Below are positions 1-64,000 of a DNA stretch of 64,000 nt, in pieces. The notes under the pieces were generated by a model, which saw only the letters and a program-made list of their open reading frames with translations, ran no database searches and had not been told where the DNA came from. Source of the DNA: Sulfurovum sp. (lineage in GTDB: Bacteria > Campylobacterota > Campylobacteria > Campylobacterales > Sulfurovaceae); the NCBI GenBank assembly GCA_021166685.1, contig JAJPEU010000015.1, forward strand, positions 62,001-126,000. The letters are read 5' to 3'. How positions within the stretch are numbered: position 1 is the first letter of the stretch; each line of letters begins with the position of its first letter. A program made the translations under genes and the position numbers.

Positions 1-79
1 ATTTTTAAAAAGTTCGTGATTATACCTAAAGTTGTTTTAATGTTTTTTTAAACTAAAACCTATTTGTTCGCTTTTGCTG

Positions 80-469
80 TCAATAGTTATAATCTTGGGC
101 TGCAACCGCAATGCATTCTATTTCTATCAATGCATTTTTGGGCAGCATTTTGACTGCCACAGTACTTCTTGCAGGTTTATGGGTACCGAAATAATGGGCA
201 TAAATTTTATTCACTTTGTCAAAATCATTCATGTCAACCAAAAAAATAGTGGTTTTAACCACATCGCTAAAACGTACGCCTGCCTCCTCAAGAACATAAA
301 AGAGATTTTTCATTACTTGATGCGTCTGATTTTCTACATCATCCCCTGCCATCACTCCTTTTTCTGTGAGTGCTATTTGTCCCGACGTATAGATAAAGCC
401 ATTGATTTCTATAGCCTGCGAATATGGTCCTATCGCCTCCGGTGCTTCTTTGGTTGCAATAAATTTCAT
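80..469 (-). CDS. ridA: RidA family (reactive intermediate/imine deaminase)
   Basis: Family-typical 'EAIGPYSQAIEINGFIYTSGQI', 'R(S)TVAVKMLPKNALIEIECIA'; 129 aa. Confidence 0.93.
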   Translation of the reverse strand: MKFIATKEAPEAIGPYSQAIEINGFIYTSGQIALTEKGVMAGDDVENQTHQVMKNLFYVLEEAGVRFSDVVKTTIFLVDMNDFDKVNKIYAHYFGTHKPARSTVAVKMLPKNALIEIECIAVAAQDYNY

Positions 470-489
470 TGTTTTCTCCTTATTATTAA

Positions 490-831
490 TTAATTGCTTT
501 CATAAAAAATATAATTTGTAGAATAGTCAGAAAATTCAAAATAGACTTTTTTTTCACCGTTATCTACTGTGCCGTTGAAATTTTTATCATCATAACCATA
601 ACCATAACGATAAGACCTTGTCTGACTGTCTTTTGTGCCCTGTGCCGTTGAAAGTTTATCAATCTTAACAAACTTGTGGACCAGTTTATCTCCCGCATAT
701 ACATCAAGAACACCGTTGGTTCCTGTCCAATTTTGCAAAGACCGGCTCATCGAATTTTGCGTTTCTTGAGTGCAACCTGCAAAAAATAAAATTACACATG
801 AAAAAAACATTAATTTTAATTTCATACCCAC
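490..831 (-). CDS. putative lipoprotein with EF-hand-like loop
   Basis: Signal peptide with lipobox 'FFAGC'; internal DKNFNGTVDNGE loop; no family recognised. Confidence 0.65.
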   Translation of the reverse strand: MGMKLKLMFFSCVILFFAGCTQETQNSMSRSLQNWTGTNGVLDVYAGDKLVHKFVKIDKLSTAQGTKDSQTRSYRYGYGYDDKNFNGTVDNGEKKVYFEFSDYSTNYIFYESN

Positions 832-849
832 TCCTCTTTTTTTATTATT

Positions 850-1533
850 TTAGCACTTTTGGGCTTTTGGCATTCCAAATTTCTGAGTGATTAATTCACC
901 CTCCTGGTTAAAATAAAGATAATACAGTTTATCTTTAGCCACAGAAAGTCCGGCTAGATATCTTAACGCCAAATTGGCTTGAAGTGAGCCAATATGCATA
1001 ACAATGGGCGCTGCTATGCCTCCCGGTTTATGATCTGAAATATTAAAGACTTGAAAATTTGCTTCTTCGAAAAAGCAGACTTGCCCATTAAATTCTTCTA
1101 CACTGGCGTAAATCCATGGCGTTTTTGTCTGCTTGGCATATTTATCTATCTCTCCCCTTACAGGAAGATTGTCTGTTGCATCAAGAATAAGATCATATCT
1201 GTTTTCCAATCTGCCAAATGCTTCAAAATCCATATCAAATCCCGCTACTTTAACAAAAGGATTTTTGTTTTCAATAAGCTGTGCTGCTGTTTTAGCTTTA
1301 TTTTTACCTTGATCGGCTAAAGTAAATGCAATTTGTCTATGAAGATTGTGTAACGATACTGTGTCAAAATCTACCATGTGTATCTCGCCAATCCCCGATG
1401 TACCCAATGCAAGAGCCAAAGTGCTTCCAAGACCGCCACTGCCTATAATGGCTATCTTTTTTTTCTCTAAAGATTTCTGTGTAGCTTTACCCCACAACTG
1501 TATCTGTCTATTAAAGTACGCTTCGGATGTCAC
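850..1533 (-). CDS. ThiF/MoeB/HesA family E1-like adenylyltransferase (GTG start)
   Basis: GSGGLGS nucleotide motif, 'VDFDTVSLHNLHRQ', 'DATDNLPVR'. Confidence 0.9.
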   Translation of the reverse strand: MTSEAYFNRQIQLWGKATQKSLEKKKIAIIGSGGLGSTLALALGTSGIGEIHMVDFDTVSLHNLHRQIAFTLADQGKNKAKTAAQLIENKNPFVKVAGFDMDFEAFGRLENRYDLILDATDNLPVRGEIDKYAKQTKTPWIYASVEEFNGQVCFFEEANFQVFNISDHKPGGIAAPIVMHIGSLQANLALRYLAGLSVAKDKLYYLYFNQEGELITQKFGMPKAQKC

Positions 1534-1534
1534 C

Positions 1535-2341
1535 TCAAAGCTCCTTTCTTAATTTCAATTCCCGCTCAAACCCCCAAGATTTACGATGTTCTGTAATTTC
1601 AGCCTTATCGATCGCTTCGATAAGCATTGATTCTTTATCTTCAAGCATCATTACCACTTCGCCCTCCGGATTAACAAGCATTGTGTCGCCATAAAACCTC
1701 CACTTAACCTCATTGTCACTGTATTCGCCCAAGCGATTAGCGCGCAAAATAAAACATCCGTGCAAAAAGGCCTTTGTTTTAATAATTTCACGCCAACGAT
1801 TATGCGAACCAAACGTTGAAGCTGTAGGCAAAAGCACAATATCAATCTTCTTTTGGGTAACTTTTTCCCAGAAAGGATCAAAATGCAGTTCAAATCCTGC
1901 CATTACCATCACCCTGAAACCATTGATTGTAAAAATCATAGGATCTTTGAGCGGCGCTATAGGGTTGGCAAAAAATTTCTTTTCATTCCAATGCGCATAC
2001 GGCAAAAGAATCTGCTGCTCATAATAACTGATACCTTTGGGAGTAATTTTTATGATCGTTTTATGATAGCCGTCTTTTTGTGTTGCAATAATAGGGGCAA
2101 TAAAAACTATATCATACTTTGCAGAAAGCTGTTTGAGAAGTTCGATATGTTTTCGGCTCTGCTCTTTAACCATATTGATTGACATACTCTCAATCTCTTT
2201 AAAAAAATGATTCAGAACGTATTCGCCAAGAAGTATTACATTTGCTCCACGCCCACAAGCTTGCTTCAGATAAAAGTCCAACCGTGTGGCATTCATGCCT
2301 AAAGTAGGTAGTTGAAGTGCTGCTACAACCAACTGCTTCAC
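1535..2341 (-). CDS. carbon-nitrogen hydrolase (nitrilase superfamily)
   Basis: 'LGEYVLN', 'ILLPYAHWNEKKFFANP' and 'LLPTASTFGSHNRWREIIKTKAFLHGCFILRANR' resemble nitrilase-superfamily motifs. Confidence 0.82.
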   Translation of the reverse strand: MKQLVVAALQLPTLGMNATRLDFYLKQACGRGANVILLGEYVLNHFFKEIESMSINMVKEQSRKHIELLKQLSAKYDIVFIAPIIATQKDGYHKTIIKITPKGISYYEQQILLPYAHWNEKKFFANPIAPLKDPMIFTINGFRVMVMAGFELHFDPFWEKVTQKKIDIVLLPTASTFGSHNRWREIIKTKAFLHGCFILRANRLGEYSDNEVKWRFYGDTMLVNPEGEVVMMLEDKESMLIEAIDKAEITEHRKSWGFERELKLRKEL

Positions 2342-2547
2342 GACTCTTCTCCGCTATGTTGGTTGGCTTGCTCAATGGTTGTGATCTTTATTTTTGCTTC
2401 TTCAATAAGTTTTTGGGCTTCTTTGATATTTTGAAGTCCTTCTTCATATAGTTTTACGCTTTCTTCGAGTGTAATTTCAGGATTCATTAATTTTTCAAGT
2501 AATACTTTTGAGTACTCTAGTTTCTCTTCAAATGATTCGTTTTTCAT
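2338..2547 (-). CDS. xseB: exodeoxyribonuclease VII small subunit
   Basis: 69 aa; 'FEEKLEYSKVLLEKLMNPEITLEESVKLYEEGLQNIKEAQKLIEEAKIKI'. Confidence 0.93.
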   Translation of the reverse strand: MKNESFEEKLEYSKVLLEKLMNPEITLEESVKLYEEGLQNIKEAQKLIEEAKIKITTIEQANQHSGEES

Positions 2548-2589
2548 TTATATTCCTTTTACATTCTTGTTATTAAATAAAAATATCCA

Positions 2590-3684
2590 TTACTTCAATA
2601 TCTCTTTTATGAATTCATCAAACTTTTCCAATTCTACCAAAAAAGCATCATGGCCATACTCGCTTTTCACTTCCAGATAACTGCACGCTTGACTATTGCG
2701 GTCCATCATCTTATAGATATGTTCCATTTCCTCAGGAAAAAAAAGATAATCTGTAGAAAAACTGATCAAATGCGTTCGGGCTTTAATCCTTGAGATTGCA
2801 TCATAAAGAGAGTCGTATCCGCGGCTTAGATTAAAGGTATTGATTGCTTTAACGATATACAAATAACTTAATGGATCAAACATGCGGGCAAAGTTTGCCG
2901 TATTGTACTCCAGGTATCGTTCAACTTCGTAACGTCCAAAAAGTTCAAATAAACCATCGTTGCTCACATAGTTACGTCCAAATTTTTCATCCATTGAGGC
3001 AGGAGAAAGATAAGAAATGTGGCCGGCGATACGTCCGATAGCCAGTCCATTCAAGCCTTCTTTTTTAAAAGCATTTTTATCATAATTTCCGTTTTTAAAG
3101 CGCGGATCTTTCCGAATGGCTTCTACGGCTACTTTATTAAAAGCGATTGTCCAAGGTCTTGTCGCATACGTGGCAGCCAGCGAAATAATGTCGTCAGCCA
3201 AGTTTGGATAGTCTACGGCAAACTGAAGTGCCTGCATCCCCCCCATTGATCCGCCTATAATAGCGCGCAAATGATAGATGCCAAGAGAAGAGAGCAGTTG
3301 CATCTGCGCCCTAATCATATCTTTGATGGTTACAACAGGAAACTTTAAACGGTAAGGTTCTTCACTTGGATACATTTCGCTCATCGGTCCGGTACTTCCA
3401 AAGCATGATCCTATCACATTGGTACAAATAACAAAATATTTCTTTGTATCTACCGCTTTGTCATCTCCAATGAGCCCATCCCACCAGCCAGCTTTTCTGT
3501 CCCCTTCATGGAAACCTGCTGCGTGATGAGATCCGCTAAGGGCATGGCATACCAACACAACATTGCTTTTGTCTGCATTGGGTTCCCCATAGGTTTCATA
3601 GGCGATCTCATACGGCTCTAAAATACGTCCGCTCTCTAGATATAAAGGGCTGCTGAAACGTGCTGTTTTCGTTACGATTTTCAT
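2590..3684 (-). CDS. metX: homoserine O-acetyltransferase
   Basis: alpha/beta hydrolase with GGSMGGMQALQ nucleophile elbow; length 364 aa; next to metY. Confidence 0.95.
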   Translation of the reverse strand: MKIVTKTARFSSPLYLESGRILEPYEIAYETYGEPNADKSNVVLVCHALSGSHHAAGFHEGDRKAGWWDGLIGDDKAVDTKKYFVICTNVIGSCFGSTGPMSEMYPSEEPYRLKFPVVTIKDMIRAQMQLLSSLGIYHLRAIIGGSMGGMQALQFAVDYPNLADDIISLAATYATRPWTIAFNKVAVEAIRKDPRFKNGNYDKNAFKKEGLNGLAIGRIAGHISYLSPASMDEKFGRNYVSNDGLFELFGRYEVERYLEYNTANFARMFDPLSYLYIVKAINTFNLSRGYDSLYDAISRIKARTHLISFSTDYLFFPEEMEHIYKMMDRNSQACSYLEVKSEYGHDAFLVELEKFDEFIKEILK

Positions 3685-3768
3685 TGACTGCTTTTTGCTT
3701 GGATTGTTTTTGGTTATTTTATCTAATTTGGGCTTTATAACCGTCGATTTGAGCTTATTTCAAAAAAC

Positions 3769-3804
3769 CATAAGCACTTATGATCCTCGGATATACCAAG
3801 GATC
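3769..3804 (-). terminator. overlapping hairpins downstream of metY
   Basis: GATCCTCGG-ATATA-CCAAGGATC (one mismatch) and CATAAGCACTTATG; on the minus strand the second is followed by GTTTTTT. Confidence 0.55.
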
Positions 3805-3815
3805 ACAAATAGCCT

Positions 3816-5075
3816 CTACCCCAGTGCTTTAGCCAAATCATTTATCAGGTCTTGTGTATCCTCAAGTCCTATGCTTAACCTAATGAGCCCTTCAGGAACT
3901 CCGGCATCTATAAGCTCCTGTTTGGAAAGCTGCTGATGGGTTGTGCTGGCAGGATGGGTAATAATCGATTTACTGTCACCGATATTGACCACCAAAGAAA
4001 AAATCTCCATACTGTCTGCAATACGTTTTGCTGTAGCCAAATCTTCTACTTCAAACGAAAGCAGTCCGCTGTGTCCTTTCTTGAAATATTTCTGCCCTAC
4101 TTCATAATTGGGATCCGATTGAAGTCCGGGATAATTGACTTTTTTAACTTTCGGATGTTTCTCTAAAAATTGAGCTATTGCAAGTGCCGATGCAGAGTGC
4201 TGTCTCATGCGAAGCGGCAATGTTTCAATACCCTGGATATACAACCATGAGTTAAACGGACTGGGGGCAGCACCCAAATCACGGAGCAATGCCAACCTAA
4301 CCCTCAACGTGAAAAGCGGCAAAGGCAAATCACTATAGACAAGCCCATGATAACTTGCATCGGGTTCATTGAAGTGTGCATATCTGGCATTTCCTTTAAT
4401 TTTCTCCGCCAGATTATCACGCTCCACAATGATACCGCCTATTGCAAGCCCCTGTCCTGTCGTATATTTGCTCGCACTATGTACTGTCAAATCGCATCCG
4501 TGCTCTAAAGGTTTACACAAAATCGGCGTTGCCACAGTATTGTCAACACAAGTTAGAATATTGTGCTTATTGGCAATAGCAGCTATCGCACCCAGATCTG
4601 CCACATCAATACTCGGATTTGTTATACTCTCAAAAAGAATGATTTTTGTTTTTTCATCAATGAGTCTTTCTAATTGGGCAGGATTTTTAACATCAAAATA
4701 ACGCGCTTCTATGCCAAATCTTTTAAGGGTATGTCCTGTAAGTGTTGTCGTTCCCCCATACACTTGTTTAGCCACAATAATGTTGTCTCCGGCCTCTGCC
4801 ACATTGGCAATGGCATAAAAAATAGCTGCCATTCCGCTAGCTGTACCTACTGCGGCGGCACCGCCCTCAAGTGCCGCAAAACGTTTTTCAAAAACATCCG
4901 TAGTCGGGTTCATCAGTCTTGTATAAATATTTCCCAACTCTTTAAGTGCAAACAAGTTTGCCGCCTGATCCGTATCTCTAAACTCATAAGCCGTACTCAT
5001 GTAAATCGGTACCGCCATAGTCCCTTGTGAATCTTTTTCATATCCTGCGTGGATAGCCAGTGTTTGTTCGTGCAT
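3816..5075 (-). CDS. metY: O-acetylhomoserine aminocarboxypropyltransferase
   Basis: Cys/Met PLP-dependent enzyme; 'SASKYTTGQGLAIGGIIVE' lysine motif, 'YPGLQSDPNYEVGQKY'. Confidence 0.95.
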   Translation of the reverse strand: MHEQTLAIHAGYEKDSQGTMAVPIYMSTAYEFRDTDQAANLFALKELGNIYTRLMNPTTDVFEKRFAALEGGAAAVGTASGMAAIFYAIANVAEAGDNIIVAKQVYGGTTTLTGHTLKRFGIEARYFDVKNPAQLERLIDEKTKIILFESITNPSIDVADLGAIAAIANKHNILTCVDNTVATPILCKPLEHGCDLTVHSASKYTTGQGLAIGGIIVERDNLAEKIKGNARYAHFNEPDASYHGLVYSDLPLPLFTLRVRLALLRDLGAAPSPFNSWLYIQGIETLPLRMRQHSASALAIAQFLEKHPKVKKVNYPGLQSDPNYEVGQKYFKKGHSGLLSFEVEDLATAKRIADSMEIFSLVVNIGDSKSIITHPASTTHQQLSKQELIDAGVPEGLIRLSIGLEDTQDLINDLAKALG

Positions 5076-5281
5076 TATATTTCCTTATTTTGCATTATTA
5101 TTTATTATACCATAAAAAGCGGTGACGGATACATATTATTATGACGTAACAGGTGTTTTTGGAAGCTTAATTCTTAATAAGACTCAAAAGGTCTTCTCTG
5201 AAAGATTGTATTTGAAGGCAATGGTATGAACTCACATCTCGTTTTCAAAAGATGTAAAGCCCAACCAAGAAAATGAAAAAA

Positions 5282-6742
<1,461 letters not shown>

Positions 6743-6793
6743 TTATTAATTTTCTTCTTTTGCCAAAGCTTTGCTCTTGCAAAATACATCGTT

Positions 6794-8155
6794 CTAAAGC
6801 TTCGCTGCGGGCTCGGATTTATAATTGACAGCTTTTTCCATGCTCGCTGCGCCATCAAAAAGTATTTTTTCATTAAACGCCTTGGCAATCAGCTGCAATC
6901 CTATAGGCATACCCTCTTTATTTTTAGCTACAGGGAGCGAGATTGCAGGCAAACCGGCAAGATTAATCGCTATTGTATACATATCGCTCTTATACATTTC
7001 CAAAGGATCATGAATGGCACCTATTTTTGGCGCCACACTTGGTGCTACCGGAGAAAGTATAAGATCTGCATCGGCAAAAATAGCATTAAATTCATCTCGG
7101 ATCAAATGTCTCACTTTTTGCGCTTTCAAATAATATGCATCATAATAGCCCGAAGAAAGCACAAAATTGCCCAACAAAATACGACGTTTCACCTCATCAC
7201 CAAAACCTTCAGTCCTTGTATTATAGTAAAGCTCTTCAACTGTATTGGATTCAGCTCTCATTCCGTAACGAACACCATCAAAACGCGCGAGATTGGTTGC
7301 GGCTTCTGCTGTCGCCAAGATATAATAGGTTGCAATATCATATTTTGTGTTTTGCATATTTTTATGAATAATGGTGTGCCCTGCCTCCGCAAGTTTTTTT
7401 ACTGTATCTGCATAAGCCTTTTGTATCTCTTCGTCTGCTTCGCTGATATAGTTGTCAATTACTGCGATTGTAAACTTTGCATCACTATTGATGTTGTTAG
7501 CAATATCTTCAATTTCAAATTCTGCAGAAGTAGAATCTTTGGGATCATATCCTTTGATCGCATCATACAAGATAGCTGCATCTTCGACATTTTGCGTGAT
7601 AGGACCTATCTGATCAAGCGAAGAGGCATAGGCAGCCAATCCAAATCGGCTAACTCGTCCATAGGTAGGCTTCATTCCTACGCATCCGCAATATGCAGCA
7701 GGCTGACGGATAGACCCGCCGGTATCGCTTCCAAGCGCAGCAATAGCGATGCCGGCAGCCACTGCTGCAGCTGAACCGCCCGAACTTCCCCCGGGAACCC
7801 TCTCTTCTCCATAAGGATTTTTTGTCACACCATAATAAGAACTTTCGGTTGTAGAACCCATAGCAAACTCATCCATATTTGCTCTGCCAAATGCCATCAT
7901 TCCTTTAGACTTTAGGTTAACAATAGCCGTGGCATCATAAGGAGCAATATAGCCTTGAAGGATTTTGGAACCGCTCGTTACAGTCCAATTTTTTACCTGG
8001 ATGTTATCCTTGATAAGAATAGGCACACCTTCCCCGGAACTTTCAAACCCAATATAAGCATTGAGATTGCTCTCTTTTGCTTTTATTTCAAGTTCGGCTC
8101 TTAGACGGCTTAACTCTTCTTTGCTTTTTATTAACGCTTCTTTTAGTGTTATCAC
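6794..8155 (-). CDS. gatA: Asp-tRNA(Asn)/Glu-tRNA(Gln) amidotransferase subunit A (probable GTG start at 8155)
   Basis: Amidase signature '[36 protein letters not shown]'; GTG start preceded by AAGGAAG. Confidence 0.95.
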
Positions 8156-8242
8156 AACTTGCTTCCTTTTTCTATATTTTCTTCTCAAAAGCAGATTTTA
8201 TTTGCTTTTGCTTCATTCTATTATTGCACAAACAAAGAAACA

Positions 8243-8371
8243 TCAATTGATTTTATCCTGCTTTTTTTTGTAATAGTTTATGACACCCAACCCTGCTCCA
8301 ACCAAACCAAATATAAATATTATTGAACCAATAATGATACTCATGCTTACGGGTTGTGTCATATCAAACAT
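8243..8371 (-). CDS. small single-TM protein, 42 aa, start overlaps ileS stop
   Basis: Read manually: MFDMTQPVSMSIIIGSIIFIFGLVGAGLGVINYYKKKQDKIN*; ATG overlaps the last 8 nt of ileS; below the 60-aa cutoff of the ORF track. Confidence 0.5.
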   Translation of the reverse strand: MFDMTQPVSMSIIIGSIIFIFGLVGAGLGVINYYKKKQDKIN

Positions 8372-11114
8372 TCAAAACCTCAGCGCATCTTGCACAGACT
8401 TCTTCTTCTTTTTTAGAGGCAAATTTCCAACATCTTGGACATTTATGGTCTGTCGCTTTGTGTACACTAAAATGTTTTTCTCCTATATTGAAACCAGCCA
8501 CTTCTTCTCCTTGGCTCGAAGGCTTTACAGAAGAAACCACAAACCAATCTTCTAAATCTTGATCATTTGACAAAGCAAACCCTTCACCAGCAAGCTCAAG
8601 CTCCAATGTTGATTTGATTATTTTGTCTTTTTTTAGCTTATCGACTTCTTCATAAAATGCTTCCCGTATTGCTATCATTTCACTTTCGTCAAACGGAATA
8701 CCTATGCTGGGCAATTCTTCGTATACTAAGTCAAAAACATTTTGCATATCGGCTTTAAAAATGGCTGGAGCATACTCAATAATTTCATCCGAAGTATAGG
8801 TAAGGACCGGAGCGACAAGCCCGAGCATGCTTCTGGAAATAAGCACCATGGCAGATTGTGCCGCTCTTCTTGTGGTGCTTTCTTTGGCACCACAATACAA
8901 TCTGTCTTTGCAGATATCCATATAGATGCCCGAAAGCTCATTGGTTAAAAAATAATTGAGTGTTGAAAATCCTCTCAAGAAATCATATTTATCGAAACTG
9001 CTTTTTACCTCTGCAAATACTTCTCTTGCTTTTGCAAGTATCCATATGTCCAATTCACCATAGGCATCATGCGGCACAAGCATGTCTAGGTCATCTGCAT
9101 TGGCAAGCAAAAATCTAAAGGTATTGCGTATCTTTCTATACTGTTCAGCCACCTGCTTCAGTATCCCGTCGGAGATTTTTAGGTCAGACTGATAATCACT
9201 CAAGGCAACCCAAAGCCTAAGAATTTCAGAACCATATTGACTTACCACTTTATCCGGTGCGACAACATTGCCTTTGGACTTACTCATCTTTTCACCCTTC
9301 TCATCAACAGTAAACCCATGCGTAATGAGTGCTTGATACGGCGAAATATGATTAATAGCAGAACTTAAAAGCAGTGAGCTCTGAAACCACCCTCTGTGCT
9401 GATCGCTTCCTTCAACATAAAGTGAAGCGGGATATTCCCCCGCATCATAATTGCGGCTTTTAAGCACAGAATTCCACGTTGAGCCGCTATCAAACCAGAC
9501 GTCTAAGATATCTTCTACTTTTTCTAAATCGTCAGGATTGTAGCCTGAACCAGGATAAAGCAATTGCTCAATCGGCAAATTGTACCATGCATCCGCACCC
9601 ATCTGCTCAAATATCATCGCAACAAAGTTCAATACCTTCTCGTCCAAAATAACTTCTTTGGTGCTTTTAATTCTGAAGAAAGCAATCGGCACACCCCATG
9701 AACGCTGACGAGAAATACACCAGTCGGGTCTCCCCTCTATCATCGGCTTAAGACGATTCTTTGACGTTTTGGGATAAAAATCCACCGTCTCAATGGCAGC
9801 CAATGCTATTTCTCTTAAACTTTTATCCATACCCAGAGGCACATCATCTATAGAGATAAACCATTGGTTTGTTGCTCTATAAATCAACGGCTTTTTGGTT
9901 CTCCAGCAATGAGGATAAGAGTGCACAAATTTACTTACTTTTAAAAGATTTGCGCCCAAAAGTTCCAAAATAGGCTCATTGGCTTTAAAGATATGCATAC
10001 CAATAAACGTTTCGGGGTTTGGCAAAAGATGCAACCCTGCAATACTCTCATCATAACACCCTCTTTCATCTACAGGCATCACCACATCAAGACCATATTT
10101 TAAACCTACACGATAGTCATCTTCTCCGTGTCCCGGCGCCGTATGTACGGCTCCCGTACCTCCGTCAAGCATAACATGCTCTCCCAGCACGATTGTGGAA
10201 GTGCGCCCGTTAAGAGGATTGACGGCTAAAAGATTTTCAAGTTCCGTAGCAGCGATTTTCCGTCCTGAATGGCCGCTTATCAGACCTTCTGCCGCCAATG
10301 CATCAAAACGGCTCTGAGCAACGATGTATCCGTCCTCGCTCAGCACATAAATCTCTTCTGGATTGAGTGAGATTCCAGTATTTGCAGGCAATGTCCATGG
10401 GGTTGTTGTCCAGATGACAATCCCTGCTTTTTGAGGAAGATCAAGTTTTGCTTTGGCTACATCACTGAGCTCAAAATTCACATAGATAGAATAATCTTCC
10501 TTATTTTCATACTCAACTTCTGCATCCGCCAATGCCGTCTGTGCCGCCCATGACCAAAAAATAGGCTTGTGGCGTTCCACCAAAAGTCCTTTTTGGGCTA
10601 TTTCACACAGTGTTCTATAAATATTGGCTTCGAATTTAAAATCCATTGTCACATAGGGATGATTCCAATCCGCAATCACTCCTAAATTTTTGAAACCTTG
10701 TTTTTGTATCTCTACAAAACGGGAGGCATGATCACGGCAAAGTGCTCTAAACTGCGCAGTCGGCATCGCTTCTTTTTTGCTTTTCCCTAGTTTTTCTTCC
10801 ACTTTTTGTTCAATCGGAAGCCCATGGCAATCCCAGCCCGGCGTCATACGAACAGCTTTACCTTGAAAATAATTATACTTGAGAATAATATCTTTAAGTA
10901 TCTTATTCAACGCATGACCGATATGAATATCGCCATTCGCATACGGCGGGCCGTCATGAAGCGTAAACATTTCAGCGTCTTTGCGCTTGGATTTCATTTG
11001 CTCGTAGATATCCGCATCAAACCATGCCTGATATTTTTTTGGTTCATTTTCTGGAAGATTTCCGCGCATCGGAAAATCGGTTTTAGGAAGAAGTAACGTT
11101 TCTTTGAAGTCCAT
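8364..11114 (-). CDS. ileS: isoleucyl-tRNA synthetase (probable start at 11114)
   Basis: 'GPPYANGDIHIGHALNKILKD', 'KMSKSKGN', C-terminal zinc-binding cysteines 'CPRCWKFASKKEEEVCARC'. Confidence 0.98.
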   Translation of the reverse strand: MDFKETLLLPKTDFPMRGNLPENEPKKYQAWFDADIYEQMKSKRKDAEMFTLHDGPPYANGDIHIGHALNKILKDIILKYNYFQGKAVRMTPGWDCHGLPIEQKVEEKLGKSKKEAMPTAQFRALCRDHASRFVEIQKQGFKNLGVIADWNHPYVTMDFKFEANIYRTLCEIAQKGLLVERHKPIFWSWAAQTALADAEVEYENKEDYSIYVNFELSDVAKAKLDLPQKAGIVIWTTTPWTLPANTGISLNPEEIYVLSEDGYIVAQSRFDALAAEGLISGHSGRKIAATELENLLAVNPLNGRTSTIVLGEHVMLDGGTGAVHTAPGHGEDDYRVGLKYGLDVVMPVDERGCYDESIAGLHLLPNPETFIGMHIFKANEPILELLGANLLKVSKFVHSYPHCWRTKKPLIYRATNQWFISIDDVPLGMDKSLREIALAAIETVDFYPKTSKNRLKPMIEGRPDWCISRQRSWGVPIAFFRIKSTKEVILDEKVLNFVAMIFEQMGADAWYNLPIEQLLYPGSGYNPDDLEKVEDILDVWFDSGSTWNSVLKSRNYDAGEYPASLYVEGSDQHRGWFQSSLLLSSAINHISPYQALITHGFTVDEKGEKMSKSKGNVVAPDKVVSQYGSEILRLWVALSDYQSDLKISDGILKQVAEQYRKIRNTFRFLLANADDLDMLVPHDAYGELDIWILAKAREVFAEVKSSFDKYDFLRGFSTLNYFLTNELSGIYMDICKDRLYCGAKESTTRRAAQSAMVLISRSMLGLVAPVLTYTSDEIIEYAPAIFKADMQNVFDLVYEELPSIGIPFDESEMIAIREAFYEEVDKLKKDKIIKSTLELELAGEGFALSNDQDLEDWFVVSSVKPSSQGEEVAGFNIGEKHFSVHKATDHKCPRCWKFASKKEEEVCARCAEVLNV

Positions 11115-11231
11115 CTTTGATAACACCTTGCTAAGGGTAGGCCCCTGATTATTATCTCGTGATTGTATCTTAAAATCCATTAAGCATAGATTTGGCATAT
11201 CTTAAATAGAAAAATTTGATATAATTAACTC

Positions 11232-11714
11232 ATGAAAAATAGAAAGAAAAAAATAGAAAAAATCATTCAAAAACTAAGCAACATTTCTCAAACTATCACT
11301 TTTGCCGAAAGTTGTACGGGGGGGCGTATCGCAGCGGCCTTTACAGCTATTTCCGGTGCATCGGCCGTACTAAATGGTTCATGTGTCACCTATTCTAATC
11401 TTATAAAGCATCAATGGCTGGGCGTAAGCAATGAAGTACTGCAAACCCATGGGGCTGTAAGCACAGAGTGTGTTTTGCAGATGCTTGAAGGGATATGCAA
11501 TATAGCAGACAGCCAATATGCCATATGCACCTCGGGTATCGCAGGTCCCACGGGCGGTACACCGCAAAAACCTGTAGGGACTGTTTATGTTGGTATCAAA
11601 ACACCTCAAGACAGCAAAGTTTATCATTGTTTTTTTGAGGGCGACAGAGAAGAGATACAAGAACAATCCGTCACTTTTGCTATTGAGAAAATGACAAACG
11701 CACTGAAAATTTAA
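11232..11714 (+). CDS. CinA C-terminal family protein (nicotinamide-nucleotide amidase-like)
   Basis: 'TFAESCTGGRIAAAFTAISGAS', 'CTSGIAGPTGGTPQKPVGTVYVG'. Confidence 0.92.
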   Translation: MKNRKKKIEKIIQKLSNISQTITFAESCTGGRIAAAFTAISGASAVLNGSCVTYSNLIKHQWLGVSNEVLQTHGAVSTECVLQMLEGICNIADSQYAICTSGIAGPTGGTPQKPVGTVYVGIKTPQDSKVYHCFFEGDREEIQEQSVTFAIEKMTNALKI

Positions 11715-11733
11715 GATATTTTTTAAATTTATC

Positions 11734-11762
11734 TTGACAATCAAAGCTTTCTAGGCTATAAT
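11734..11762 (+). promoter_or_regulatory. consensus sigma70 promoter of tRNA cluster
   Basis: TTGACA (11734-11739), 17-bp spacer, TATAAT (11757-11762), about 40 bp upstream of the first tRNA. Confidence 0.88.
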
Positions 11763-11802
11763 TCCGTCCACTTATTCAAAAAAATTAAGTGATACATTGC
11801 GA

Positions 11803-11878
11803 GACCCGTTAGCTCAGTTGGTAGAGCAACTCCCTTTTAAGGAGTGGGCCCTTGGTTCGAATCCAAGACGGGTCACCA
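11803..11878 (+). tRNA. tRNA-Lys (TTT)
   Basis: Cloverleaf readable; anticodon loop CTTTTAA; encoded CCA. Confidence 0.97.
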
Positions 11879-11917
11879 CTATTTAAGATAAAGCAGATAT
11901 TTGCTAAAATTTTCTAT

Positions 11918-11993
11918 GGTCGCTTAGCTCAGTTGGTAGAGCGCTACCCTTACAAGGTAGATGTCACAAGTTCGAGTCTTGTAGCGACCACCA
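11918..11993 (+). tRNA. tRNA-Val (TAC)
   Basis: Cloverleaf readable; anticodon loop TTACAAG region; encoded CCA. Confidence 0.97.
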
Positions 11994-12107
11994 TTATAAA
12001 CAAACAATGCGAAATGAATAGAATTTATTTCTCTACGTTAATCCTGGGTTTTCTTTCGTAGAAATCTCACACAATGAGTTGCTTTAACTTTTTGTAAATT
12101 TTTAGGT

Positions 12108-12184
12108 GCAGCGGTAGTTCAGTTGGTTAGAATACCTGCCTGTCACGCAGGGGGTCGCGGGTTCGAGCCCCGTCCGCTGCGCCA
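12108..12184 (+). tRNA. tRNA-Asp (GTC)
   Basis: GCAGCGG...CCGCTGC acceptor stem, anticodon GTC, encoded CCA. Confidence 0.97.
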
Positions 12185-12189
12185 CTTTT

Positions 12190-12265
12190 GACCCGTTAGC
12201 TCAGTTGGTAGAGCAACTCCCTTTTAAGGAGTGGGCCCTTGGTTCGAATCCAAGACGGGTCACCA
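12190..12265 (+). tRNA. tRNA-Lys (TTT), second copy
   Basis: Identical to the 11803 copy. Confidence 0.97.
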
Positions 12266-12299
12266 TTATTATTTAAAGTTTTCCTTATATGGAAGGCTC

Positions 12300-12319
12300 A
12301 AGCAACAGCGTTGCTTTTT
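12300..12319 (+). terminator. terminator-like hairpin inside tRNA cluster
   Basis: AAGCAAC-AGC-GTTGCTT perfect 7-bp stem running into TTTTT. Confidence 0.6.
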
Positions 12320-12339
12320 ATGACTGTTTGGATCTAGAT

Positions 12340-12415
12340 GACCCTTTCATCTAGTGGCCAAGGATGCTACGTTTTCATCGTAGTCACAGAGGTTCAAATC
12401 CTCTAGGGGTCGCCA
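12340..12415 (+). tRNA. tRNA-Glu (TTC)
   Basis: GACCCTT...AGGGGTC acceptor stem, anticodon TTC, encoded CCA. Confidence 0.96.
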
Positions 12416-12427
12416 TTTGACAGTTAT

Positions 12428-12503
12428 GGTCGCTTAGCTCAGTTGGTAGAGCGCTACCCTTACAAGGTAGATGTCACAAGTTCGAGTCTTGTAGCGACCA
12501 CCA
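12428..12503 (+). tRNA. tRNA-Val (TAC), second copy
   Basis: Identical to the 11918 copy. Confidence 0.97.
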
Positions 12504-12617
12504 TTATAAACAAACAATGCGAAATGAATAAAATTTATTTCTCCATGTTAATCTTGGGTTTTCTTTCGTAGAAATCTCACACAATGAGTTACTTTAACTT
12601 TTTGTAAATTTTTAGGT

Positions 12618-12694
12618 GCAGCGGTAGTTCAGTTGGTTAGAATACCTGCCTGTCACGCAGGGGGTCGCGGGTTCGAGCCCCGTCCGCTGCGCCA
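12618..12694 (+). tRNA. tRNA-Asp (GTC), second copy
   Basis: Identical to the 12108 copy. Confidence 0.97.
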
Positions 12695-12798
12695 CTTCTT
12701 TTTAAAATTACGCCGATTCTAATCACTCATACAATTTTACTTCAAATAGCCAAACTCTTTTTCTCACTTCATCCTCCGGAGAGAAGAAGCAAAAAGTC

Positions 12799-14091
12799 CT
12801 AATCTCTTAGTCTTATTCTTACACTCTCCTCGTGCGCCGTCAATCCTTCAGTATAGGCAATCATTGCACACGCTTCACCTATTTGCCTAATGCCTTCTTT
12901 GCTCATTGAGATAATTGAAGATTTTTTCAAGAAATGTTCAACGCTGAGCGGCGAATAAAATTTCGCTGTTCCGCCTGTCGGGAGGGTATGGTTGGGGCCT
13001 GCCATATAATCCCCTATAGGCTCCGGAGTATTTTCACCAAGAAAAATAGCCCCTGCATGTTTGATCTTTGAGAGCAGATCCATAGGATTTTTCGTCATTA
13101 TCTCTAAGTGTTCGGGTGCGATCTGATTCATCAAATTGATGGCTTCATCCATATTTGACGCGATAATAATTGCCCCTCTTTCTTCGATAGATTTTCGCGC
13201 AATTGCTTCACGTGAAAGTTTTGAAAGAAACTCTTCTACTTGGTCGCTGACTTTGTTTGCAAGCTCACTGTCAGTCGTGATCAAGATAGAGCTTGCCATC
13301 TCGTCATGCTCTGCCTGAGAGAGCAGGTCAATCGCCAGATAATCCTCTCTTGCGCTTTCATCAGCCAAAATTCCTATCTCGCTTGGTCCTGCGATCATAT
13401 CAATATTTACTTCGCCAAAGACGAGCTTCTTGGCTGTTGCAACAAAAATATTGCCCGGTCCAGTGATCACATCAACTTTGGGAATACTCTCCGTCCCGTA
13501 TGCCATAGCTCCGATGGCTGAAGCACCGCCTACCTTAAAGACTTTCGTAACTTTGCACAGGTGGCATGCTGCAAGTAAAAGTTCATTGATTTCATTATCA
13601 GGGGTAGGTGTACAGACAACTATCTCTTCTACCCCGGCCACAATAGCAGGAATAGCATTCATCAAGAGTGAGCTTGGGTAGGCTGCTTTTCCTCCGGGAA
13701 TATAAAGTCCTGCTCTATCTACCGGAGTTACTTTTTGTCCAAGCATCGTACCGTTTTTTTCAAACTCAAACCAAGATTTTGGCATTAGTTTTTGATGATA
13801 GTTTTCTATGCGCTCATACGAAAGATGCAAAGCGTCACGGAGCAGAGGATCAAGGGCGTCATACGCTCTTTTCATATCGTCCGTAGAAACTAAAAGCTCA
13901 TCGTCGTGTTTTGGTTCCCATCTGTCAAATTTGGCTATCTGAGCCATCAGTGCGCTGTTGCCTTTGTTTTTGATCTCATTTAAAAGTCCGGATACAATGT
14001 TTGATACACTGTCTATATCCATCTTTCCGCGTCCGAGCAATTCGTTAAAATTTGTTTCAAAACTCTCATCACTGCTGTAAAAAACTTTCAC
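12799..14091 (-). CDS. hisD: histidinol dehydrogenase (GTG start)
   Basis: 'GPSEIGILADESAREDYLAIDLLSQAEHDEMASSILIT', 'AGPNHTLPTGGTAKFYSPLSVEHFLK'. Confidence 0.98.
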   Translation of the reverse strand: MKVFYSSDESFETNFNELLGRGKMDIDSVSNIVSGLLNEIKNKGNSALMAQIAKFDRWEPKHDDELLVSTDDMKRAYDALDPLLRDALHLSYERIENYHQKLMPKSWFEFEKNGTMLGQKVTPVDRAGLYIPGGKAAYPSSLLMNAIPAIVAGVEEIVVCTPTPDNEINELLLAACHLCKVTKVFKVGGASAIGAMAYGTESIPKVDVITGPGNIFVATAKKLVFGEVNIDMIAGPSEIGILADESAREDYLAIDLLSQAEHDEMASSILITTDSELANKVSDQVEEFLSKLSREAIARKSIEERGAIIIASNMDEAINLMNQIAPEHLEIMTKNPMDLLSKIKHAGAIFLGENTPEPIGDYMAGPNHTLPTGGTAKFYSPLSVEHFLKKSSIISMSKEGIRQIGEACAMIAYTEGLTAHEESVRIRLRD

Positions 14092-14393
14092 TTATTATCC
14101 TTTTGTTTTCTTTTGCATCTTTAAAATAATATACTCACTCCATAAATTTCTGTTTTTTAATATTTACAAAATGGCCTTAGTAAACATCTGAAAATTAACA
14201 AAACGTGCCATCATGGGGAGGTTTTTGCTTGTTGGTATAATTTTAACCAAATTTTATAGATATCTTTATGAAGTTTGATAAAACTAGCACTATTGTTTAA
14301 AAGTTATTGTTTGCAGAAGAATATCTATCTTGGAGAAAATTTATTTTTTTTAAAGGCATATAAAGATTATATTTTTAAGATAAAAATACTGCC

Positions 14394-14425
14394 TAATCCG
14401 ATAGCCCGTATCGGAGTTCGGATTA
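14394..14425 (-). terminator. hairpin at the end of fba with nested alternative stem
   Basis: TAATCCGA...TCGGATTA outer arms and CCGATA-gcccg-TATCGG inner arms; weak T-tract (GGCAGTATTTTTATC) downstream on minus strand. Confidence 0.55.
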
Positions 14426-15502
14426 ATTTCTATTTATACAGTTGAGATCTTCAAATGCCTGCTCTAATCTTTTTACCATTGATTCTTCGCCGGCTCTTAC
14501 CCATTTTCTTGGATCATAGTATTTTTTATTTGGCTTATCATCCCCCTCAGGGTTGCCAATTTGCCCCTGCAAATAGTCATGATAATATTTTACATATCCT
14601 CTTACGCCATCCCAAAATGCCCATTGTGTATCGGTGTCTATATTCATTTTTATTACACCGTAAACAATAGCTTCACGAATGTCTGACAGTTCAGATCCGG
14701 AGCCTCCATGAAATACAAAATTAACCGGTTTTTGCTCCGTATTAAACTTCTTTTGTATAAAGAGTTGTGAATTTTTAAGAATAGCGGGTTTAAGCACCAC
14801 ATTGCCTGGTTTATAGACACCATGCACATTGCCAAACGAAGCTGCAATAGTAAATTTATCTGAAATTTTACTCAACTCTTCATACGCATAGGCTACCTCT
14901 TGCGGCTGCGTATAGAGCAGCGCATTGTCTACGTCGCTATTGTCCACTCCGTCTTCTTCGCCCCCGGTAACACCGAGCTCAATCTCAAGCGTCATGCCTA
15001 TCTTGCTCATTCTCTCGAGATAAGTTTTGCATGTAGCAATATTTTCTTCAATAGGCTCTTCCGAGAGATCAAGCATATGAGAAGAAAACAGCGGAATACC
15101 GTGTACTTTAAAATACGCTTCACTTGCATCAAGAAGGGCATCAATCCATGGAAGCAGTTTTCTGGCTGCATGGTCCGTATGAAGCACAACAGGTACACCA
15201 TACGCTTTTGCTACCGTATGCACATGCATAGCCCCGGAAATCGCTCCCAAGACAGCCCCCTCCTCCGAGGGTAAACCTTGGCCTGCATAAAAAGCTGCCC
15301 CTCCATGTGAAAACTGTATCACAACCGGCGATTTAACTTTCTTTGCCGCTTCAAGTACCGCATTGATTGAAGAAGTACTTACCACATTTACTGCAGGAAG
15401 CGCAAACCCTTCTTCTTTGGCTACTTTAAACATCTTTTGAAGATGATCTCCCGAGACAACGCCCGCCTCAACTACCTCTAGTACTTTTGTAGCCATTGAC
15501 AA
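14423..15502 (-). CDS. fba: class II fructose-bisphosphate aldolase
   Basis: 'HTDHAARKLLPWIDALLDASE', 'FVFHGGSGSELSDIREAIVYGVIKMNIDTDTQWAFWDGVR'. Confidence 0.97.
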   Translation of the reverse strand: MSMATKVLEVVEAGVVSGDHLQKMFKVAKEEGFALPAVNVVSTSSINAVLEAAKKVKSPVVIQFSHGGAAFYAGQGLPSEEGAVLGAISGAMHVHTVAKAYGVPVVLHTDHAARKLLPWIDALLDASEAYFKVHGIPLFSSHMLDLSEEPIEENIATCKTYLERMSKIGMTLEIELGVTGGEEDGVDNSDVDNALLYTQPQEVAYAYEELSKISDKFTIAASFGNVHGVYKPGNVVLKPAILKNSQLFIQKKFNTEQKPVNFVFHGGSGSELSDIREAIVYGVIKMNIDTDTQWAFWDGVRGYVKYYHDYLQGQIGNPEGDDKPNKKYYDPRKWVRAGEESMVKRLEQAFEDLNCINRN

Positions 15503-15517
15503 TGTCCTTCTGCTTGA

Positions 15518-16000
15518 TTAGTTTACTTTAATTTTTGCATTTTTCATAAGCTGTGTTACAACTTTTTCTTGTTTGAGTTGCATTTTAATGTTATTTTTGA
15601 CACCATCAAATGCAGGTATTTTTTCTTTTGTTTTTGCTGCTTTGGCTGCTTTAACCATTTTATCATACGCTTGTTTTGCTTCCTGGTCGGACACATTCAC
15701 TTTTGACATCTTTTTTTGCATCCAGAAGCCTGAAAGCGCTGCTTCTTGCTCTTTGGCTGTCAATTCTTTTTTTGATGCCGCTGCAACCAATTTGCTTGGT
15801 GCCATCATTTGAATCAATTGGTTTCTGCCTTCTTTTGGCAACTTATCCCATGTCATTTTGCCTTGCGTAAGCACCTTAAGCGCTTTATTTGCCTCATCTT
15901 CAGTGATAGCCATACCGTTTACTGAGCCCGCATCTTTTGCGGACACCGCAGTAGCACTAAGCATCAAAACCAATCCCGCTGTTGTCAAAAGTTTTTTCAT
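15518..16000 (-). CDS. secreted SurA/PpiC-like chaperone lacking the parvulin domain
   Basis: Signal peptide; N-terminal 'VNGMAITEDEANKAL' and C-terminal 'FDGVKNNIKMQLKQEKVVTQLMKNAKIKV' match layout of the neighbouring PPIase, with no central parvulin motifs. Confidence 0.72.
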   Translation of the reverse strand: MKKLLTTAGLVLMLSATAVSAKDAGSVNGMAITEDEANKALKVLTQGKMTWDKLPKEGRNQLIQMMAPSKLVAAASKKELTAKEQEAALSGFWMQKKMSKVNVSDQEAKQAYDKMVKAAKAAKTKEKIPAFDGVKNNIKMQLKQEKVVTQLMKNAKIKVN

Positions 16001-16063
16001 TCAAAATCCTTGATTAATTAATTGTGGAATTCTATCCAATAATGATAAATAATTGATTAACCA

Positions 16064-16909
16064 TTATTTTGTTGTATTGCTTTCGTTTGACAAATCAACA
16101 ATCTTTGCTTTGCCTTTTAATTCTTTTACCACTTCTGTGATCTTGTTGTTAAACTGTTGCTGCTTTAATGATGCAATAATTTTATCTTTAACCTCTTCGT
16201 ATGACATAGGTTTTGCATCTGATTTTTCTTCAAGATAGATAATGTGATATCCAAATTGTGTTTTTACCGGCTTCATCGTCATTTTTCCTGCTTCCAATTC
16301 CCACACCGCCTTGGAAAATTCAGGCACCATCTGCTCTTTTGTAAAGGTTCCAAGATCGCCTCCGTTAGAGCCTGCCGGATCTGCAGATTTCGTTTTGGCC
16401 AATTCAATAAATTTTGCTTTAAGCGCATCATCTTTTAGATTTTTTATCTCATTGATAATATCTTGCGCCTCTTTTTCTGTTTTAAGCAATATATGTCTTG
16501 CATGGGCAGAATCTTCCTGAATGAATTTCTCTGTATTTTTATCATAAAATTCTTTTGCTTCGCTGTCGCTCACTACCGCATTATCCATTTGTGCTTTCAT
16601 CCACATATTGACAAGAAGTTCTTCTTTTATTTTTTCCATGTTCATTGCGAATTCCGGTTTTTTATCGATCCCCTCTTCTTGTGCAAGCTGCATAAAAAGT
16701 ACCTTTTCAATCAATCTTTCTTTAATCATGTCTTGTTGTGATTTGCTCAATTGCGAAAAATGTGCATTAGGCGCAGTTGCACTTACAAATACTTCGGCAT
16801 CTTGCTTTGTTATATTCTTACCATTGACGGTAACAAGAATATCTGAAGCGGCAAGAGAAGTGGCAGTGATTGCAATAGCAACCAATGAGGTTTTGGCAAA
16901 TTTTAACAT
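16064..16909 (-). CDS. periplasmic parvulin-type peptidyl-prolyl cis-trans isomerase (PEB4-like)
   Basis: 'ARHILLKTEKEAQDIINEIKN', 'GGDLGTFTKEQMVPEFSKAVWELEAGKMTMKPVKTQFGYHIIYLE'. Confidence 0.95.
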   Translation of the reverse strand: MLKFAKTSLVAIAITATSLAASDILVTVNGKNITKQDAEVFVSATAPNAHFSQLSKSQQDMIKERLIEKVLFMQLAQEEGIDKKPEFAMNMEKIKEELLVNMWMKAQMDNAVVSDSEAKEFYDKNTEKFIQEDSAHARHILLKTEKEAQDIINEIKNLKDDALKAKFIELAKTKSADPAGSNGGDLGTFTKEQMVPEFSKAVWELEAGKMTMKPVKTQFGYHIIYLEEKSDAKPMSYEEVKDKIIASLKQQQFNNKITEVVKELKGKAKIVDLSNESNTTK

Positions 16910-17054
16910 AATTTAATCCTTACTTATTTATTTTTAAAAGAAGTATAGCCCTATTGGGTAAATCAATCCTTAACAGGCAGCATTCTTAATCTGTTTTTGA
17001 TATCATCTTTCTGTACAAACATCATCATATCAGTCAAAGGCAATATCTTAAAAA

Positions 17055-17705
17055 ATGACAAAAATAAAAAAAGCAACCAAAAAAGAGGCAGAAGAAATCA
17101 AAGCTCTCTTTTTGAAATACTATCCGAACAGTGTCACGGAGCTGAATTATCGAAATCTTTATGAATTGCTTGTTTCTGTAATGCTTTCGGCCCAATGCAC
17201 CGATAAACGTGTCAACATCATCACTCCTGCACTTTTTGAAGCCTATCCCGATCCCGTTTCTTTGGCAAATGCAGACCCCGACGATGTCAAATTGCGTATC
17301 AATACCTGTTCTTTTTTTAACAACAAGGCTGAAAATCTTATCAAAATGGCAAAAAGCATCGTAAAAAATTATGATGGAAAAGTACCGCTGGAACGTAATG
17401 AACTTGTCAAGCTCGCCGGCGTAGGCCAAAAAACAGCCAATGTCGTTATGATAGAATATGCCGGAGCAAACCTTATGGCTGTTGACACCCATGTATTTCG
17501 TGTGGCGCATCGCCTAGGCTTAAGTCAAGCAAAAACGGCACTGAAAACAGAAGAGGATTTAAGTAAAATTTTTAAGACCGACCTTCATCGGCTTCATCAG
17601 GCGATGGTGCTTTTTGGACGCTACAAATGCAAAGCACTCAAACCAGAATGTGAAACGTGTTTTATGCTGCCCTACTGTAAGAGCAAAGAAACCTTCAAGG
17701 TCTAG
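17055..17705 (+). CDS. nth: endonuclease III
   Basis: 'LVKLAGVGQKTANVVMIEYAGANLMAVDTHVFRVAHRLGLS', Fe-S cysteines 'CKALKPECETCFMLPYC'. Confidence 0.97.
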   Translation: MTKIKKATKKEAEEIKALFLKYYPNSVTELNYRNLYELLVSVMLSAQCTDKRVNIITPALFEAYPDPVSLANADPDDVKLRINTCSFFNNKAENLIKMAKSIVKNYDGKVPLERNELVKLAGVGQKTANVVMIEYAGANLMAVDTHVFRVAHRLGLSQAKTALKTEEDLSKIFKTDLHRLHQAMVLFGRYKCKALKPECETCFMLPYCKSKETFKV

Positions 17706-18972
17706 TTCTATTTATAACCCCCGACAATACTTCAAAAGTCCGCTCGACAGACTTTAGATTCACCATTTCTCTGGTTGAGTGGGGATATCGGATCATCGGT
17801 CCGATGGAAGCGAATTTTATATGCGGGTATTTTTTGGCGATAACCCCGCATTCCAAACCTGCATGAATCGCTTTAAGTTTGGAATCGCCAAATACCTTCG
17901 CCATCTCCTCGCTGACTAGATTTGTAAAATCATTGATATCCGGTTTCCATGCAGGATATTTATCTTCAAGTGCTACATCAAAACCGTAAGATTTAAAAAA
18001 AGCAGCGGTTTCCCCGGAAAGCTTTTCCAATCCCTTAGCGCTCATTGATCGCGCGCTGGTTTCAACGATAAGGCCCCCTTTCCCATCTGTTTTCATAATA
18101 GCAAGATTGATGCTTGTATCAGGAATACCCAGTTCTATATTTTGTGCATGCACCCCTTGCTTGAAAGCATCCATCATTGCCAATACTTTTTCTCCCTCTT
18201 TAAGAATCTTTGGTTTTTGATCCAATTGTTTTACCTGCACCATCGGTGAGCCATGAAGGGGTACCTGCGAATAGACAATTGCCGCGGCATTGGAGGGAAT
18301 AGAGTTGCGGCGCTCACCGGCATCAAGTGATGCAAGCTGAGTCACGTCATGCCTATCAAGATACTCAGCAAGCACCTTGATCGCCGAAGGAATACCTTTG
18401 TCGATATCTACGCCGGAATGTCCCCCAGGAAGCCCCCTGACAGCCACTTCATAGCATTGCCCTTTGCCCTGTACATATCTATCTTTTTTGCTTGCTATAA
18501 TATCTGCTCCGCCTGCACATCCTATATATACCTCCGCCTCATCTTCGCTGTCAAGATTGAGCATATATTTACTTTGCACGTCAAATGTCACTGCATTTGC
18601 GCCGATCAATCCCACCTCTTCATCCGAAGTGATCAGAAACTCCAGATCTTCGGCCTTATCCATCAGCGCCATCATCATTGCAATCCCTATGCCGTTATCT
18701 GCGCCCAAAGAAGCCTCTTTGGCCTTCATCCAGCCCTCTTCTGTATAGGTTTCTATTCTGGGTGCTTTGCCTATGCAGACCATGTCATAGTGTGCTTGAA
18801 GACACATGCTTGGCTGGCCTTTGGTGATAAAGATATTTTTAGCCTGATCCACCTCTGCGGTGTAACCTCTGCTTTTGGCAAATTCAACCAGATAGTCAAG
18901 TAGTCTTTCGGCTACTTTGCTGCAATGGGGAATTTGAGTGAGGGCCTGAAAGTGCTCAATGATTTTTGACAT
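17695..18972 (-). CDS. pepD: aminoacyl-histidine dipeptidase / M20 family (start at 18972)
   Basis: 'LQAHYDMVCIGKAP', 'LGADNGIGIAMMMALMD', 'LDSEDEAEVYIGCAGG', 'HAGLECGVI'. Confidence 0.93.
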   Translation of the reverse strand: MSKIIEHFQALTQIPHCSKVAERLLDYLVEFAKSRGYTAEVDQAKNIFITKGQPSMCLQAHYDMVCIGKAPRIETYTEEGWMKAKEASLGADNGIGIAMMMALMDKAEDLEFLITSDEEVGLIGANAVTFDVQSKYMLNLDSEDEAEVYIGCAGGADIIASKKDRYVQGKGQCYEVAVRGLPGGHSGVDIDKGIPSAIKVLAEYLDRHDVTQLASLDAGERRNSIPSNAAAIVYSQVPLHGSPMVQVKQLDQKPKILKEGEKVLAMMDAFKQGVHAQNIELGIPDTSINLAIMKTDGKGGLIVETSARSMSAKGLEKLSGETAAFFKSYGFDVALEDKYPAWKPDINDFTNLVSEEMAKVFGDSKLKAIHAGLECGVIAKKYPHIKFASIGPMIRYPHSTREMVNLKSVERTFEVLSGVINRTRP

Positions 18973-19091
18973 ATTTTCTCTTTTTTGAATGCCATTATAA
19001 AACATGTTTTTAAAAAATCTCTGTTTGATGCCCAAAAACGCTGTTGATTGTCGTTCTTATTGTGCTATACTTAACAAAAAAGGATAGTATC

Positions 19092-19673
19092 ATGAAAAAA
19101 TGGCGCTTGGATTTCAGACTATGGCATTGGATAAATGCTTTTGTGATCTTAGGATTGCTGAGCACTGTATTTTTGCGAAAGACTTTTTTAAGCTGGCGCA
19201 CCAACAGTGAACTGCTTGTGCAAAAACTTTCCGAAATCAATATTGATATCACAAGCAAACAGGCAACGGTTCTTGCTAAGGCTATCCGTGCGCCGATGTG
19301 GGAGTGGCATATTATACTTGGATATGCTCTGGCTGCTTTAGCAGTATGGAGGATACTGCTTTTCTTTACCCAAAGCGGCAAAGAAAATTATATAAATTTC
19401 AAAGAACAAACCCTTCACTACAAAATGGTAAAAATAGGGTATCTGATATTTTATGCGATCATTGCATTTATGAGCATTAGCGGTTTATTGATGGTTTTTC
19501 ATGAAGAACTTGGATTGATTGAAGAGACGGTAAAATCATTAAAAGAACTGCATGAACTTGTGTATAACGGTGTGCTTATCTTTGTTCCTCTTCACCTTTT
19601 GGGTGTGATTGCCGCTGAGCAAAAAGAAGACAGAGGAATCATCTCCGACATGATCAACGGCGGCAAAAAATAA
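19092..19673 (+). CDS. cytochrome b561-domain membrane protein
   Basis: 'RLWHWINAFVILGLL', 'EWHIILGYALAALAVWRIL', 'LKELHELVYNGVLIFVPLHLLGV' spaced His in TM helices. Confidence 0.85.
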   Translation: MKKWRLDFRLWHWINAFVILGLLSTVFLRKTFLSWRTNSELLVQKLSEINIDITSKQATVLAKAIRAPMWEWHIILGYALAALAVWRILLFFTQSGKENYINFKEQTLHYKMVKIGYLIFYAIIAFMSISGLLMVFHEELGLIEETVKSLKELHELVYNGVLIFVPLHLLGVIAAEQKEDRGIISDMINGGKK

Positions 19674-19757
19674 CCTTCTCTTCAGCCATATAACAAAAAG
19701 TCTAATGACTTTTTGTTATAATTCCGCCATAAATCTCCTACCCATAACGGATACATC

Positions 19758-21593
19758 ATGATACAACTAACCAATCTCACCAAAAGCTTTGGGGGGCAAA
19801 CCCTTTTTCGCAACCTCAATCTAAAACTTTCGCAAGGTCAAAAAATAGGCCTTATCGGGCGCAACGGTACAGGCAAATCCACACTTTTCAAAATCATACT
19901 CGGAGAAGAAAGCTATGATGAGGGGGAGGTAAGCATCCCTAAAAATTACCGCATAGGCACTCTGCGTCAGCATCTTGAATTTACCAAGCCCACCGTACAT
20001 GAGGAATGTGCACAAGTACTTCCCGAAGAAGAACAGTATAACTTTTACAAGATAGAAAAAATCCTTTTTGGATTGGGGTTTAGCGCGGAAGATCTAGACA
20101 AAAACCCTTTAAGCTTTTCAGGCGGTTTTCAGATACGCATCAATCTTGCCAAACTTCTTGCCACAGAACCCAATATGCTTTTACTGGATGAACCAACCAA
20201 CTATTTGGATATTCTGTCCCTGCGCTGGCTTAAACAATTTATCCGAGAGTTCGACGGAGAAGTGATACTTATCACGCATGATCGTGAGTTTATGGACAGC
20301 GTAACCACTCATACGATGGGTATTCAGCGCAAAGGACTTCACATCATCAAGGGTGATACAAAAAAGTATGAAGCGACTTTGGCAATGCAGGATGAAACCT
20401 ATGAAAAAACCCGACTCAACCAGGATAAAAAACGCAAAGAACTTGAGGATTTTATTGCACGAAACAAAGCAAGAGCCTCTACTGCTACCTTGGCGCAATC
20501 CAAAGTAAAAGCATTGGAAAAAATGGAAGAGATGGAGAGCTTGGAAAGCGAAGCATCCCTTGCATTCAACTTTAATTACAAAGAAACACCCGCCAAAGTC
20601 ATACTCCGTGCAGAAAATTTGGGTTTTGGCTATGATCCGAACGTGCCTCTTTTTACACACCTTACCTTTGCTTTGGAAAACGGTAAATGCCTTGCTATTA
20701 TCGGAAAAAACGGCAAAGGAAAATCTACTTTGCTCAACTATATTGCAGGTGAACTTCCCAAACAGCAAGGAGAAATCACCCTGCATCCCTCTACCACTAT
20801 GGCACATTTCGGACAGACCAACATCGAAAGGCTCAATACTCAAAACACCATCATAGATGAGATAAGCGCGGTAGATAAAAAACTCGGTATTGCGCAGGTA
20901 CGAGGTATTTGCGGGACAATGATGTTTAGCGGCGAGTTAGCCGAAAAAAAGATAGAGGTGCTCTCAGGGGGAGAAAGAAGCCGTGTTATGCTGGGCAAGA
21001 TCATCGCGACGCCCGCAAACTTATTGCTGCTTGATGAGCCTACAAACCACCTCGATATGCAATCTATAGATGCCCTTTGCGATGCGGTAGAATCTTTTCG
21101 CGGAGCAGTCATTATGGTTACGCACTCAGAAATGCTTCTGTATCGTTTAGCCGATGCACTGATCGTCTTTCATGAAGGAAGAGCTGAGTATTTTGAAGGC
21201 GGCTACGATGAGTTCCTTGAAAAAATTGGCTGGGAAGAGGAAGAAGGTCAAACCAAACCCAAAAAAACCAAACCCAAACTCGATAAAAAAGAGCGCAAAA
21301 AACTTAGAACGGCACTCATTCAGGAAAAAGGCAAAGAAATCGCTCCTTACAAAAAAAAGATGGAACTCTGCGAAACACAGATCACAGCACTTGAAAAACT
21401 CCTTCAAGAACAAAACAATGCGCTCGCAAAAGCATCTGAACATGGCGACAACTCAGGCATCATGGAGTTTTCACAATATGTAGCCCAAACTCAAAAAGAG
21501 ATAGATAACCACTTTGAGGAGCTCGAAGCAACAAGCGAAAAATATGACGAGATCGCTGCACACTATGAAGCCAGACTGCAAGAACTTGAATGA
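19758..21593 (+). CDS. ABC-F family ATPase
   Basis: Two ABC cassettes: 'GRNGTGKST'/'LSFSGGFQIRINLAKLL'/'LLLDEPTNYLD' and 'GKNGKGKST'/'LSGGERSRVMLGKI'/'LLLDEPTNHLD'. Confidence 0.96.
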   Translation: MIQLTNLTKSFGGQTLFRNLNLKLSQGQKIGLIGRNGTGKSTLFKIILGEESYDEGEVSIPKNYRIGTLRQHLEFTKPTVHEECAQVLPEEEQYNFYKIEKILFGLGFSAEDLDKNPLSFSGGFQIRINLAKLLATEPNMLLLDEPTNYLDILSLRWLKQFIREFDGEVILITHDREFMDSVTTHTMGIQRKGLHIIKGDTKKYEATLAMQDETYEKTRLNQDKKRKELEDFIARNKARASTATLAQSKVKALEKMEEMESLESEASLAFNFNYKETPAKVILRAENLGFGYDPNVPLFTHLTFALENGKCLAIIGKNGKGKSTLLNYIAGELPKQQGEITLHPSTTMAHFGQTNIERLNTQNTIIDEISAVDKKLGIAQVRGICGTMMFSGELAEKKIEVLSGGERSRVMLGKIIATPANLLLLDEPTNHLDMQSIDALCDAVESFRGAVIMVTHSEMLLYRLADALIVFHEGRAEYFEGGYDEFLEKIGWEEEEGQTKPKKTKPKLDKKERKKLRTALIQEKGKEIAPYKKKMELCETQITALEKLLQEQNNALAKASEHGDNSGIMEFSQYVAQTQKEIDNHFEELEATSEKYDEIAAHYEARLQELE

Positions 21594-21641
21594 CCAGGCA
21601 TTCTTTCCCCTGCCGTTAAAAAAACAAACAGTCTTATGCGC

Positions 21642-21962
21642 TCATGAAAAATCAAAAAAAACATAAGAGAAATTTTCCACTTTTTTCTCTGTGATGACAA
21701 TTCCTTCTTCTTTAAGCAGCGCTATCTTTTTATCCTCTCCTCCAGCATAGCCCCCTACCCTTCCGTCACTTTTGATGACTCTGTGGCATGGCACCGTAAC
21801 CGGATTCGGATTGGTCGCCATCGCATGCCCGACTGCGCGGTATGCTTTACATCCCAACGCATGGGCAATCGCCCTATACGTTGTTACCTTTCCTTTGGGA
21901 ATTTGGGTCAAAAGCGCATAGCATCGTTCTTGAAAGGTTGATTTTACAGTTAAATTATCCAC
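21642..21962 (-). CDS. MGMT family O6-alkylguanine-DNA alkyltransferase-like protein
   Basis: 'IPKGKVTTYRAIAHALG', 'NPVTVPCHRVIKSDGRVGGYAGG' with active-site PCHRV. Confidence 0.9.
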   Translation of the reverse strand: MDNLTVKSTFQERCYALLTQIPKGKVTTYRAIAHALGCKAYRAVGHAMATNPNPVTVPCHRVIKSDGRVGGYAGGEDKKIALLKEEGIVITEKKVENFSYVFFDFS

Positions 21963-22142
21963 TTTTACGATCTCCTTTCTATCATTTTAGCATATAGTAT
22001 TTTCAAGGATACCGCAATGCTGCACTATAAAGTCTCAAGTACCGTCAAGCGTATGCAAATTGTGCCTCTTTCTGGTTCGCTAAAAAAATAAATTGTTTTT
22101 TTTATCTATCAAACTGCATACGGCTGTCAAAAATTCTATTTA

Positions 22143-22156
22143 TTGACATGGGTCAA
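22143..22156. promoter_or_regulatory. Crp/Fnr-type inverted repeat
   Basis: TTGAC-ATGG-GTCAA upstream of the multiheme cytochrome gene. Confidence 0.5.
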
Positions 22157-22214
22157 TGTTGATAGTTTAATATTGGATAAAATTCTGCCTTATATAATCA
22201 AAAGGATCGTTTGC

Positions 22215-23321
22215 ATGGAAAAAATCTTGGTATTTATCGCCATGGTGTCATCACTAATGTTTGCCAAATCAGAAACGGAGATTTGCAAAAAGTGTCATCC
22301 GATTATCGTTGAAGAGTTTCAAAATTCCATGCATAGAAAATCATCATTTTATGATGATAAAATTCATAGCGCCGTTTGGGACAAACACCCCTCTAAAGAA
22401 AAGGGTGGTTACAGCTGTGCAAAATGTCATGCCCCTCATGGCAAAACCGAAGAAGATATCAAAAAAGGCATCTCCTGCTCAACCTGCCATACAATACAAA
22501 ATATCGAATATCACACACAATCCAGCAGCAACATTTATTCCAAAGATCCCAAAACATTTTTTTCAGCCGAAAAAGGCAGAGAAACCCAAAAAATAACCTA
22601 CAAAAAAGAAAGCTCATTTTTTGGGATGAATAAAACCGCTGTCGGCTCACCCTATCACGATATTGATTACACGAATGAAAATTTCTATACAGGCCAAGTA
22701 TGCATGGGATGTCATTCGCACAGAAAAAATTCAGATGAATTTACACTATGCAAGACAGATAAAGACGGTGCAAAAGACAAAGAGCAAAATTGCATCACGT
22801 GCCATATGCCAAAAACAGACGGCAGCGCAACAACAATCAGAAAAAGCCAAAAGCACTCGTTTCACGGGTTTGCCGGCGCCAGACATAAGCCTCAAATGCT
22901 GTCTGAATATATTGAGCTGGATTTTGAAAAAACAGCAACCGGCTTTCATATTCTCGTGAAAAACAAAGCGCCGCATGATCTTTTAACACATCCGTTGCGG
23001 GCAATCGAACTGAGAGTAACTCTGACAAGAGACGGCAGCACTGCTGCACTGAAAACAAATAGTTTTATTAAAGTAATCGGTCGTGACGGCAAACCGTCCA
23101 TGCCTTGGCTTGCAAATGCAATCATAGTCGACACCATGATCAAAGGCAATGAAAAAAGAGTTATAACCTATAACGATTCGGTGAAAAACGGCGATAAACT
23201 TGAAGTACAAATCGGATACTATGCGGTAAACCCAGGTGCTCTTAAGCAGTTAAATCTTGATGGAGAAAAAGAGTTGAAAAAATTTACGGTTCTTAAGCAA
23301 AAATATTTTATAGTAAAATAG
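22215..23321 (+). CDS. periplasmic multiheme c-type cytochrome (5 CxxCH)
   Basis: Signal peptide then CKKCH, CAKCH, CSTCH, CMGCH, CITCH; start at 22215. Confidence 0.9.
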   Translation: MEKILVFIAMVSSLMFAKSETEICKKCHPIIVEEFQNSMHRKSSFYDDKIHSAVWDKHPSKEKGGYSCAKCHAPHGKTEEDIKKGISCSTCHTIQNIEYHTQSSSNIYSKDPKTFFSAEKGRETQKITYKKESSFFGMNKTAVGSPYHDIDYTNENFYTGQVCMGCHSHRKNSDEFTLCKTDKDGAKDKEQNCITCHMPKTDGSATTIRKSQKHSFHGFAGARHKPQMLSEYIELDFEKTATGFHILVKNKAPHDLLTHPLRAIELRVTLTRDGSTAALKTNSFIKVIGRDGKPSMPWLANAIIVDTMIKGNEKRVITYNDSVKNGDKLEVQIGYYAVNPGALKQLNLDGEKELKKFTVLKQKYFIVK

Positions 23322-23335
23322 TTGGGGTTGCCGCA

Positions 23336-23851
23336 TCAATCTTGAGATTCAGAAAGCTCTACCAAAAGCTTTTTCAGAAGATCGCTAAGCATGGTTTGTT
23401 CATTTTCTTGAAGTTTAGACAATACTTCCATATTGATTTTAACAATATCGCCAAAAGCATCAATGGCAAGCTTTTTTCCTTTTTGGCTCAATGCCACAAG
23501 CAAACTTCTTTTATCTTTCTTTGATGGTATTCTTCGAATCAGTTTTTTATCTTCCAGTTTTTTAAGCAGTTTTGTCATGCCGCCTGAAGAAAAAATCATA
23601 TTCTCGGATAAAACAGTCGGACTCATTTCTTTTCCGTGGGATAATATTGTCATTAAAACATCAAATTCTGATGAAGAAATATTGTATTTTGGTACAAATA
23701 TCCTATCTTTTTTTTCATTGAAAAGTTTATTGACCAGCATCAAAGGAAGCCCTATGTCTACCACCGTTTTGTAATGTCGATAGTGCTCTTGCATGCTGTT
23801 CTCTAAAAACTTATGCTTTTCATCAATAAACGCCAACATGTCTTTTTTCAT
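23336..23851 (-). CDS. MarR family transcriptional regulator (start 23851 or 23866)
   Basis: 'ISSSEFDVLMTILSHGKEMSPTVLSENMIFSSGGMTKLLKKLEDKKLIRRIPSKKDKRSLLVALSQKG' winged helix. Confidence 0.93.
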   Translation of the reverse strand: MKKDMLAFIDEKHKFLENSMQEHYRHYKTVVDIGLPLMLVNKLFNEKKDRIFVPKYNISSSEFDVLMTILSHGKEMSPTVLSENMIFSSGGMTKLLKKLEDKKLIRRIPSKKDKRSLLVALSQKGKKLAIDAFGDIVKINMEVLSKLQENEQTMLSDLLKKLLVELSESQD

Positions 23852-23930
23852 CTCTTTGCCTTGCATGCACTCTAAATTATACTTTATAGAAAGATTGTAT
23901 AATAAAAAAACTTAATACTTTGGTTTATAC

Positions 23931-23946
23931 ATCTTTCTAGAAAGAT
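23931..23946. promoter_or_regulatory. palindromic operator 1
   Basis: ATCTTTCTAGAAAGAT, perfect 16-bp palindrome between divergent marR-like gene and efflux operon. Confidence 0.85.
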
Positions 23947-23965
23947 AGTTTAAGCCAATTAATGA

Positions 23966-23983
23966 TATCTTTCCGGAAAGATA
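23966..23983. promoter_or_regulatory. palindromic operator 2
   Basis: TATCTTTCCGGAAAGATA, perfect 18-bp palindrome; same arms as operator 1. Confidence 0.85.
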
Positions 23984-24008
23984 AAATATGTATATGCAGG
24001 AGACAAAA

Positions 24009-25133
24009 ATGAAAGCGATAAAAATGAGGTGTCTAGGCACAATAACTTTAGGTGTTTTGATTTTGGGACTAACCGGATGCAATGACACCGATGCTAAGCA
24101 GCAGTCACCCCAAGCACAAAATATGCCGGCTTTGCCCGTATCTGTTCATGTGGTAAAATTTAATGACGCCAAAATAGAAAAAAAATATCCGGCTATCGTC
24201 AATGCCTATGAAAAGGTAGATATTATTGCCAGAGTTTCAGGCATTTTAGAAAAAAAACATTTTACCGAAGGTGCTTTGGTAAAAAAAGGCGACCTCCTTT
24301 ATACCATAGAGCAAGATATCTATAAAGCAAAACTTGATACGGCACATGCTGTGCTCGAAAAAGCACATTCTAATCTTCAGAAAGCCACAAAAGATTGGCA
24401 GAGAGCCGAAACTCTTAAAAAAACAAATTCTATCAGTCCCAAAGAGACAGACTTTTATTTGTCCGAATACACCAATGCCAAAGCGGAGTTATCCAATGCC
24501 AAAGCAAATTTAAAACAGGCACAAATTGAATTTGACTATACAACCGTCAAAGCACCCATAAGCGGCACAGCAGGAATCAAAAATCACGATATCGGTGATT
24601 ATATCGATGCAAATGAGGAAAGTTCGCTTTTAACAACCATAACAAACACAAATCCATTGCATGTAGAATTTTCTATCCCGAAAAATGATGTACACAACTA
24701 TTTGTCTCAAATAAAAAATCCTCAGACTGTCATTAAATTATTGGATACTAAAAACAATGAATCAGAATATAACGGGACTATCGATTTTATCTCTCCGGAA
24801 ATTGATCAAAAAACCAACTCTCTCTCAATCAGAGCAAAAATAAACAATGATGATGGCCGTTTCTTGGCAGGAGATTTTGTTAAAGTAAGCATAGAAGGAT
24901 TGATTGCGCCGAATGTAGCTGTAATTCCTGAAGAGGCTATTTTACAAACCCCAAACGGTGCAATGGTGTATGTGGCAGAAAACGGAGTGGCTAAAATGAA
25001 GCCTGTCGGGACAGGTATACTCACCAGGGATGGAATCATTGTAAAAAAGGGGCTTAAAGAAGGCGATAAAATCATCATCAACAATATTCCAAAACTAAGA
25101 CCGGATACTAAAGTGGTTGAGATGGAGAAGTAA
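24009..25133 (+). CDS. RND efflux periplasmic adaptor (lipoprotein; start at 24009)
   Basis: Lipobox 'LGLTGC', 'VSGILEKKHFTEGALVKKGDLLYTIEQD', 'TVKAPISGTAGIKNHDIGDYI'. Confidence 0.94.
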   Translation: MKAIKMRCLGTITLGVLILGLTGCNDTDAKQQSPQAQNMPALPVSVHVVKFNDAKIEKKYPAIVNAYEKVDIIARVSGILEKKHFTEGALVKKGDLLYTIEQDIYKAKLDTAHAVLEKAHSNLQKATKDWQRAETLKKTNSISPKETDFYLSEYTNAKAELSNAKANLKQAQIEFDYTTVKAPISGTAGIKNHDIGDYIDANEESSLLTTITNTNPLHVEFSIPKNDVHNYLSQIKNPQTVIKLLDTKNNESEYNGTIDFISPEIDQKTNSLSIRAKINNDDGRFLAGDFVKVSIEGLIAPNVAVIPEEAILQTPNGAMVYVAENGVAKMKPVGTGILTRDGIIVKKGLKEGDKIIINNIPKLRPDTKVVEMEK

Positions 25134-25134
25134 A

Positions 25135-28100
25135 ATGTTTAGTGCATTTTTTATAAAAAATCCGGTATTTGCCGCCGTTGTCTCTATCGTCATTCTTCTT
25201 GCAGGAGTTGCCTCTATGATTACGCTGCCCGTAGAGCAATTTCCCAAAGTGGTACCGCCTCAAATCGTAGTATCAGCGGCCTATCCCGGTGCAAGTGCCG
25301 AAACGCTCTCAAAAACCGTAGCTGCACCTCTTGAAGAACAGATCAACGGCGCTAAAAATATGATCTATATGACTTCGAGCGCCGAAGACAGCGGAAGAGT
25401 GAGCATCAATGTATTTTTTGAAGTCGGAACCGATCCCGATGACGCCAAAATCGATGTCAACAACAGAGTTCAAGTGGCCCTTTCGAGACTTCCGGAGGCA
25501 GTACAGCGGCAAGGAATAAGGGTAAATGAAAAATCTCCCAGCATGCTGTTGGTTTCTGTTTTTTATTCGCCCGACAAAAGCAAAGACACTACATTTTTGT
25601 CAAACTACGCGCTTATCAATATTACCGATGATTTAAAAAGAGTTAAAGGGGTCGGCGATGCTGTTATTTTTGGGGCAAAAGATTATTCGATAAGAGTATG
25701 GATAGATCCTGAAAAACTTTCTTTGTACGGTTTGACAGCAAAAGATGTTATCAATGCCGTCAAAGAACAAAATGCACAATACGCCGCAGGTCAATTCGGT
25801 GCCGAGCCCCTTAATGAAAAACAAATGTTTACCTACACTATTTTAGCTCAGGAACGCATGACCGACCCAAGAGACTTTGATGCTATTTTGCTGTATTCAA
25901 AAAAAGACGGCGCCTCACTCAAATTAAAAGACGTTGCGACGATAGAACTGGGAGCCCAAAGCTACAGCCTTGTATCCAAACTCAATAAAGTTCCTGCCAT
26001 TCCTGTCGCTCTGTTTTTGCAATCAGGCGCCAATGCACTTGAGACTGCCAAAGAGGTCAAAAAGGTTCTTGCGGCCGCAGCTGCCAAATTTCCGCAGGGT
26101 GTTTCTTATGAACTCCCGTATGACTCTACAGACTTTGTCGAAATATCCATAAAAGAAGTAGTGTATACTTTCATTGAGGCTCTTATCTTGGTCATTGGGG
26201 TCATCTTCCTTTTCTTGCAAAACTGGAGAGCCACACTTATTCCTATTTTGGCTGTTCCCGTATCAGTAATAGGTGCTTTTGCAGGCATGCATTTGTTTGG
26301 ATTCAGCATTAATCTTTTAACGCTTTTCGGTTTGGTGCTTGCGATTGGTATCGTTGTTGATGATGCCATCATCGTTATAGAAAATGTCGAAAGACACATG
26401 AGCAAAGGACTCAGCCCGCGCGAAGCCACATTTAAAGCCATGCAAGAGGTTTCCAGCGCACTTGTAGCGATTGTTCTGGTATTGTCTGCTGTGTTCATAC
26501 CTGTGGCATTTTTAGGAGGATTAACCGGAGAGATGTACAAGCAGTTTGCTATTACCATTGCAATATCCGTTGTCATTTCCGGCTTCGTTGCCCTTACCTT
26601 GACTCCTTCGCTTTGCGCAAGCATTTTAAGACCGGCGCACAATGAACCAAAAGGTTTCTTCAAATGGTTCAATACCCTGTTTGACAAAGCTACCAACGGA
26701 TACGTGGCGACCGTAAAAACAGCCCTTAGATACGGCTTTATCAGTATTCTTTTATTCGGTGCATTGATTTATGCCTCTTTTGATATGTTAAAAATGATGA
26801 AAACAGGACTTGTGCCGCAAGAAGACCAGGGGACGATATTTGTATTGAGCTACAATCCTCCGGCTGCCTCTCTCAACAGAACAGAACAGTTGACGGACGA
26901 TATTTATGACGTCATATCACAAAATCCAAACATCAAACATGTCGTCTCTTTTACAGGACTCGATTTTATGACGTTCGCAGAAAAAACCAATGCTGCTGCA
27001 ACCATAGTCAAGCTCAAACCGTGGGATCAAAGGCCGCTTGCAAATCAGCACGCCCAAGCACTTGCAGGTCAATTTTCAAAAGAGATCATGGCAATTCCTA
27101 ACGGATTTTCTATCCCCGTGTTGCCGCCTCCTATCATGGGCATGGGTATAGCCGGCGGATTTGATATGTATGTACAAAGCAGAACGGGCGCAAATGTCGG
27201 CGAAATAAACACCTACGTGCAGCAAATTATCCAAAAGGCAAATCAGCGGAAAGATTTGGTAGGCGTAAGAACCACACTCAATGCCAATGTACCCCAGTAT
27301 AGAGTGCTTGTAAATACAGAAGAAGCCAAAGCCAAAGGCGTAAACGTTTCAGACATCTATGAAACACTGAATGCAACATTTGGAAATTATTATATCAATG
27401 ACTTCAACCTTTACGGCCGTACATACAAAGTAAATATCACTTCAAGCGGTGAGTTCAGAAAAGATCCTCAGGATTTGGACAAAGTATTTGTAAGAAACGA
27501 TCAGGGCGACCTTATCCCGATTGGCTCTTTGGTCAATTTTACCAAAGTGGTGGGGGCTGACCTGGCAGAAAGATTCAACCTGTTCCCTTCGGCGAAAATC
27601 TCCGGGCAGCCTGCGCCTGGATACGGCTCAGGGGATGCCATCAAGGCCATAGAAGAAGTGGCGGCAGAAGTGCTTCCCGACGGATATTCTCTAGGATGGG
27701 TAGGAACGGCTTACCAGGAAAAACAAATTGCCAGCAGCAGTATTTTAGCTTTTGGTTTTGGGATGGTGCTGCTATACTTGATACTTGCTGCGCAGTACGG
27801 CAAATGGTCGATGCCGATCTCAGTCGTACTGGCAGTTCCGTTTGCTGTCTTTGGGGCAATTATCGCTACTCTCTTGAGAGGTTTGGAAAATGACATATAT
27901 TTCCAAATAGGACTTTTAGTACTTGCCGGACTTGCAGCAAAAAATGCTATCTTGATCGTAGAGTTTGCGATGCAGAAAAAAGAAGAAGGGCTTAGCACAT
28001 ATGATGCGGCTATTGAAGCCGCAAAAATAAGATTAAGGCCTATTATCATGACCTCTTTGGCCTTTACATTGGGAGTTGTTCCGCTTGCCATCAGCAGCGG

Positions 28101-28245
28101 TGCGGGTGCGGCCAGCAGACACTCTATCGGTACGGGCGTCATTGGCGGAATGCTCGCGGCAACATTTCTAGCGATCGTCTTTATTCCGCTTTTTTATGTA
28201 TGGATTTCTAAATTAAGCTTCAAAAAAGAGGAGGCAAACAAATGA
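25135..28245 (+). CDS. RND efflux inner-membrane transporter (AcrB/HAE1 family)
   Basis: 'FFIKNPVFAAVVSIVILLAGV', 'GIVVDDAIIVIENVERHM', 1037 aa; start at 25135 overlaps adaptor stop. Confidence 0.97.
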   Translation: MFSAFFIKNPVFAAVVSIVILLAGVASMITLPVEQFPKVVPPQIVVSAAYPGASAETLSKTVAAPLEEQINGAKNMIYMTSSAEDSGRVSINVFFEVGTDPDDAKIDVNNRVQVALSRLPEAVQRQGIRVNEKSPSMLLVSVFYSPDKSKDTTFLSNYALINITDDLKRVKGVGDAVIFGAKDYSIRVWIDPEKLSLYGLTAKDVINAVKEQNAQYAAGQFGAEPLNEKQMFTYTILAQERMTDPRDFDAILLYSKKDGASLKLKDVATIELGAQSYSLVSKLNKVPAIPVALFLQSGANALETAKEVKKVLAAAAAKFPQGVSYELPYDSTDFVEISIKEVVYTFIEALILVIGVIFLFLQNWRATLIPILAVPVSVIGAFAGMHLFGFSINLLTLFGLVLAIGIVVDDAIIVIENVERHMSKGLSPREATFKAMQEVSSALVAIVLVLSAVFIPVAFLGGLTGEMYKQFAITIAISVVISGFVALTLTPSLCASILRPAHNEPKGFFKWFNTLFDKATNGYVATVKTALRYGFISILLFGALIYASFDMLKMMKTGLVPQEDQGTIFVLSYNPPAASLNRTEQLTDDIYDVISQNPNIKHVVSFTGLDFMTFAEKTNAAATIVKLKPWDQRPLANQHAQALAGQFSKEIMAIPNGFSIPVLPPPIMGMGIAGGFDMYVQSRTGANVGEINTYVQQIIQKANQRKDLVGVRTTLNANVPQYRVLVNTEEAKAKGVNVSDIYETLNATFGNYYINDFNLYGRTYKVNITSSGEFRKDPQDLDKVFVRNDQGDLIPIGSLVNFTKVVGADLAERFNLFPSAKISGQPAPGYGSGDAIKAIEEVAAEVLPDGYSLGWVGTAYQEKQIASSSILAFGFGMVLLYLILAAQYGKWSMPISVVLAVPFAVFGAIIATLLRGLENDIYFQIGLLVLAGLAAKNAILIVEFAMQKKEEGLSTYDAAIEAAKIRLRPIIMTSLAFTLGVVPLAISSGAGAASRHSIGTGVIGGMLAATFLAIVFIPLFYVWISKLSFKKEEANK

Positions 28246-29660
28246 AACATTTGGCTTTATCTCTAAGTTTACTCCTGATAAGCGGCTGTTCGCTTTCCCA
28301 AAACCCCAACATTCCAACTACCGTTCTTCCGCAAAATAGCGGCATTGGCGGTAGCGAAAAGCTATTGCTCAACGACAGATGGTGGGAAAATTTTCACGAT
28401 AGAGAATTAAACCTCTTTGTGCAAGAAGCCTTGGACCAAAACAGCGATCTTAAAATCGCAACACTCCAAGCAATGCGTTTTAGAGAGTTTTTAAATATCA
28501 AAAAGAGCGAACAGCTTCCAAGAATAGATGCCCTCGGATCCGCCTCAAAGACGAAGAGCTATATGGCTTCGTTTGACCAAAGCTTCACCTATGACCAATT
28601 TGAATTAGGCGCTATGGCTTCTTATGAAATAGACCTGTGGGGAAAACTTAAACATACAAAAATGGCCGCTTTTGAAGACATGATGAGAGAATCCTATCTC
28701 AAAGAAAGTATCAAACAGCGCATCATTGCTGATAGCATCATCGCTTATTTTGGCCTCAAGACAAACACCAAAATTTATCAAATAACCAAAGAGCAGTATT
28801 TAAACGAAAAAGCATTTTATACCTATATGCAAAATCAATACAAAGCCGGGCTAATACGAGAAAGTGATTTGCTTCAGGAAGAATCTTTGTTGCAAATGTT
28901 TTATGATGAAATGATAAAACAGCAAGATGCCTTAAGCGCCTACAAAACAGCGGTTGCGATACTTCTTGGAAAAGAACCCGTCCAAGTATTTGCCGGCACA
29001 CAAAAGGTGCGAAGCGCTGTATACAGCGCTTCTTCCTTGCCTGTTCCCTCAAACCTGCCCTCCGATATACTCCAAAGAAGAGCAGACATTCAGGCATCTC
29101 AAGCAAAAGTCAAATCCAGCGCCTTTTTAGTTTCTGTTGCAAAGAGTGCATTTTTCCCTTCCATTTCCCTCAGCGGAACACAAGGATACGTAAGCGGGGA
29201 TTTAAACCGCCTCATCTCGTCTAATACCTCTACCTATTCTGCAGGAGGCAATCTATTGTCCCCGATATTGGATTTTGGAAAAATACAAGCCAATATTAAA
29301 GCCGCCAAACTAGACCAGCAAATAGCACTATTGGAGTATCAAGATACCGTTAGAAAGGCTTTTGGAGAAGTCAAAGACAACCTGCATGCCTATGCCTCCA
29401 ATAAACAAAGACTTTCTTCGCAAGAAAAAAGATATCAAGCCATAAGCCATAAAAAACGCATTATGGAAAAACAATACAAAGAAGGCTTTGCCACATATTT
29501 GGAACTGCTCGAGACCCGAAAGGAAGAATTTGAAGTTGCGATCTCAAAAGAAGCCATAAAATTTGAAACGTTAAAATCCGCTGTTGAGCTCTATGTAAGC
29601 CTTGGCGGCGGTTTCATGGCCGATACGAAAAATAAAAATACCGCTGTTTCCAAAATGTAA
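28242..29660 (+). CDS. TolC/OprM-type outer-membrane efflux lipoprotein
   Basis: Lipobox 'LISGC', 'LNDRWWENFHDRELN', 'YEIDLWGKLKH', 'LPSDILQRRADIQASQAKV'; ATGA overlap with transporter. Confidence 0.95.
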   Translation: MKHLALSLSLLLISGCSLSQNPNIPTTVLPQNSGIGGSEKLLLNDRWWENFHDRELNLFVQEALDQNSDLKIATLQAMRFREFLNIKKSEQLPRIDALGSASKTKSYMASFDQSFTYDQFELGAMASYEIDLWGKLKHTKMAAFEDMMRESYLKESIKQRIIADSIIAYFGLKTNTKIYQITKEQYLNEKAFYTYMQNQYKAGLIRESDLLQEESLLQMFYDEMIKQQDALSAYKTAVAILLGKEPVQVFAGTQKVRSAVYSASSLPVPSNLPSDILQRRADIQASQAKVKSSAFLVSVAKSAFFPSISLSGTQGYVSGDLNRLISSNTSTYSAGGNLLSPILDFGKIQANIKAAKLDQQIALLEYQDTVRKAFGEVKDNLHAYASNKQRLSSQEKRYQAISHKKRIMEKQYKEGFATYLELLETRKEEFEVAISKEAIKFETLKSAVELYVSLGGGFMADTKNKNTAVSKM

Positions 29661-29683
29661 CCAAAAGTGCGTATCCTTTTTTA

Positions 29684-31066
29684 ATGAAAAAAGAAAAAGT
29701 ATACGTCCTGGATACCAACATTATTTTGCAGAATTTGCAAAATATTAAAAAACTCTCAGATAACGGCACAAACATCATAGTGATACCGGAGACGGTATTG
29801 CTTGAACTGGAAGACAAAAAAAAGCTAACCAATGAGCTTGGTTTCTACTCAAGAGAATTTGCCAGATTCCTGGCATCCGCAAAGGTAAAAGAGGTTGACC
29901 ACAGATCAAACTATAAAGTGGCAAAACTTTACAAAGATGATATTCTCATCCACATCATCTCCAAAGACAACTACGACAGCGCCATCGAACAGCACCATAT
30001 TTCCGAGAGCAACGACAAAAGAATCATAGAAGCCGCCCAAGCAGCAAAAGATTATTACAAGGGAAGAAAAGTAATCTTTGTCTCTATTGATATCTACGCA
30101 AGAACGTTTGCACTGCTGGGAAACATTAAAACCCAAACGCTGCATGATGACAAAAGCGAAGTGCCGGATTTTGAATTTGTCAAAACGATTCATCTTGAAA
30201 CGGTGCAACCCGATGCGCTTCATTTTCGATCGATCGGGGAAATAGACAAAACCTATAAACCGGAAAATTTCTGCTACTGTTTTGAATCTAACAGCGCAAA
30301 AAGCCTCTATGCAATCATCGCAAACGACAGGATCGTCCCTATCGACGATAGCGATTTCATCCCGCTTCTTGTGAAACCGGCCAACCTTAAACAAAAGTTT
30401 TTTGCAAAAGCGATCATTTCCAATGCCTACAACCTGCTAGTCATCGACGCAAAAGCCGGAAGCGGCAAAACCCTCATATCGCTTATTTCGGCCATGAATC
30501 TCATCGACAACGGATGGTACGACAAGATCATCTATGTGCGCAATTCGATAGAGTCCATAGACAAAGGAGCTGAAATAGGGTTTCTATCGGGCAATGACGA
30601 AAAATTCAGAATCTACAACATGGCGCTGAGAGATGCGATAGAGTTCATTGCCAAAAAACAGATCAAAAAGAAAGGCAATGCGGACAACCCTGAATCAATC
30701 CAATCCAAAACAAAAGAACTGATTGCGCGATACGGCATTGAAACGCTTTGGCCCGGAGAAGCCAGAGGCAGGACATTAAGCGGTGCGATAGTCATCATGG
30801 ACGAGTGGCAAAACAGCAGCGAAAAAACGAGCCAGCTTATCTTGTCCAGACTTGACGAAAGCTGCATGGCCATTGTCATAGGCTCCAACAGGCAAATAGA
30901 CAACCTCTACCTCAACAAATACAACAACGGGCTTACGCTACTGCTCAAACAAAGCAAACACAAGCACCCCGAACTCAGCATGTTCGCAATAGAGCTTGAG
31001 AAATCAGTCCGGGGCAAATTTGCACAATTTAGCGAAAGAATTTTTGAAAAAACAGATGACAAATAG
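29684..31066 (+). CDS. PIN domain + PhoH-like ATPase
   Basis: N-terminal PIN 'YVLDTNIILQN'; 'VIDAKAGSGKTLISLISAMNL' Walker A; 'GRTLSGAIVIMDEWQNSS'; 'VIGSNRQID'. Confidence 0.92.
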   Translation: MKKEKVYVLDTNIILQNLQNIKKLSDNGTNIIVIPETVLLELEDKKKLTNELGFYSREFARFLASAKVKEVDHRSNYKVAKLYKDDILIHIISKDNYDSAIEQHHISESNDKRIIEAAQAAKDYYKGRKVIFVSIDIYARTFALLGNIKTQTLHDDKSEVPDFEFVKTIHLETVQPDALHFRSIGEIDKTYKPENFCYCFESNSAKSLYAIIANDRIVPIDDSDFIPLLVKPANLKQKFFAKAIISNAYNLLVIDAKAGSGKTLISLISAMNLIDNGWYDKIIYVRNSIESIDKGAEIGFLSGNDEKFRIYNMALRDAIEFIAKKQIKKKGNADNPESIQSKTKELIARYGIETLWPGEARGRTLSGAIVIMDEWQNSSEKTSQLILSRLDESCMAIVIGSNRQIDNLYLNKYNNGLTLLLKQSKHKHPELSMFAIELEKSVRGKFAQFSERIFEKTDDK

Positions 31067-32738
31067 ATTTATAAACGACACCATTTACAGCCATATAGAG
31101 TACACCGCGCTTGAAGGAGTGATCCTTCAGACCAAAATTTTAAGCAGGCTTCAGTTCATCACTCAAAATGCTTTGGCCTATTTTTCTTTTCCGTCCATCA
31201 CGACCAAAAGATACATCCACAGCCTCGGTACCATGCATCTGGCTTCCTATATGTATAAAAGCGCCCTGCTCAATGCAAAACCAAAACTGAGGGAAAAATT
31301 TTTAGCTGACCTCTACGAAGCGATCAAACAGATACAGGCCGCATCAAACATCGATATAAAAATCAGCGAAAGCGATCTGCTGCAAGACGATTCGCTTTAT
31401 CAGTTTCTCATCCCGCTTAGAAACAACAAAGAAAAATATGCCTATTTGATCTCGCTGCAAGCCGTAAGGCTCGCAGGGCTTCTTCATGACGTAGGACACC
31501 TGCCTTTTTCCCATCAGGTAGAATATGCGATGCAAAGCATCTATGACGAACAAACAAAACTTCCCGCAACAAATCACTCCCAAAAAGAGTTTATACGTTT
31601 TTATGAAACAATAACGGACAATAAAAAGAAGGTTTTGCATGAAGCCATGGGCCATGCATTTGCCGACATGCTCTTTGCGTATGAAATAGGTGAAATTTTT
31701 GAGGATCCTGCCGATAAAAATTATATCCGTATCGTCTACAAGATGATCGATAATATCTTCAAGGACGAACAAGTCGGCGGATTTGATTTTGGAGTGCTGC
31801 ATGACATCATCGACTCAACAGTGGATGCCGACCGTCTGGACTATGTCAACCGCGACATGCTTGCCAGCGGCTATATCGGCGGGGCCGTTGACTTGCTGAG
31901 GATCGCAAAACAAACCATCTTGACATCCAAAAACAGCGCTTATCGCTTCTCGTTTTGCGACAGCGCCATTTTGGACATAGAGCATATGCTGGAGATGCGG
32001 TTCAATCTCTACAAAAAAGTGATTTTCAATCACCAGATAGCCAAAAAAGATGCGATGCTTGAAACCCTGATCGTCTATCTGGCCAATCAATATTTTACAC
32101 AGGAGAAAAACGACAGGCTCGGCGATATCTCGATGCTATGGAAATTTGCCGATATCGGCAATCTTGAGAAAAAACTCGATACCGTCAGCCTGCTTGACGA
32201 AAATTGGCTCATATCGCTTTTTAAAGAAGAATATTTCAAGATCAAATACTCCCCTTCAGTTGCAAACAAGGAAAAAATCCTCATGGTCTTTGAAGAGGTG
32301 CTTTTTGGAAAAAAATATTTTGACTCCGTGTGGAAAAATCTTAACGATCTATACGATGTTCTGGATTTTACCCTTACGCAAAAATATCAGTTTCGAGAAA
32401 GCTTCGGATATATCAGCCCGTCCAAACTGCAAATCCTCAAATGTTCTTTGGATCATTTCATCTCTTATCACGAATCCAAAGCAAACCTCTTTTTGTCTTA
32501 TCAGATCGTTTCGTTTACACTCGGGGTCTCAAAAAACTTTTACCTTTTTGGAGAGTCCGGCCTGATCTCTATCGACGAGATATCAACACTCAGAAAAAGG
32601 CTTAAAAAATCGATGCTCAATACCGTACCTTTCTTTATCTACAGCAGCAAAAAAGAATTAAACAAAGAGATGAAAAAAGATTTAAAAGAGATTTTGATCT
32701 GCGTCTTTGAAAAAAACAAAATCTGGCATGCCAAATAA
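31056..32738 (+). CDS. HD-domain phosphohydrolase (SAMHD1/dNTPase-like superfamily)
   Basis: 'RYIHSLGTMHLA', 'LLHDVGHLPFSHQVE', 'DIIDSTVDADRLDYVNRDMLASGY'; start at 31056 overlaps upstream stop. Confidence 0.88.
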   Translation: MTNRFINDTIYSHIEYTALEGVILQTKILSRLQFITQNALAYFSFPSITTKRYIHSLGTMHLASYMYKSALLNAKPKLREKFLADLYEAIKQIQAASNIDIKISESDLLQDDSLYQFLIPLRNNKEKYAYLISLQAVRLAGLLHDVGHLPFSHQVEYAMQSIYDEQTKLPATNHSQKEFIRFYETITDNKKKVLHEAMGHAFADMLFAYEIGEIFEDPADKNYIRIVYKMIDNIFKDEQVGGFDFGVLHDIIDSTVDADRLDYVNRDMLASGYIGGAVDLLRIAKQTILTSKNSAYRFSFCDSAILDIEHMLEMRFNLYKKVIFNHQIAKKDAMLETLIVYLANQYFTQEKNDRLGDISMLWKFADIGNLEKKLDTVSLLDENWLISLFKEEYFKIKYSPSVANKEKILMVFEEVLFGKKYFDSVWKNLNDLYDVLDFTLTQKYQFRESFGYISPSKLQILKCSLDHFISYHESKANLFLSYQIVSFTLGVSKNFYLFGESGLISIDEISTLRKRLKKSMLNTVPFFIYSSKKELNKEMKKDLKEILICVFEKNKIWHAK

Positions 32739-32802
32739 CCAAGTACAAACACATTAAGCCGTGAAGTTGTACAATGATTGCAAACAAAAGGAGGATTGTG
32801 TT

Positions 32803-33633
32803 ATGTCTTTGACCGTATCGCTTGAAAAAAACCTGAACAAACAGATCCAAAAAATCGCCAAAAAGCATATGGAGCATATCATCGCTTTATGCGACGACAA
32901 AACCCTCTCTCAAGACAAAGCTATCCATCAGATCAGACGAAGGTTTAAAAAACTCCGCGCCCTGACGCATCTGCTGCAAAACGATCTTTCCAAAAGCTTT
33001 TTTAAAAAACAAAACCGCATTTTCAAAGAGTGCGCGCATTCGTTTTCTGCCTCAAGGGATCAAAAAGTGCTGGGGGACACCTATCTCAAAATCGTCCGAA
33101 AATACACTCTCGACGAACAAACCTATGATGCGATACTCCAAGCCATCCGATCGTCAAAACCCCCGCTCGATGCGAACCAATCCTTCCTTGACATCAAAGA
33201 ACGCCTGCAAAAAAACCTCAAAACCCTCAAACATTACAAAATGAAAAAAAACACAAAAGCGAATTTTCTCTCATGTCTGAAAAAGACGTATCAAAAAACC
33301 GACAAACTAAGAAAAACGGCTATCAAGAAAAAGAGCGATTTGTATTTTCACGAGTGGAGGAAGTGGGTGAACTACTACGGCTTTCAGCTTTTTATGATAG
33401 ACAAAAAAGAGTTTCAAAAAAAAGCAGAAGCTCTCAAATCTCTGGCGCACATCTTGGGAGATATCCACGATATCACGGTTTTTAAAGCATTTTTGCACAC
33501 GCTGGACACTCCTTTGGGCAAAGCGTTTGAGACGTTTTTAGACAAAGAGCAAGCGCTGCTTAAAGAGGAGGCACTAAAACTGGGGGAAGAGATTTTGCTT
33601 CATTCACTGTCTTCCGATAAGAAATGCACATAA
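32803..33633 (+). CDS. CHAD domain protein
   Basis: 'AIHQIRRRFKKLRALTHLL', 'FHEWRKWVNYYGFQL', 'LGDIHDITVFKAFL' conserved His/basic helices. Confidence 0.85.
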   Translation: MSLTVSLEKNLNKQIQKIAKKHMEHIIALCDDKTLSQDKAIHQIRRRFKKLRALTHLLQNDLSKSFFKKQNRIFKECAHSFSASRDQKVLGDTYLKIVRKYTLDEQTYDAILQAIRSSKPPLDANQSFLDIKERLQKNLKTLKHYKMKKNTKANFLSCLKKTYQKTDKLRKTAIKKKSDLYFHEWRKWVNYYGFQLFMIDKKEFQKKAEALKSLAHILGDIHDITVFKAFLHTLDTPLGKAFETFLDKEQALLKEEALKLGEEILLHSLSSDKKCT

Positions 33634-33687
33634 TGACCTTGGCTGACTCCTATAGTCTACTGTTGCTCCGTATAATGTTCCCATAAA

Positions 33688-35166
33688 TTATCCTATATCT
33701 CTTAATCTCTTAAATATTTCAACCATCGCCAAAGTATCTAATTTACAATACTCCAACAAAGCCTTTCTATAAGCCATTTTCTCTTCATCAGATAAATTAC
33801 TCATATTTGCATAGGCATTCATAGCTTCTCCACCATTATGGATTAAATCCAAATCTTTATAGGCTTTTTCCATTTCAGGTACCAAAGCAGGTAAAACATA
33901 CTTGATAGAGTAACTCCCTTGCATTGAAGGCGTTACATACCACTTCTTTTGAAATGGAACCATTAAATCTTGCATATTATCGTGTATGCTCATTAAATCA
34001 TAGGTAAACTCTCCATAGAGATTAGCCAACTTTCTAATCACACCTTTTTCAAAACTCATGTTATATGCCAAAACGGTAGCGTTTGAGGGTATATTTTCTA
34101 CCAAGCTTTTTGAGAGTTCATATCGTGGATCTACTCCATCATCAGCTAAAAACTCTTTATGTTCTAATCTTCCATCTTCATACTCAATATGCAATGAATA
34201 CTGAAAAGGTATCTGCTCATAGGGAGATAAGCCTTTAAACTCAGGAATTGCCTGTTGAAATGTTTCAAAGTCTAAGTGATAAATTGGATATGTTAGAGTT
34301 TTTAGAAACTCTTTGATTGATGTTTTGTCTATGTAAGTTTGTTTTGATTTGTAGTTATCAACCGCTGCTTTTTGATTAGCTGTTATCTCAAAATCATCGG
34401 GAATATCATCAACATCAACTATCCCTTGAAAATAAAGCTCTATTTGTTTTTTACTTCCAAGATTAAAAATATTGAAAATTGAATAATCGGGTATATTTCG
34501 CTGACACTTCCAACAATAATCAAGAGCCAAACATTCATAAGGATTTTTACAATGTTTTCCAATATCAATGTTTGGTTCATTTTCTCTATCAGCTAAATAA
34601 GCTTGAAATGTTTGTAGATTTGTTGGAACTGCTTCTTGAAGTGATATTATGGTTTGAGTTACATCTTCAACAACAAACAGCTCTTTTATATCAAGCTCAT
34701 CACATCTTACATAGTTACTATTAAGATAAACTACATTAGCACTTTTGATTTTATATCCAAGATTTTGTAAAGTGTAATATTGGATAGATACATCATGTAA
34801 ATAAATCTCTTTTAATGAAGTCGAACTTTTAACTTCATAGATTGAAATACCTTCACTATCCATTTCAAAAATATCTACGATAACAAGAGTATTTTCAAAA
34901 CTAAAAGCAGCTTCATATATAACAGATACACCACTATCTAAAAGCTTTTTAGTCTCTTTTACCATCTGCTCAAGATTTTGATTGAAATCTACTTTTACTC
35001 CATTTGGAAATAAATCACAAGCTAACTCTCCAACAGTATGTCCTGTTTTAAATCTAGTCTCTGCTGATTCATCAGCAGGTGCTAAAACCTCTGATTTGTA
35101 CTTTTTAAGCCATAGAGCTTTTGAACATTGGATGCCTGTTGTGTAGAGAGATTTAGAGAAAATCAT
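33688..35166 (-). CDS. DUF2779-like nuclease: Cas4-like PD-(D/E)XK + DEDD exonuclease domain
   Basis: 'IVDIFEM...IYEVKSST' PD-(D/E)XK; 'HCKNPYECLALDYCWKC' cysteine cluster; 'YHLDFETFQ', 'VLAYNMSFEKGV', 'YCKLDTLAMVEIFK' DEDD-type motifs. Confidence 0.82.
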   Translation of the reverse strand: MIFSKSLYTTGIQCSKALWLKKYKSEVLAPADESAETRFKTGHTVGELACDLFPNGVKVDFNQNLEQMVKETKKLLDSGVSVIYEAAFSFENTLVIVDIFEMDSEGISIYEVKSSTSLKEIYLHDVSIQYYTLQNLGYKIKSANVVYLNSNYVRCDELDIKELFVVEDVTQTIISLQEAVPTNLQTFQAYLADRENEPNIDIGKHCKNPYECLALDYCWKCQRNIPDYSIFNIFNLGSKKQIELYFQGIVDVDDIPDDFEITANQKAAVDNYKSKQTYIDKTSIKEFLKTLTYPIYHLDFETFQQAIPEFKGLSPYEQIPFQYSLHIEYEDGRLEHKEFLADDGVDPRYELSKSLVENIPSNATVLAYNMSFEKGVIRKLANLYGEFTYDLMSIHDNMQDLMVPFQKKWYVTPSMQGSYSIKYVLPALVPEMEKAYKDLDLIHNGGEAMNAYANMSNLSDEEKMAYRKALLEYCKLDTLAMVEIFKRLRDIG

Positions 35167-37844
35167 TTATATTTGATAATTTTATTAAATCTATGTTCGA
35201 GTGCATCTTCGCCGCCTTCCATGACTTGGCAAACAGAATCTCGAATATTATGTTCTTGTATCGTTCCCTCTTCTTTTATATTTATTTGTCCATTAACAAA
35301 ATGCATTTCAAAGATTTTTTCAGAAGCTGCATTTATTGGAATATTTGGGTTATGAGTTACTACAATGACTTGCCTTTTTTCTTTCAGCTGTCTTAGGCTA
35401 TCTACTATCAAATCTGTTATCATTCTGCTGTCTAAATCATCTTCAGGTTGATCAATGATTAATGGACCTTTAGTCTCAAGTAAAATATATGTCATTAATG
35501 CGGCAGCTTTTTGACCTGCTGATGCGCTATTTACATCTAAAGTTCTTCCATTAGCAATAATCTCAATAGTGAGTTTGTCTTTTGGAAACCAAGTATTCAA
35601 TGCATCTTCATTTACTTTATTTTTATAAATAGAAGCAAAGTGATTCGATAGTCTCGCTCCAAAATCAAAAGTATTATCAGAATTAGCCAATAAGATGTTA
35701 CTCTTTAATTCTTCTAATTTTTCTTCTATCGAGTCACTTTGTTGTAAATTCCATAAAATTCCTGAATTTTCATTGGTTCTATCATCAATTTGTAAAATTT
35801 GAGCTTCAAAAGCAGTGTCTTGTCGTTGAATTACTTTACGAAATTCTTCTTCACTACCAATAATGTCACCTAAGAATTTAATAGTAAATCTAACTCGTGT
35901 ATTAGTGAATAAACGTTCTAGATTACTATTTATTTCACGTATATAACTCTCACGCCTATTGTAAAGTTCTTCTCTTTTATCTTTTATAGTTATCAAAAGG
36001 GCATAGCTCATCTCAATTTGCTGTGATAACAAATGCTCTTTTTGATTGATTTCATGTAGTTTTTTCATAAGAGTTTCTTTAGTCTCTAATGCTACATTAT
36101 ATTGAGAAATATCGGTACCTTGATCTTGCAATTCTTTTGATAATTTTTCGAATTTAATTTTTGTATTTTCTTGATTTGTATTCCATTCAGATTCTTTCCA
36201 AATTTTTATCCATTCTTTTGCAGATTCATCCAACTTCTCTACTTGAGATCTTATATTTTCTTTTACGATTTCTATATTGGTTGTAATATTAGTAATATCA
36301 GGAGTAGTTTCATTTAAAAAATCTAATGTATTAAAATCTATATTGATATCAATCTTTTTAATACTTTCTTGTAAAAAATTAATATCATCGTATATTTTTC
36401 TGAGTTTCATACCTTCATTCTTAAATTGTGCATGATTTTTCAAAAGTTGTGAAAAATTATACTTTTCATATGTTTTTAATTTAGTATCTGTTTGTTTTAA
36501 TAACTCTTCAATTTTCTTTTTATCTGAAATGTCTTGTTGTAAATTTCTTTCAATTGACTTACTTTCTTCATATGCTTTGATTATTTGATTAAATTCCATT
36601 TCCCATGAAAAATAGTCTATTTTTACATCAATCAATGAAAAAATTTCTTCAGGATGGATAGCTTTATCAAAAAGCTCTTTTTGGGTAATTATAGTAACAG
36701 GGTAAAATTGTTGTATTGTTTTGTAGTCTATTTCATTATAGTTTCCGTTCTCAAATCTAAAATATTGTTCGAAAGTCTTTTTAAAGACAGTCTCTTCTTC
36801 TGATTGATGATATTGAAAATTAACTTCTATATTGTCATGTAACATTCCAGTGTTACGATTACCAGTTTTAAAAAAATCTTTCTTATCTGGATGACTGCTA
36901 TGTAAATCTTGATGTTCGCCATACGCAAATTGAAGCATTTTGATTATAGACGATTTACCGCTTCCTCTGCCACCTATTATAGTATTTAGCCATGGGGAAA
37001 ATTTCAAATTCAATGCTGTATTTCTTCCCATTTTATACGCATTTTTAATTGAGAGTTCACTTATATATGCCCATGAAATTTCATTTGGGTCTAGATTTGC
37101 AATAATATTATCACTACATAATACATTCTTGTTTAGTTTGTCACTTAATGCGACTTTTAAACCATCAAAAGTTGGCAATCCCATTTTTACATAAGTAAAT
37201 CTTCTGCCAATATTATTTAAATCGTGAGAATCTGAGCCGATTACTCTATGATGTTTTAATTTTAAATCTTTATATATTTGAGGTTGATCGAAATCTTTGT
37301 TTATTTGTTCAATTGCAAAAATATTTTCTTTTATACACGCATCTTTTAAAGTTTGCCCAGATAAGACTGTAAATATACCTTTTGCTTCATCTACATGAGC
37401 TGGAATTGTTAAGGTTTTATAATCATTATTTGAAATATCGAAAATTTCAGATAAAGATTTTCTTGTAATTGCTTCGATATTGCCTTCATCTCCATTAATT
37501 CCAACTGCACCTAAAAATGTTGATATTTTTTGTGAACTAGTATCCTCTGGAAATACTACCAATAAATGAATGCCATTATTTACAGTTAGTTCAATTGCAG
37601 GAAATATAATTAATTCTCTAAAGTTTACATGGTTTTCTTGTCGAAGTTGTATATATTCATTTTTTATAGCATCAATATTATTGCCAGTATTATGGTCAGA
37701 TATAACTACACAATCTAATTCCTTTTCCATGCATTTAAGTAACCAGCTTCTATGTGAATAATTTGGATCACTATAGTCTGAAGATGCATTAGTATGCATA
37801 TGAAAATCAATTTTATACCATTTAGTACCGTTTATATTTGCCAT
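35163..37844 (-). CDS. PHP-domain / SMC-like ATPase (TrlF / Ppl-like)
   Basis: PHP motifs 'DFHMHTNASSD','ISDHN','GSDSHD'; 'GGRGSGKSSI' Walker A, 'SASAGQKAA' signature, 'GPLIIDQPEDDLDS' Walker B; central coiled coil. Confidence 0.88.
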   Translation of the reverse strand: MANINGTKWYKIDFHMHTNASSDYSDPNYSHRSWLLKCMEKELDCVVISDHNTGNNIDAIKNEYIQLRQENHVNFRELIIFPAIELTVNNGIHLLVVFPEDTSSQKISTFLGAVGINGDEGNIEAITRKSLSEIFDISNNDYKTLTIPAHVDEAKGIFTVLSGQTLKDACIKENIFAIEQINKDFDQPQIYKDLKLKHHRVIGSDSHDLNNIGRRFTYVKMGLPTFDGLKVALSDKLNKNVLCSDNIIANLDPNEISWAYISELSIKNAYKMGRNTALNLKFSPWLNTIIGGRGSGKSSIIKMLQFAYGEHQDLHSSHPDKKDFFKTGNRNTGMLHDNIEVNFQYHQSEEETVFKKTFEQYFRFENGNYNEIDYKTIQQFYPVTIITQKELFDKAIHPEEIFSLIDVKIDYFSWEMEFNQIIKAYEESKSIERNLQQDISDKKKIEELLKQTDTKLKTYEKYNFSQLLKNHAQFKNEGMKLRKIYDDINFLQESIKKIDINIDFNTLDFLNETTPDITNITTNIEIVKENIRSQVEKLDESAKEWIKIWKESEWNTNQENTKIKFEKLSKELQDQGTDISQYNVALETKETLMKKLHEINQKEHLLSQQIEMSYALLITIKDKREELYNRRESYIREINSNLERLFTNTRVRFTIKFLGDIIGSEEEFRKVIQRQDTAFEAQILQIDDRTNENSGILWNLQQSDSIEEKLEELKSNILLANSDNTFDFGARLSNHFASIYKNKVNEDALNTWFPKDKLTIEIIANGRTLDVNSASAGQKAAALMTYILLETKGPLIIDQPEDDLDSRMITDLIVDSLRQLKEKRQVIVVTHNPNIPINAASEKIFEMHFVNGQINIKEEGTIQEHNIRDSVCQVMEGGEDALEHRFNKIIKYK

Positions 37845-37858
37845 TTATATCCTTAATT

Positions 37859-40228
37859 TTAAATTTCAACAACTCTCTCAAGCATCTCTTTGATATCCAT
37901 CTCATGGGATATTAAAAATATCTGTCTATATTGCTCTTTAATAGTATGAAATGCCTCTAAAATTTCCATTCTTCTACTTTCATCTTGACTCCCAAATACT
38001 TCATCAAATGCCAAAAAGCCGATATTGCCTGCACCACTAAGTTCACCTAATGTTTTTGAGATAGCAATTCTAAGAACCAAATTTGCAAGATCCACTTCAC
38101 CACCGCTAAATCTCTCAATCGGAAACTTTTGTCCTTCATCATAGATATAAAAGTCAAAGTCGTTATCTACTTCGATATGTTGATACTTCCCTTTAGTAAT
38201 TTGAGAATACATCGTTGAAGCTATTTGAGATATTCTAGGAGCTACTTTTGAATTGAGTTTTGTTTTAAACTCACTCAAAGATATTTTTATCTTCTCGTAG
38301 TCGCTCAAGTCTTGTTGCTTGGTAGCTAGTTTTGCTTGATGCTCTTTGTTTGTATCAAGTGCAGATTGAAGTGTTTTTATCTCTCCGTCTATCGAAGCGA
38401 TTTGCACTTTAAGGTCATTGATGCTCGTGGCCAATTCCTCTTTTTGTTTTTGAAGTGTTGCAAACTCATCAACTTTTGTTTTATAGTTTGTTTCATCATA
38501 CACAACCGCTTTTATCTCAAGCTCTTTAGCAATATAGGTAGTTGATTTTTCTTCAATCGCTTTTTTTAGCTCATCCGACTCTTTTTGAAGTACCGGTACT
38601 CTTTGAATTAAAGTTTGAAGTTTTTGGTATGTGTCAAATTTTGGTTTTAAAACCTGCTCTTTTTGTATCAAATCTTGATGCAATTTGTCATCATAAGCAT
38701 ATTTTGAAAGTTCTTCAAGCTCTTTTTTGTTTTGAATCCCTTTTGTTTCTACCTCTTTAAAATATCCATTTGCTTTGATAAAGTCTTTTTGTTTTGTTTC
38801 GATGATGGTAAGTTGCTTATGTATCTCCTGAAGCTGCTCGTCTAACTCCTCTTTTTGTTTAGATAACATATCTTTTGAGCTTTCTACTTTTGACAGCTCT
38901 TGGGTTTGTTTATCGATTTTCTCTTTTTGGATAGCCTCTATAGTGTTTGACAGATTTGCTATTACTTTGTCATACTCTTCAAGGAGCGGTCTAGTGCATG
39001 TGGGACAGTTTGAACCCTTGCCTATTTTTTCAATCTCTGCAATCTGGGCTTTTGTAGTGTCGATGAGTTTTTGCTCACCTGATAGTGAAGAACTGATAGC
39101 TTTTATTTGAGCTTCATACTCTTTGATGCTGGTTTGAAGTTTATCCACTTCATTTTTTATCTGCTGTTGTTTTAACTGTAAGCTTGCATAATCTTTTACT
39201 TCAAGTTCTAATGCGGCAATATCATTTTTAGCTTTTGTATATTGCTCCCTTAGTTGAATCTGCTCTTTATTTAACCCATCAATTTTGAGCTGTATCTCTT
39301 TGAGCTGCTGCTGCTCTTTGAGTTGTATTTGCAACTGTTCAAACTCTTGTTTTACTGGCTCTAAAGCTGTTAGTTCTTTTTGCTTTTGGTGTAAGTCTGA
39401 AAGCTCAGATGAAAGTTTAGCTTGTTGGAGTTTATTAGATTCCAGAGTATTTTTTATGAGTTCTAGTTCACTCAAGAGTTTTGTTTTATGCTCTTTTGTT
39501 TTTTGCAAAAGGTCGAGCTCTTTTTTAGCCTCAATCTCTTTTAATTTTAAAGTTTCCAACTCTTTTGATTTTGAAGTTAAATTTTTATTGATTAGAGTTT
39601 TATTTTCATTGTGAGCTTTTATTGCACTCTCTTTAGCAGCTATCTCATCACTACTTAGTAATACCTCTCTAAAAGCATCTATCTCTCTTTTAAGTCCTCT
39701 GCTTTTTTCGACAAGCATAGTTTCAATAGTATCAATCTTCTCCAGCCCTAGTAGCTTTCTAATCATCTTTTTTCTATCTTCGGGTTTTAGGTTGCTAAGG
39801 CTTGTAAGTTCCTTTTGAGAAGCAAACAGTGTGTGCATAAAGGCATCTTTGCCCATCTTTACAAGTTTTGCGATGGTGTTTGTCACCTCTTTGGCTCCGT
39901 TGGAGATGAGCGCATCATTTTTATACAGTTTTGCATTGGCTGTGAGGGTTTTGCCTCTAAATTCTCTGATCACTTTGTAAGTAGCGCTATCAAACTCAAA
40001 CTCCAGCGTGACGCTTACAGGCTCTTTTTCACTAACACTTGAATTTCGTATCAGTTCTTTTGCGCCTTTGTTTTTTAGCTCTCCGTAAAGTGCAAAAAGT
40101 ATCGCTTCAAATATGGTGGATTTGCCGCTTCCGTTTTTTCCGATGATGCCGGTCAGCCCCTCCTCAAAGGAAAAGCTTTTTTGGGTGTACTTTTTAAAGT
40201 TTAACAGTTCAAGATTATTCAGTATCAC
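37859..40228 (-). CDS. Rad50/SbcC-like ATPase with zinc hook (probable GTG start at 40228; ORF extends to 40243)
   Basis: 'IIGKNGSGKSTIFEAILFALYGE', hook 'CPTCTRPL', signature 'RFSGGEVDLANLVLRIA', 'LAFDEVFGSQDESRR'. Confidence 0.92.
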   Translation of the reverse strand: MILNNLELLNFKKYTQKSFSFEEGLTGIIGKNGSGKSTIFEAILFALYGELKNKGAKELIRNSSVSEKEPVSVTLEFEFDSATYKVIREFRGKTLTANAKLYKNDALISNGAKEVTNTIAKLVKMGKDAFMHTLFASQKELTSLSNLKPEDRKKMIRKLLGLEKIDTIETMLVEKSRGLKREIDAFREVLLSSDEIAAKESAIKAHNENKTLINKNLTSKSKELETLKLKEIEAKKELDLLQKTKEHKTKLLSELELIKNTLESNKLQQAKLSSELSDLHQKQKELTALEPVKQEFEQLQIQLKEQQQLKEIQLKIDGLNKEQIQLREQYTKAKNDIAALELEVKDYASLQLKQQQIKNEVDKLQTSIKEYEAQIKAISSSLSGEQKLIDTTKAQIAEIEKIGKGSNCPTCTRPLLEEYDKVIANLSNTIEAIQKEKIDKQTQELSKVESSKDMLSKQKEELDEQLQEIHKQLTIIETKQKDFIKANGYFKEVETKGIQNKKELEELSKYAYDDKLHQDLIQKEQVLKPKFDTYQKLQTLIQRVPVLQKESDELKKAIEEKSTTYIAKELEIKAVVYDETNYKTKVDEFATLQKQKEELATSINDLKVQIASIDGEIKTLQSALDTNKEHQAKLATKQQDLSDYEKIKISLSEFKTKLNSKVAPRISQIASTMYSQITKGKYQHIEVDNDFDFYIYDEGQKFPIERFSGGEVDLANLVLRIAISKTLGELSGAGNIGFLAFDEVFGSQDESRRMEILEAFHTIKEQYRQIFLISHEMDIKEMLERVVEI

Positions 40229-41333
40229 TGTACACCTCTTCATAAGTGCTGAAAAGCTCTTGCACTTTTGATTTTAGCCTATCAAACTCTTGTCCTTGAC
40301 TCTCTTCTTTGATATGCTCCAGAAAATAATCTTCCAATGAAAGCGATTCGATATCCTCGATCGTTTTTGCTTCGCCAGAGGTTTTAAACTCTCTTTTGAC
40401 ATTGACATAGAGACTGCCTTCAAAAATCTTTTTGATATCCGCCGTATTGATATCAATCGATTGCAGTGTTGTAAGATTTACAAGCTTTGCATCGATAATG
40501 GCGTCTTTAATGCCCGATAAATCCAACGCTTCTACACTTTTCTCAAAATCCCCGCAATCGATTTGAAACTCTAAAATCGGTCTGATTCTAATCTCTTTGT
40601 ATGCGATACTTAAGGCATCTTCTATCGTTACAAGTGCGAACCCTTTTGAATTTCGCTTGTCATTGAGACTTGTGCGCTCCGTACTTCCGCTGTAGTAAAC
40701 ATTCTCATATTTTCCGACTTTCCCAAAACCGTGCCAATGTCCAAGAGCTACATAATCCATTTTTGAAAAGATATACTCTTTCTCTGTCGGATAGACCCAC
40801 TCTCCAAACTCTTGCATGAGATACCATGCTCCAACACTGCAGTGCATCATCATTATATTTTTTTTACCATCATCAATTGACTCTTCACAAAGCTCTATTT
40901 GAGAAAGTGCTTTTGTGTCATCATTCATGTGTGGCAGACAATGAAATACAATATTTTCAAATTCTATTTTTTTATATTGCTGATCATAAGAGACATAGAT
41001 GTTTTCAAAATTTTCAAATATTTTTAGAATGGGGCTGCTTAGATTAGTTCTTGGGGTAGAGTGATTTCCTGCAATGAGGATAAATGGAATATTTAGAGAA
41101 TTGATTATTTTAAATTGCTCCAAGGCAAACGTGATGGCCCTGTTGCTGGGGCTGGCCCTGTGAAACAGATCTCCGGTGTGGATGATATAATCGGGCCTGA
41201 TTTGTTTGATCTGCTCGACAACCTGAACAAACGCATCGTAAAAATCCGCTTCTCTTTGGTTGATGTTGTCCTCGTTGATGACATCTAAATCGTTAAAACC
41301 CAAATGGGTATCGCTAAAGTGAACTATCTTCAT
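40215..41333 (-). CDS. Mre11/SbcD-like nuclease
   Basis: 'HFSDTHLGFND', 'IHTGDLFHRASPSN', 'IAGNHSTPR', 'VALGHWHGF', 'YYSGSTERTS'. Confidence 0.92.
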   Translation of the reverse strand: MKIVHFSDTHLGFNDLDVINEDNINQREADFYDAFVQVVEQIKQIRPDYIIHTGDLFHRASPSNRAITFALEQFKIINSLNIPFILIAGNHSTPRTNLSSPILKIFENFENIYVSYDQQYKKIEFENIVFHCLPHMNDDTKALSQIELCEESIDDGKKNIMMMHCSVGAWYLMQEFGEWVYPTEKEYIFSKMDYVALGHWHGFGKVGKYENVYYSGSTERTSLNDKRNSKGFALVTIEDALSIAYKEIRIRPILEFQIDCGDFEKSVEALDLSGIKDAIIDAKLVNLTTLQSIDINTADIKKIFEGSLYVNVKREFKTSGEAKTIEDIESLSLEDYFLEHIKEESQGQEFDRLKSKVQELFSTYEEVYSDTE

Positions 41334-41442
41334 TCAATTGTGTCTGCTTTTCAATCATTTTATTTTTTGCATTACTCATTGTACAATAAACAGTCCGTTA
41401 AATTATTTGATTGATATCAACACGCCAACCCAAAGGACGCGA

Positions 41443-42153
41443 TCAAGAAGAAATAAACTCCACCTCTACAATCTTGCCAAAATCATTGCTTTGCAAAAGC
41501 AGCTCAACCCTGTAGGCCGAGATCATCGTTTCGTCTTGAATTTTGTCTATTTTATAAATTTCTGCATTATTGTGTTTGCCGTCTATGAGAATTTTTTTAT
41601 TGCCGATGTTTTCATAATCACTGCGGCTAACAAAAACAACCAGCTTGGCATGACTGATATCGTACGCTTTTGCCAATTGTGTACCTGCGGTGACATAATC
41701 ACCGTTGTTTGCTTGAAATGCTTTTATATAAAGTTTGTTTACCGATATTTGTTTTTTTGCTATCGTATCCTCAAGTTGGGCTATTTGAATTTTAAGATTT
41801 TCTATCGTTACCTTAAGATCCAAAATCTGATAATATTTTTCGTCTTTTTCAAACGCACTCTTTCCGACAACCTGAAGATATTTTTGATAGTTTTTGTTCA
41901 ACAGTTTTAATTTCTCTTCATACAGCCTACGCTGTATTTTATAGCCTGCCAGCTCTTTTTGCTCCAACGAATCATCCAGCTTTATGATAGTTTTATCGAC
42001 CACTTTGGTTTCATCATTTTTATCCAGATAAACAATTTGCCCGTTTGTCTGCGCATAAATGATAAAATTGTCAAACGGCTCTATTTTCGCCATATAGGTT
42101 TGCGAAAAAAGCATGACCGGCATGCATACAAAAAATAAAAATTTCATTTTCAA
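41443..42153 (-). CDS. reduced HlyD/MFP-type adaptor protein
   Basis: Signal peptide, short biotinyl-lipoyl-like segment 'FDNFIIYAQTNGQIVYLDKNDETKVVDKTIIKLDD', coiled coil; 236 aa; ATGA overlap with RND gene. Confidence 0.7.
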   Translation of the reverse strand: MKMKFLFFVCMPVMLFSQTYMAKIEPFDNFIIYAQTNGQIVYLDKNDETKVVDKTIIKLDDSLEQKELAGYKIQRRLYEEKLKLLNKNYQKYLQVVGKSAFEKDEKYYQILDLKVTIENLKIQIAQLEDTIAKKQISVNKLYIKAFQANNGDYVTAGTQLAKAYDISHAKLVVFVSRSDYENIGNKKILIDGKHNNAEIYKIDKIQDETMISAYRVELLLQSNDFGKIVEVEFISS

Positions 42154-45100
42154 TCCTTAATGTTAAATACCATCGCATACAGCGCAGGCAGATAGAACAG
42201 ATTCAATACCGTCCCCCAGGCGATACCAAACCCCAGCGATATAGCGATAGGCTGAAGCATAATCGATTCTCCGGAAGGGAAAAAGATAATCGTCATAAGC
42301 CCCAATACGGTTGTAATCGAAGTAATCAGTATCGGCCTTACGCGTTGTTTGGCTCTTTTGAAAAACTCCTCTTTCTTTTTGGTTCCGTGCAAAAAATCCA
42401 GCATGATAATGCCGTCATTAATGACAACTCCTGCAAGGCCGAGCATCCCGATCATCGACTGGGAATTCAAATTGATCCCCATGATAAAATGGCCCGCTAC
42501 AGCGCCTAAAACAGTAAACGGTATAACAGAAATCAGCATCAAAGAAACTCTGAAGGAAGGGAAGTTGATCAGCAGCGTGATAAAGATCAAAAACATGGCG
42601 ATCATGAATGCTTTTATCATGTCGATTGCCATTTGGGAACTTTTCTCGCGCTCTCCGCCGAAACTGACTGCGATATCGTGCCGTTTTGCCTCTTGCACAA
42701 CCTCGTCAACTTGTTTCAATACTTCGTTTGCGCTGATGATCCGATTGTCAACATTTGCAAAAACACTTTTGTATATTCTCCCGTTTTCTTTTTCGATTTT
42801 TTCAAAATTTCTTTCGATCGTAAACCCTGCAACATCCTGCAATTCAACAAAACCATTGTTTACGGGAATAGAAAAATGTTTCAATTCATCGAAGTTGTCT
42901 TTGTGAATCGAGTATGTTTTAATTTTGATAATGCCGCTGTTGTCAAACGTGGCGGCTTGTTCTTTTTCCATAAAGTAACTGTTAAGCGCCAAGGCAACTG
43001 CCGAGTCGGTCAAGCCCAGCGTTTGACCGTAATGGTTCAGTATAAATTTATACTCTTTCTCTCCCATTTTCGTATTGTCTGTGACATCTTTGACTCCTTC
43101 GATAGAAGAAAGTTTTGTTTTGAGTTTTTCTATATGCGAAATAAGCGATTTGGTATCGTCCGAACTCAATTTTATTTCAATATCGGTTTTCATCACATGA
43201 AGCCTGCTGCTTACGATATTGAAATCCACGGCTTTGTCTTCTTGCACAACCGGAGTGATAAACTCTCGTATTTTTTGCATCACAGTCTGCGTACTTTCTA
43301 GCCTGATTTTTTCTTTTTGTTCAAAATCAAAGCTAAGCGACAACACCGGATTGATATAGTTATCCAAGACATTGTCCTCTCTAAAGTCTTCGAGCTCCAG
43401 CATCAGTGTAAATCCGTTTTCGATCACTTCTGTCGTACCGGCCAAATCAGAAAAAACACCTACGGAGGTATTGATGTTTTTAATGTAAAAACGCTGTTTA
43501 TTCTCCAGCAAACGTTTTTCATATCTTTTGACTATCTTGTCGGTCTCTTCAATGCTTAAAGAATCATCCAGTTTGACAGAAAGCGTAACGTTTCTTGAAT
43601 CCATGTCGGGAAACATCTGAAACCTGCTTTCTTGTATGGCAAATACCGTCAAAGCAGGCACTGCCAAATAAAACAAAAGCAAAAATGTTTTTTTATAATG
43701 AATGGTTTTATGCAAAATCTTCTCATACGTGTTGTATATCGCAGACCAGTCAAACAGTTTGTCATTTTTCCGCAAAATATGTTTTGCATGAAGCGGCAAA
43801 AAGAAAAAAGATTCTATCAAAGATGAAAATATCAACACCGATATCACGATCGGAATCAGCTTGATAAGCAATCCCATTTCACCGCTGATCAAAAGCATGG
43901 GCAAAAAGGCGAATATCGTCGTAAATGCGGCGATCATGACAGGCATAATCATCTCTTTGGTGCCGTTAATCACCGCTTCGCTGACTTCGGCTCCTTCATC
44001 CAGGTGGCGCTGAATATTTTCACTCACGATAATGGCATCATCCACGACAATACCCAGGGTGATCAGCATGGCCATCAAGGAGATCATATTTAAACTGTAA
44101 CCCAAAGCCTCTATGATCAAAAGTCCAAAAATAAACGAAAACGGTATCCCCATCACGATCACAAGCGACAGCCTCGGGCTGATGAGAAGATACATCGAAA
44201 ATCCGACCAAAATAAGCCCCAAAGTCATATTGGAAAGAATCGTTTTGATCCTCTGTTCGACAGGCCTTGAGCTGTCTCTTGAAACATCGATCGATAAGTC
44301 TTTATAGGTATTTTGTGTTTTTAATAAAACCTTTTTTACTTCGCGAGAAACTTTTATGGAGTCTCCCTGCTCGTCTTTAAATATCAGCAATGCAATAGAC
44401 GGTTTTGCATTAAACCTGGAAATGGTATCCTTGGTCGGATAATCAATCTTGACAGCAGCCACATCGCCCAAATAGATTTTTTTGCCGTCAGCCTCTATGA
44501 GTGTCTCTTTCCAGAACTCAGGATCAAATTTGTTGTTGTTGGCAGTTAAAAAGATATGGTTGCCAACCTGTTCGACAAATGCAACCGGATAGATATAGGA
44601 AAGCTCTTTGATTTTATTGATGATTAGAGAACTGTTTAGTCCGTAGGCCATAATTTTTTTATGGTCCAGCATAATATCGATCTGCAAATCACTGTCGCCG
44701 AAAATTTGCACATCACTGATATGCGGCACCTGAAATACCGACGTCTTTAATTTTTCTGCAATATCCAGCAATCCTTTTTGATCGTAGGCATTTGAAGACA
44801 AAGAGACATTCAAAAGCGACATCACGCGTTGCGATACCGTTGCAACGGGTTCCTCCATATCGCTTGGAAGATACTGCTTGGCGATGCTGATCGCATCTTT
44901 CACTTCATTGAGCACTTCATACCTATTGATGCCGTCTTGAAGTTCGATAGTGACCATAAAGCTCCCGTTGGTGACGGTTGAACTTACTTTTTTGATACCG
45001 GAAATCGCATCGATTTGATTTTCTATCTCTCTGACGGCAAAATTGTTCAGCGCATCCGCACTTGCTCCGATATAATTGCCTTTGATATCGATAGTATCAA

Positions 45101-45227
45101 GCGTCACAACTGGAAACATTTCTTTGGGAATCTTGATATAGGCAAAAATACCCATAAACAACAAAAATACCAAAATAGTGTGGTTCAGTCTTGAATTGTC
45201 GAGAAAATATTTTATAAGAGAGTGCAA
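42150..45227 (-). CDS. RND efflux transporter (AcrB/HAE1 superfamily)
   Basis: 'GIVVDDAIIVSENIQRHLDEG', 12-TM layout, 1025 aa. Confidence 0.95.
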   Translation of the reverse strand: MHSLIKYFLDNSRLNHTILVFLLFMGIFAYIKIPKEMFPVVTLDTIDIKGNYIGASADALNNFAVREIENQIDAISGIKKVSSTVTNGSFMVTIELQDGINRYEVLNEVKDAISIAKQYLPSDMEEPVATVSQRVMSLLNVSLSSNAYDQKGLLDIAEKLKTSVFQVPHISDVQIFGDSDLQIDIMLDHKKIMAYGLNSSLIINKIKELSYIYPVAFVEQVGNHIFLTANNNKFDPEFWKETLIEADGKKIYLGDVAAVKIDYPTKDTISRFNAKPSIALLIFKDEQGDSIKVSREVKKVLLKTQNTYKDLSIDVSRDSSRPVEQRIKTILSNMTLGLILVGFSMYLLISPRLSLVIVMGIPFSFIFGLLIIEALGYSLNMISLMAMLITLGIVVDDAIIVSENIQRHLDEGAEVSEAVINGTKEMIMPVMIAAFTTIFAFLPMLLISGEMGLLIKLIPIVISVLIFSSLIESFFFLPLHAKHILRKNDKLFDWSAIYNTYEKILHKTIHYKKTFLLLFYLAVPALTVFAIQESRFQMFPDMDSRNVTLSVKLDDSLSIEETDKIVKRYEKRLLENKQRFYIKNINTSVGVFSDLAGTTEVIENGFTLMLELEDFREDNVLDNYINPVLSLSFDFEQKEKIRLESTQTVMQKIREFITPVVQEDKAVDFNIVSSRLHVMKTDIEIKLSSDDTKSLISHIEKLKTKLSSIEGVKDVTDNTKMGEKEYKFILNHYGQTLGLTDSAVALALNSYFMEKEQAATFDNSGIIKIKTYSIHKDNFDELKHFSIPVNNGFVELQDVAGFTIERNFEKIEKENGRIYKSVFANVDNRIISANEVLKQVDEVVQEAKRHDIAVSFGGEREKSSQMAIDMIKAFMIAMFLIFITLLINFPSFRVSLMLISVIPFTVLGAVAGHFIMGINLNSQSMIGMLGLAGVVINDGIIMLDFLHGTKKKEEFFKRAKQRVRPILITSITTVLGLMTIIFFPSGESIMLQPIAISLGFGIAWGTVLNLFYLPALYAMVFNIKD

Positions 45228-45349
45228 GATAAGATTTCCTCTTTTTTAGATGGATTTTAGGCTGACTTTTTATCGCTAATTATAGCCGCGTGCATATTAA
45301 TCAACATTAATCATAAAAGGTGATTTTGTGTCGCGGCTTTATTTTTAAT

Positions 45350-46726
45350 TTAATAGCCGCTGCCGTTTAATTGGTTTGCGACATATTTTGCATGATTGTC
45401 CGTCATGCCTATGATATAGTCTATGACTCTTTGATACATATGATACACGCTGTCTGTTTTCTGCGGCCTGCCTCCGCCCATCAATTCCAGCGCTCTTTTG
45501 TCTCTGAAAGACAATGCTGTTCCGTCCCCGCTTTTGTAGAGTTCATAGGTAGCACGGATGAGAATATCCAGCAGTGTTTCTATGATATTGTACGCTCCGA
45601 GTTCCAGTTCAATTTTTCTTTTTTCATTAAATATTTTTTTAATGCCCAATCGTTTTGCTTTTTTGATCCCTTCTTTAAACGCTTTATTATTAAAAAGTTC
45701 AATGAGATCTTTTGGCTGATTGTCTCCTGCAATGGCATCAAAATTTTCTTCAAAGATTTCCATCGCATGTGTAGCTAAAATATAGATGGAAGCGGCTACC
45801 AGCTTTAAAACTTTTTGGGTGTGTGTATATTTTTCATTATGATAAATCTCTTCTGTTTTTTCTTCACCGCAAATTGAAACGAAAATGTCCCTCATGTCTT
45901 CCAACGTTATGATCTTCAACTCAAATGCATCTTGCAGATCCAATAATCCGTAACAAATATCATCAGAAGCCTCCATCAAATAAGAAAGAGGATGTCTTTT
46001 AAAAGAACCATCGGCTTTGACCAATCCAAGCTCCTCAAATAAAAGTTTAAAAAAATCTGCTTCGCTATGAAAATAATTAAATTTTGATGTGCCTGTCAGT
46101 TGACAACGGCTTGAAGAATAAGGGTATTTTACCAGTGTTCCCAGTGTCGCAAACGTAAGGTTCATCCCTCCGCCAAATAGGTTGTTTTCTATTTTACTGA
46201 CTATTCTAAAACTTTGGGCATTGCCGTCAAGACATTTAAAATCTTCCAACTCCTCCGATGACAACTCTTTTAAAAAATCTTTGTCTGCGTTTTTTGCAAA
46301 CCACTCTTTAATGACCTCTTCTCCGGCATGTCCAAAAGGCGGATTGCCGATATCATGAGCCAAGCATGCGGTTTGAATTATATAGGCAACGTCATACGGC
46401 TCAACGGTATGATACTTCTTTTTTAAAAATTCCCCGGCCTTCAATCCTAAACTTCTTCCGACGCTGGCAACTTCCAGGCTATGGGTTAATCTATTGTGAA
46501 CATGATCGTTTTTTGACAAAGGGTGAACTTGCGTCTTTTTAGACAGCCTTCTGAATGGATTGGAAAAGATTACTTTGTCATAATCTTTATGGTAACTGCT
46601 ATGGAAGTACTCTTCTGCGAAATCCTCTCTCGTTTCATCACAGCCATAATATCTTTTTTTTGATAATAATTTTTTCCACATCATTGGCTCTTTGCTCATT
46701 GCTAAGCACCTTCTGGCCGATACCAT
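45350..46726 (-). CDS. dgt: deoxyguanosinetriphosphate triphosphohydrolase-like protein
   Basis: 'SNPFRRLSKKTQVHPLSKNDHVHNRLTHSLEVASVGRSLG', 'CLAHDIGNPPFGHAGE', 'DDICYGLLDLQDA'; exact start uncertain. Confidence 0.93.
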   Translation of the reverse strand: MVSARRCLAMSKEPMMWKKLLSKKRYYGCDETREDFAEEYFHSSYHKDYDKVIFSNPFRRLSKKTQVHPLSKNDHVHNRLTHSLEVASVGRSLGLKAGEFLKKKYHTVEPYDVAYIIQTACLAHDIGNPPFGHAGEEVIKEWFAKNADKDFLKELSSEELEDFKCLDGNAQSFRIVSKIENNLFGGGMNLTFATLGTLVKYPYSSSRCQLTGTSKFNYFHSEADFFKLLFEELGLVKADGSFKRHPLSYLMEASDDICYGLLDLQDAFELKIITLEDMRDIFVSICGEEKTEEIYHNEKYTHTQKVLKLVAASIYILATHAMEIFEENFDAIAGDNQPKDLIELFNNKAFKEGIKKAKRLGIKKIFNEKRKIELELGAYNIIETLLDILIRATYELYKSGDGTALSFRDKRALELMGGGRPQKTDSVYHMYQRVIDYIIGMTDNHAKYVANQLNGSGY

Positions 46727-46744
46727 AGGTTTACGTTTCGCTCT

Positions 46745-49700
46745 TTATACCGCATAGTAGGTAGCCTCCTTATGGTGCACCGTCAATGCGGTAGTACTTT
46801 GTTCAGGATGTATTTGAAATGTTTCGCTAAGTTCTATGCCAAACTCTTCAGGCTTTAATAGATCAAAAAGCTGGCGGCTTTGCTCTAGATCCGGACAAGC
46901 AGGATATCCAAACGAATATCTGGCCCCTTGATAACGGTTCATTCGAACATCTCTTAAAGTGTGCCCCTCGTCCTTGCTTGCAATATTCAGATCCAGGCGT
47001 ATCTGTTTGTGCGCTATTTCCGCAAGCGCTTCGGCTAACTCCACTGAAAGTCCATGTACTAAATTGTATTCAAGGTATTTTCCTGCTTCGTATAGCTCTT
47101 TTTCATATTGGCTGAATTTCTTGCCTGCACTCACGCAGGTTAAAGCAATGACATCATGCCTGTCATGATGAAAGAAGTCACTCAGTGCACGATGCGGTTT
47201 TCTGCCTTGTCTTGGAAAAGAAAACTGTGTGACTGCTCTGCCTATGATCTCATAGAACGGCTCCCTGTTTGCATTAGCATCAATATTCCATCCTTCGCTC
47301 TCATCAAAAATCAGCAATTCCTGATCGTTGCTTCTGCACGGATAGTATCCATATATGATAATCGGCTCGAAAAGGTCTTTTTCAATGAATTCCCGTTTAA
47401 GTCTTTCAAATGCCGGGATAACGGTTTCATCAAGCAGCTTTTCATAGGCTTCTTTACTCATACCTTTGCTTTTATATCCCCAGTGCATTTTAAAAACAGA
47501 ACGCGTATTGATCCACTCATAGATCATATTGATGTCTAAATCAGCTTTTTGAAGCACTCTTCTTCCCCAAAACGGCGGTGTGGGTATCTCCACGGAGCGG
47601 TCAGGCATCTTGATTTGCTCAAAAGGCGGGATAATCACCTTTTTTTGTACTTTTTCTTGGCGTTCCGTCATGTCGCCGGATAAACGCGTATCAAGCCCTA
47701 TGCTTGGACTTTCATTATACTTTTCGATACGGCCCATGGCAATTACTCCGTCAAAAGCATCACGGCAGTAAAAAATAGGCCCTTTGTACACAGGGCGGCA
47801 AAAATCATCGACAAAGCTTCGCGTCAATGCTGCACCGCCCAAAAGTACAGGTATCTCGAGTCCCATTTGCGCCATTGCCTCAAGATTATCTTTCATGACG
47901 GCGGTAGATTTTACCAAAAGTCCGCTCATGCCGATAGCCTGCACCGAATGCTCTTGAACCACATCAAGATACTCTTGCAATTCGGTTTTGATCCCTATAT
48001 TGATAACCTTAAATCCATTGTTGGAAAGAATGATATCCACTAAATTTTTGCCTACATCATGGACGTCACCCTTGACTGTACCGATCACAAGCGTTGTGTC
48101 GGTATCTTTCTCTTGTTTGGTAAGATACGGCGTAAGATAATCGACCGTGGCCTTCATTGTCTCAGCGCTTTGAAGCACAAAAGGCAGCTGCATCTGCCCG
48201 TTTCCAAAAAGTTCTCCCACCACTTTCATTGCATCGATGAGTATCTCATTGACGATGGTATCGGGGTGAATATGATGACGCGCCTCTTCGACTAAAGGGA
48301 TCATGCGCTCTTTGTCGCCGTCTAAAAGCAATTTTGCTATCTTCTCTTGAGGACTCATCGTTTCATAGGCCTCATCATTGGCACTGCTGTCGACTGTTTT
48401 GTCAGAAAAATATTCTATAAATTTAAAAAGAGAGTTCTCGTCTGCCCCAAACAACAGCTCTTCACAAATATCAATCTCCTCTTGACTCATCTTCGCTAAC
48501 GGCACGATATGTTTGACGTTAATAATGACTGATGTCATTCCCGCTGCAACACAATGGTGCAAAAAGACTGAATTGAGATAGACTCTTGCATTGGCACTTA
48601 ATCCAAAAGAGATATTTGAAAGTCCAAGCGTAGAACCTACCTCGGGATGTCTTGTATGCAGCTGACGGATCGCTTCTAAAGTTTGCACTGCCGCGTCACG
48701 ATACTCCGGGTCTCCTGAACCAACTGTAAAGGTCAGCATATCAAAGATGAGATTTCTGGGATTTATGCCATGTCGGTTTACACACAGATCATAGATGCGC
48801 TCAGCGATACGAAGTTTATCTTCGGTGGTTTTCGCCATCCCTTTTTCATCAATCGTCAAACAAACCAGGGCAGTACCGTATTTTTTTGCCAGCCTGCAAA
48901 TCTCATCAAGCTTTCCTTCGCCGTCTTCAAGATTGACCGAATTAATGATAGGTTTGCCTCCTATGCATTTGAGCGCTTCTTCCATTGTGTTGACGCGTGT
49001 GGCATCAGGCATCAGCGGCAGAGGTATTTTTTGATTATACAGTTCCATCACCGCACGCATATCCGCCGCTCCGTCACGCCCGGCAAACTCTACGTTGACA
49101 TCCAAACAATGTGCTCCGTCACGCACTTGTGCTTGTCCTACGGTCAACGTTCCATCGTAATCGCCTGCAATAATAAGTTCACGAAACGCTTTAGATCCTG
49201 TGGCATTGCTTCGCTCTCCTATCAGCAAAGGCGCAGGCTCCTGAAACAGCTCCACACTATTAAACAAAGACGCGATAGAGGGTTTAATGCTGCCTGTGGG
49301 TTTTTTGGGCTTTATGGTCTCCACTGCTTTTTTAAGCGCTTGAATATGCTGCGGTGTCGTACCGCAGCATCCGCCCAAAAAGCTCACTCCGTCAAATTCG
49401 GTAAATTCAAGCTGTTTTGCGGTAAATTCATCCGGCCCCATCGGATAATAGGTGTATCCTCCTCTGTTTTGAGGCAGTCCGGCATTAGCATGCACAGAGA
49501 TAGGGACGCTGCAAAGTTCACTGAGCGTTTTAAGATGTTTTTTAACTTGATCCGGCCCTGTTCCGCAATTAAAACCCAATGAAAGGATATCAAAAGGCTC
49601 TAAGATTGTTGCAATCGTAGAGGCATCCGTGCCGATAAGCATACTTCCGCTAAGCTCAATAGTTACAGAAACCATGACAGGCAGCTGAACCTTGCGTTCT

Positions 49701-50254
49701 CTGTTTGCTGCTTCGCATCCATGGAGTGCGGCTTTGATCTGAAGCGGATCCTGGCAGGTTTCAAGCAAAAATATATCACATCCCCCGTCTATCAATCCCA
49801 AAGCCACCTCTTTGTAGCCTTCAAACATCTCATCATAGTGGATATGTCCCAATGAAGGCAGTTTTGTCCCTGGCCCGATGGAGCCCAGCACAAACCGCGG
49901 TGACTCCTCCGTAGCATACTGATCGCATATGTTTTTTACAAGCTGTGCACCTTTTTTAGAAAGTTCATATGCACGCTCTTTCATATCGTATTCGTCCAGT
50001 ACCCACGGCATCGTACCGAACGTATTGGTCTTGATCAAATCTGCACCTGCCATCGCATAACGCTTATGAATTCTTTCTATAAGTTCAGCAGCAGTATCAT
50101 TAAGCAGTTCATTGCACCCTTCTTGAGATACTCCTTTGCCGTCTATCCATGCTTCTTTTGGCACTTCAAGGTCTTGTATTTGGGTTCCCATCGCACCGTC
50201 TATAACCAAAATACGTCTGTTTAAAAGTGATTTTATTGTTTGGATCGTAGACAA
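46745..50254 (-). CDS. metH: cobalamin-dependent methionine synthase (probable TTG start at 50254)
   Basis: 'IDGAMGTQIQ', 'GERSNATGSKAFRELI', 'TVKGDVHDVGKNLVDIILSNNGF' B12 motif, C-terminal activation domain. Confidence 0.97.
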   Translation of the reverse strand: MSTIQTIKSLLNRRILVIDGAMGTQIQDLEVPKEAWIDGKGVSQEGCNELLNDTAAELIERIHKRYAMAGADLIKTNTFGTMPWVLDEYDMKERAYELSKKGAQLVKNICDQYATEESPRFVLGSIGPGTKLPSLGHIHYDEMFEGYKEVALGLIDGGCDIFLLETCQDPLQIKAALHGCEAANRERKVQLPVMVSVTIELSGSMLIGTDASTIATILEPFDILSLGFNCGTGPDQVKKHLKTLSELCSVPISVHANAGLPQNRGGYTYYPMGPDEFTAKQLEFTEFDGVSFLGGCCGTTPQHIQALKKAVETIKPKKPTGSIKPSIASLFNSVELFQEPAPLLIGERSNATGSKAFRELIIAGDYDGTLTVGQAQVRDGAHCLDVNVEFAGRDGAADMRAVMELYNQKIPLPLMPDATRVNTMEEALKCIGGKPIINSVNLEDGEGKLDEICRLAKKYGTALVCLTIDEKGMAKTTEDKLRIAERIYDLCVNRHGINPRNLIFDMLTFTVGSGDPEYRDAAVQTLEAIRQLHTRHPEVGSTLGLSNISFGLSANARVYLNSVFLHHCVAAGMTSVIINVKHIVPLAKMSQEEIDICEELLFGADENSLFKFIEYFSDKTVDSSANDEAYETMSPQEKIAKLLLDGDKERMIPLVEEARHHIHPDTIVNEILIDAMKVVGELFGNGQMQLPFVLQSAETMKATVDYLTPYLTKQEKDTDTTLVIGTVKGDVHDVGKNLVDIILSNNGFKVINIGIKTELQEYLDVVQEHSVQAIGMSGLLVKSTAVMKDNLEAMAQMGLEIPVLLGGAALTRSFVDDFCRPVYKGPIFYCRDAFDGVIAMGRIEKYNESPSIGLDTRLSGDMTERQEKVQKKVIIPPFEQIKMPDRSVEIPTPPFWGRRVLQKADLDINMIYEWINTRSVFKMHWGYKSKGMSKEAYEKLLDETVIPAFERLKREFIEKDLFEPIIIYGYYPCRSNDQELLIFDESEGWNIDANANREPFYEIIGRAVTQFSFPRQGRKPHRALSDFFHHDRHDVIALTCVSAGKKFSQYEKELYEAGKYLEYNLVHGLSVELAEALAEIAHKQIRLDLNIASKDEGHTLRDVRMNRYQGARYSFGYPACPDLEQSRQLFDLLKPEEFGIELSETFQIHPEQSTTALTVHHKEATYYAV

Positions 50255-50393
50255 AAAACTTCCTTGATTGTAATGGTGTAATTGTAGCAAAGTATGAAAT
50301 AAATACGTTTAAAAGGACATTGATATTGTGTCGCAATACAAAAAGATAGAAATTGAAAGAGTGGTATTTTTAATAAAGAAGCATAAAGAAGGC

Positions 50394-50624
50394 TTAAAGC
50401 GCTTCTTTTGCCTTTTGCAGCGCCTCAATCACTGCATCAATATTTTCTTTAGGAATATGCACTTTCCAGTCCGGTTCTTCCAGGTTTGTCTGAAGGGAAA
50501 TACCTATACTTGCCACACTCTGACTTTTTGGGCCGTAGGGTTCGTGAATAATTGCGATAGTTATTTTTCCTTCTTTTGTGTTGCTTAATGCTATTTCATC
50601 CATTTTAGTTACTGTTCCGCTCAT
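50394..50624 (-). CDS. small conserved-looking protein of unknown function (76 aa)
   Basis: ORF with compact beta-rich sequence and C-terminal helix 'PKENIDAVIEALQKAKEAL'; no family recognised. Confidence 0.65.
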   Translation of the reverse strand: MSGTVTKMDEIALSNTKEGKITIAIIHEPYGPKSQSVASIGISLQTNLEEPDWKVHIPKENIDAVIEALQKAKEAL

Positions 50625-50687
50625 CTTTATTCCTTTGCATTATAATTTTTCATTTTGATTATACCATAGATCATCGAACTTCTTAAT

Positions 50688-51647
50688 TTACTTCTGCTTT
50701 AACATTTTAGAAAACATAGCTTGCATTTTCAACCACATTTTATGCTCTATTGCAGGAAAACCGGCATATGTTTTTCTGCCTTCAAGTGATTTTGTCACAC
50801 CGCCTTTGCCCGCAATCGTTGCAAAAGCTCCTACCCTTAAGTGTCCGGCTGTAGCACTCTGTCCGCCCATGACAACATTTCTCTCAAGTGTTGTTGAGCC
50901 TGCAAGCCCTACCTGGGCAGCGCAAAGACTGTGCTCCCCCACATCGCAATTGTGTGCAATTTGTATAAGATTATCCAGTTTTGTACCTTTGCGAATATAT
51001 GTACTTCCAAAAACGGCTCTGTCTATGGCGCAATTTGCCCCTATCTCCACATCATCTTCAATCACCACATTTCCGTTTTGATAAATCTTGATATGCTCTC
51101 CCCTTTTTGTGTGGGCAAAGCCGTAACCGTCCGAGCCGATAACGGTGCCTGCATGGATAATGCATCGACTTCCGACTTTGGTATGATGATACAGCGTAAC
51201 ATTGGGATACAACAGCGTATCCGAATCGATAGTGACATTATCTCCCACATAGCATCCGGCTAAAATCGTTACATTGCTTCCTATGCTTACATTTTTGCCA
51301 AATCGCACACGCTTGTCAATATCACAACCCGTTCCCATTGAAGGATGTCCGCCATGAGACTCTATTTTATGAGCAAAAAATTTGGAGGCAAGGGCGAGTT
51401 TCAGGTACGGTTCATCTGTAATCAATGCCATCGTATTTGAAGGCAAAAGATGGGCATACTGCCCTTCAATGATAACTGCTGCGGCTTTTGTTGAAGAGAG
51501 TTCGTTGACATATTTGGCGGCATTGAAAAAACTAAGCTGCGAAGGGGCGGCTTCGCTGAGCGTATGAATACCATTGATTTGAACATCCTGTCCTTTAAAA
51601 TCAATCTTGATCTCTTGGCAAATCTCTCTTAAGCTGTATTCTTTCAC
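50688..51647 (-). CDS. lpxD: UDP-3-O-acylglucosamine N-acyltransferase
   Basis: Hexapeptide repeats; '[48 protein letters not shown]'. Confidence 0.97.
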
Positions 51648-51670
51648 CTTTTGCCTTTTATAACAATGGA

Positions 51671-52159
51671 TTAACGCTCAATAGCAACAACGCCGCTTCG
51701 TACGATCTCGCAGGGATTGTAACGCTGTGCAGCTTCAATAAAATGCTGAATACGCATCGGTTCATCCGCAACCTGTGCAATAATCATCTCTTTTCCCACG
51801 TTAACGATTCCGCCATTATATGCTTTGCATAATGCCGCAATATCGCTCAGATTTTCAGCAATAGGAAATTTAACCAGCACCATCTCTTTTTCTACCATCT
51901 CCTCATGTTCGATCACCTTATAAACAGGAATGAGCTTGTGGAGCTGTTTTGTTATCTGCTCCATTACCTTGGCATTGCCTTTGGTCTCTATAGTGATATG
52001 GGACATTTCACTGTTTGGTATAGGTGCAACCGTGAGTGATTCAATGTTATAACCACGCCCCGCAAAAAGTGCAGTTACTCTTGCAAGCACAGAACTTTCA
52101 TTCATTACGATTATAGAAATAACACGTCGTTCGTCTTTCATTGTTTCTGCTCCCATCAC
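51671..52159 (-). CDS. ilvH: acetolactate synthase small subunit (GTG 52159 or ATG 52141 start)
   Basis: '[24 protein letters not shown]', ACT domain. Confidence 0.96.
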
Positions 52160-53850
52160 TTCTCCTCGCTTTGCGGCAACATCATATTGAACAATGCACC
52201 CCCTGCAGGCACCATTGGAAGTACATTTTCAAAACGATTAATGGCAATATTCATAAAACAGACCTTGTCCTGCTCTATGGCATCTTTGAGTGCGGCATCA
52301 AACTCTTTTTTGGTCGCAACATCGTATCCTATGCCGCCGCATGCTTCAGCCAAAGCCTTCCAGTTTGGCTGAAAAGTAAGATCTGTTTGCGAATAGCGTT
52401 TCTCATAAAAAAAAGTCTGCCACTGCCTTACCATACCAAGAAAATGATTGTTTAAAATCAGGTTAATAACCGGTATTTTGTATTCAGCCGCTGTGACAAG
52501 CTCTTGCATATTCATGAGAATTGATCCATCGCCGGTAACATTAATGACAGTTTTTTCAGGGAAGGCCCGTTTTGCTCCCAGCGCAGCAGGAAATCCAAAC
52601 CCCATAGTTCCGAGTCCTCCTGAATTGATCCATTGACGCGGTCTGTCAAACGGATAATGTTGGGCTGCCCACATCTGATGCTGGCCGACATCCGAAGTGA
52701 TAATGGCATTTTCTCCGACCAGCTCACCTACTCTTTCGATGACCCACTGCGGCTTGAGCACGTCGTCGCTGTCTACATACGATTGAGGATGAAGCGTATC
52801 ATACCGTTTAAGAATCTCTCTCCATGCCTGATATCTGTCCGTATTAACATTTTCCAATAAAGGGATCATATTTTCCAATACATCATAAACATCACCGACA
52901 ATTGGATAATCCACATCGACTAATTTGGCTATGTTTGCCGGATCGATATCCACATGAATAATATCCGCATAACGCGCAAATTCAGAAAGTTTGCCTGTTA
53001 CTCTGTCGTCAAATCTCGCACCCAATGCAATAATGAGATCTGTTTCGCTCATTGCCATATTGGAGGCATAGTTTCCGTGCATGCCAAGCATTCCTAAAAG
53101 TAATGGATTTTTGGCACCCATAACCCCTCTTGCCATTAGAGTTTCAACTGCAGGAATCTGTGTTTTTTCAGCCAACTCTCGCACCAAATCGCTTGCGTTG
53201 GACAATACGGCACCGCCACCCACATAAATCAATGGTTTTTTAGCTTTTTTGATTGCCTCGACCGCTTTTTCTATCTGCTTCTTGTTTCCTTTGTATGTTG
53301 GCTTATACGTAGGTATATTTACGGTCTCAGGATAAATAAAATTTCCCACTGCTACGGTAATATCTTTTGGCACATCTACAAGCACAGGGCCGGGCCTTCC
53401 CGATCTTGCGATATAAAAAGCTTCTTTTAAAATACGCGGAAGTTCTTCAATCGTACGCACCAAAAAGTTATGTTTTGTGCAGGGTCTTGAAATACCCACA
53501 GCGTCAATCTCTTGAAATCCGTCCGTTCCTATAAGAGACAAGGGAACCTGCCCCGAGATAACAACCAAAGGAATAGAATCCATATAGGCAGTTGCCAGTC
53601 CGGTCACGGCATTGGTGAATCCCGGTCCGCTTGTAACCATTGCAACCCCTACTTCGCCTGTTGCTCTGGCATATCCGTCTGCTGCATGTACTGCTGCTTG
53701 TTCGTGACGGTTGAGTATATGCTCAAAACCGTTTTGCTTGTAAATTTCATCGTAAACATGCATAATCGCACCGCCGGGATAACCAAATACAGTCTTTACG
53801 CCCTCAGCAATGATCGCTTCACATACCATTTGTGCACCACTCATCTGCAT
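52156..53850 (-). CDS. ilvB: acetolactate synthase large subunit
   Basis: 'GYPGGAIMHVYDEIYK', 'HEQAAVHAADGYARATG', TPP motif 'GDGSILMNMQELVTAAEYKIPVINLILNN'. Confidence 0.98.
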   Translation of the reverse strand: MQMSGAQMVCEAIIAEGVKTVFGYPGGAIMHVYDEIYKQNGFEHILNRHEQAAVHAADGYARATGEVGVAMVTSGPGFTNAVTGLATAYMDSIPLVVISGQVPLSLIGTDGFQEIDAVGISRPCTKHNFLVRTIEELPRILKEAFYIARSGRPGPVLVDVPKDITVAVGNFIYPETVNIPTYKPTYKGNKKQIEKAVEAIKKAKKPLIYVGGGAVLSNASDLVRELAEKTQIPAVETLMARGVMGAKNPLLLGMLGMHGNYASNMAMSETDLIIALGARFDDRVTGKLSEFARYADIIHVDIDPANIAKLVDVDYPIVGDVYDVLENMIPLLENVNTDRYQAWREILKRYDTLHPQSYVDSDDVLKPQWVIERVGELVGENAIITSDVGQHQMWAAQHYPFDRPRQWINSGGLGTMGFGFPAALGAKRAFPEKTVINVTGDGSILMNMQELVTAAEYKIPVINLILNNHFLGMVRQWQTFFYEKRYSQTDLTFQPNWKALAEACGGIGYDVATKKEFDAALKDAIEQDKVCFMNIAINRFENVLPMVPAGGALFNMMLPQSEEK

Positions 53851-53906
53851 GGCCTACACTCCGTTTTTCTTTAATATTTTATTTTTCCGATTATAGCTAA
53901 AAAAGA

Positions 53907-54809
53907 TTAGAGTTTATCGCACATTTTCAAAGCTACACCTTCACGCAGCCCGTCATCCACCACTATACATTCTTCAAATTCAAGAAGGGTATAAAGCTGC
54001 TTAAAGATCACTATCCCTGCAGCGATCAGATCAGAGCGCCCTGTGCCTACCATATATTCGCGCTGCTCAAAAGGCATAGCCAAGAGTTTGTCCAAAAAGA
54101 AATCCAGCTCATCTTTTTGAAGCAATGTTCCGTTTATTTTTTGCGAATCGTAGGTTGCGTAGCTTTGATTGAGTTTCATCGCAGCTACGGTAGTAGGAGT
54201 GCCTGCGGTGGCAGCAAACATATCCGCTTTTCCGCAAACGGCATAAATTTCAGCGCAAAACAGTTTCATCTGCATCATCAGTCCGGGCAATGCTTTTTCT
54301 ATCTCCTCAAGAGAATGATAACTTTGTGCAACGGTCACGATGCCAAGAGGAAAACTTTTGATAAAAACGTGATTTGAATAGTGAAAAATAAGCTCGGTTG
54401 ATCCTCCGCCTATATCGGCTACAATAAAATTTTTAGGTATATAGTGTAAATTTTCAAATCTTTTTTTTACCGCCAGCAAGGTCAATGCTGCCTCTTCATT
54501 GCCGCTAATTATTTCAAATGCAATGCCAGTCTGTTCTTTTATCTTTGCAATAACTTCTTCTTTGTTGGCAGCACTTCTCAGTGCTTCGGTGGCCACCGCT
54601 CTAATTTTGTCTTTACTGAAATCTATTTGTGTTTTAGCCTCATTAATCGCATCGATGACTCGGCTAACCGCTTCATTGCTTATGGTTCCATGGCATGCCA
54701 GTCCATCGGCCGTTTTTACTATCTTTTCATATGAAAAGATACACCTTTGGCTTGCACAGTCAAACTGAACCGCCCGCAATGTATTTGAACCCAGATCAAT
54801 CGCTATCAT
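53907..54809 (-). CDS. Ppx/GppA phosphatase family protein
   Basis: 'IDLGSNTLRAVQFD', 'ADIGGGSTELIFH', 'GTGRSDLIAAGIVIF'. Confidence 0.92.
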   Translation of the reverse strand: MIAIDLGSNTLRAVQFDCASQRCIFSYEKIVKTADGLACHGTISNEAVSRVIDAINEAKTQIDFSKDKIRAVATEALRSAANKEEVIAKIKEQTGIAFEIISGNEEAALTLLAVKKRFENLHYIPKNFIVADIGGGSTELIFHYSNHVFIKSFPLGIVTVAQSYHSLEEIEKALPGLMMQMKLFCAEIYAVCGKADMFAATAGTPTTVAAMKLNQSYATYDSQKINGTLLQKDELDFFLDKLLAMPFEQREYMVGTGRSDLIAAGIVIFKQLYTLLEFEECIVVDDGLREGVALKMCDKL

Positions 54810-54827
54810 CTGCTTTTGTTTATCCGT

Positions 54828-56039
54828 TTATTGTTCCTCTTTAAATACAAATCCGTTTTTTTTGAGCGCTTGACGTATCAACTCTTGATGCTCTACTCCT
54901 TTAGTCTCCAGTGCGACAGAAACATGAGCATCCCCAAAATCCAAATTTGTAGAGGTTCGATCATACCCTATTTGAACGATATTGGCATTAATGTCAGACA
55001 AGATTTTAGTAAAGACCTGCAGTGCTCCAGGCTTATCAACCAGCGTTACTACCAATTTCATTTTTCGTGCGGACTTCGTAAGCCCTTTTTCAATGATGAG
55101 CGAAAGCATCGTAACATCAATATTTCCTCCGCTGAGAACAATTCCCACCTTGCTTCCTTTTGGCAAATCGATTTTGCCGTGCATAAGCGCTGCTACCCCT
55201 ACGGCCCCCGCACCCTCGACCAATACTTTTTGTCTCTCAAGCAAAAATAAAATAGCCGAAGCAATCTCATCTTCACTCACGCTCTCAAACGCATCAACAT
55301 AGTCAAGGATATATTTTAATGTTACAGGCGAAGCATCACGCACAGCAATCCCGTCCGCTATCGTACGAACACTTAGCGAGTCCAGTGGCTGCTTGGCATC
55401 ATACGAGTTTTTCATTGCCGGAGCGCCTTCTGCCGATACACCGATAAGTTTGATTTTTCCCTGGAGTGTTTTGCTAGCACACGCAATACCGGAAATAAGT
55501 CCTCCTCCCCCCACAGGTACCACAATGGCATCAAGATCTTCTACTTCTTCCAGCATTTCAAGTGCGATCGTGCCTTGGCCCGCCATTACCTCATCGTCTG
55601 CAAAGGGATGCACAAATGTATAATCATTTTCTTCTGCGAACTTAACAGCATACGCATACGCCTCATCATAATTTGTTCCATACAGCATGACCGCTGCCCC
55701 AAACTCCTTGACGCCTTGCACCTTGGTTAACGGAGTGGATTCAGGCATTACAATCGTCGCATTGATACCAAAATATTGTGCAGAGAAAGCAACACCCTGG
55801 GCATGATTTCCCGCACTTGCGGCAACCACTCCCCCTTTATATCCCTCCTCCATCAAACAAGACAGCTTGTTAAAAGCGCCGCGGAGCTTAAACGCACCGG
55901 TATGTTGGAGATTTTCTTTTTTCAGATACACTTCAAAGCCGCTCATTTTGCTTAAGTTCGGGGCGTAAGAAAAAGGGGTACGGCAGACTACCTCCTCTAT
56001 TCTTTTATAGGCTTTTTCAATACGTTTTAAGTCTAACAT
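54828..56039 (-). CDS. ilvA: threonine ammonia-lyase with C-terminal ACT domain
   Basis: 'KKENLQHTGAFKLRGAFNKL', 'AASAGNHAQGVAFSA', 'VPVGGGGLISGIA'; ACT 'TLVDKPGALQVFTKILSDINANIVQI'. Confidence 0.95.
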   Translation of the reverse strand: MLDLKRIEKAYKRIEEVVCRTPFSYAPNLSKMSGFEVYLKKENLQHTGAFKLRGAFNKLSCLMEEGYKGGVVAASAGNHAQGVAFSAQYFGINATIVMPESTPLTKVQGVKEFGAAVMLYGTNYDEAYAYAVKFAEENDYTFVHPFADDEVMAGQGTIALEMLEEVEDLDAIVVPVGGGGLISGIACASKTLQGKIKLIGVSAEGAPAMKNSYDAKQPLDSLSVRTIADGIAVRDASPVTLKYILDYVDAFESVSEDEIASAILFLLERQKVLVEGAGAVGVAALMHGKIDLPKGSKVGIVLSGGNIDVTMLSLIIEKGLTKSARKMKLVVTLVDKPGALQVFTKILSDINANIVQIGYDRTSTNLDFGDAHVSVALETKGVEHQELIRQALKKNGFVFKEEQ

Positions 56040-56091
56040 TATGCATCCTAGGTAATAATTGGCAAAAGTATATCAAAATAAAGGATAAAGC

Positions 56092-56523
56092 ATGGAATGT
56101 GAATTTCCTAGGATTAGCAGCAATAAAGAAGAAATCATTCAATATTTTAAAGACACAAAAAATATTGCCGTAATTGGCGCTTCCCCAAATCTCCAAAAAG
56201 ACAGCCACAGGGTTGCCAAATATTTATTGGAAGCAGGATATAAAATGTTTCCTGTTTACCCCAAAGAAGAAGAAATTTTAGGACAAAAAGTCTACAGAAG
56301 CCTTTTGGAGATCGATGAGCCTGTTGACATGGTGGTTGTATTTAGAAAACCTGAAGCGGTAAATGCTATTACGGATGCCTGCATTCAAAGAGGGGATGTA
56401 AAAGTACTTTGGACGCAGATTGGCATCGTCAACAATGCTGCAGCGCAAAAAGCAAAAGATGCAGGCATCCATGTCGTGCAAAATCAGTGTGCAATGGTAG
56501 ATCACAGAGAACTTTTGGGATAA
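56092..56523 (+). CDS. CoA-binding domain protein (YccU-like)
   Basis: 'IAVIGASPNLQKDSHRVAKYLLEAGYKMFPVYPKEEEILGQKVYRSL', 'NQCAMVDHREL'. Confidence 0.93.
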   Translation: MECEFPRISSNKEEIIQYFKDTKNIAVIGASPNLQKDSHRVAKYLLEAGYKMFPVYPKEEEILGQKVYRSLLEIDEPVDMVVVFRKPEAVNAITDACIQRGDVKVLWTQIGIVNNAAAQKAKDAGIHVVQNQCAMVDHRELLG

Positions 56524-56531
56524 ATTACTCT

Positions 56532-57653
56532 TTACTGCACTTTTTTGACCAAAAAGACGCCGCTTTCTACATGTTCTGTATGAGGAAACTGATCAAACAA
56601 GGCTGCCTCAACTACTTCATGGGTTTGCGTCAATATGCTTAAATCTCTCGCCAAAGTTTCAGGATTGCAGGAGATATAAATAATATGGTCTATCTTCGAG
56701 ATAAGCGCTATCGTCCCCTCATCCAGTCCTGCTCTTGGGGGATCAACCAAAACGATAGAAAAATCGTACGACTGCAAGTCTATTTCCTTAAGACGGTTGA
56801 ATGTCCGTACACCGCTGAGCGCTTCAGTCATCTCTTCAGAGGAGAGCCTTGCAAATGTGATATTGGCTATATCATTGAGCTGGCAATTTTCAAGTGCTGC
56901 TTGGATGGAACGCTTGCTTATCTCTGTAGCCAACACCTTCTCAAAATAGTGCGAAAGCGGCAATGTAAAATTGCCCAACCCGCAATAACTTTCAAAAAAA
57001 TCTCCATAGCCTATCTTTTTGGCTTGTTTGACGGCCCACTCTATCATCTTTGCGTTAACCGCGGGATTGGGTTGCGTAAAACCGCTTTCATACTGCCTGT
57101 ACGTAAAATGTTTGCCGTCAATCGTAAGCTTTTCAGTTACAAACTCATCGCTGAGTACAATTTTTTGCTTGCGGCTTCTGCCCAAGATTTTACACGCAAG
57201 CTCTTGTTCAAGAAGTTTGGCTTCCGTGCTCCATACGTCGTCTAGCTTTTTATGATAGAGCATTGTAATAAGACACTCATCAGTGGTTGTAGCCAAAAAT
57301 TCTACTGCAAACAACCGATGTCCCAATGTCTGCGTTGACGCATTGATCTTTTCCAGCAGTTTCCACATACGTTTTTCGATCGCCTCGATGACTTTGGGGC
57401 ACTCCTCTATGCAAACCGCACCGTTTTTTTGAGAGTTGCCCATTGCATATGCACAGCAATCCCCTTCATGCCAAATACGAAACTCTGCTCTGGCCCTATA
57501 ATGCGAAGAAAAGGAATCAAACAGCTCCAACTCTTTTTTATAATAAGGTGCAAGCAACTGCGCCATCCTTTCGTGCTTCTCATGCAGCTGCTCTTCATAG
57601 CTCGTCTGATACAATCCGCAAGATCCACAATTTCCAAAATGTTTACATCTCAA
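56532..57653 (-). CDS. trmA: tRNA (uracil-5-)-methyltransferase (probable TTG start at 57653; ORF extends to 57803)
   Basis: 'CKHFGNCGSCGLYQTSYEEQL', 'FFESYCGLGNFTLPLS', 'VLVDPPRAGLDEGTIALISKIDHIIYISCNPETLARDL'. Confidence 0.94.
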   Translation of the reverse strand: MRCKHFGNCGSCGLYQTSYEEQLHEKHERMAQLLAPYYKKELELFDSFSSHYRARAEFRIWHEGDCCAYAMGNSQKNGAVCIEECPKVIEAIEKRMWKLLEKINASTQTLGHRLFAVEFLATTTDECLITMLYHKKLDDVWSTEAKLLEQELACKILGRSRKQKIVLSDEFVTEKLTIDGKHFTYRQYESGFTQPNPAVNAKMIEWAVKQAKKIGYGDFFESYCGLGNFTLPLSHYFEKVLATEISKRSIQAALENCQLNDIANITFARLSSEEMTEALSGVRTFNRLKEIDLQSYDFSIVLVDPPRAGLDEGTIALISKIDHIIYISCNPETLARDLSILTQTHEVVEAALFDQFPHTEHVESGVFLVKKVQ

Positions 57654-57728
57654 AGTAATGCCTTTAATTACAATTAGGTATAATCGCAATAATATTATTT
57701 GTATCATTTTATCCAAAAGGTAGTGTAA

Positions 57729-59039
57729 ATGTCTATCAGTGTGGTTATACTCGCGGCTGGTCAAGGAACGAGAATGAAGTCGGCCATCCCCAAAGTACTT
57801 CATTCAATATCCGGCAAACCTATGCTTTTTCATGTCATTGATGCAGCCAAAATGCTCTCGGATGATATCACGGTCGTGCTTTATCATCAGGCAAACCGTA
57901 TCCAAAAAGAGATAGAGGCGCAATACAAAGGGATTTCTTTTCATAGGCAAAACGCCCAAGAGTTTCCCGGCACAGGAGGTGCGATGAGGGGAGTACATGC
58001 ACGACACGATAAAGTATTGATACTTAATGGGGATATGCCGCTTATGACGGCGGATTCTCTGCTTTCTCTTACGCGGGGTGACGCACACATCAACATGTCT
58101 GTCCTAAAACTTGACGATCCAAGCGGTTATGGGCGAGTCATCATCGATGAGGATAACGTACAGGAAATTGTAGAGGAAAAAGACTGCACATCCGCACAAA
58201 AAAAGATACAATCGGTCAATGGCGGTGTGTATTGCGTTAAAAAAGCAATACTGGAAAACTATATTCCCCGTCTAAACAACATCAACGCACAAGCAGAATA
58301 CTACCTCACCGACATCATCAAAATGGCAGTCGATGAACACAAAACAGTGCATCCTGTCTTTGTGGAGGAAGAAGAGTTTAAAGGAGTCAACTCCAAACTT
58401 GACCTGGCATCTGCCGAAGAGATTATGCAAAAACGCATCAGACACAGATGGATGAGAGAAGGCGTGAGTATGCGTCTGCCGGAGACGATTTACATTGACA
58501 GCCAAGCCGTATTTGAAGGGGAATGTATCCTTGAAAACGGGGTGTGCATCCAAGGAAAAAGCCGTCTTAACAATGCGCATATCAAAGCACACTCCGTCAT
58601 CGAAGAATCCTATATAGAAAATTCCGACGTAGGCCCCATGGGACGCATCAGGCCGCATTCAAAAATAATCAACACCCATATCGGGAATTTTGTAGAAATC
58701 AAAAAATCTACTCTTAGCGGTGTCAAAGCGGGACATCTGGCTTATATCGGGGATGCAACCATAGGCGAGGGAACCAATCTGGGTGCCGGAGTTATTACCT
58801 GCAATTACGACGGCAAAAGCAAACACAAAACAATCATCGGCAAAAATGTCTTTGTGGGAAGCGATACACAGCTGGTTGCGCCCGTTGTCATAGAAGACGA
58901 TGTGATGATAGCCGCCGGAACCACCGTCAACAAAAACATAAAACAAGGCGAGCTTGCTATCTCAAGGGCTCCGCTTAGAACCATACAAAACTTTTTTTAC
59001 AAGTTTTTTCTCACAGAGACCAGCAAGGAAGACAAATAA
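57729..59039 (+). CDS. glmU: bifunctional N-acetylglucosamine-1-P uridylyltransferase/glucosamine-1-P acetyltransferase
   Basis: 'ILAAGQGTRMKSAIPKVLHSISGKPM', hexapeptide domain 'GVITCNYDGKSKHKTIIGKNVFVGSDTQLVAPV'. Confidence 0.98.
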   Translation: MSISVVILAAGQGTRMKSAIPKVLHSISGKPMLFHVIDAAKMLSDDITVVLYHQANRIQKEIEAQYKGISFHRQNAQEFPGTGGAMRGVHARHDKVLILNGDMPLMTADSLLSLTRGDAHINMSVLKLDDPSGYGRVIIDEDNVQEIVEEKDCTSAQKKIQSVNGGVYCVKKAILENYIPRLNNINAQAEYYLTDIIKMAVDEHKTVHPVFVEEEEFKGVNSKLDLASAEEIMQKRIRHRWMREGVSMRLPETIYIDSQAVFEGECILENGVCIQGKSRLNNAHIKAHSVIEESYIENSDVGPMGRIRPHSKIINTHIGNFVEIKKSTLSGVKAGHLAYIGDATIGEGTNLGAGVITCNYDGKSKHKTIIGKNVFVGSDTQLVAPVVIEDDVMIAAGTTVNKNIKQGELAISRAPLRTIQNFFYKFFLTETSKEDK

Positions 59040-60308
59040 ATGCAGGTAGATTTGAAAAATAAAACGATTTTACTGGGTATCACGGGAAGCATCTCGGCCT
59101 ACAAAGCCTGCGATCTTGCAAGACTTTTTGTCAAAGCCGGTGCGCAAGTGCATGTCGTAATGACGCCAAGCGCTGAGCGGTTTGTTTCCGCATTGACCTT
59201 CGAGGCGCTTACACGAAATCCCGTACTCACAGAAAAAAGTGAAAGCTGGATTTCACAATTGAATCATATTGAGATAGGCAAAAAATGTGATGCGTTCATC
59301 ATTGCTCCTGCTACAGCCAACACAATCAATAAACTTTCTAAAGGAATTGCTGACAACCTCTTAACGCAGACTGCTCTGGCTTATGCAGGGCCCATCCTTG
59401 TTGCCCCTGCTGCGAATACTCAAATGCTCAAAAACCATTACACTGCGGGCAGCCTTAAAATGCTAGGCGTCAATGATTACACCATCATACAGCCTCAAGA
59501 AAAACTTTTAGCGTGCGGGGATGTAGGCTCGGGTGCACTGGCAGACCCTTCTGAAATCTTTTTTGAAACGGCAAAAGCCCTGCTCAAGGAGGATTTTTGG
59601 GAAGACAGGCGTATCGTGGTCACAGGCGGAGGCACCCGTGAAAAAATAGATGAAGTACGCTATATCAGCAATTTCTCTTCAGGAAAAATGGCAAAATCAC
59701 TCTGCCTAAGCCTCTATCTGAAGGGGGCAGATGTATGCTATATTACCACAACGGGAAAAGAAGGATTACCTCAAAATATCTACACCATAGAGGTTGATGA
59801 TACAAAAGAGCTTTTAGAGTACACGCAGGATGCAATTCGTGTAGCCAAAAAAGGAAAGATGAGCAAAGTCTCTATGAACAGCGGTGACCCCAGACATCTT
59901 ATACAGAAAGAGCCTTACCTTTTTATGGTCGCGGCCGTTTCTGACTTTACCCCCAAGTATCCGCAAAAAGGGAAACTCAAAAAAAGCCTCCTGGGCGACC
60001 TATGGAATTTGGAGCTAAAACAAACACCGGATATCCTTTCTGCTTTAAACAAAGAGGGTATTAAAACCATTGCTTTTAAAGCAGAAATGGATCCCGAGCA
60101 TGGTCTTGCCAATGCTGCGGCACTGCTTGAGCAAAAAGAGGTCGATGCAGTATGCTACAATCTTTTAGACAATAGCGAAAGCTTTGGGACAGAAGAAAAC
60201 GAAATTACATTTATCACAAAAGAAAATAAAACCGCACTAAAAAAAACCGACAAACTTACCCTTTCTGGATATATTCTTGACAAAGCAAAGGCACTTATAG
60301 ATGAGTAA
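59040..60308 (+). CDS. coaBC: phosphopantothenoylcysteine decarboxylase / phosphopantothenate-cysteine ligase
   Basis: 'LGITGSISAYKACDLARLFVKAGAQVHVVMTPSAERF', 'LLACGDVGSGALADP', 'TGGGTREKIDEVRYISNFSSGKM'. Confidence 0.96.
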   Translation: MQVDLKNKTILLGITGSISAYKACDLARLFVKAGAQVHVVMTPSAERFVSALTFEALTRNPVLTEKSESWISQLNHIEIGKKCDAFIIAPATANTINKLSKGIADNLLTQTALAYAGPILVAPAANTQMLKNHYTAGSLKMLGVNDYTIIQPQEKLLACGDVGSGALADPSEIFFETAKALLKEDFWEDRRIVVTGGGTREKIDEVRYISNFSSGKMAKSLCLSLYLKGADVCYITTTGKEGLPQNIYTIEVDDTKELLEYTQDAIRVAKKGKMSKVSMNSGDPRHLIQKEPYLFMVAAVSDFTPKYPQKGKLKKSLLGDLWNLELKQTPDILSALNKEGIKTIAFKAEMDPEHGLANAAALLEQKEVDAVCYNLLDNSESFGTEENEITFITKENKTALKKTDKLTLSGYILDKAKALIDE

Positions 60309-60987
60309 TACTCCTCTGCGGCATTTGGCCGTCATCATGGACGGTAACGGAAGATGGGCCGAGCAGCGCGGGCTGAAGCGCACCAGAGGACACGAAAAGG
60401 GCGCAGAAGTCATTCGCGATATTACTGCGTATTGTGCCAAACACCCCACGATAGAAACGGCTACATTTTACGCGTTTAGCACAGAAAACTGGAAACGCCC
60501 CAAAATAGAAGTGGAATTTCTTATGAAAATGCTGGACAGACACCTTAAAGAAGAATTATCCTCCTATCAAGAACAAGGTATCGCATTTAGGGCAATCGGG
60601 GATTTGAACGCTTTTTCAAAAACCTTACAACAAAGGATTCTGGATACTCAAGAGCAAACCAAAAACAATACAAACCTCACACAAATACTTGCACTCAACT
60701 ATGGAGGGCGCGCTGAAATCGCCTCGGCGGTCAATAGTCTTATTGCAAACGGAAAAAATATACTTACAGAAGAGGATATATCATCAGCGCTTCAAACACC
60801 TTATGCCGATATTGACCTGCTTGTGCGCACCAGCGGGGAACAGCGCATTTCAAATTTTTTGCTTTGGCAGCTGAGTTATAGCGAACTCTATTTTTCATCC
60901 ACTTTTTGGCCCGATTTTACCGCGAATGAATTGGATACAATCATCCAAAACTATCATCAGCGCGCAAGACGCTTTGGAGGCCTATAA
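60301..60987 (+). CDS. uppS: undecaprenyl diphosphate synthase
   Basis: 'VIMDGNGRWAEQRGLKRTRGHEKGAE', 'IDLLVRTSGEQRISNFLLWQLSYSELYF'. Confidence 0.98.
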   Translation: MSNTPLRHLAVIMDGNGRWAEQRGLKRTRGHEKGAEVIRDITAYCAKHPTIETATFYAFSTENWKRPKIEVEFLMKMLDRHLKEELSSYQEQGIAFRAIGDLNAFSKTLQQRILDTQEQTKNNTNLTQILALNYGGRAEIASAVNSLIANGKNILTEEDISSALQTPYADIDLLVRTSGEQRISNFLLWQLSYSELYFSSTFWPDFTANELDTIIQNYHQRARRFGGL

Positions 60988-61733
60988 TGCAAGAAGAAAT
61001 TCTGCTTTCCGTAGCCATAGCAGTGTTTATTTTTGGAATCGCCATCGGTTCCTTTTTAAATGTAATCATCTACCGTATCCCCAAGGGTGAAAGTATCGTT
61101 TTTCCGGCTTCAAAATGTCAAAGCTGCCATATGCCGCTTCGATGGTGGCACAATATTCCTCTCGTTTCATGGATTGCATTGCGCGGAAAATGTTATTTTT
61201 GCGGTGAAAAAATTGCTATACAGTATCCCATCCTCGAGCTGATTACCGGACTGATTTTTGCAGTGCTTTATATGAAAATAGGATTAGTATGGCATTTGCC
61301 TTTTGTGGCTGCTTCTTTTGCAGCACTCCTTGCTTTGGTGATGATCGATTTTAAATATATGGCTGTTCCGGATAACGTCAATGTTGCTGCCCTGATTTTT
61401 GCTTTGGTTCAGCCAGACTTCATACATGCCGTTTTGTATGCAGCCATTGCCGCGGGAGGACTTTATCTTATTGGGTTATTTTCTTCTTTTCTCGCAAAAA
61501 AAGAGGCAATGGGCAGTGCAGATGTCATTGTTGCCGGAACTATGGGTGCCCTTCTTGGATTTCCAAACTTTTTTATTGCCCTTTTTCTTTCGGCCATACT
61601 GGCGATGGTTCCCTCGTTGATCAATCGCGAAAGAGGCGTACCGTTTGTGCCTTTTTTGGCACTTGCAACACTGATTGTCTATCTTTATGACACACAAACA
61701 TTACATTTTATAGGAAAAATCGTCTATGGTTAA
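60987..61733 (+). CDS. prepilin peptidase / type IV leader peptidase family
   Basis: 'GIAIGSFLNVIIYRIP', 'CQSCHMPLRWWHNIPLVSWIALRGKCYFCGEKIAIQYPILE', 'MGSADVIVAG'. Confidence 0.95.
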   Translation: MQEEILLSVAIAVFIFGIAIGSFLNVIIYRIPKGESIVFPASKCQSCHMPLRWWHNIPLVSWIALRGKCYFCGEKIAIQYPILELITGLIFAVLYMKIGLVWHLPFVAASFAALLALVMIDFKYMAVPDNVNVAALIFALVQPDFIHAVLYAAIAAGGLYLIGLFSSFLAKKEAMGSADVIVAGTMGALLGFPNFFIALFLSAILAMVPSLINRERGVPFVPFLALATLIVYLYDTQTLHFIGKIVYG

Positions 61734-62745
61734 TATCAAAGGGTATATTTCAACCAATTTCACCAAAGCATTTTTGACAGTATTTCTTCCTTTTTTTCTT
61801 ATTATTTCCCTGGTATATCTTGTAAAAATAGCTTCACTTACGGCTCAGATACAAATCTCTTTTACAGAAATGTTTCAACTCTACAGCTATACATTGCCCG
61901 ATATCATTTTCTATACGCTGCCTCTTTCTTTTGTGGCAGCTTTGACAAATGTTCTCATGAGACTCTCTTTAGATAATGAGCTGATCGCGCTCTATGCACT
62001 TGGACTCAACGCAGACAAAATTCTTAGAAGCCTTTTTGTTCTGGGATTGCTTTTTTCACTTCTTCTTCTCTTTGTTTCTTTTTTGGCGATGCCCTTGAGC
62101 AAGCAATATTACCAATCCTTTAAGACAACCAAGCAGGCCGAGGCTAAACTTACTATTGTACCGGGCAAATTAGGTCAAAAGTTTGGGGATTACTATGTCT
62201 ATGTCAAAGAGAACAAAGATGATATTTTTCACACGATCGTCATCTATAATCGAACAAATAAAGACCAAGAGCAGTTTTTCTCTTCGCTTAGCGGCAAACT
62301 CAATAAAGAAAACAATCAAACTTCACTTTTACTCAATGAAGGATACGGATATACCTACACAAACACCAAGCTGCAGCAAGCCCAATACAAACGTCTTCAA
62401 GTTTACGATACAACTGTACAAAAAGATTTCCGCTATCAAGACATATTTAATTATTGGGCACAAGCAGCCGTCAATCAAAAATTAATGGGCAAAATTCTAT
62501 TTTTTATCTTTGTGAGTTTTATCCCCCTTCTTTGTGTCTATCCGATAGCCTCTTTTGCTATGATCAATCCGCGGTATGATGCCAATCATTCTTTTCTTAT
62601 TATTTTTACAGTGTCTCTCTTTTTTTATTTTATCGCATCTTCTTTGGACAAATGGGGAAATTTTTACATAGTGCTTTTAATGATTTTTACAATTGCGCTG
62701 TTTGGAAAATGGCTCTTTGCCAAACGCGTAGCTAAATATTTTTAA
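61726..62745 (+). CDS. LptF/LptG family permease
   Basis: YjgP/YjgQ-like TM layout; 'ISTNFTKAFLTVFLPFFLIISLVYLVKIASL', 'NELIALYALGLNADKILR'. Confidence 0.9.
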   Translation: MVNIKGYISTNFTKAFLTVFLPFFLIISLVYLVKIASLTAQIQISFTEMFQLYSYTLPDIIFYTLPLSFVAALTNVLMRLSLDNELIALYALGLNADKILRSLFVLGLLFSLLLLFVSFLAMPLSKQYYQSFKTTKQAEAKLTIVPGKLGQKFGDYYVYVKENKDDIFHTIVIYNRTNKDQEQFFSSLSGKLNKENNQTSLLLNEGYGYTYTNTKLQQAQYKRLQVYDTTVQKDFRYQDIFNYWAQAAVNQKLMGKILFFIFVSFIPLLCVYPIASFAMINPRYDANHSFLIIFTVSLFFYFIASSLDKWGNFYIVLLMIFTIALFGKWLFAKRVAKYF

Positions 62746-62758
62746 CAAAGGCGGTCCT

Positions 62759-63481
62759 ATGAGAGTAAAAGCCGTTATTGCCTATGACGGAAGTGCTTAC
62801 CATGGTTTTCAAAAACAAAACAGCACCTCACAGACTATTGCTTCAGCGATAGAAAAAGCGCTGCATTCTTTACACATAGACGCTCATATCGTTGCAAGCG
62901 GACGAACAGATGCAGGTGTTCATGCTACGGGTCAAATTATACACTTTGACCTGCCTGAATTCTGGTGCGATTTAGGCAAATTAAAGTCTATACTAAACAA
63001 AAAACTGCACGGTATCCGTTTTAAACATATCACTAAAGCATCCCAATCATTTCATGCACGTTTCAGTGCCAAAAAACGTCTTTACCGTTATGTGTTCAAA
63101 ACAGATGAACTTTCCGTCTTTGAAGAAAATTATATCTCTTGCTATGGCATTTTTGATAAAACATTGCTGCAGCAAGCACTTGCATGCCTTGAAGGCGAAC
63201 ATGATTTTGACTATTTTCATAAAACAGGAACAATCACCCATACCACGGTCAGGAAAATTTACCATGCGGCTTACAAAAAACATGGCCGTTACCATTTTAT
63301 CTATTTTCAGGCCAATGGATTTTTGCGTTCGCAAGTAAGGATGATGATAGATGCTGCTATGGCTTGTGCTTGCGGCACAATGTCCATAGAAGCCTTAGAG
63401 CAGCAACTTGCATGTGAAATACGACACACCACAAAACTTGCGTCGCCTGCCGGGCTCTATCTTGCCCGTATCACTTACTGA
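62759..63481 (+). CDS. truA: tRNA pseudouridine(38-40) synthase
   Basis: 'AYDGSAYHGFQKQ', 'ASGRTDAGVHATGQIIHFD', 'FLRSQVRMMIDA'. Confidence 0.97.
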   Translation: MRVKAVIAYDGSAYHGFQKQNSTSQTIASAIEKALHSLHIDAHIVASGRTDAGVHATGQIIHFDLPEFWCDLGKLKSILNKKLHGIRFKHITKASQSFHARFSAKKRLYRYVFKTDELSVFEENYISCYGIFDKTLLQQALACLEGEHDFDYFHKTGTITHTTVRKIYHAAYKKHGRYHFIYFQANGFLRSQVRMMIDAAMACACGTMSIEALEQQLACEIRHTTKLASPAGLYLARITY

Positions 63482-63495
63482 AACGTCAAATACGG

Positions 63496-63999
63496 TCAAT
63501 CAGTTGTTGTTTGGGGCAACGTCTCCACACTCGGAGTATCAACTTCGCTCTGCTGTACTTCTTTTGTTTTATCTTCTGCTGAAACAGTATGATTGACGTC
63601 AGGCGCTGAAACAGCAGGAGTTTCAGCCTCCAACTCAGGTTCACTGGCCGAAGGCTGTATTTCTTTTAGCTTCTTCATCTCTGCTTTCAGATCATCAAGC
63701 TCCTCGCTTATATCAAACATTTCATCATCAAGCTCTTGAACTTTAGCTACGTTTGCCCCGTGAACATACACCAGCTCGCCTCCGTCTTTGCCTTGCTTGA
63801 GAATAAGAGCAACAAACAAAAGAAGAAGAACCATGTAGGCAATCTGGATTCCCCTCTTGCTTAATACCATGGAGAACAATTTTGCCAACCACACAACCCC
63901 GGATGCCAACATCAGGTAGGTACCTAAGTTTTTGTGTCCCCTGAGTGCTTCCTGTCCCTCATCGCTTAACAGCTCAAAAGCTTCTTTTCCGTCCGTCAC
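63496..63999 (-). CDS. membrane protein with coiled coil, unknown function; may extend beyond window
   Basis: Two hydrophobic segments plus 'DDEMFDISEELDDLKAEMKKLKEIQ' coiled coil and acidic/Ser/Thr-rich tail; start lies at the window edge. Confidence 0.6.
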   Translation of the reverse strand: MTDGKEAFELLSDEGQEALRGHKNLGTYLMLASGVVWLAKLFSMVLSKRGIQIAYMVLLLLFVALILKQGKDGGELVYVHGANVAKVQELDDEMFDISEELDDLKAEMKKLKEIQPSASEPELEAETPAVSAPDVNHTVSAEDKTKEVQQSEVDTPSVETLPQTTTD

Positions 64000-64000
64000 T

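Follow-up and report, generated by a model that had tools for sequence, protein, structure and literature searches.

An end-processing nuclease operon of Campylobacterota brackets an exchangeable slot for predicted anti-phage systems

Conserved flanks around variable, unrelated defence systems are already known from the core defence hotspots and defence islands of Pseudomonas (PMC10250203) and E. coli (PMC10121019), and a single enzyme set, an MBL nuclease with a protease acquired by the system, is found repeatedly joined to Hachiman, Lamassu and DRT in the nuclease-protease pairs of unrelated defence systems (PMC12799240). SbcCD is known to cleave blocked ends and hairpins (PMC6265447), and the sensing and processing of DNA ends is a theme of the Ppl, Gabija and Lamassu systems (reviewed in PMC12904381). 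The window analysed here, a stretch of 64,000 nucleotides from a 1.8 Mb genome of the Campylobacterota, contains an operon that resembles both arrangements. Unlike those of core defence hotspots, however, its flanks are DNA nucleases in the cargo's own tight operon, and the frame that they form moves among sites and plasmids in two versions, built on Mre11-Rad50 (MR) or on SbcCD; and, in contrast to the nuclease-protease pairs, it is entire systems that MR or SbcCD and the nuclease DUF2779 enclose, and none of the frames shows a fusion, with L211 as the one possible exception. Such an operonic DNA-end nuclease frame with a swappable slot, in MR and SbcCD versions, is not described in the literature searched, in which we found neither a role of DUF2779 in defence nor SbcCD with interchangeable systems (subscription papers and preprints lay outside the coverage).

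The locus consists of four minus-strand genes packed end to end. An Mre11-like (SbcD-like) nuclease gene (40215..41333, 372 aa) forms the 5′ end of the frame and overlaps by 29 nt the second frame gene, which encodes a Rad50/SbcC-like ATPase (37859..40243, 794 aa); after a gap of 14 nt follows the present slot cargo, a PHP-SMC gene for a Ppl-like PHP-phosphoesterase/SMC-type ATPase of the TrlF family (35163..37844, 893 aa), joined by a 4-nt ATGA overlap to the 3′ gene of the frame, the DUF2779 nuclease gene with its PD-(D/E)XK and DEDD regions (33688..35166, 492 aa). The exchangeable slot extends from the Rad50 stop to the DUF2779 start (35167..37858, minus strand), and homology to loci L077 and L080 breaks off and restarts at its two edges. 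ORF calls were mechanical, and several of the loci compared below were drawn from metagenome assemblies. An earlier note on this DNA had given all of the gene coordinates and junctions correctly, and its gene identities agree with profile searches, which return a calcineurin-like Mre11, a Rad50/SbcC-like protein, a TrlF/Ppl PHP-SMC protein and DUF2779.

The first two proteins have the hallmarks of the Mre11-Rad50 superfamily: the metal ligands of the calcineurin-like Mre11 (D8, H10, D55, N90, H91, H164, H199 and H201) are invariant in an alignment of 13 relatives, and the Rad50-like translation includes a Walker A motif (GKNGSGKST), a zinc hook (CPTC) and a signature motif (FSGGE). Domain architecture and catalytic residues are thus shared with the SbcCD/Mre11-Rad50 repair nuclease, whereas the window pair belongs to a patchy, distant subfamily with defence cargo. 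The Mre11-like protein scores 68.8 bits against the SbcD equivalog TIGR00619 (cut-off 77.65), the Rad50-like protein 99.9 bits against the SbcC equivalog TIGR00618 (cut-off 478.5), and the pair also falls below the cut-off of the Rad50 equivalog; of the 400 genomes sampled from the order, only 70 have close Mre11 relatives, at 73 places. This patchy distribution and the sub-threshold SbcC, SbcD and Rad50 scores set the pair apart from an ordinary, vertically inherited SbcCD. At one locus (L134), a gene for a PDC-M62A-like ATPase and a 368-aa gene lie between Mre11 and Rad50 rather than 3′ of Rad50.

The DUF2779 protein matches PF11074 with 156 bits (gathering score 23.3) and conserves PD-(D/E)XK residues (D98/E111/K113), DEDD residues (D299/E301/D400/D477) and four cysteines (C14/C206/C212/C218) like those of Cas4/AddB Fe-S nucleases. 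Its AlphaFold model, of modest confidence (pLDDT 73), shows likeness to Cas4/MGME1 and to a PolC-type exonuclease in Foldseek (probability 0.95-0.99 with weak E-values of 0.02-0.04), including Cas4 4r5q (probability 0.99, weak E 0.02) and the PolC exonuclease 2p1j (probability 0.99, weak E 0.04). The protein therefore resembles a two-domain nuclease, with a putative N-terminal Cas4/AddB-like PD-(D/E)XK domain and a putative C-terminal DEDD exonuclease. DUF2779 is present in 124 of the 400 genomes and also occurs in the absence of MR, adjoining other defence genes. Outside the Campylobacterota, where sampling was of plasmids, the DUF2779 genes of Selenomonas, Planktothrix, Sphingobium and Diaphorobacter plasmids are never beside SbcCD, their neighbours being ATPases, WYL proteins or helicases. 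An intact DUF2779 gene in genome G183 is preceded, some 3 kb upstream, by a 23-codon Mre11 remnant (C8:252613-252681), which suggests that MR was deleted from a frame.

The slot of the window holds a candidate TrlF/Ppl-type defence system. The PHP-SMC protein is a member of the TrlF family (NF045780, 507.7 bits over residues 5-889, cut-off 350) and matches the PADLOC Ppl model over its full length (E 7e-107); the link to defence drawn in the earlier note is supported. It thus shares its family with the single-gene PHP-ATPase defence systems TrlF and Ppl, but differs from them in sitting between MR and DUF2779 and in scoring below the Ppl anti-phage equivalog NF042955 (457.4 bits, cut-off 1000). 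A dedicated four-protein system, with Mre11-Rad50 as the sensor or processor of DNA that specifically licenses a TrlF effector, is very improbable: the same set does recur at L198, L206, L210 and L187, and in an SbcCD version at L213, yet TrlF relatives without MR exist in the order, and the frames closest to that of the window in MR and DUF2779 (84-92% identical) carry Gabija or Pycsar-like cargo. The pairing of an MR sensor with a PHP-ATPase effector, offered as an example in the earlier note, is accordingly rejected as a specific partnership on the cargo diversity of near-identical frames, which hold Gabija, Hachiman, OLD and others instead; a general partnership between frame and cargo is possible. 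Of the single functional module suggested earlier, the tight nuclease/ATPase operon stands, but the four proteins are no dedicated module, and many other cargos can take the place of TrlF.

Across the Campylobacterota, the frame recurs with Mre11-Rad50 at its 5′ end and DUF2779 at its 3′ end. Among the matches listed, which cover 98 of the 124 DUF2779-bearing genomes, DUF2779 lies within 20 kb of a close Mre11 at 25 of 73 places, in every case on the same strand and downstream; for distant SbcD the corresponding figures are 13 of 43 places, 12 of the 13 being on one strand with DUF2779 downstream. Unlinked genes in genomes of about 2 Mb would give about one pair per set, with random strands, and the 25 uniformly oriented places therefore place the linkage beyond chance, although frames that share a genus do not count as independent evidence of it. 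Of the gene order that the earlier note proposed to test, the part made up of MR and DUF2779 recurs and the middle gene varies; since the order repeats and the pair is patchy and below cut-off, the genes are neither chance neighbours nor ordinary SbcCD, the two readings that the earlier note had set against its own. The frame is not obligatory, as 48 of the 73 close MR places listed are without DUF2779 nearby and many are without cargo.

Of the 108 slot genes in the 42 frames compiled, 104 point in the direction of the frame; the median gap from Rad50 to cargo is 18.5 nt and that from cargo to DUF2779 is 0.5 nt, with 20 of 40 abutting or overlapping. In the Arcobacteraceae, bacterial SbcCD takes the place of Mre11-Rad50. 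These features bear on the main rival to cooperation between frame and cargo, a mere recombination hotspot, in which the 3′ end of Mre11-Rad50 or SbcCD would be a safe, co-transcribed landing site, its conserved flanks permitting exchange through homologous recombination, while the frame nucleases perform ordinary repair and do nothing for the cargo. The many MR places without cargo or DUF2779 fit such a landing site, and there is precedent in known core defence hotspots that hold unrelated systems (PMC10250203); near-total co-orientation and start/stop overlaps, however, go beyond what a landing site needs, and two distantly related nuclease pairs fill one role with the same DUF2779, which suggests that end-processing activity matters.

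The cargos themselves, named by profile similarity (PADLOC/Pfam), include Gabija, Lamassu/ABC-3C, a TIR and cyclase pair that we infer to be Pycsar-like, OLD, Hachiman, an HNH effector, KAP and NACHT NTPases, PDC-S06, DRT UG6, SIR2-HerA, Mokosh-type MkoA, PDC-M49A/M62A, Qat and a PDC-S53 helicase. A PADLOC-recognised cargo, matched directly or through BLAST to such matches, is present in about 30 of the 42 frames. Matches of the first slot genes extend to 161 PADLOC families, of which the most frequent turn up in 7-10 of 39 members, whereas position-matched control genes upstream of Mre11/SbcD match 18, each in one or two members. To judge from these profiles, nearly every genome has its own slot content, in most cases a known defence system. 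Two NACHT-type NTPase cargos without a PADLOC match, recognised through Pfam (L208) or by eye (L201), are candidate undescribed defence genes. The diversity of cargo mechanisms fits the landing-site explanation; moreover, a single biochemical pathway common to all is made less likely by the Pycsar-like, DRT and NACHT cargos, whose connection with DNA ends is not obvious, and the cooperation model is weakened accordingly.

Such cargos, having no need of help with DNA ends, are also compatible with a layered defence, in which Mre11-Rad50 and DUF2779 would be an anti-phage or anti-plasmid nuclease system in their own right and the slot would add an independent second system under the same promoter. 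Near-empty slots (44 nt at L222, one 90-aa ORF at L122) and the defence association of DUF2779 by itself point in the same direction, but empty frames are rare and possibly decayed, MR is often without DUF2779, and PADLOC has no model for MR with DUF2779; we regard this explanation as unlikely. At L211 (4084-6390), the open frame that follows Rad50 after 43 nt is 768 aa long and includes DUF2779, which may reflect an N-terminal fusion or a near-empty slot.

Comparison of related frames indicates how the slot is refilled. Between the window and L077, from another family, homology runs from the Mre11 ATG to 12 nt beyond the Rad50 stop (82%), is lost over TrlF versus Gabija, and returns exactly at the DUF2779 start (92%). 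In the Sulfurospirillum group, L197/L199 and L198/L200 each share a chromosomal site with homologous chromosome outside and unlike cargo inside, the breakpoints falling within some 10 nt of the end of Rad50 and of the beginning of DUF2779, and SbcCD frames on Aliarcobacter plasmids have like exchange edges; inspection of the slot edges by eye for a conserved short recombination motif revealed none beyond the coding edges. At the same site in the congener G315 (L223), HlyD, Mre11, Rad50 and CHAD occur without TrlF and DUF2779, and 73 bp there correspond to 4.26 kb in the window (33597..37856), so cargo and DUF2779 have been gained or lost as one unit; in another congener (G273) the same MR is followed by three other genes up to the contig end. 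L197/L199, L198/L200 and the window versus L223 thus each display, at one site, the fixed flanks and variable defence content by which core defence hotspots are recognised. Same-site exchange between conserved flanks is what a mere hotspot predicts; against it, the frame is met with at many differing sites, on chromosomes as well as plasmids, and travels as one unit, the homology of window and L077 beginning at the Mre11 ATG. On balance, the landing-site explanation is plausible but rather doubtful.

Cargo turnover is also evident from identity. Nine Sulfurospirillum-group frames, 91-98% identical in Mre11 and 90-94% in DUF2779, hold nine cargos, and among frame pairs with Mre11 at least 75% identical the cargo differs in 70 of 73. 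Cargo labels change 23 times on the Mre11 tree versus 21.8 times when shuffled, and cargo is therefore not inherited alongside MR; SIR2-HerA cargo DNA is 81.5% identical between L086 and L119, whose MR genes are 68-71% identical. The divergences of Mre11 and DUF2779 are correlated (Mantel r 0.57, 0/5000 permutations, uncorrected for species relatedness). Remnants of the DUF2779 5′ end, 25-79 codons long, lie between successive cargos at L206, L214, L215, L079 and L203, apparent scars of stacked cargo-DUF2779 cassettes, and at L078 (8743-8838) a bacterial-type SbcC has left its final 31 codons and stop codon immediately 3′ of the stop of the MR-type Rad50, a trace of transfer from an SbcCD frame to an MR frame. 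Cassette exchange in the slot is, in all, well supported and very likely.

Three genomes carry two frames with differing cargos: G120 (L077/L078), G172 (L198/L199) and G242 (L203/L204). On an Aliarcobacter plasmid (L238, NZ_CP099557.1), annotated macrolide resistance genes lie within a few kb of an SbcCD-cargo-DUF2779 frame. A phage-borne element is unsupported, as the viral contigs searched contain no DUF2779 relatives, with Mre11 matches there only distant and SbcD-like, and phage records hold partial DUF2779 only.

The explanation that we favour, though we put it a little short of probable, is a modular defence locus, in which an end-processing frame surrounds an exchangeable anti-phage slot and adds a general function for the cargo. 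Frame and cargo would be co-transcribed, and the exchange of cargo would proceed by homologous recombination within the conserved flanks, Rad50/SbcC on one side and DUF2779 on the other; Mre11-Rad50 may cut protein-blocked or hairpin phage DNA to expose ends, DUF2779 may trim or degrade these, and the cargo would supply specificity or killing. With the TrlF cargo, the frame could feed 3′-OH/ssDNA ends to the PHP exonuclease. The opening of blocked ends by SbcCD (PMC6265447), and the description of Ppl, Gabija and Lamassu as sensors of DNA ends (PMC12904381), make such cooperation between frame nucleases and cargo plausible, but we advance it tentatively, with the plain hotspot and the layered defence as serious rivals. 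With like reserve, we suggest that MR or SbcCD with DUF2779 may constitute a general potentiator chassis by which numerous unrelated anti-phage systems would be licensed or raised in activity, with cassette exchange built in.

In summary, this modular reading makes a general question testable, namely whether housekeeping-type end-processing nucleases potentiate unrelated defence systems, and offers a rule for discovery, by which unknown genes between MR or SbcCD and DUF2779, such as the cargos of L201, L208, L216 and L220, are strong candidates for new defence genes. If it is true, bacteria exchange entire immune systems within a single fixed operon that itself encodes DNA-end nucleases.
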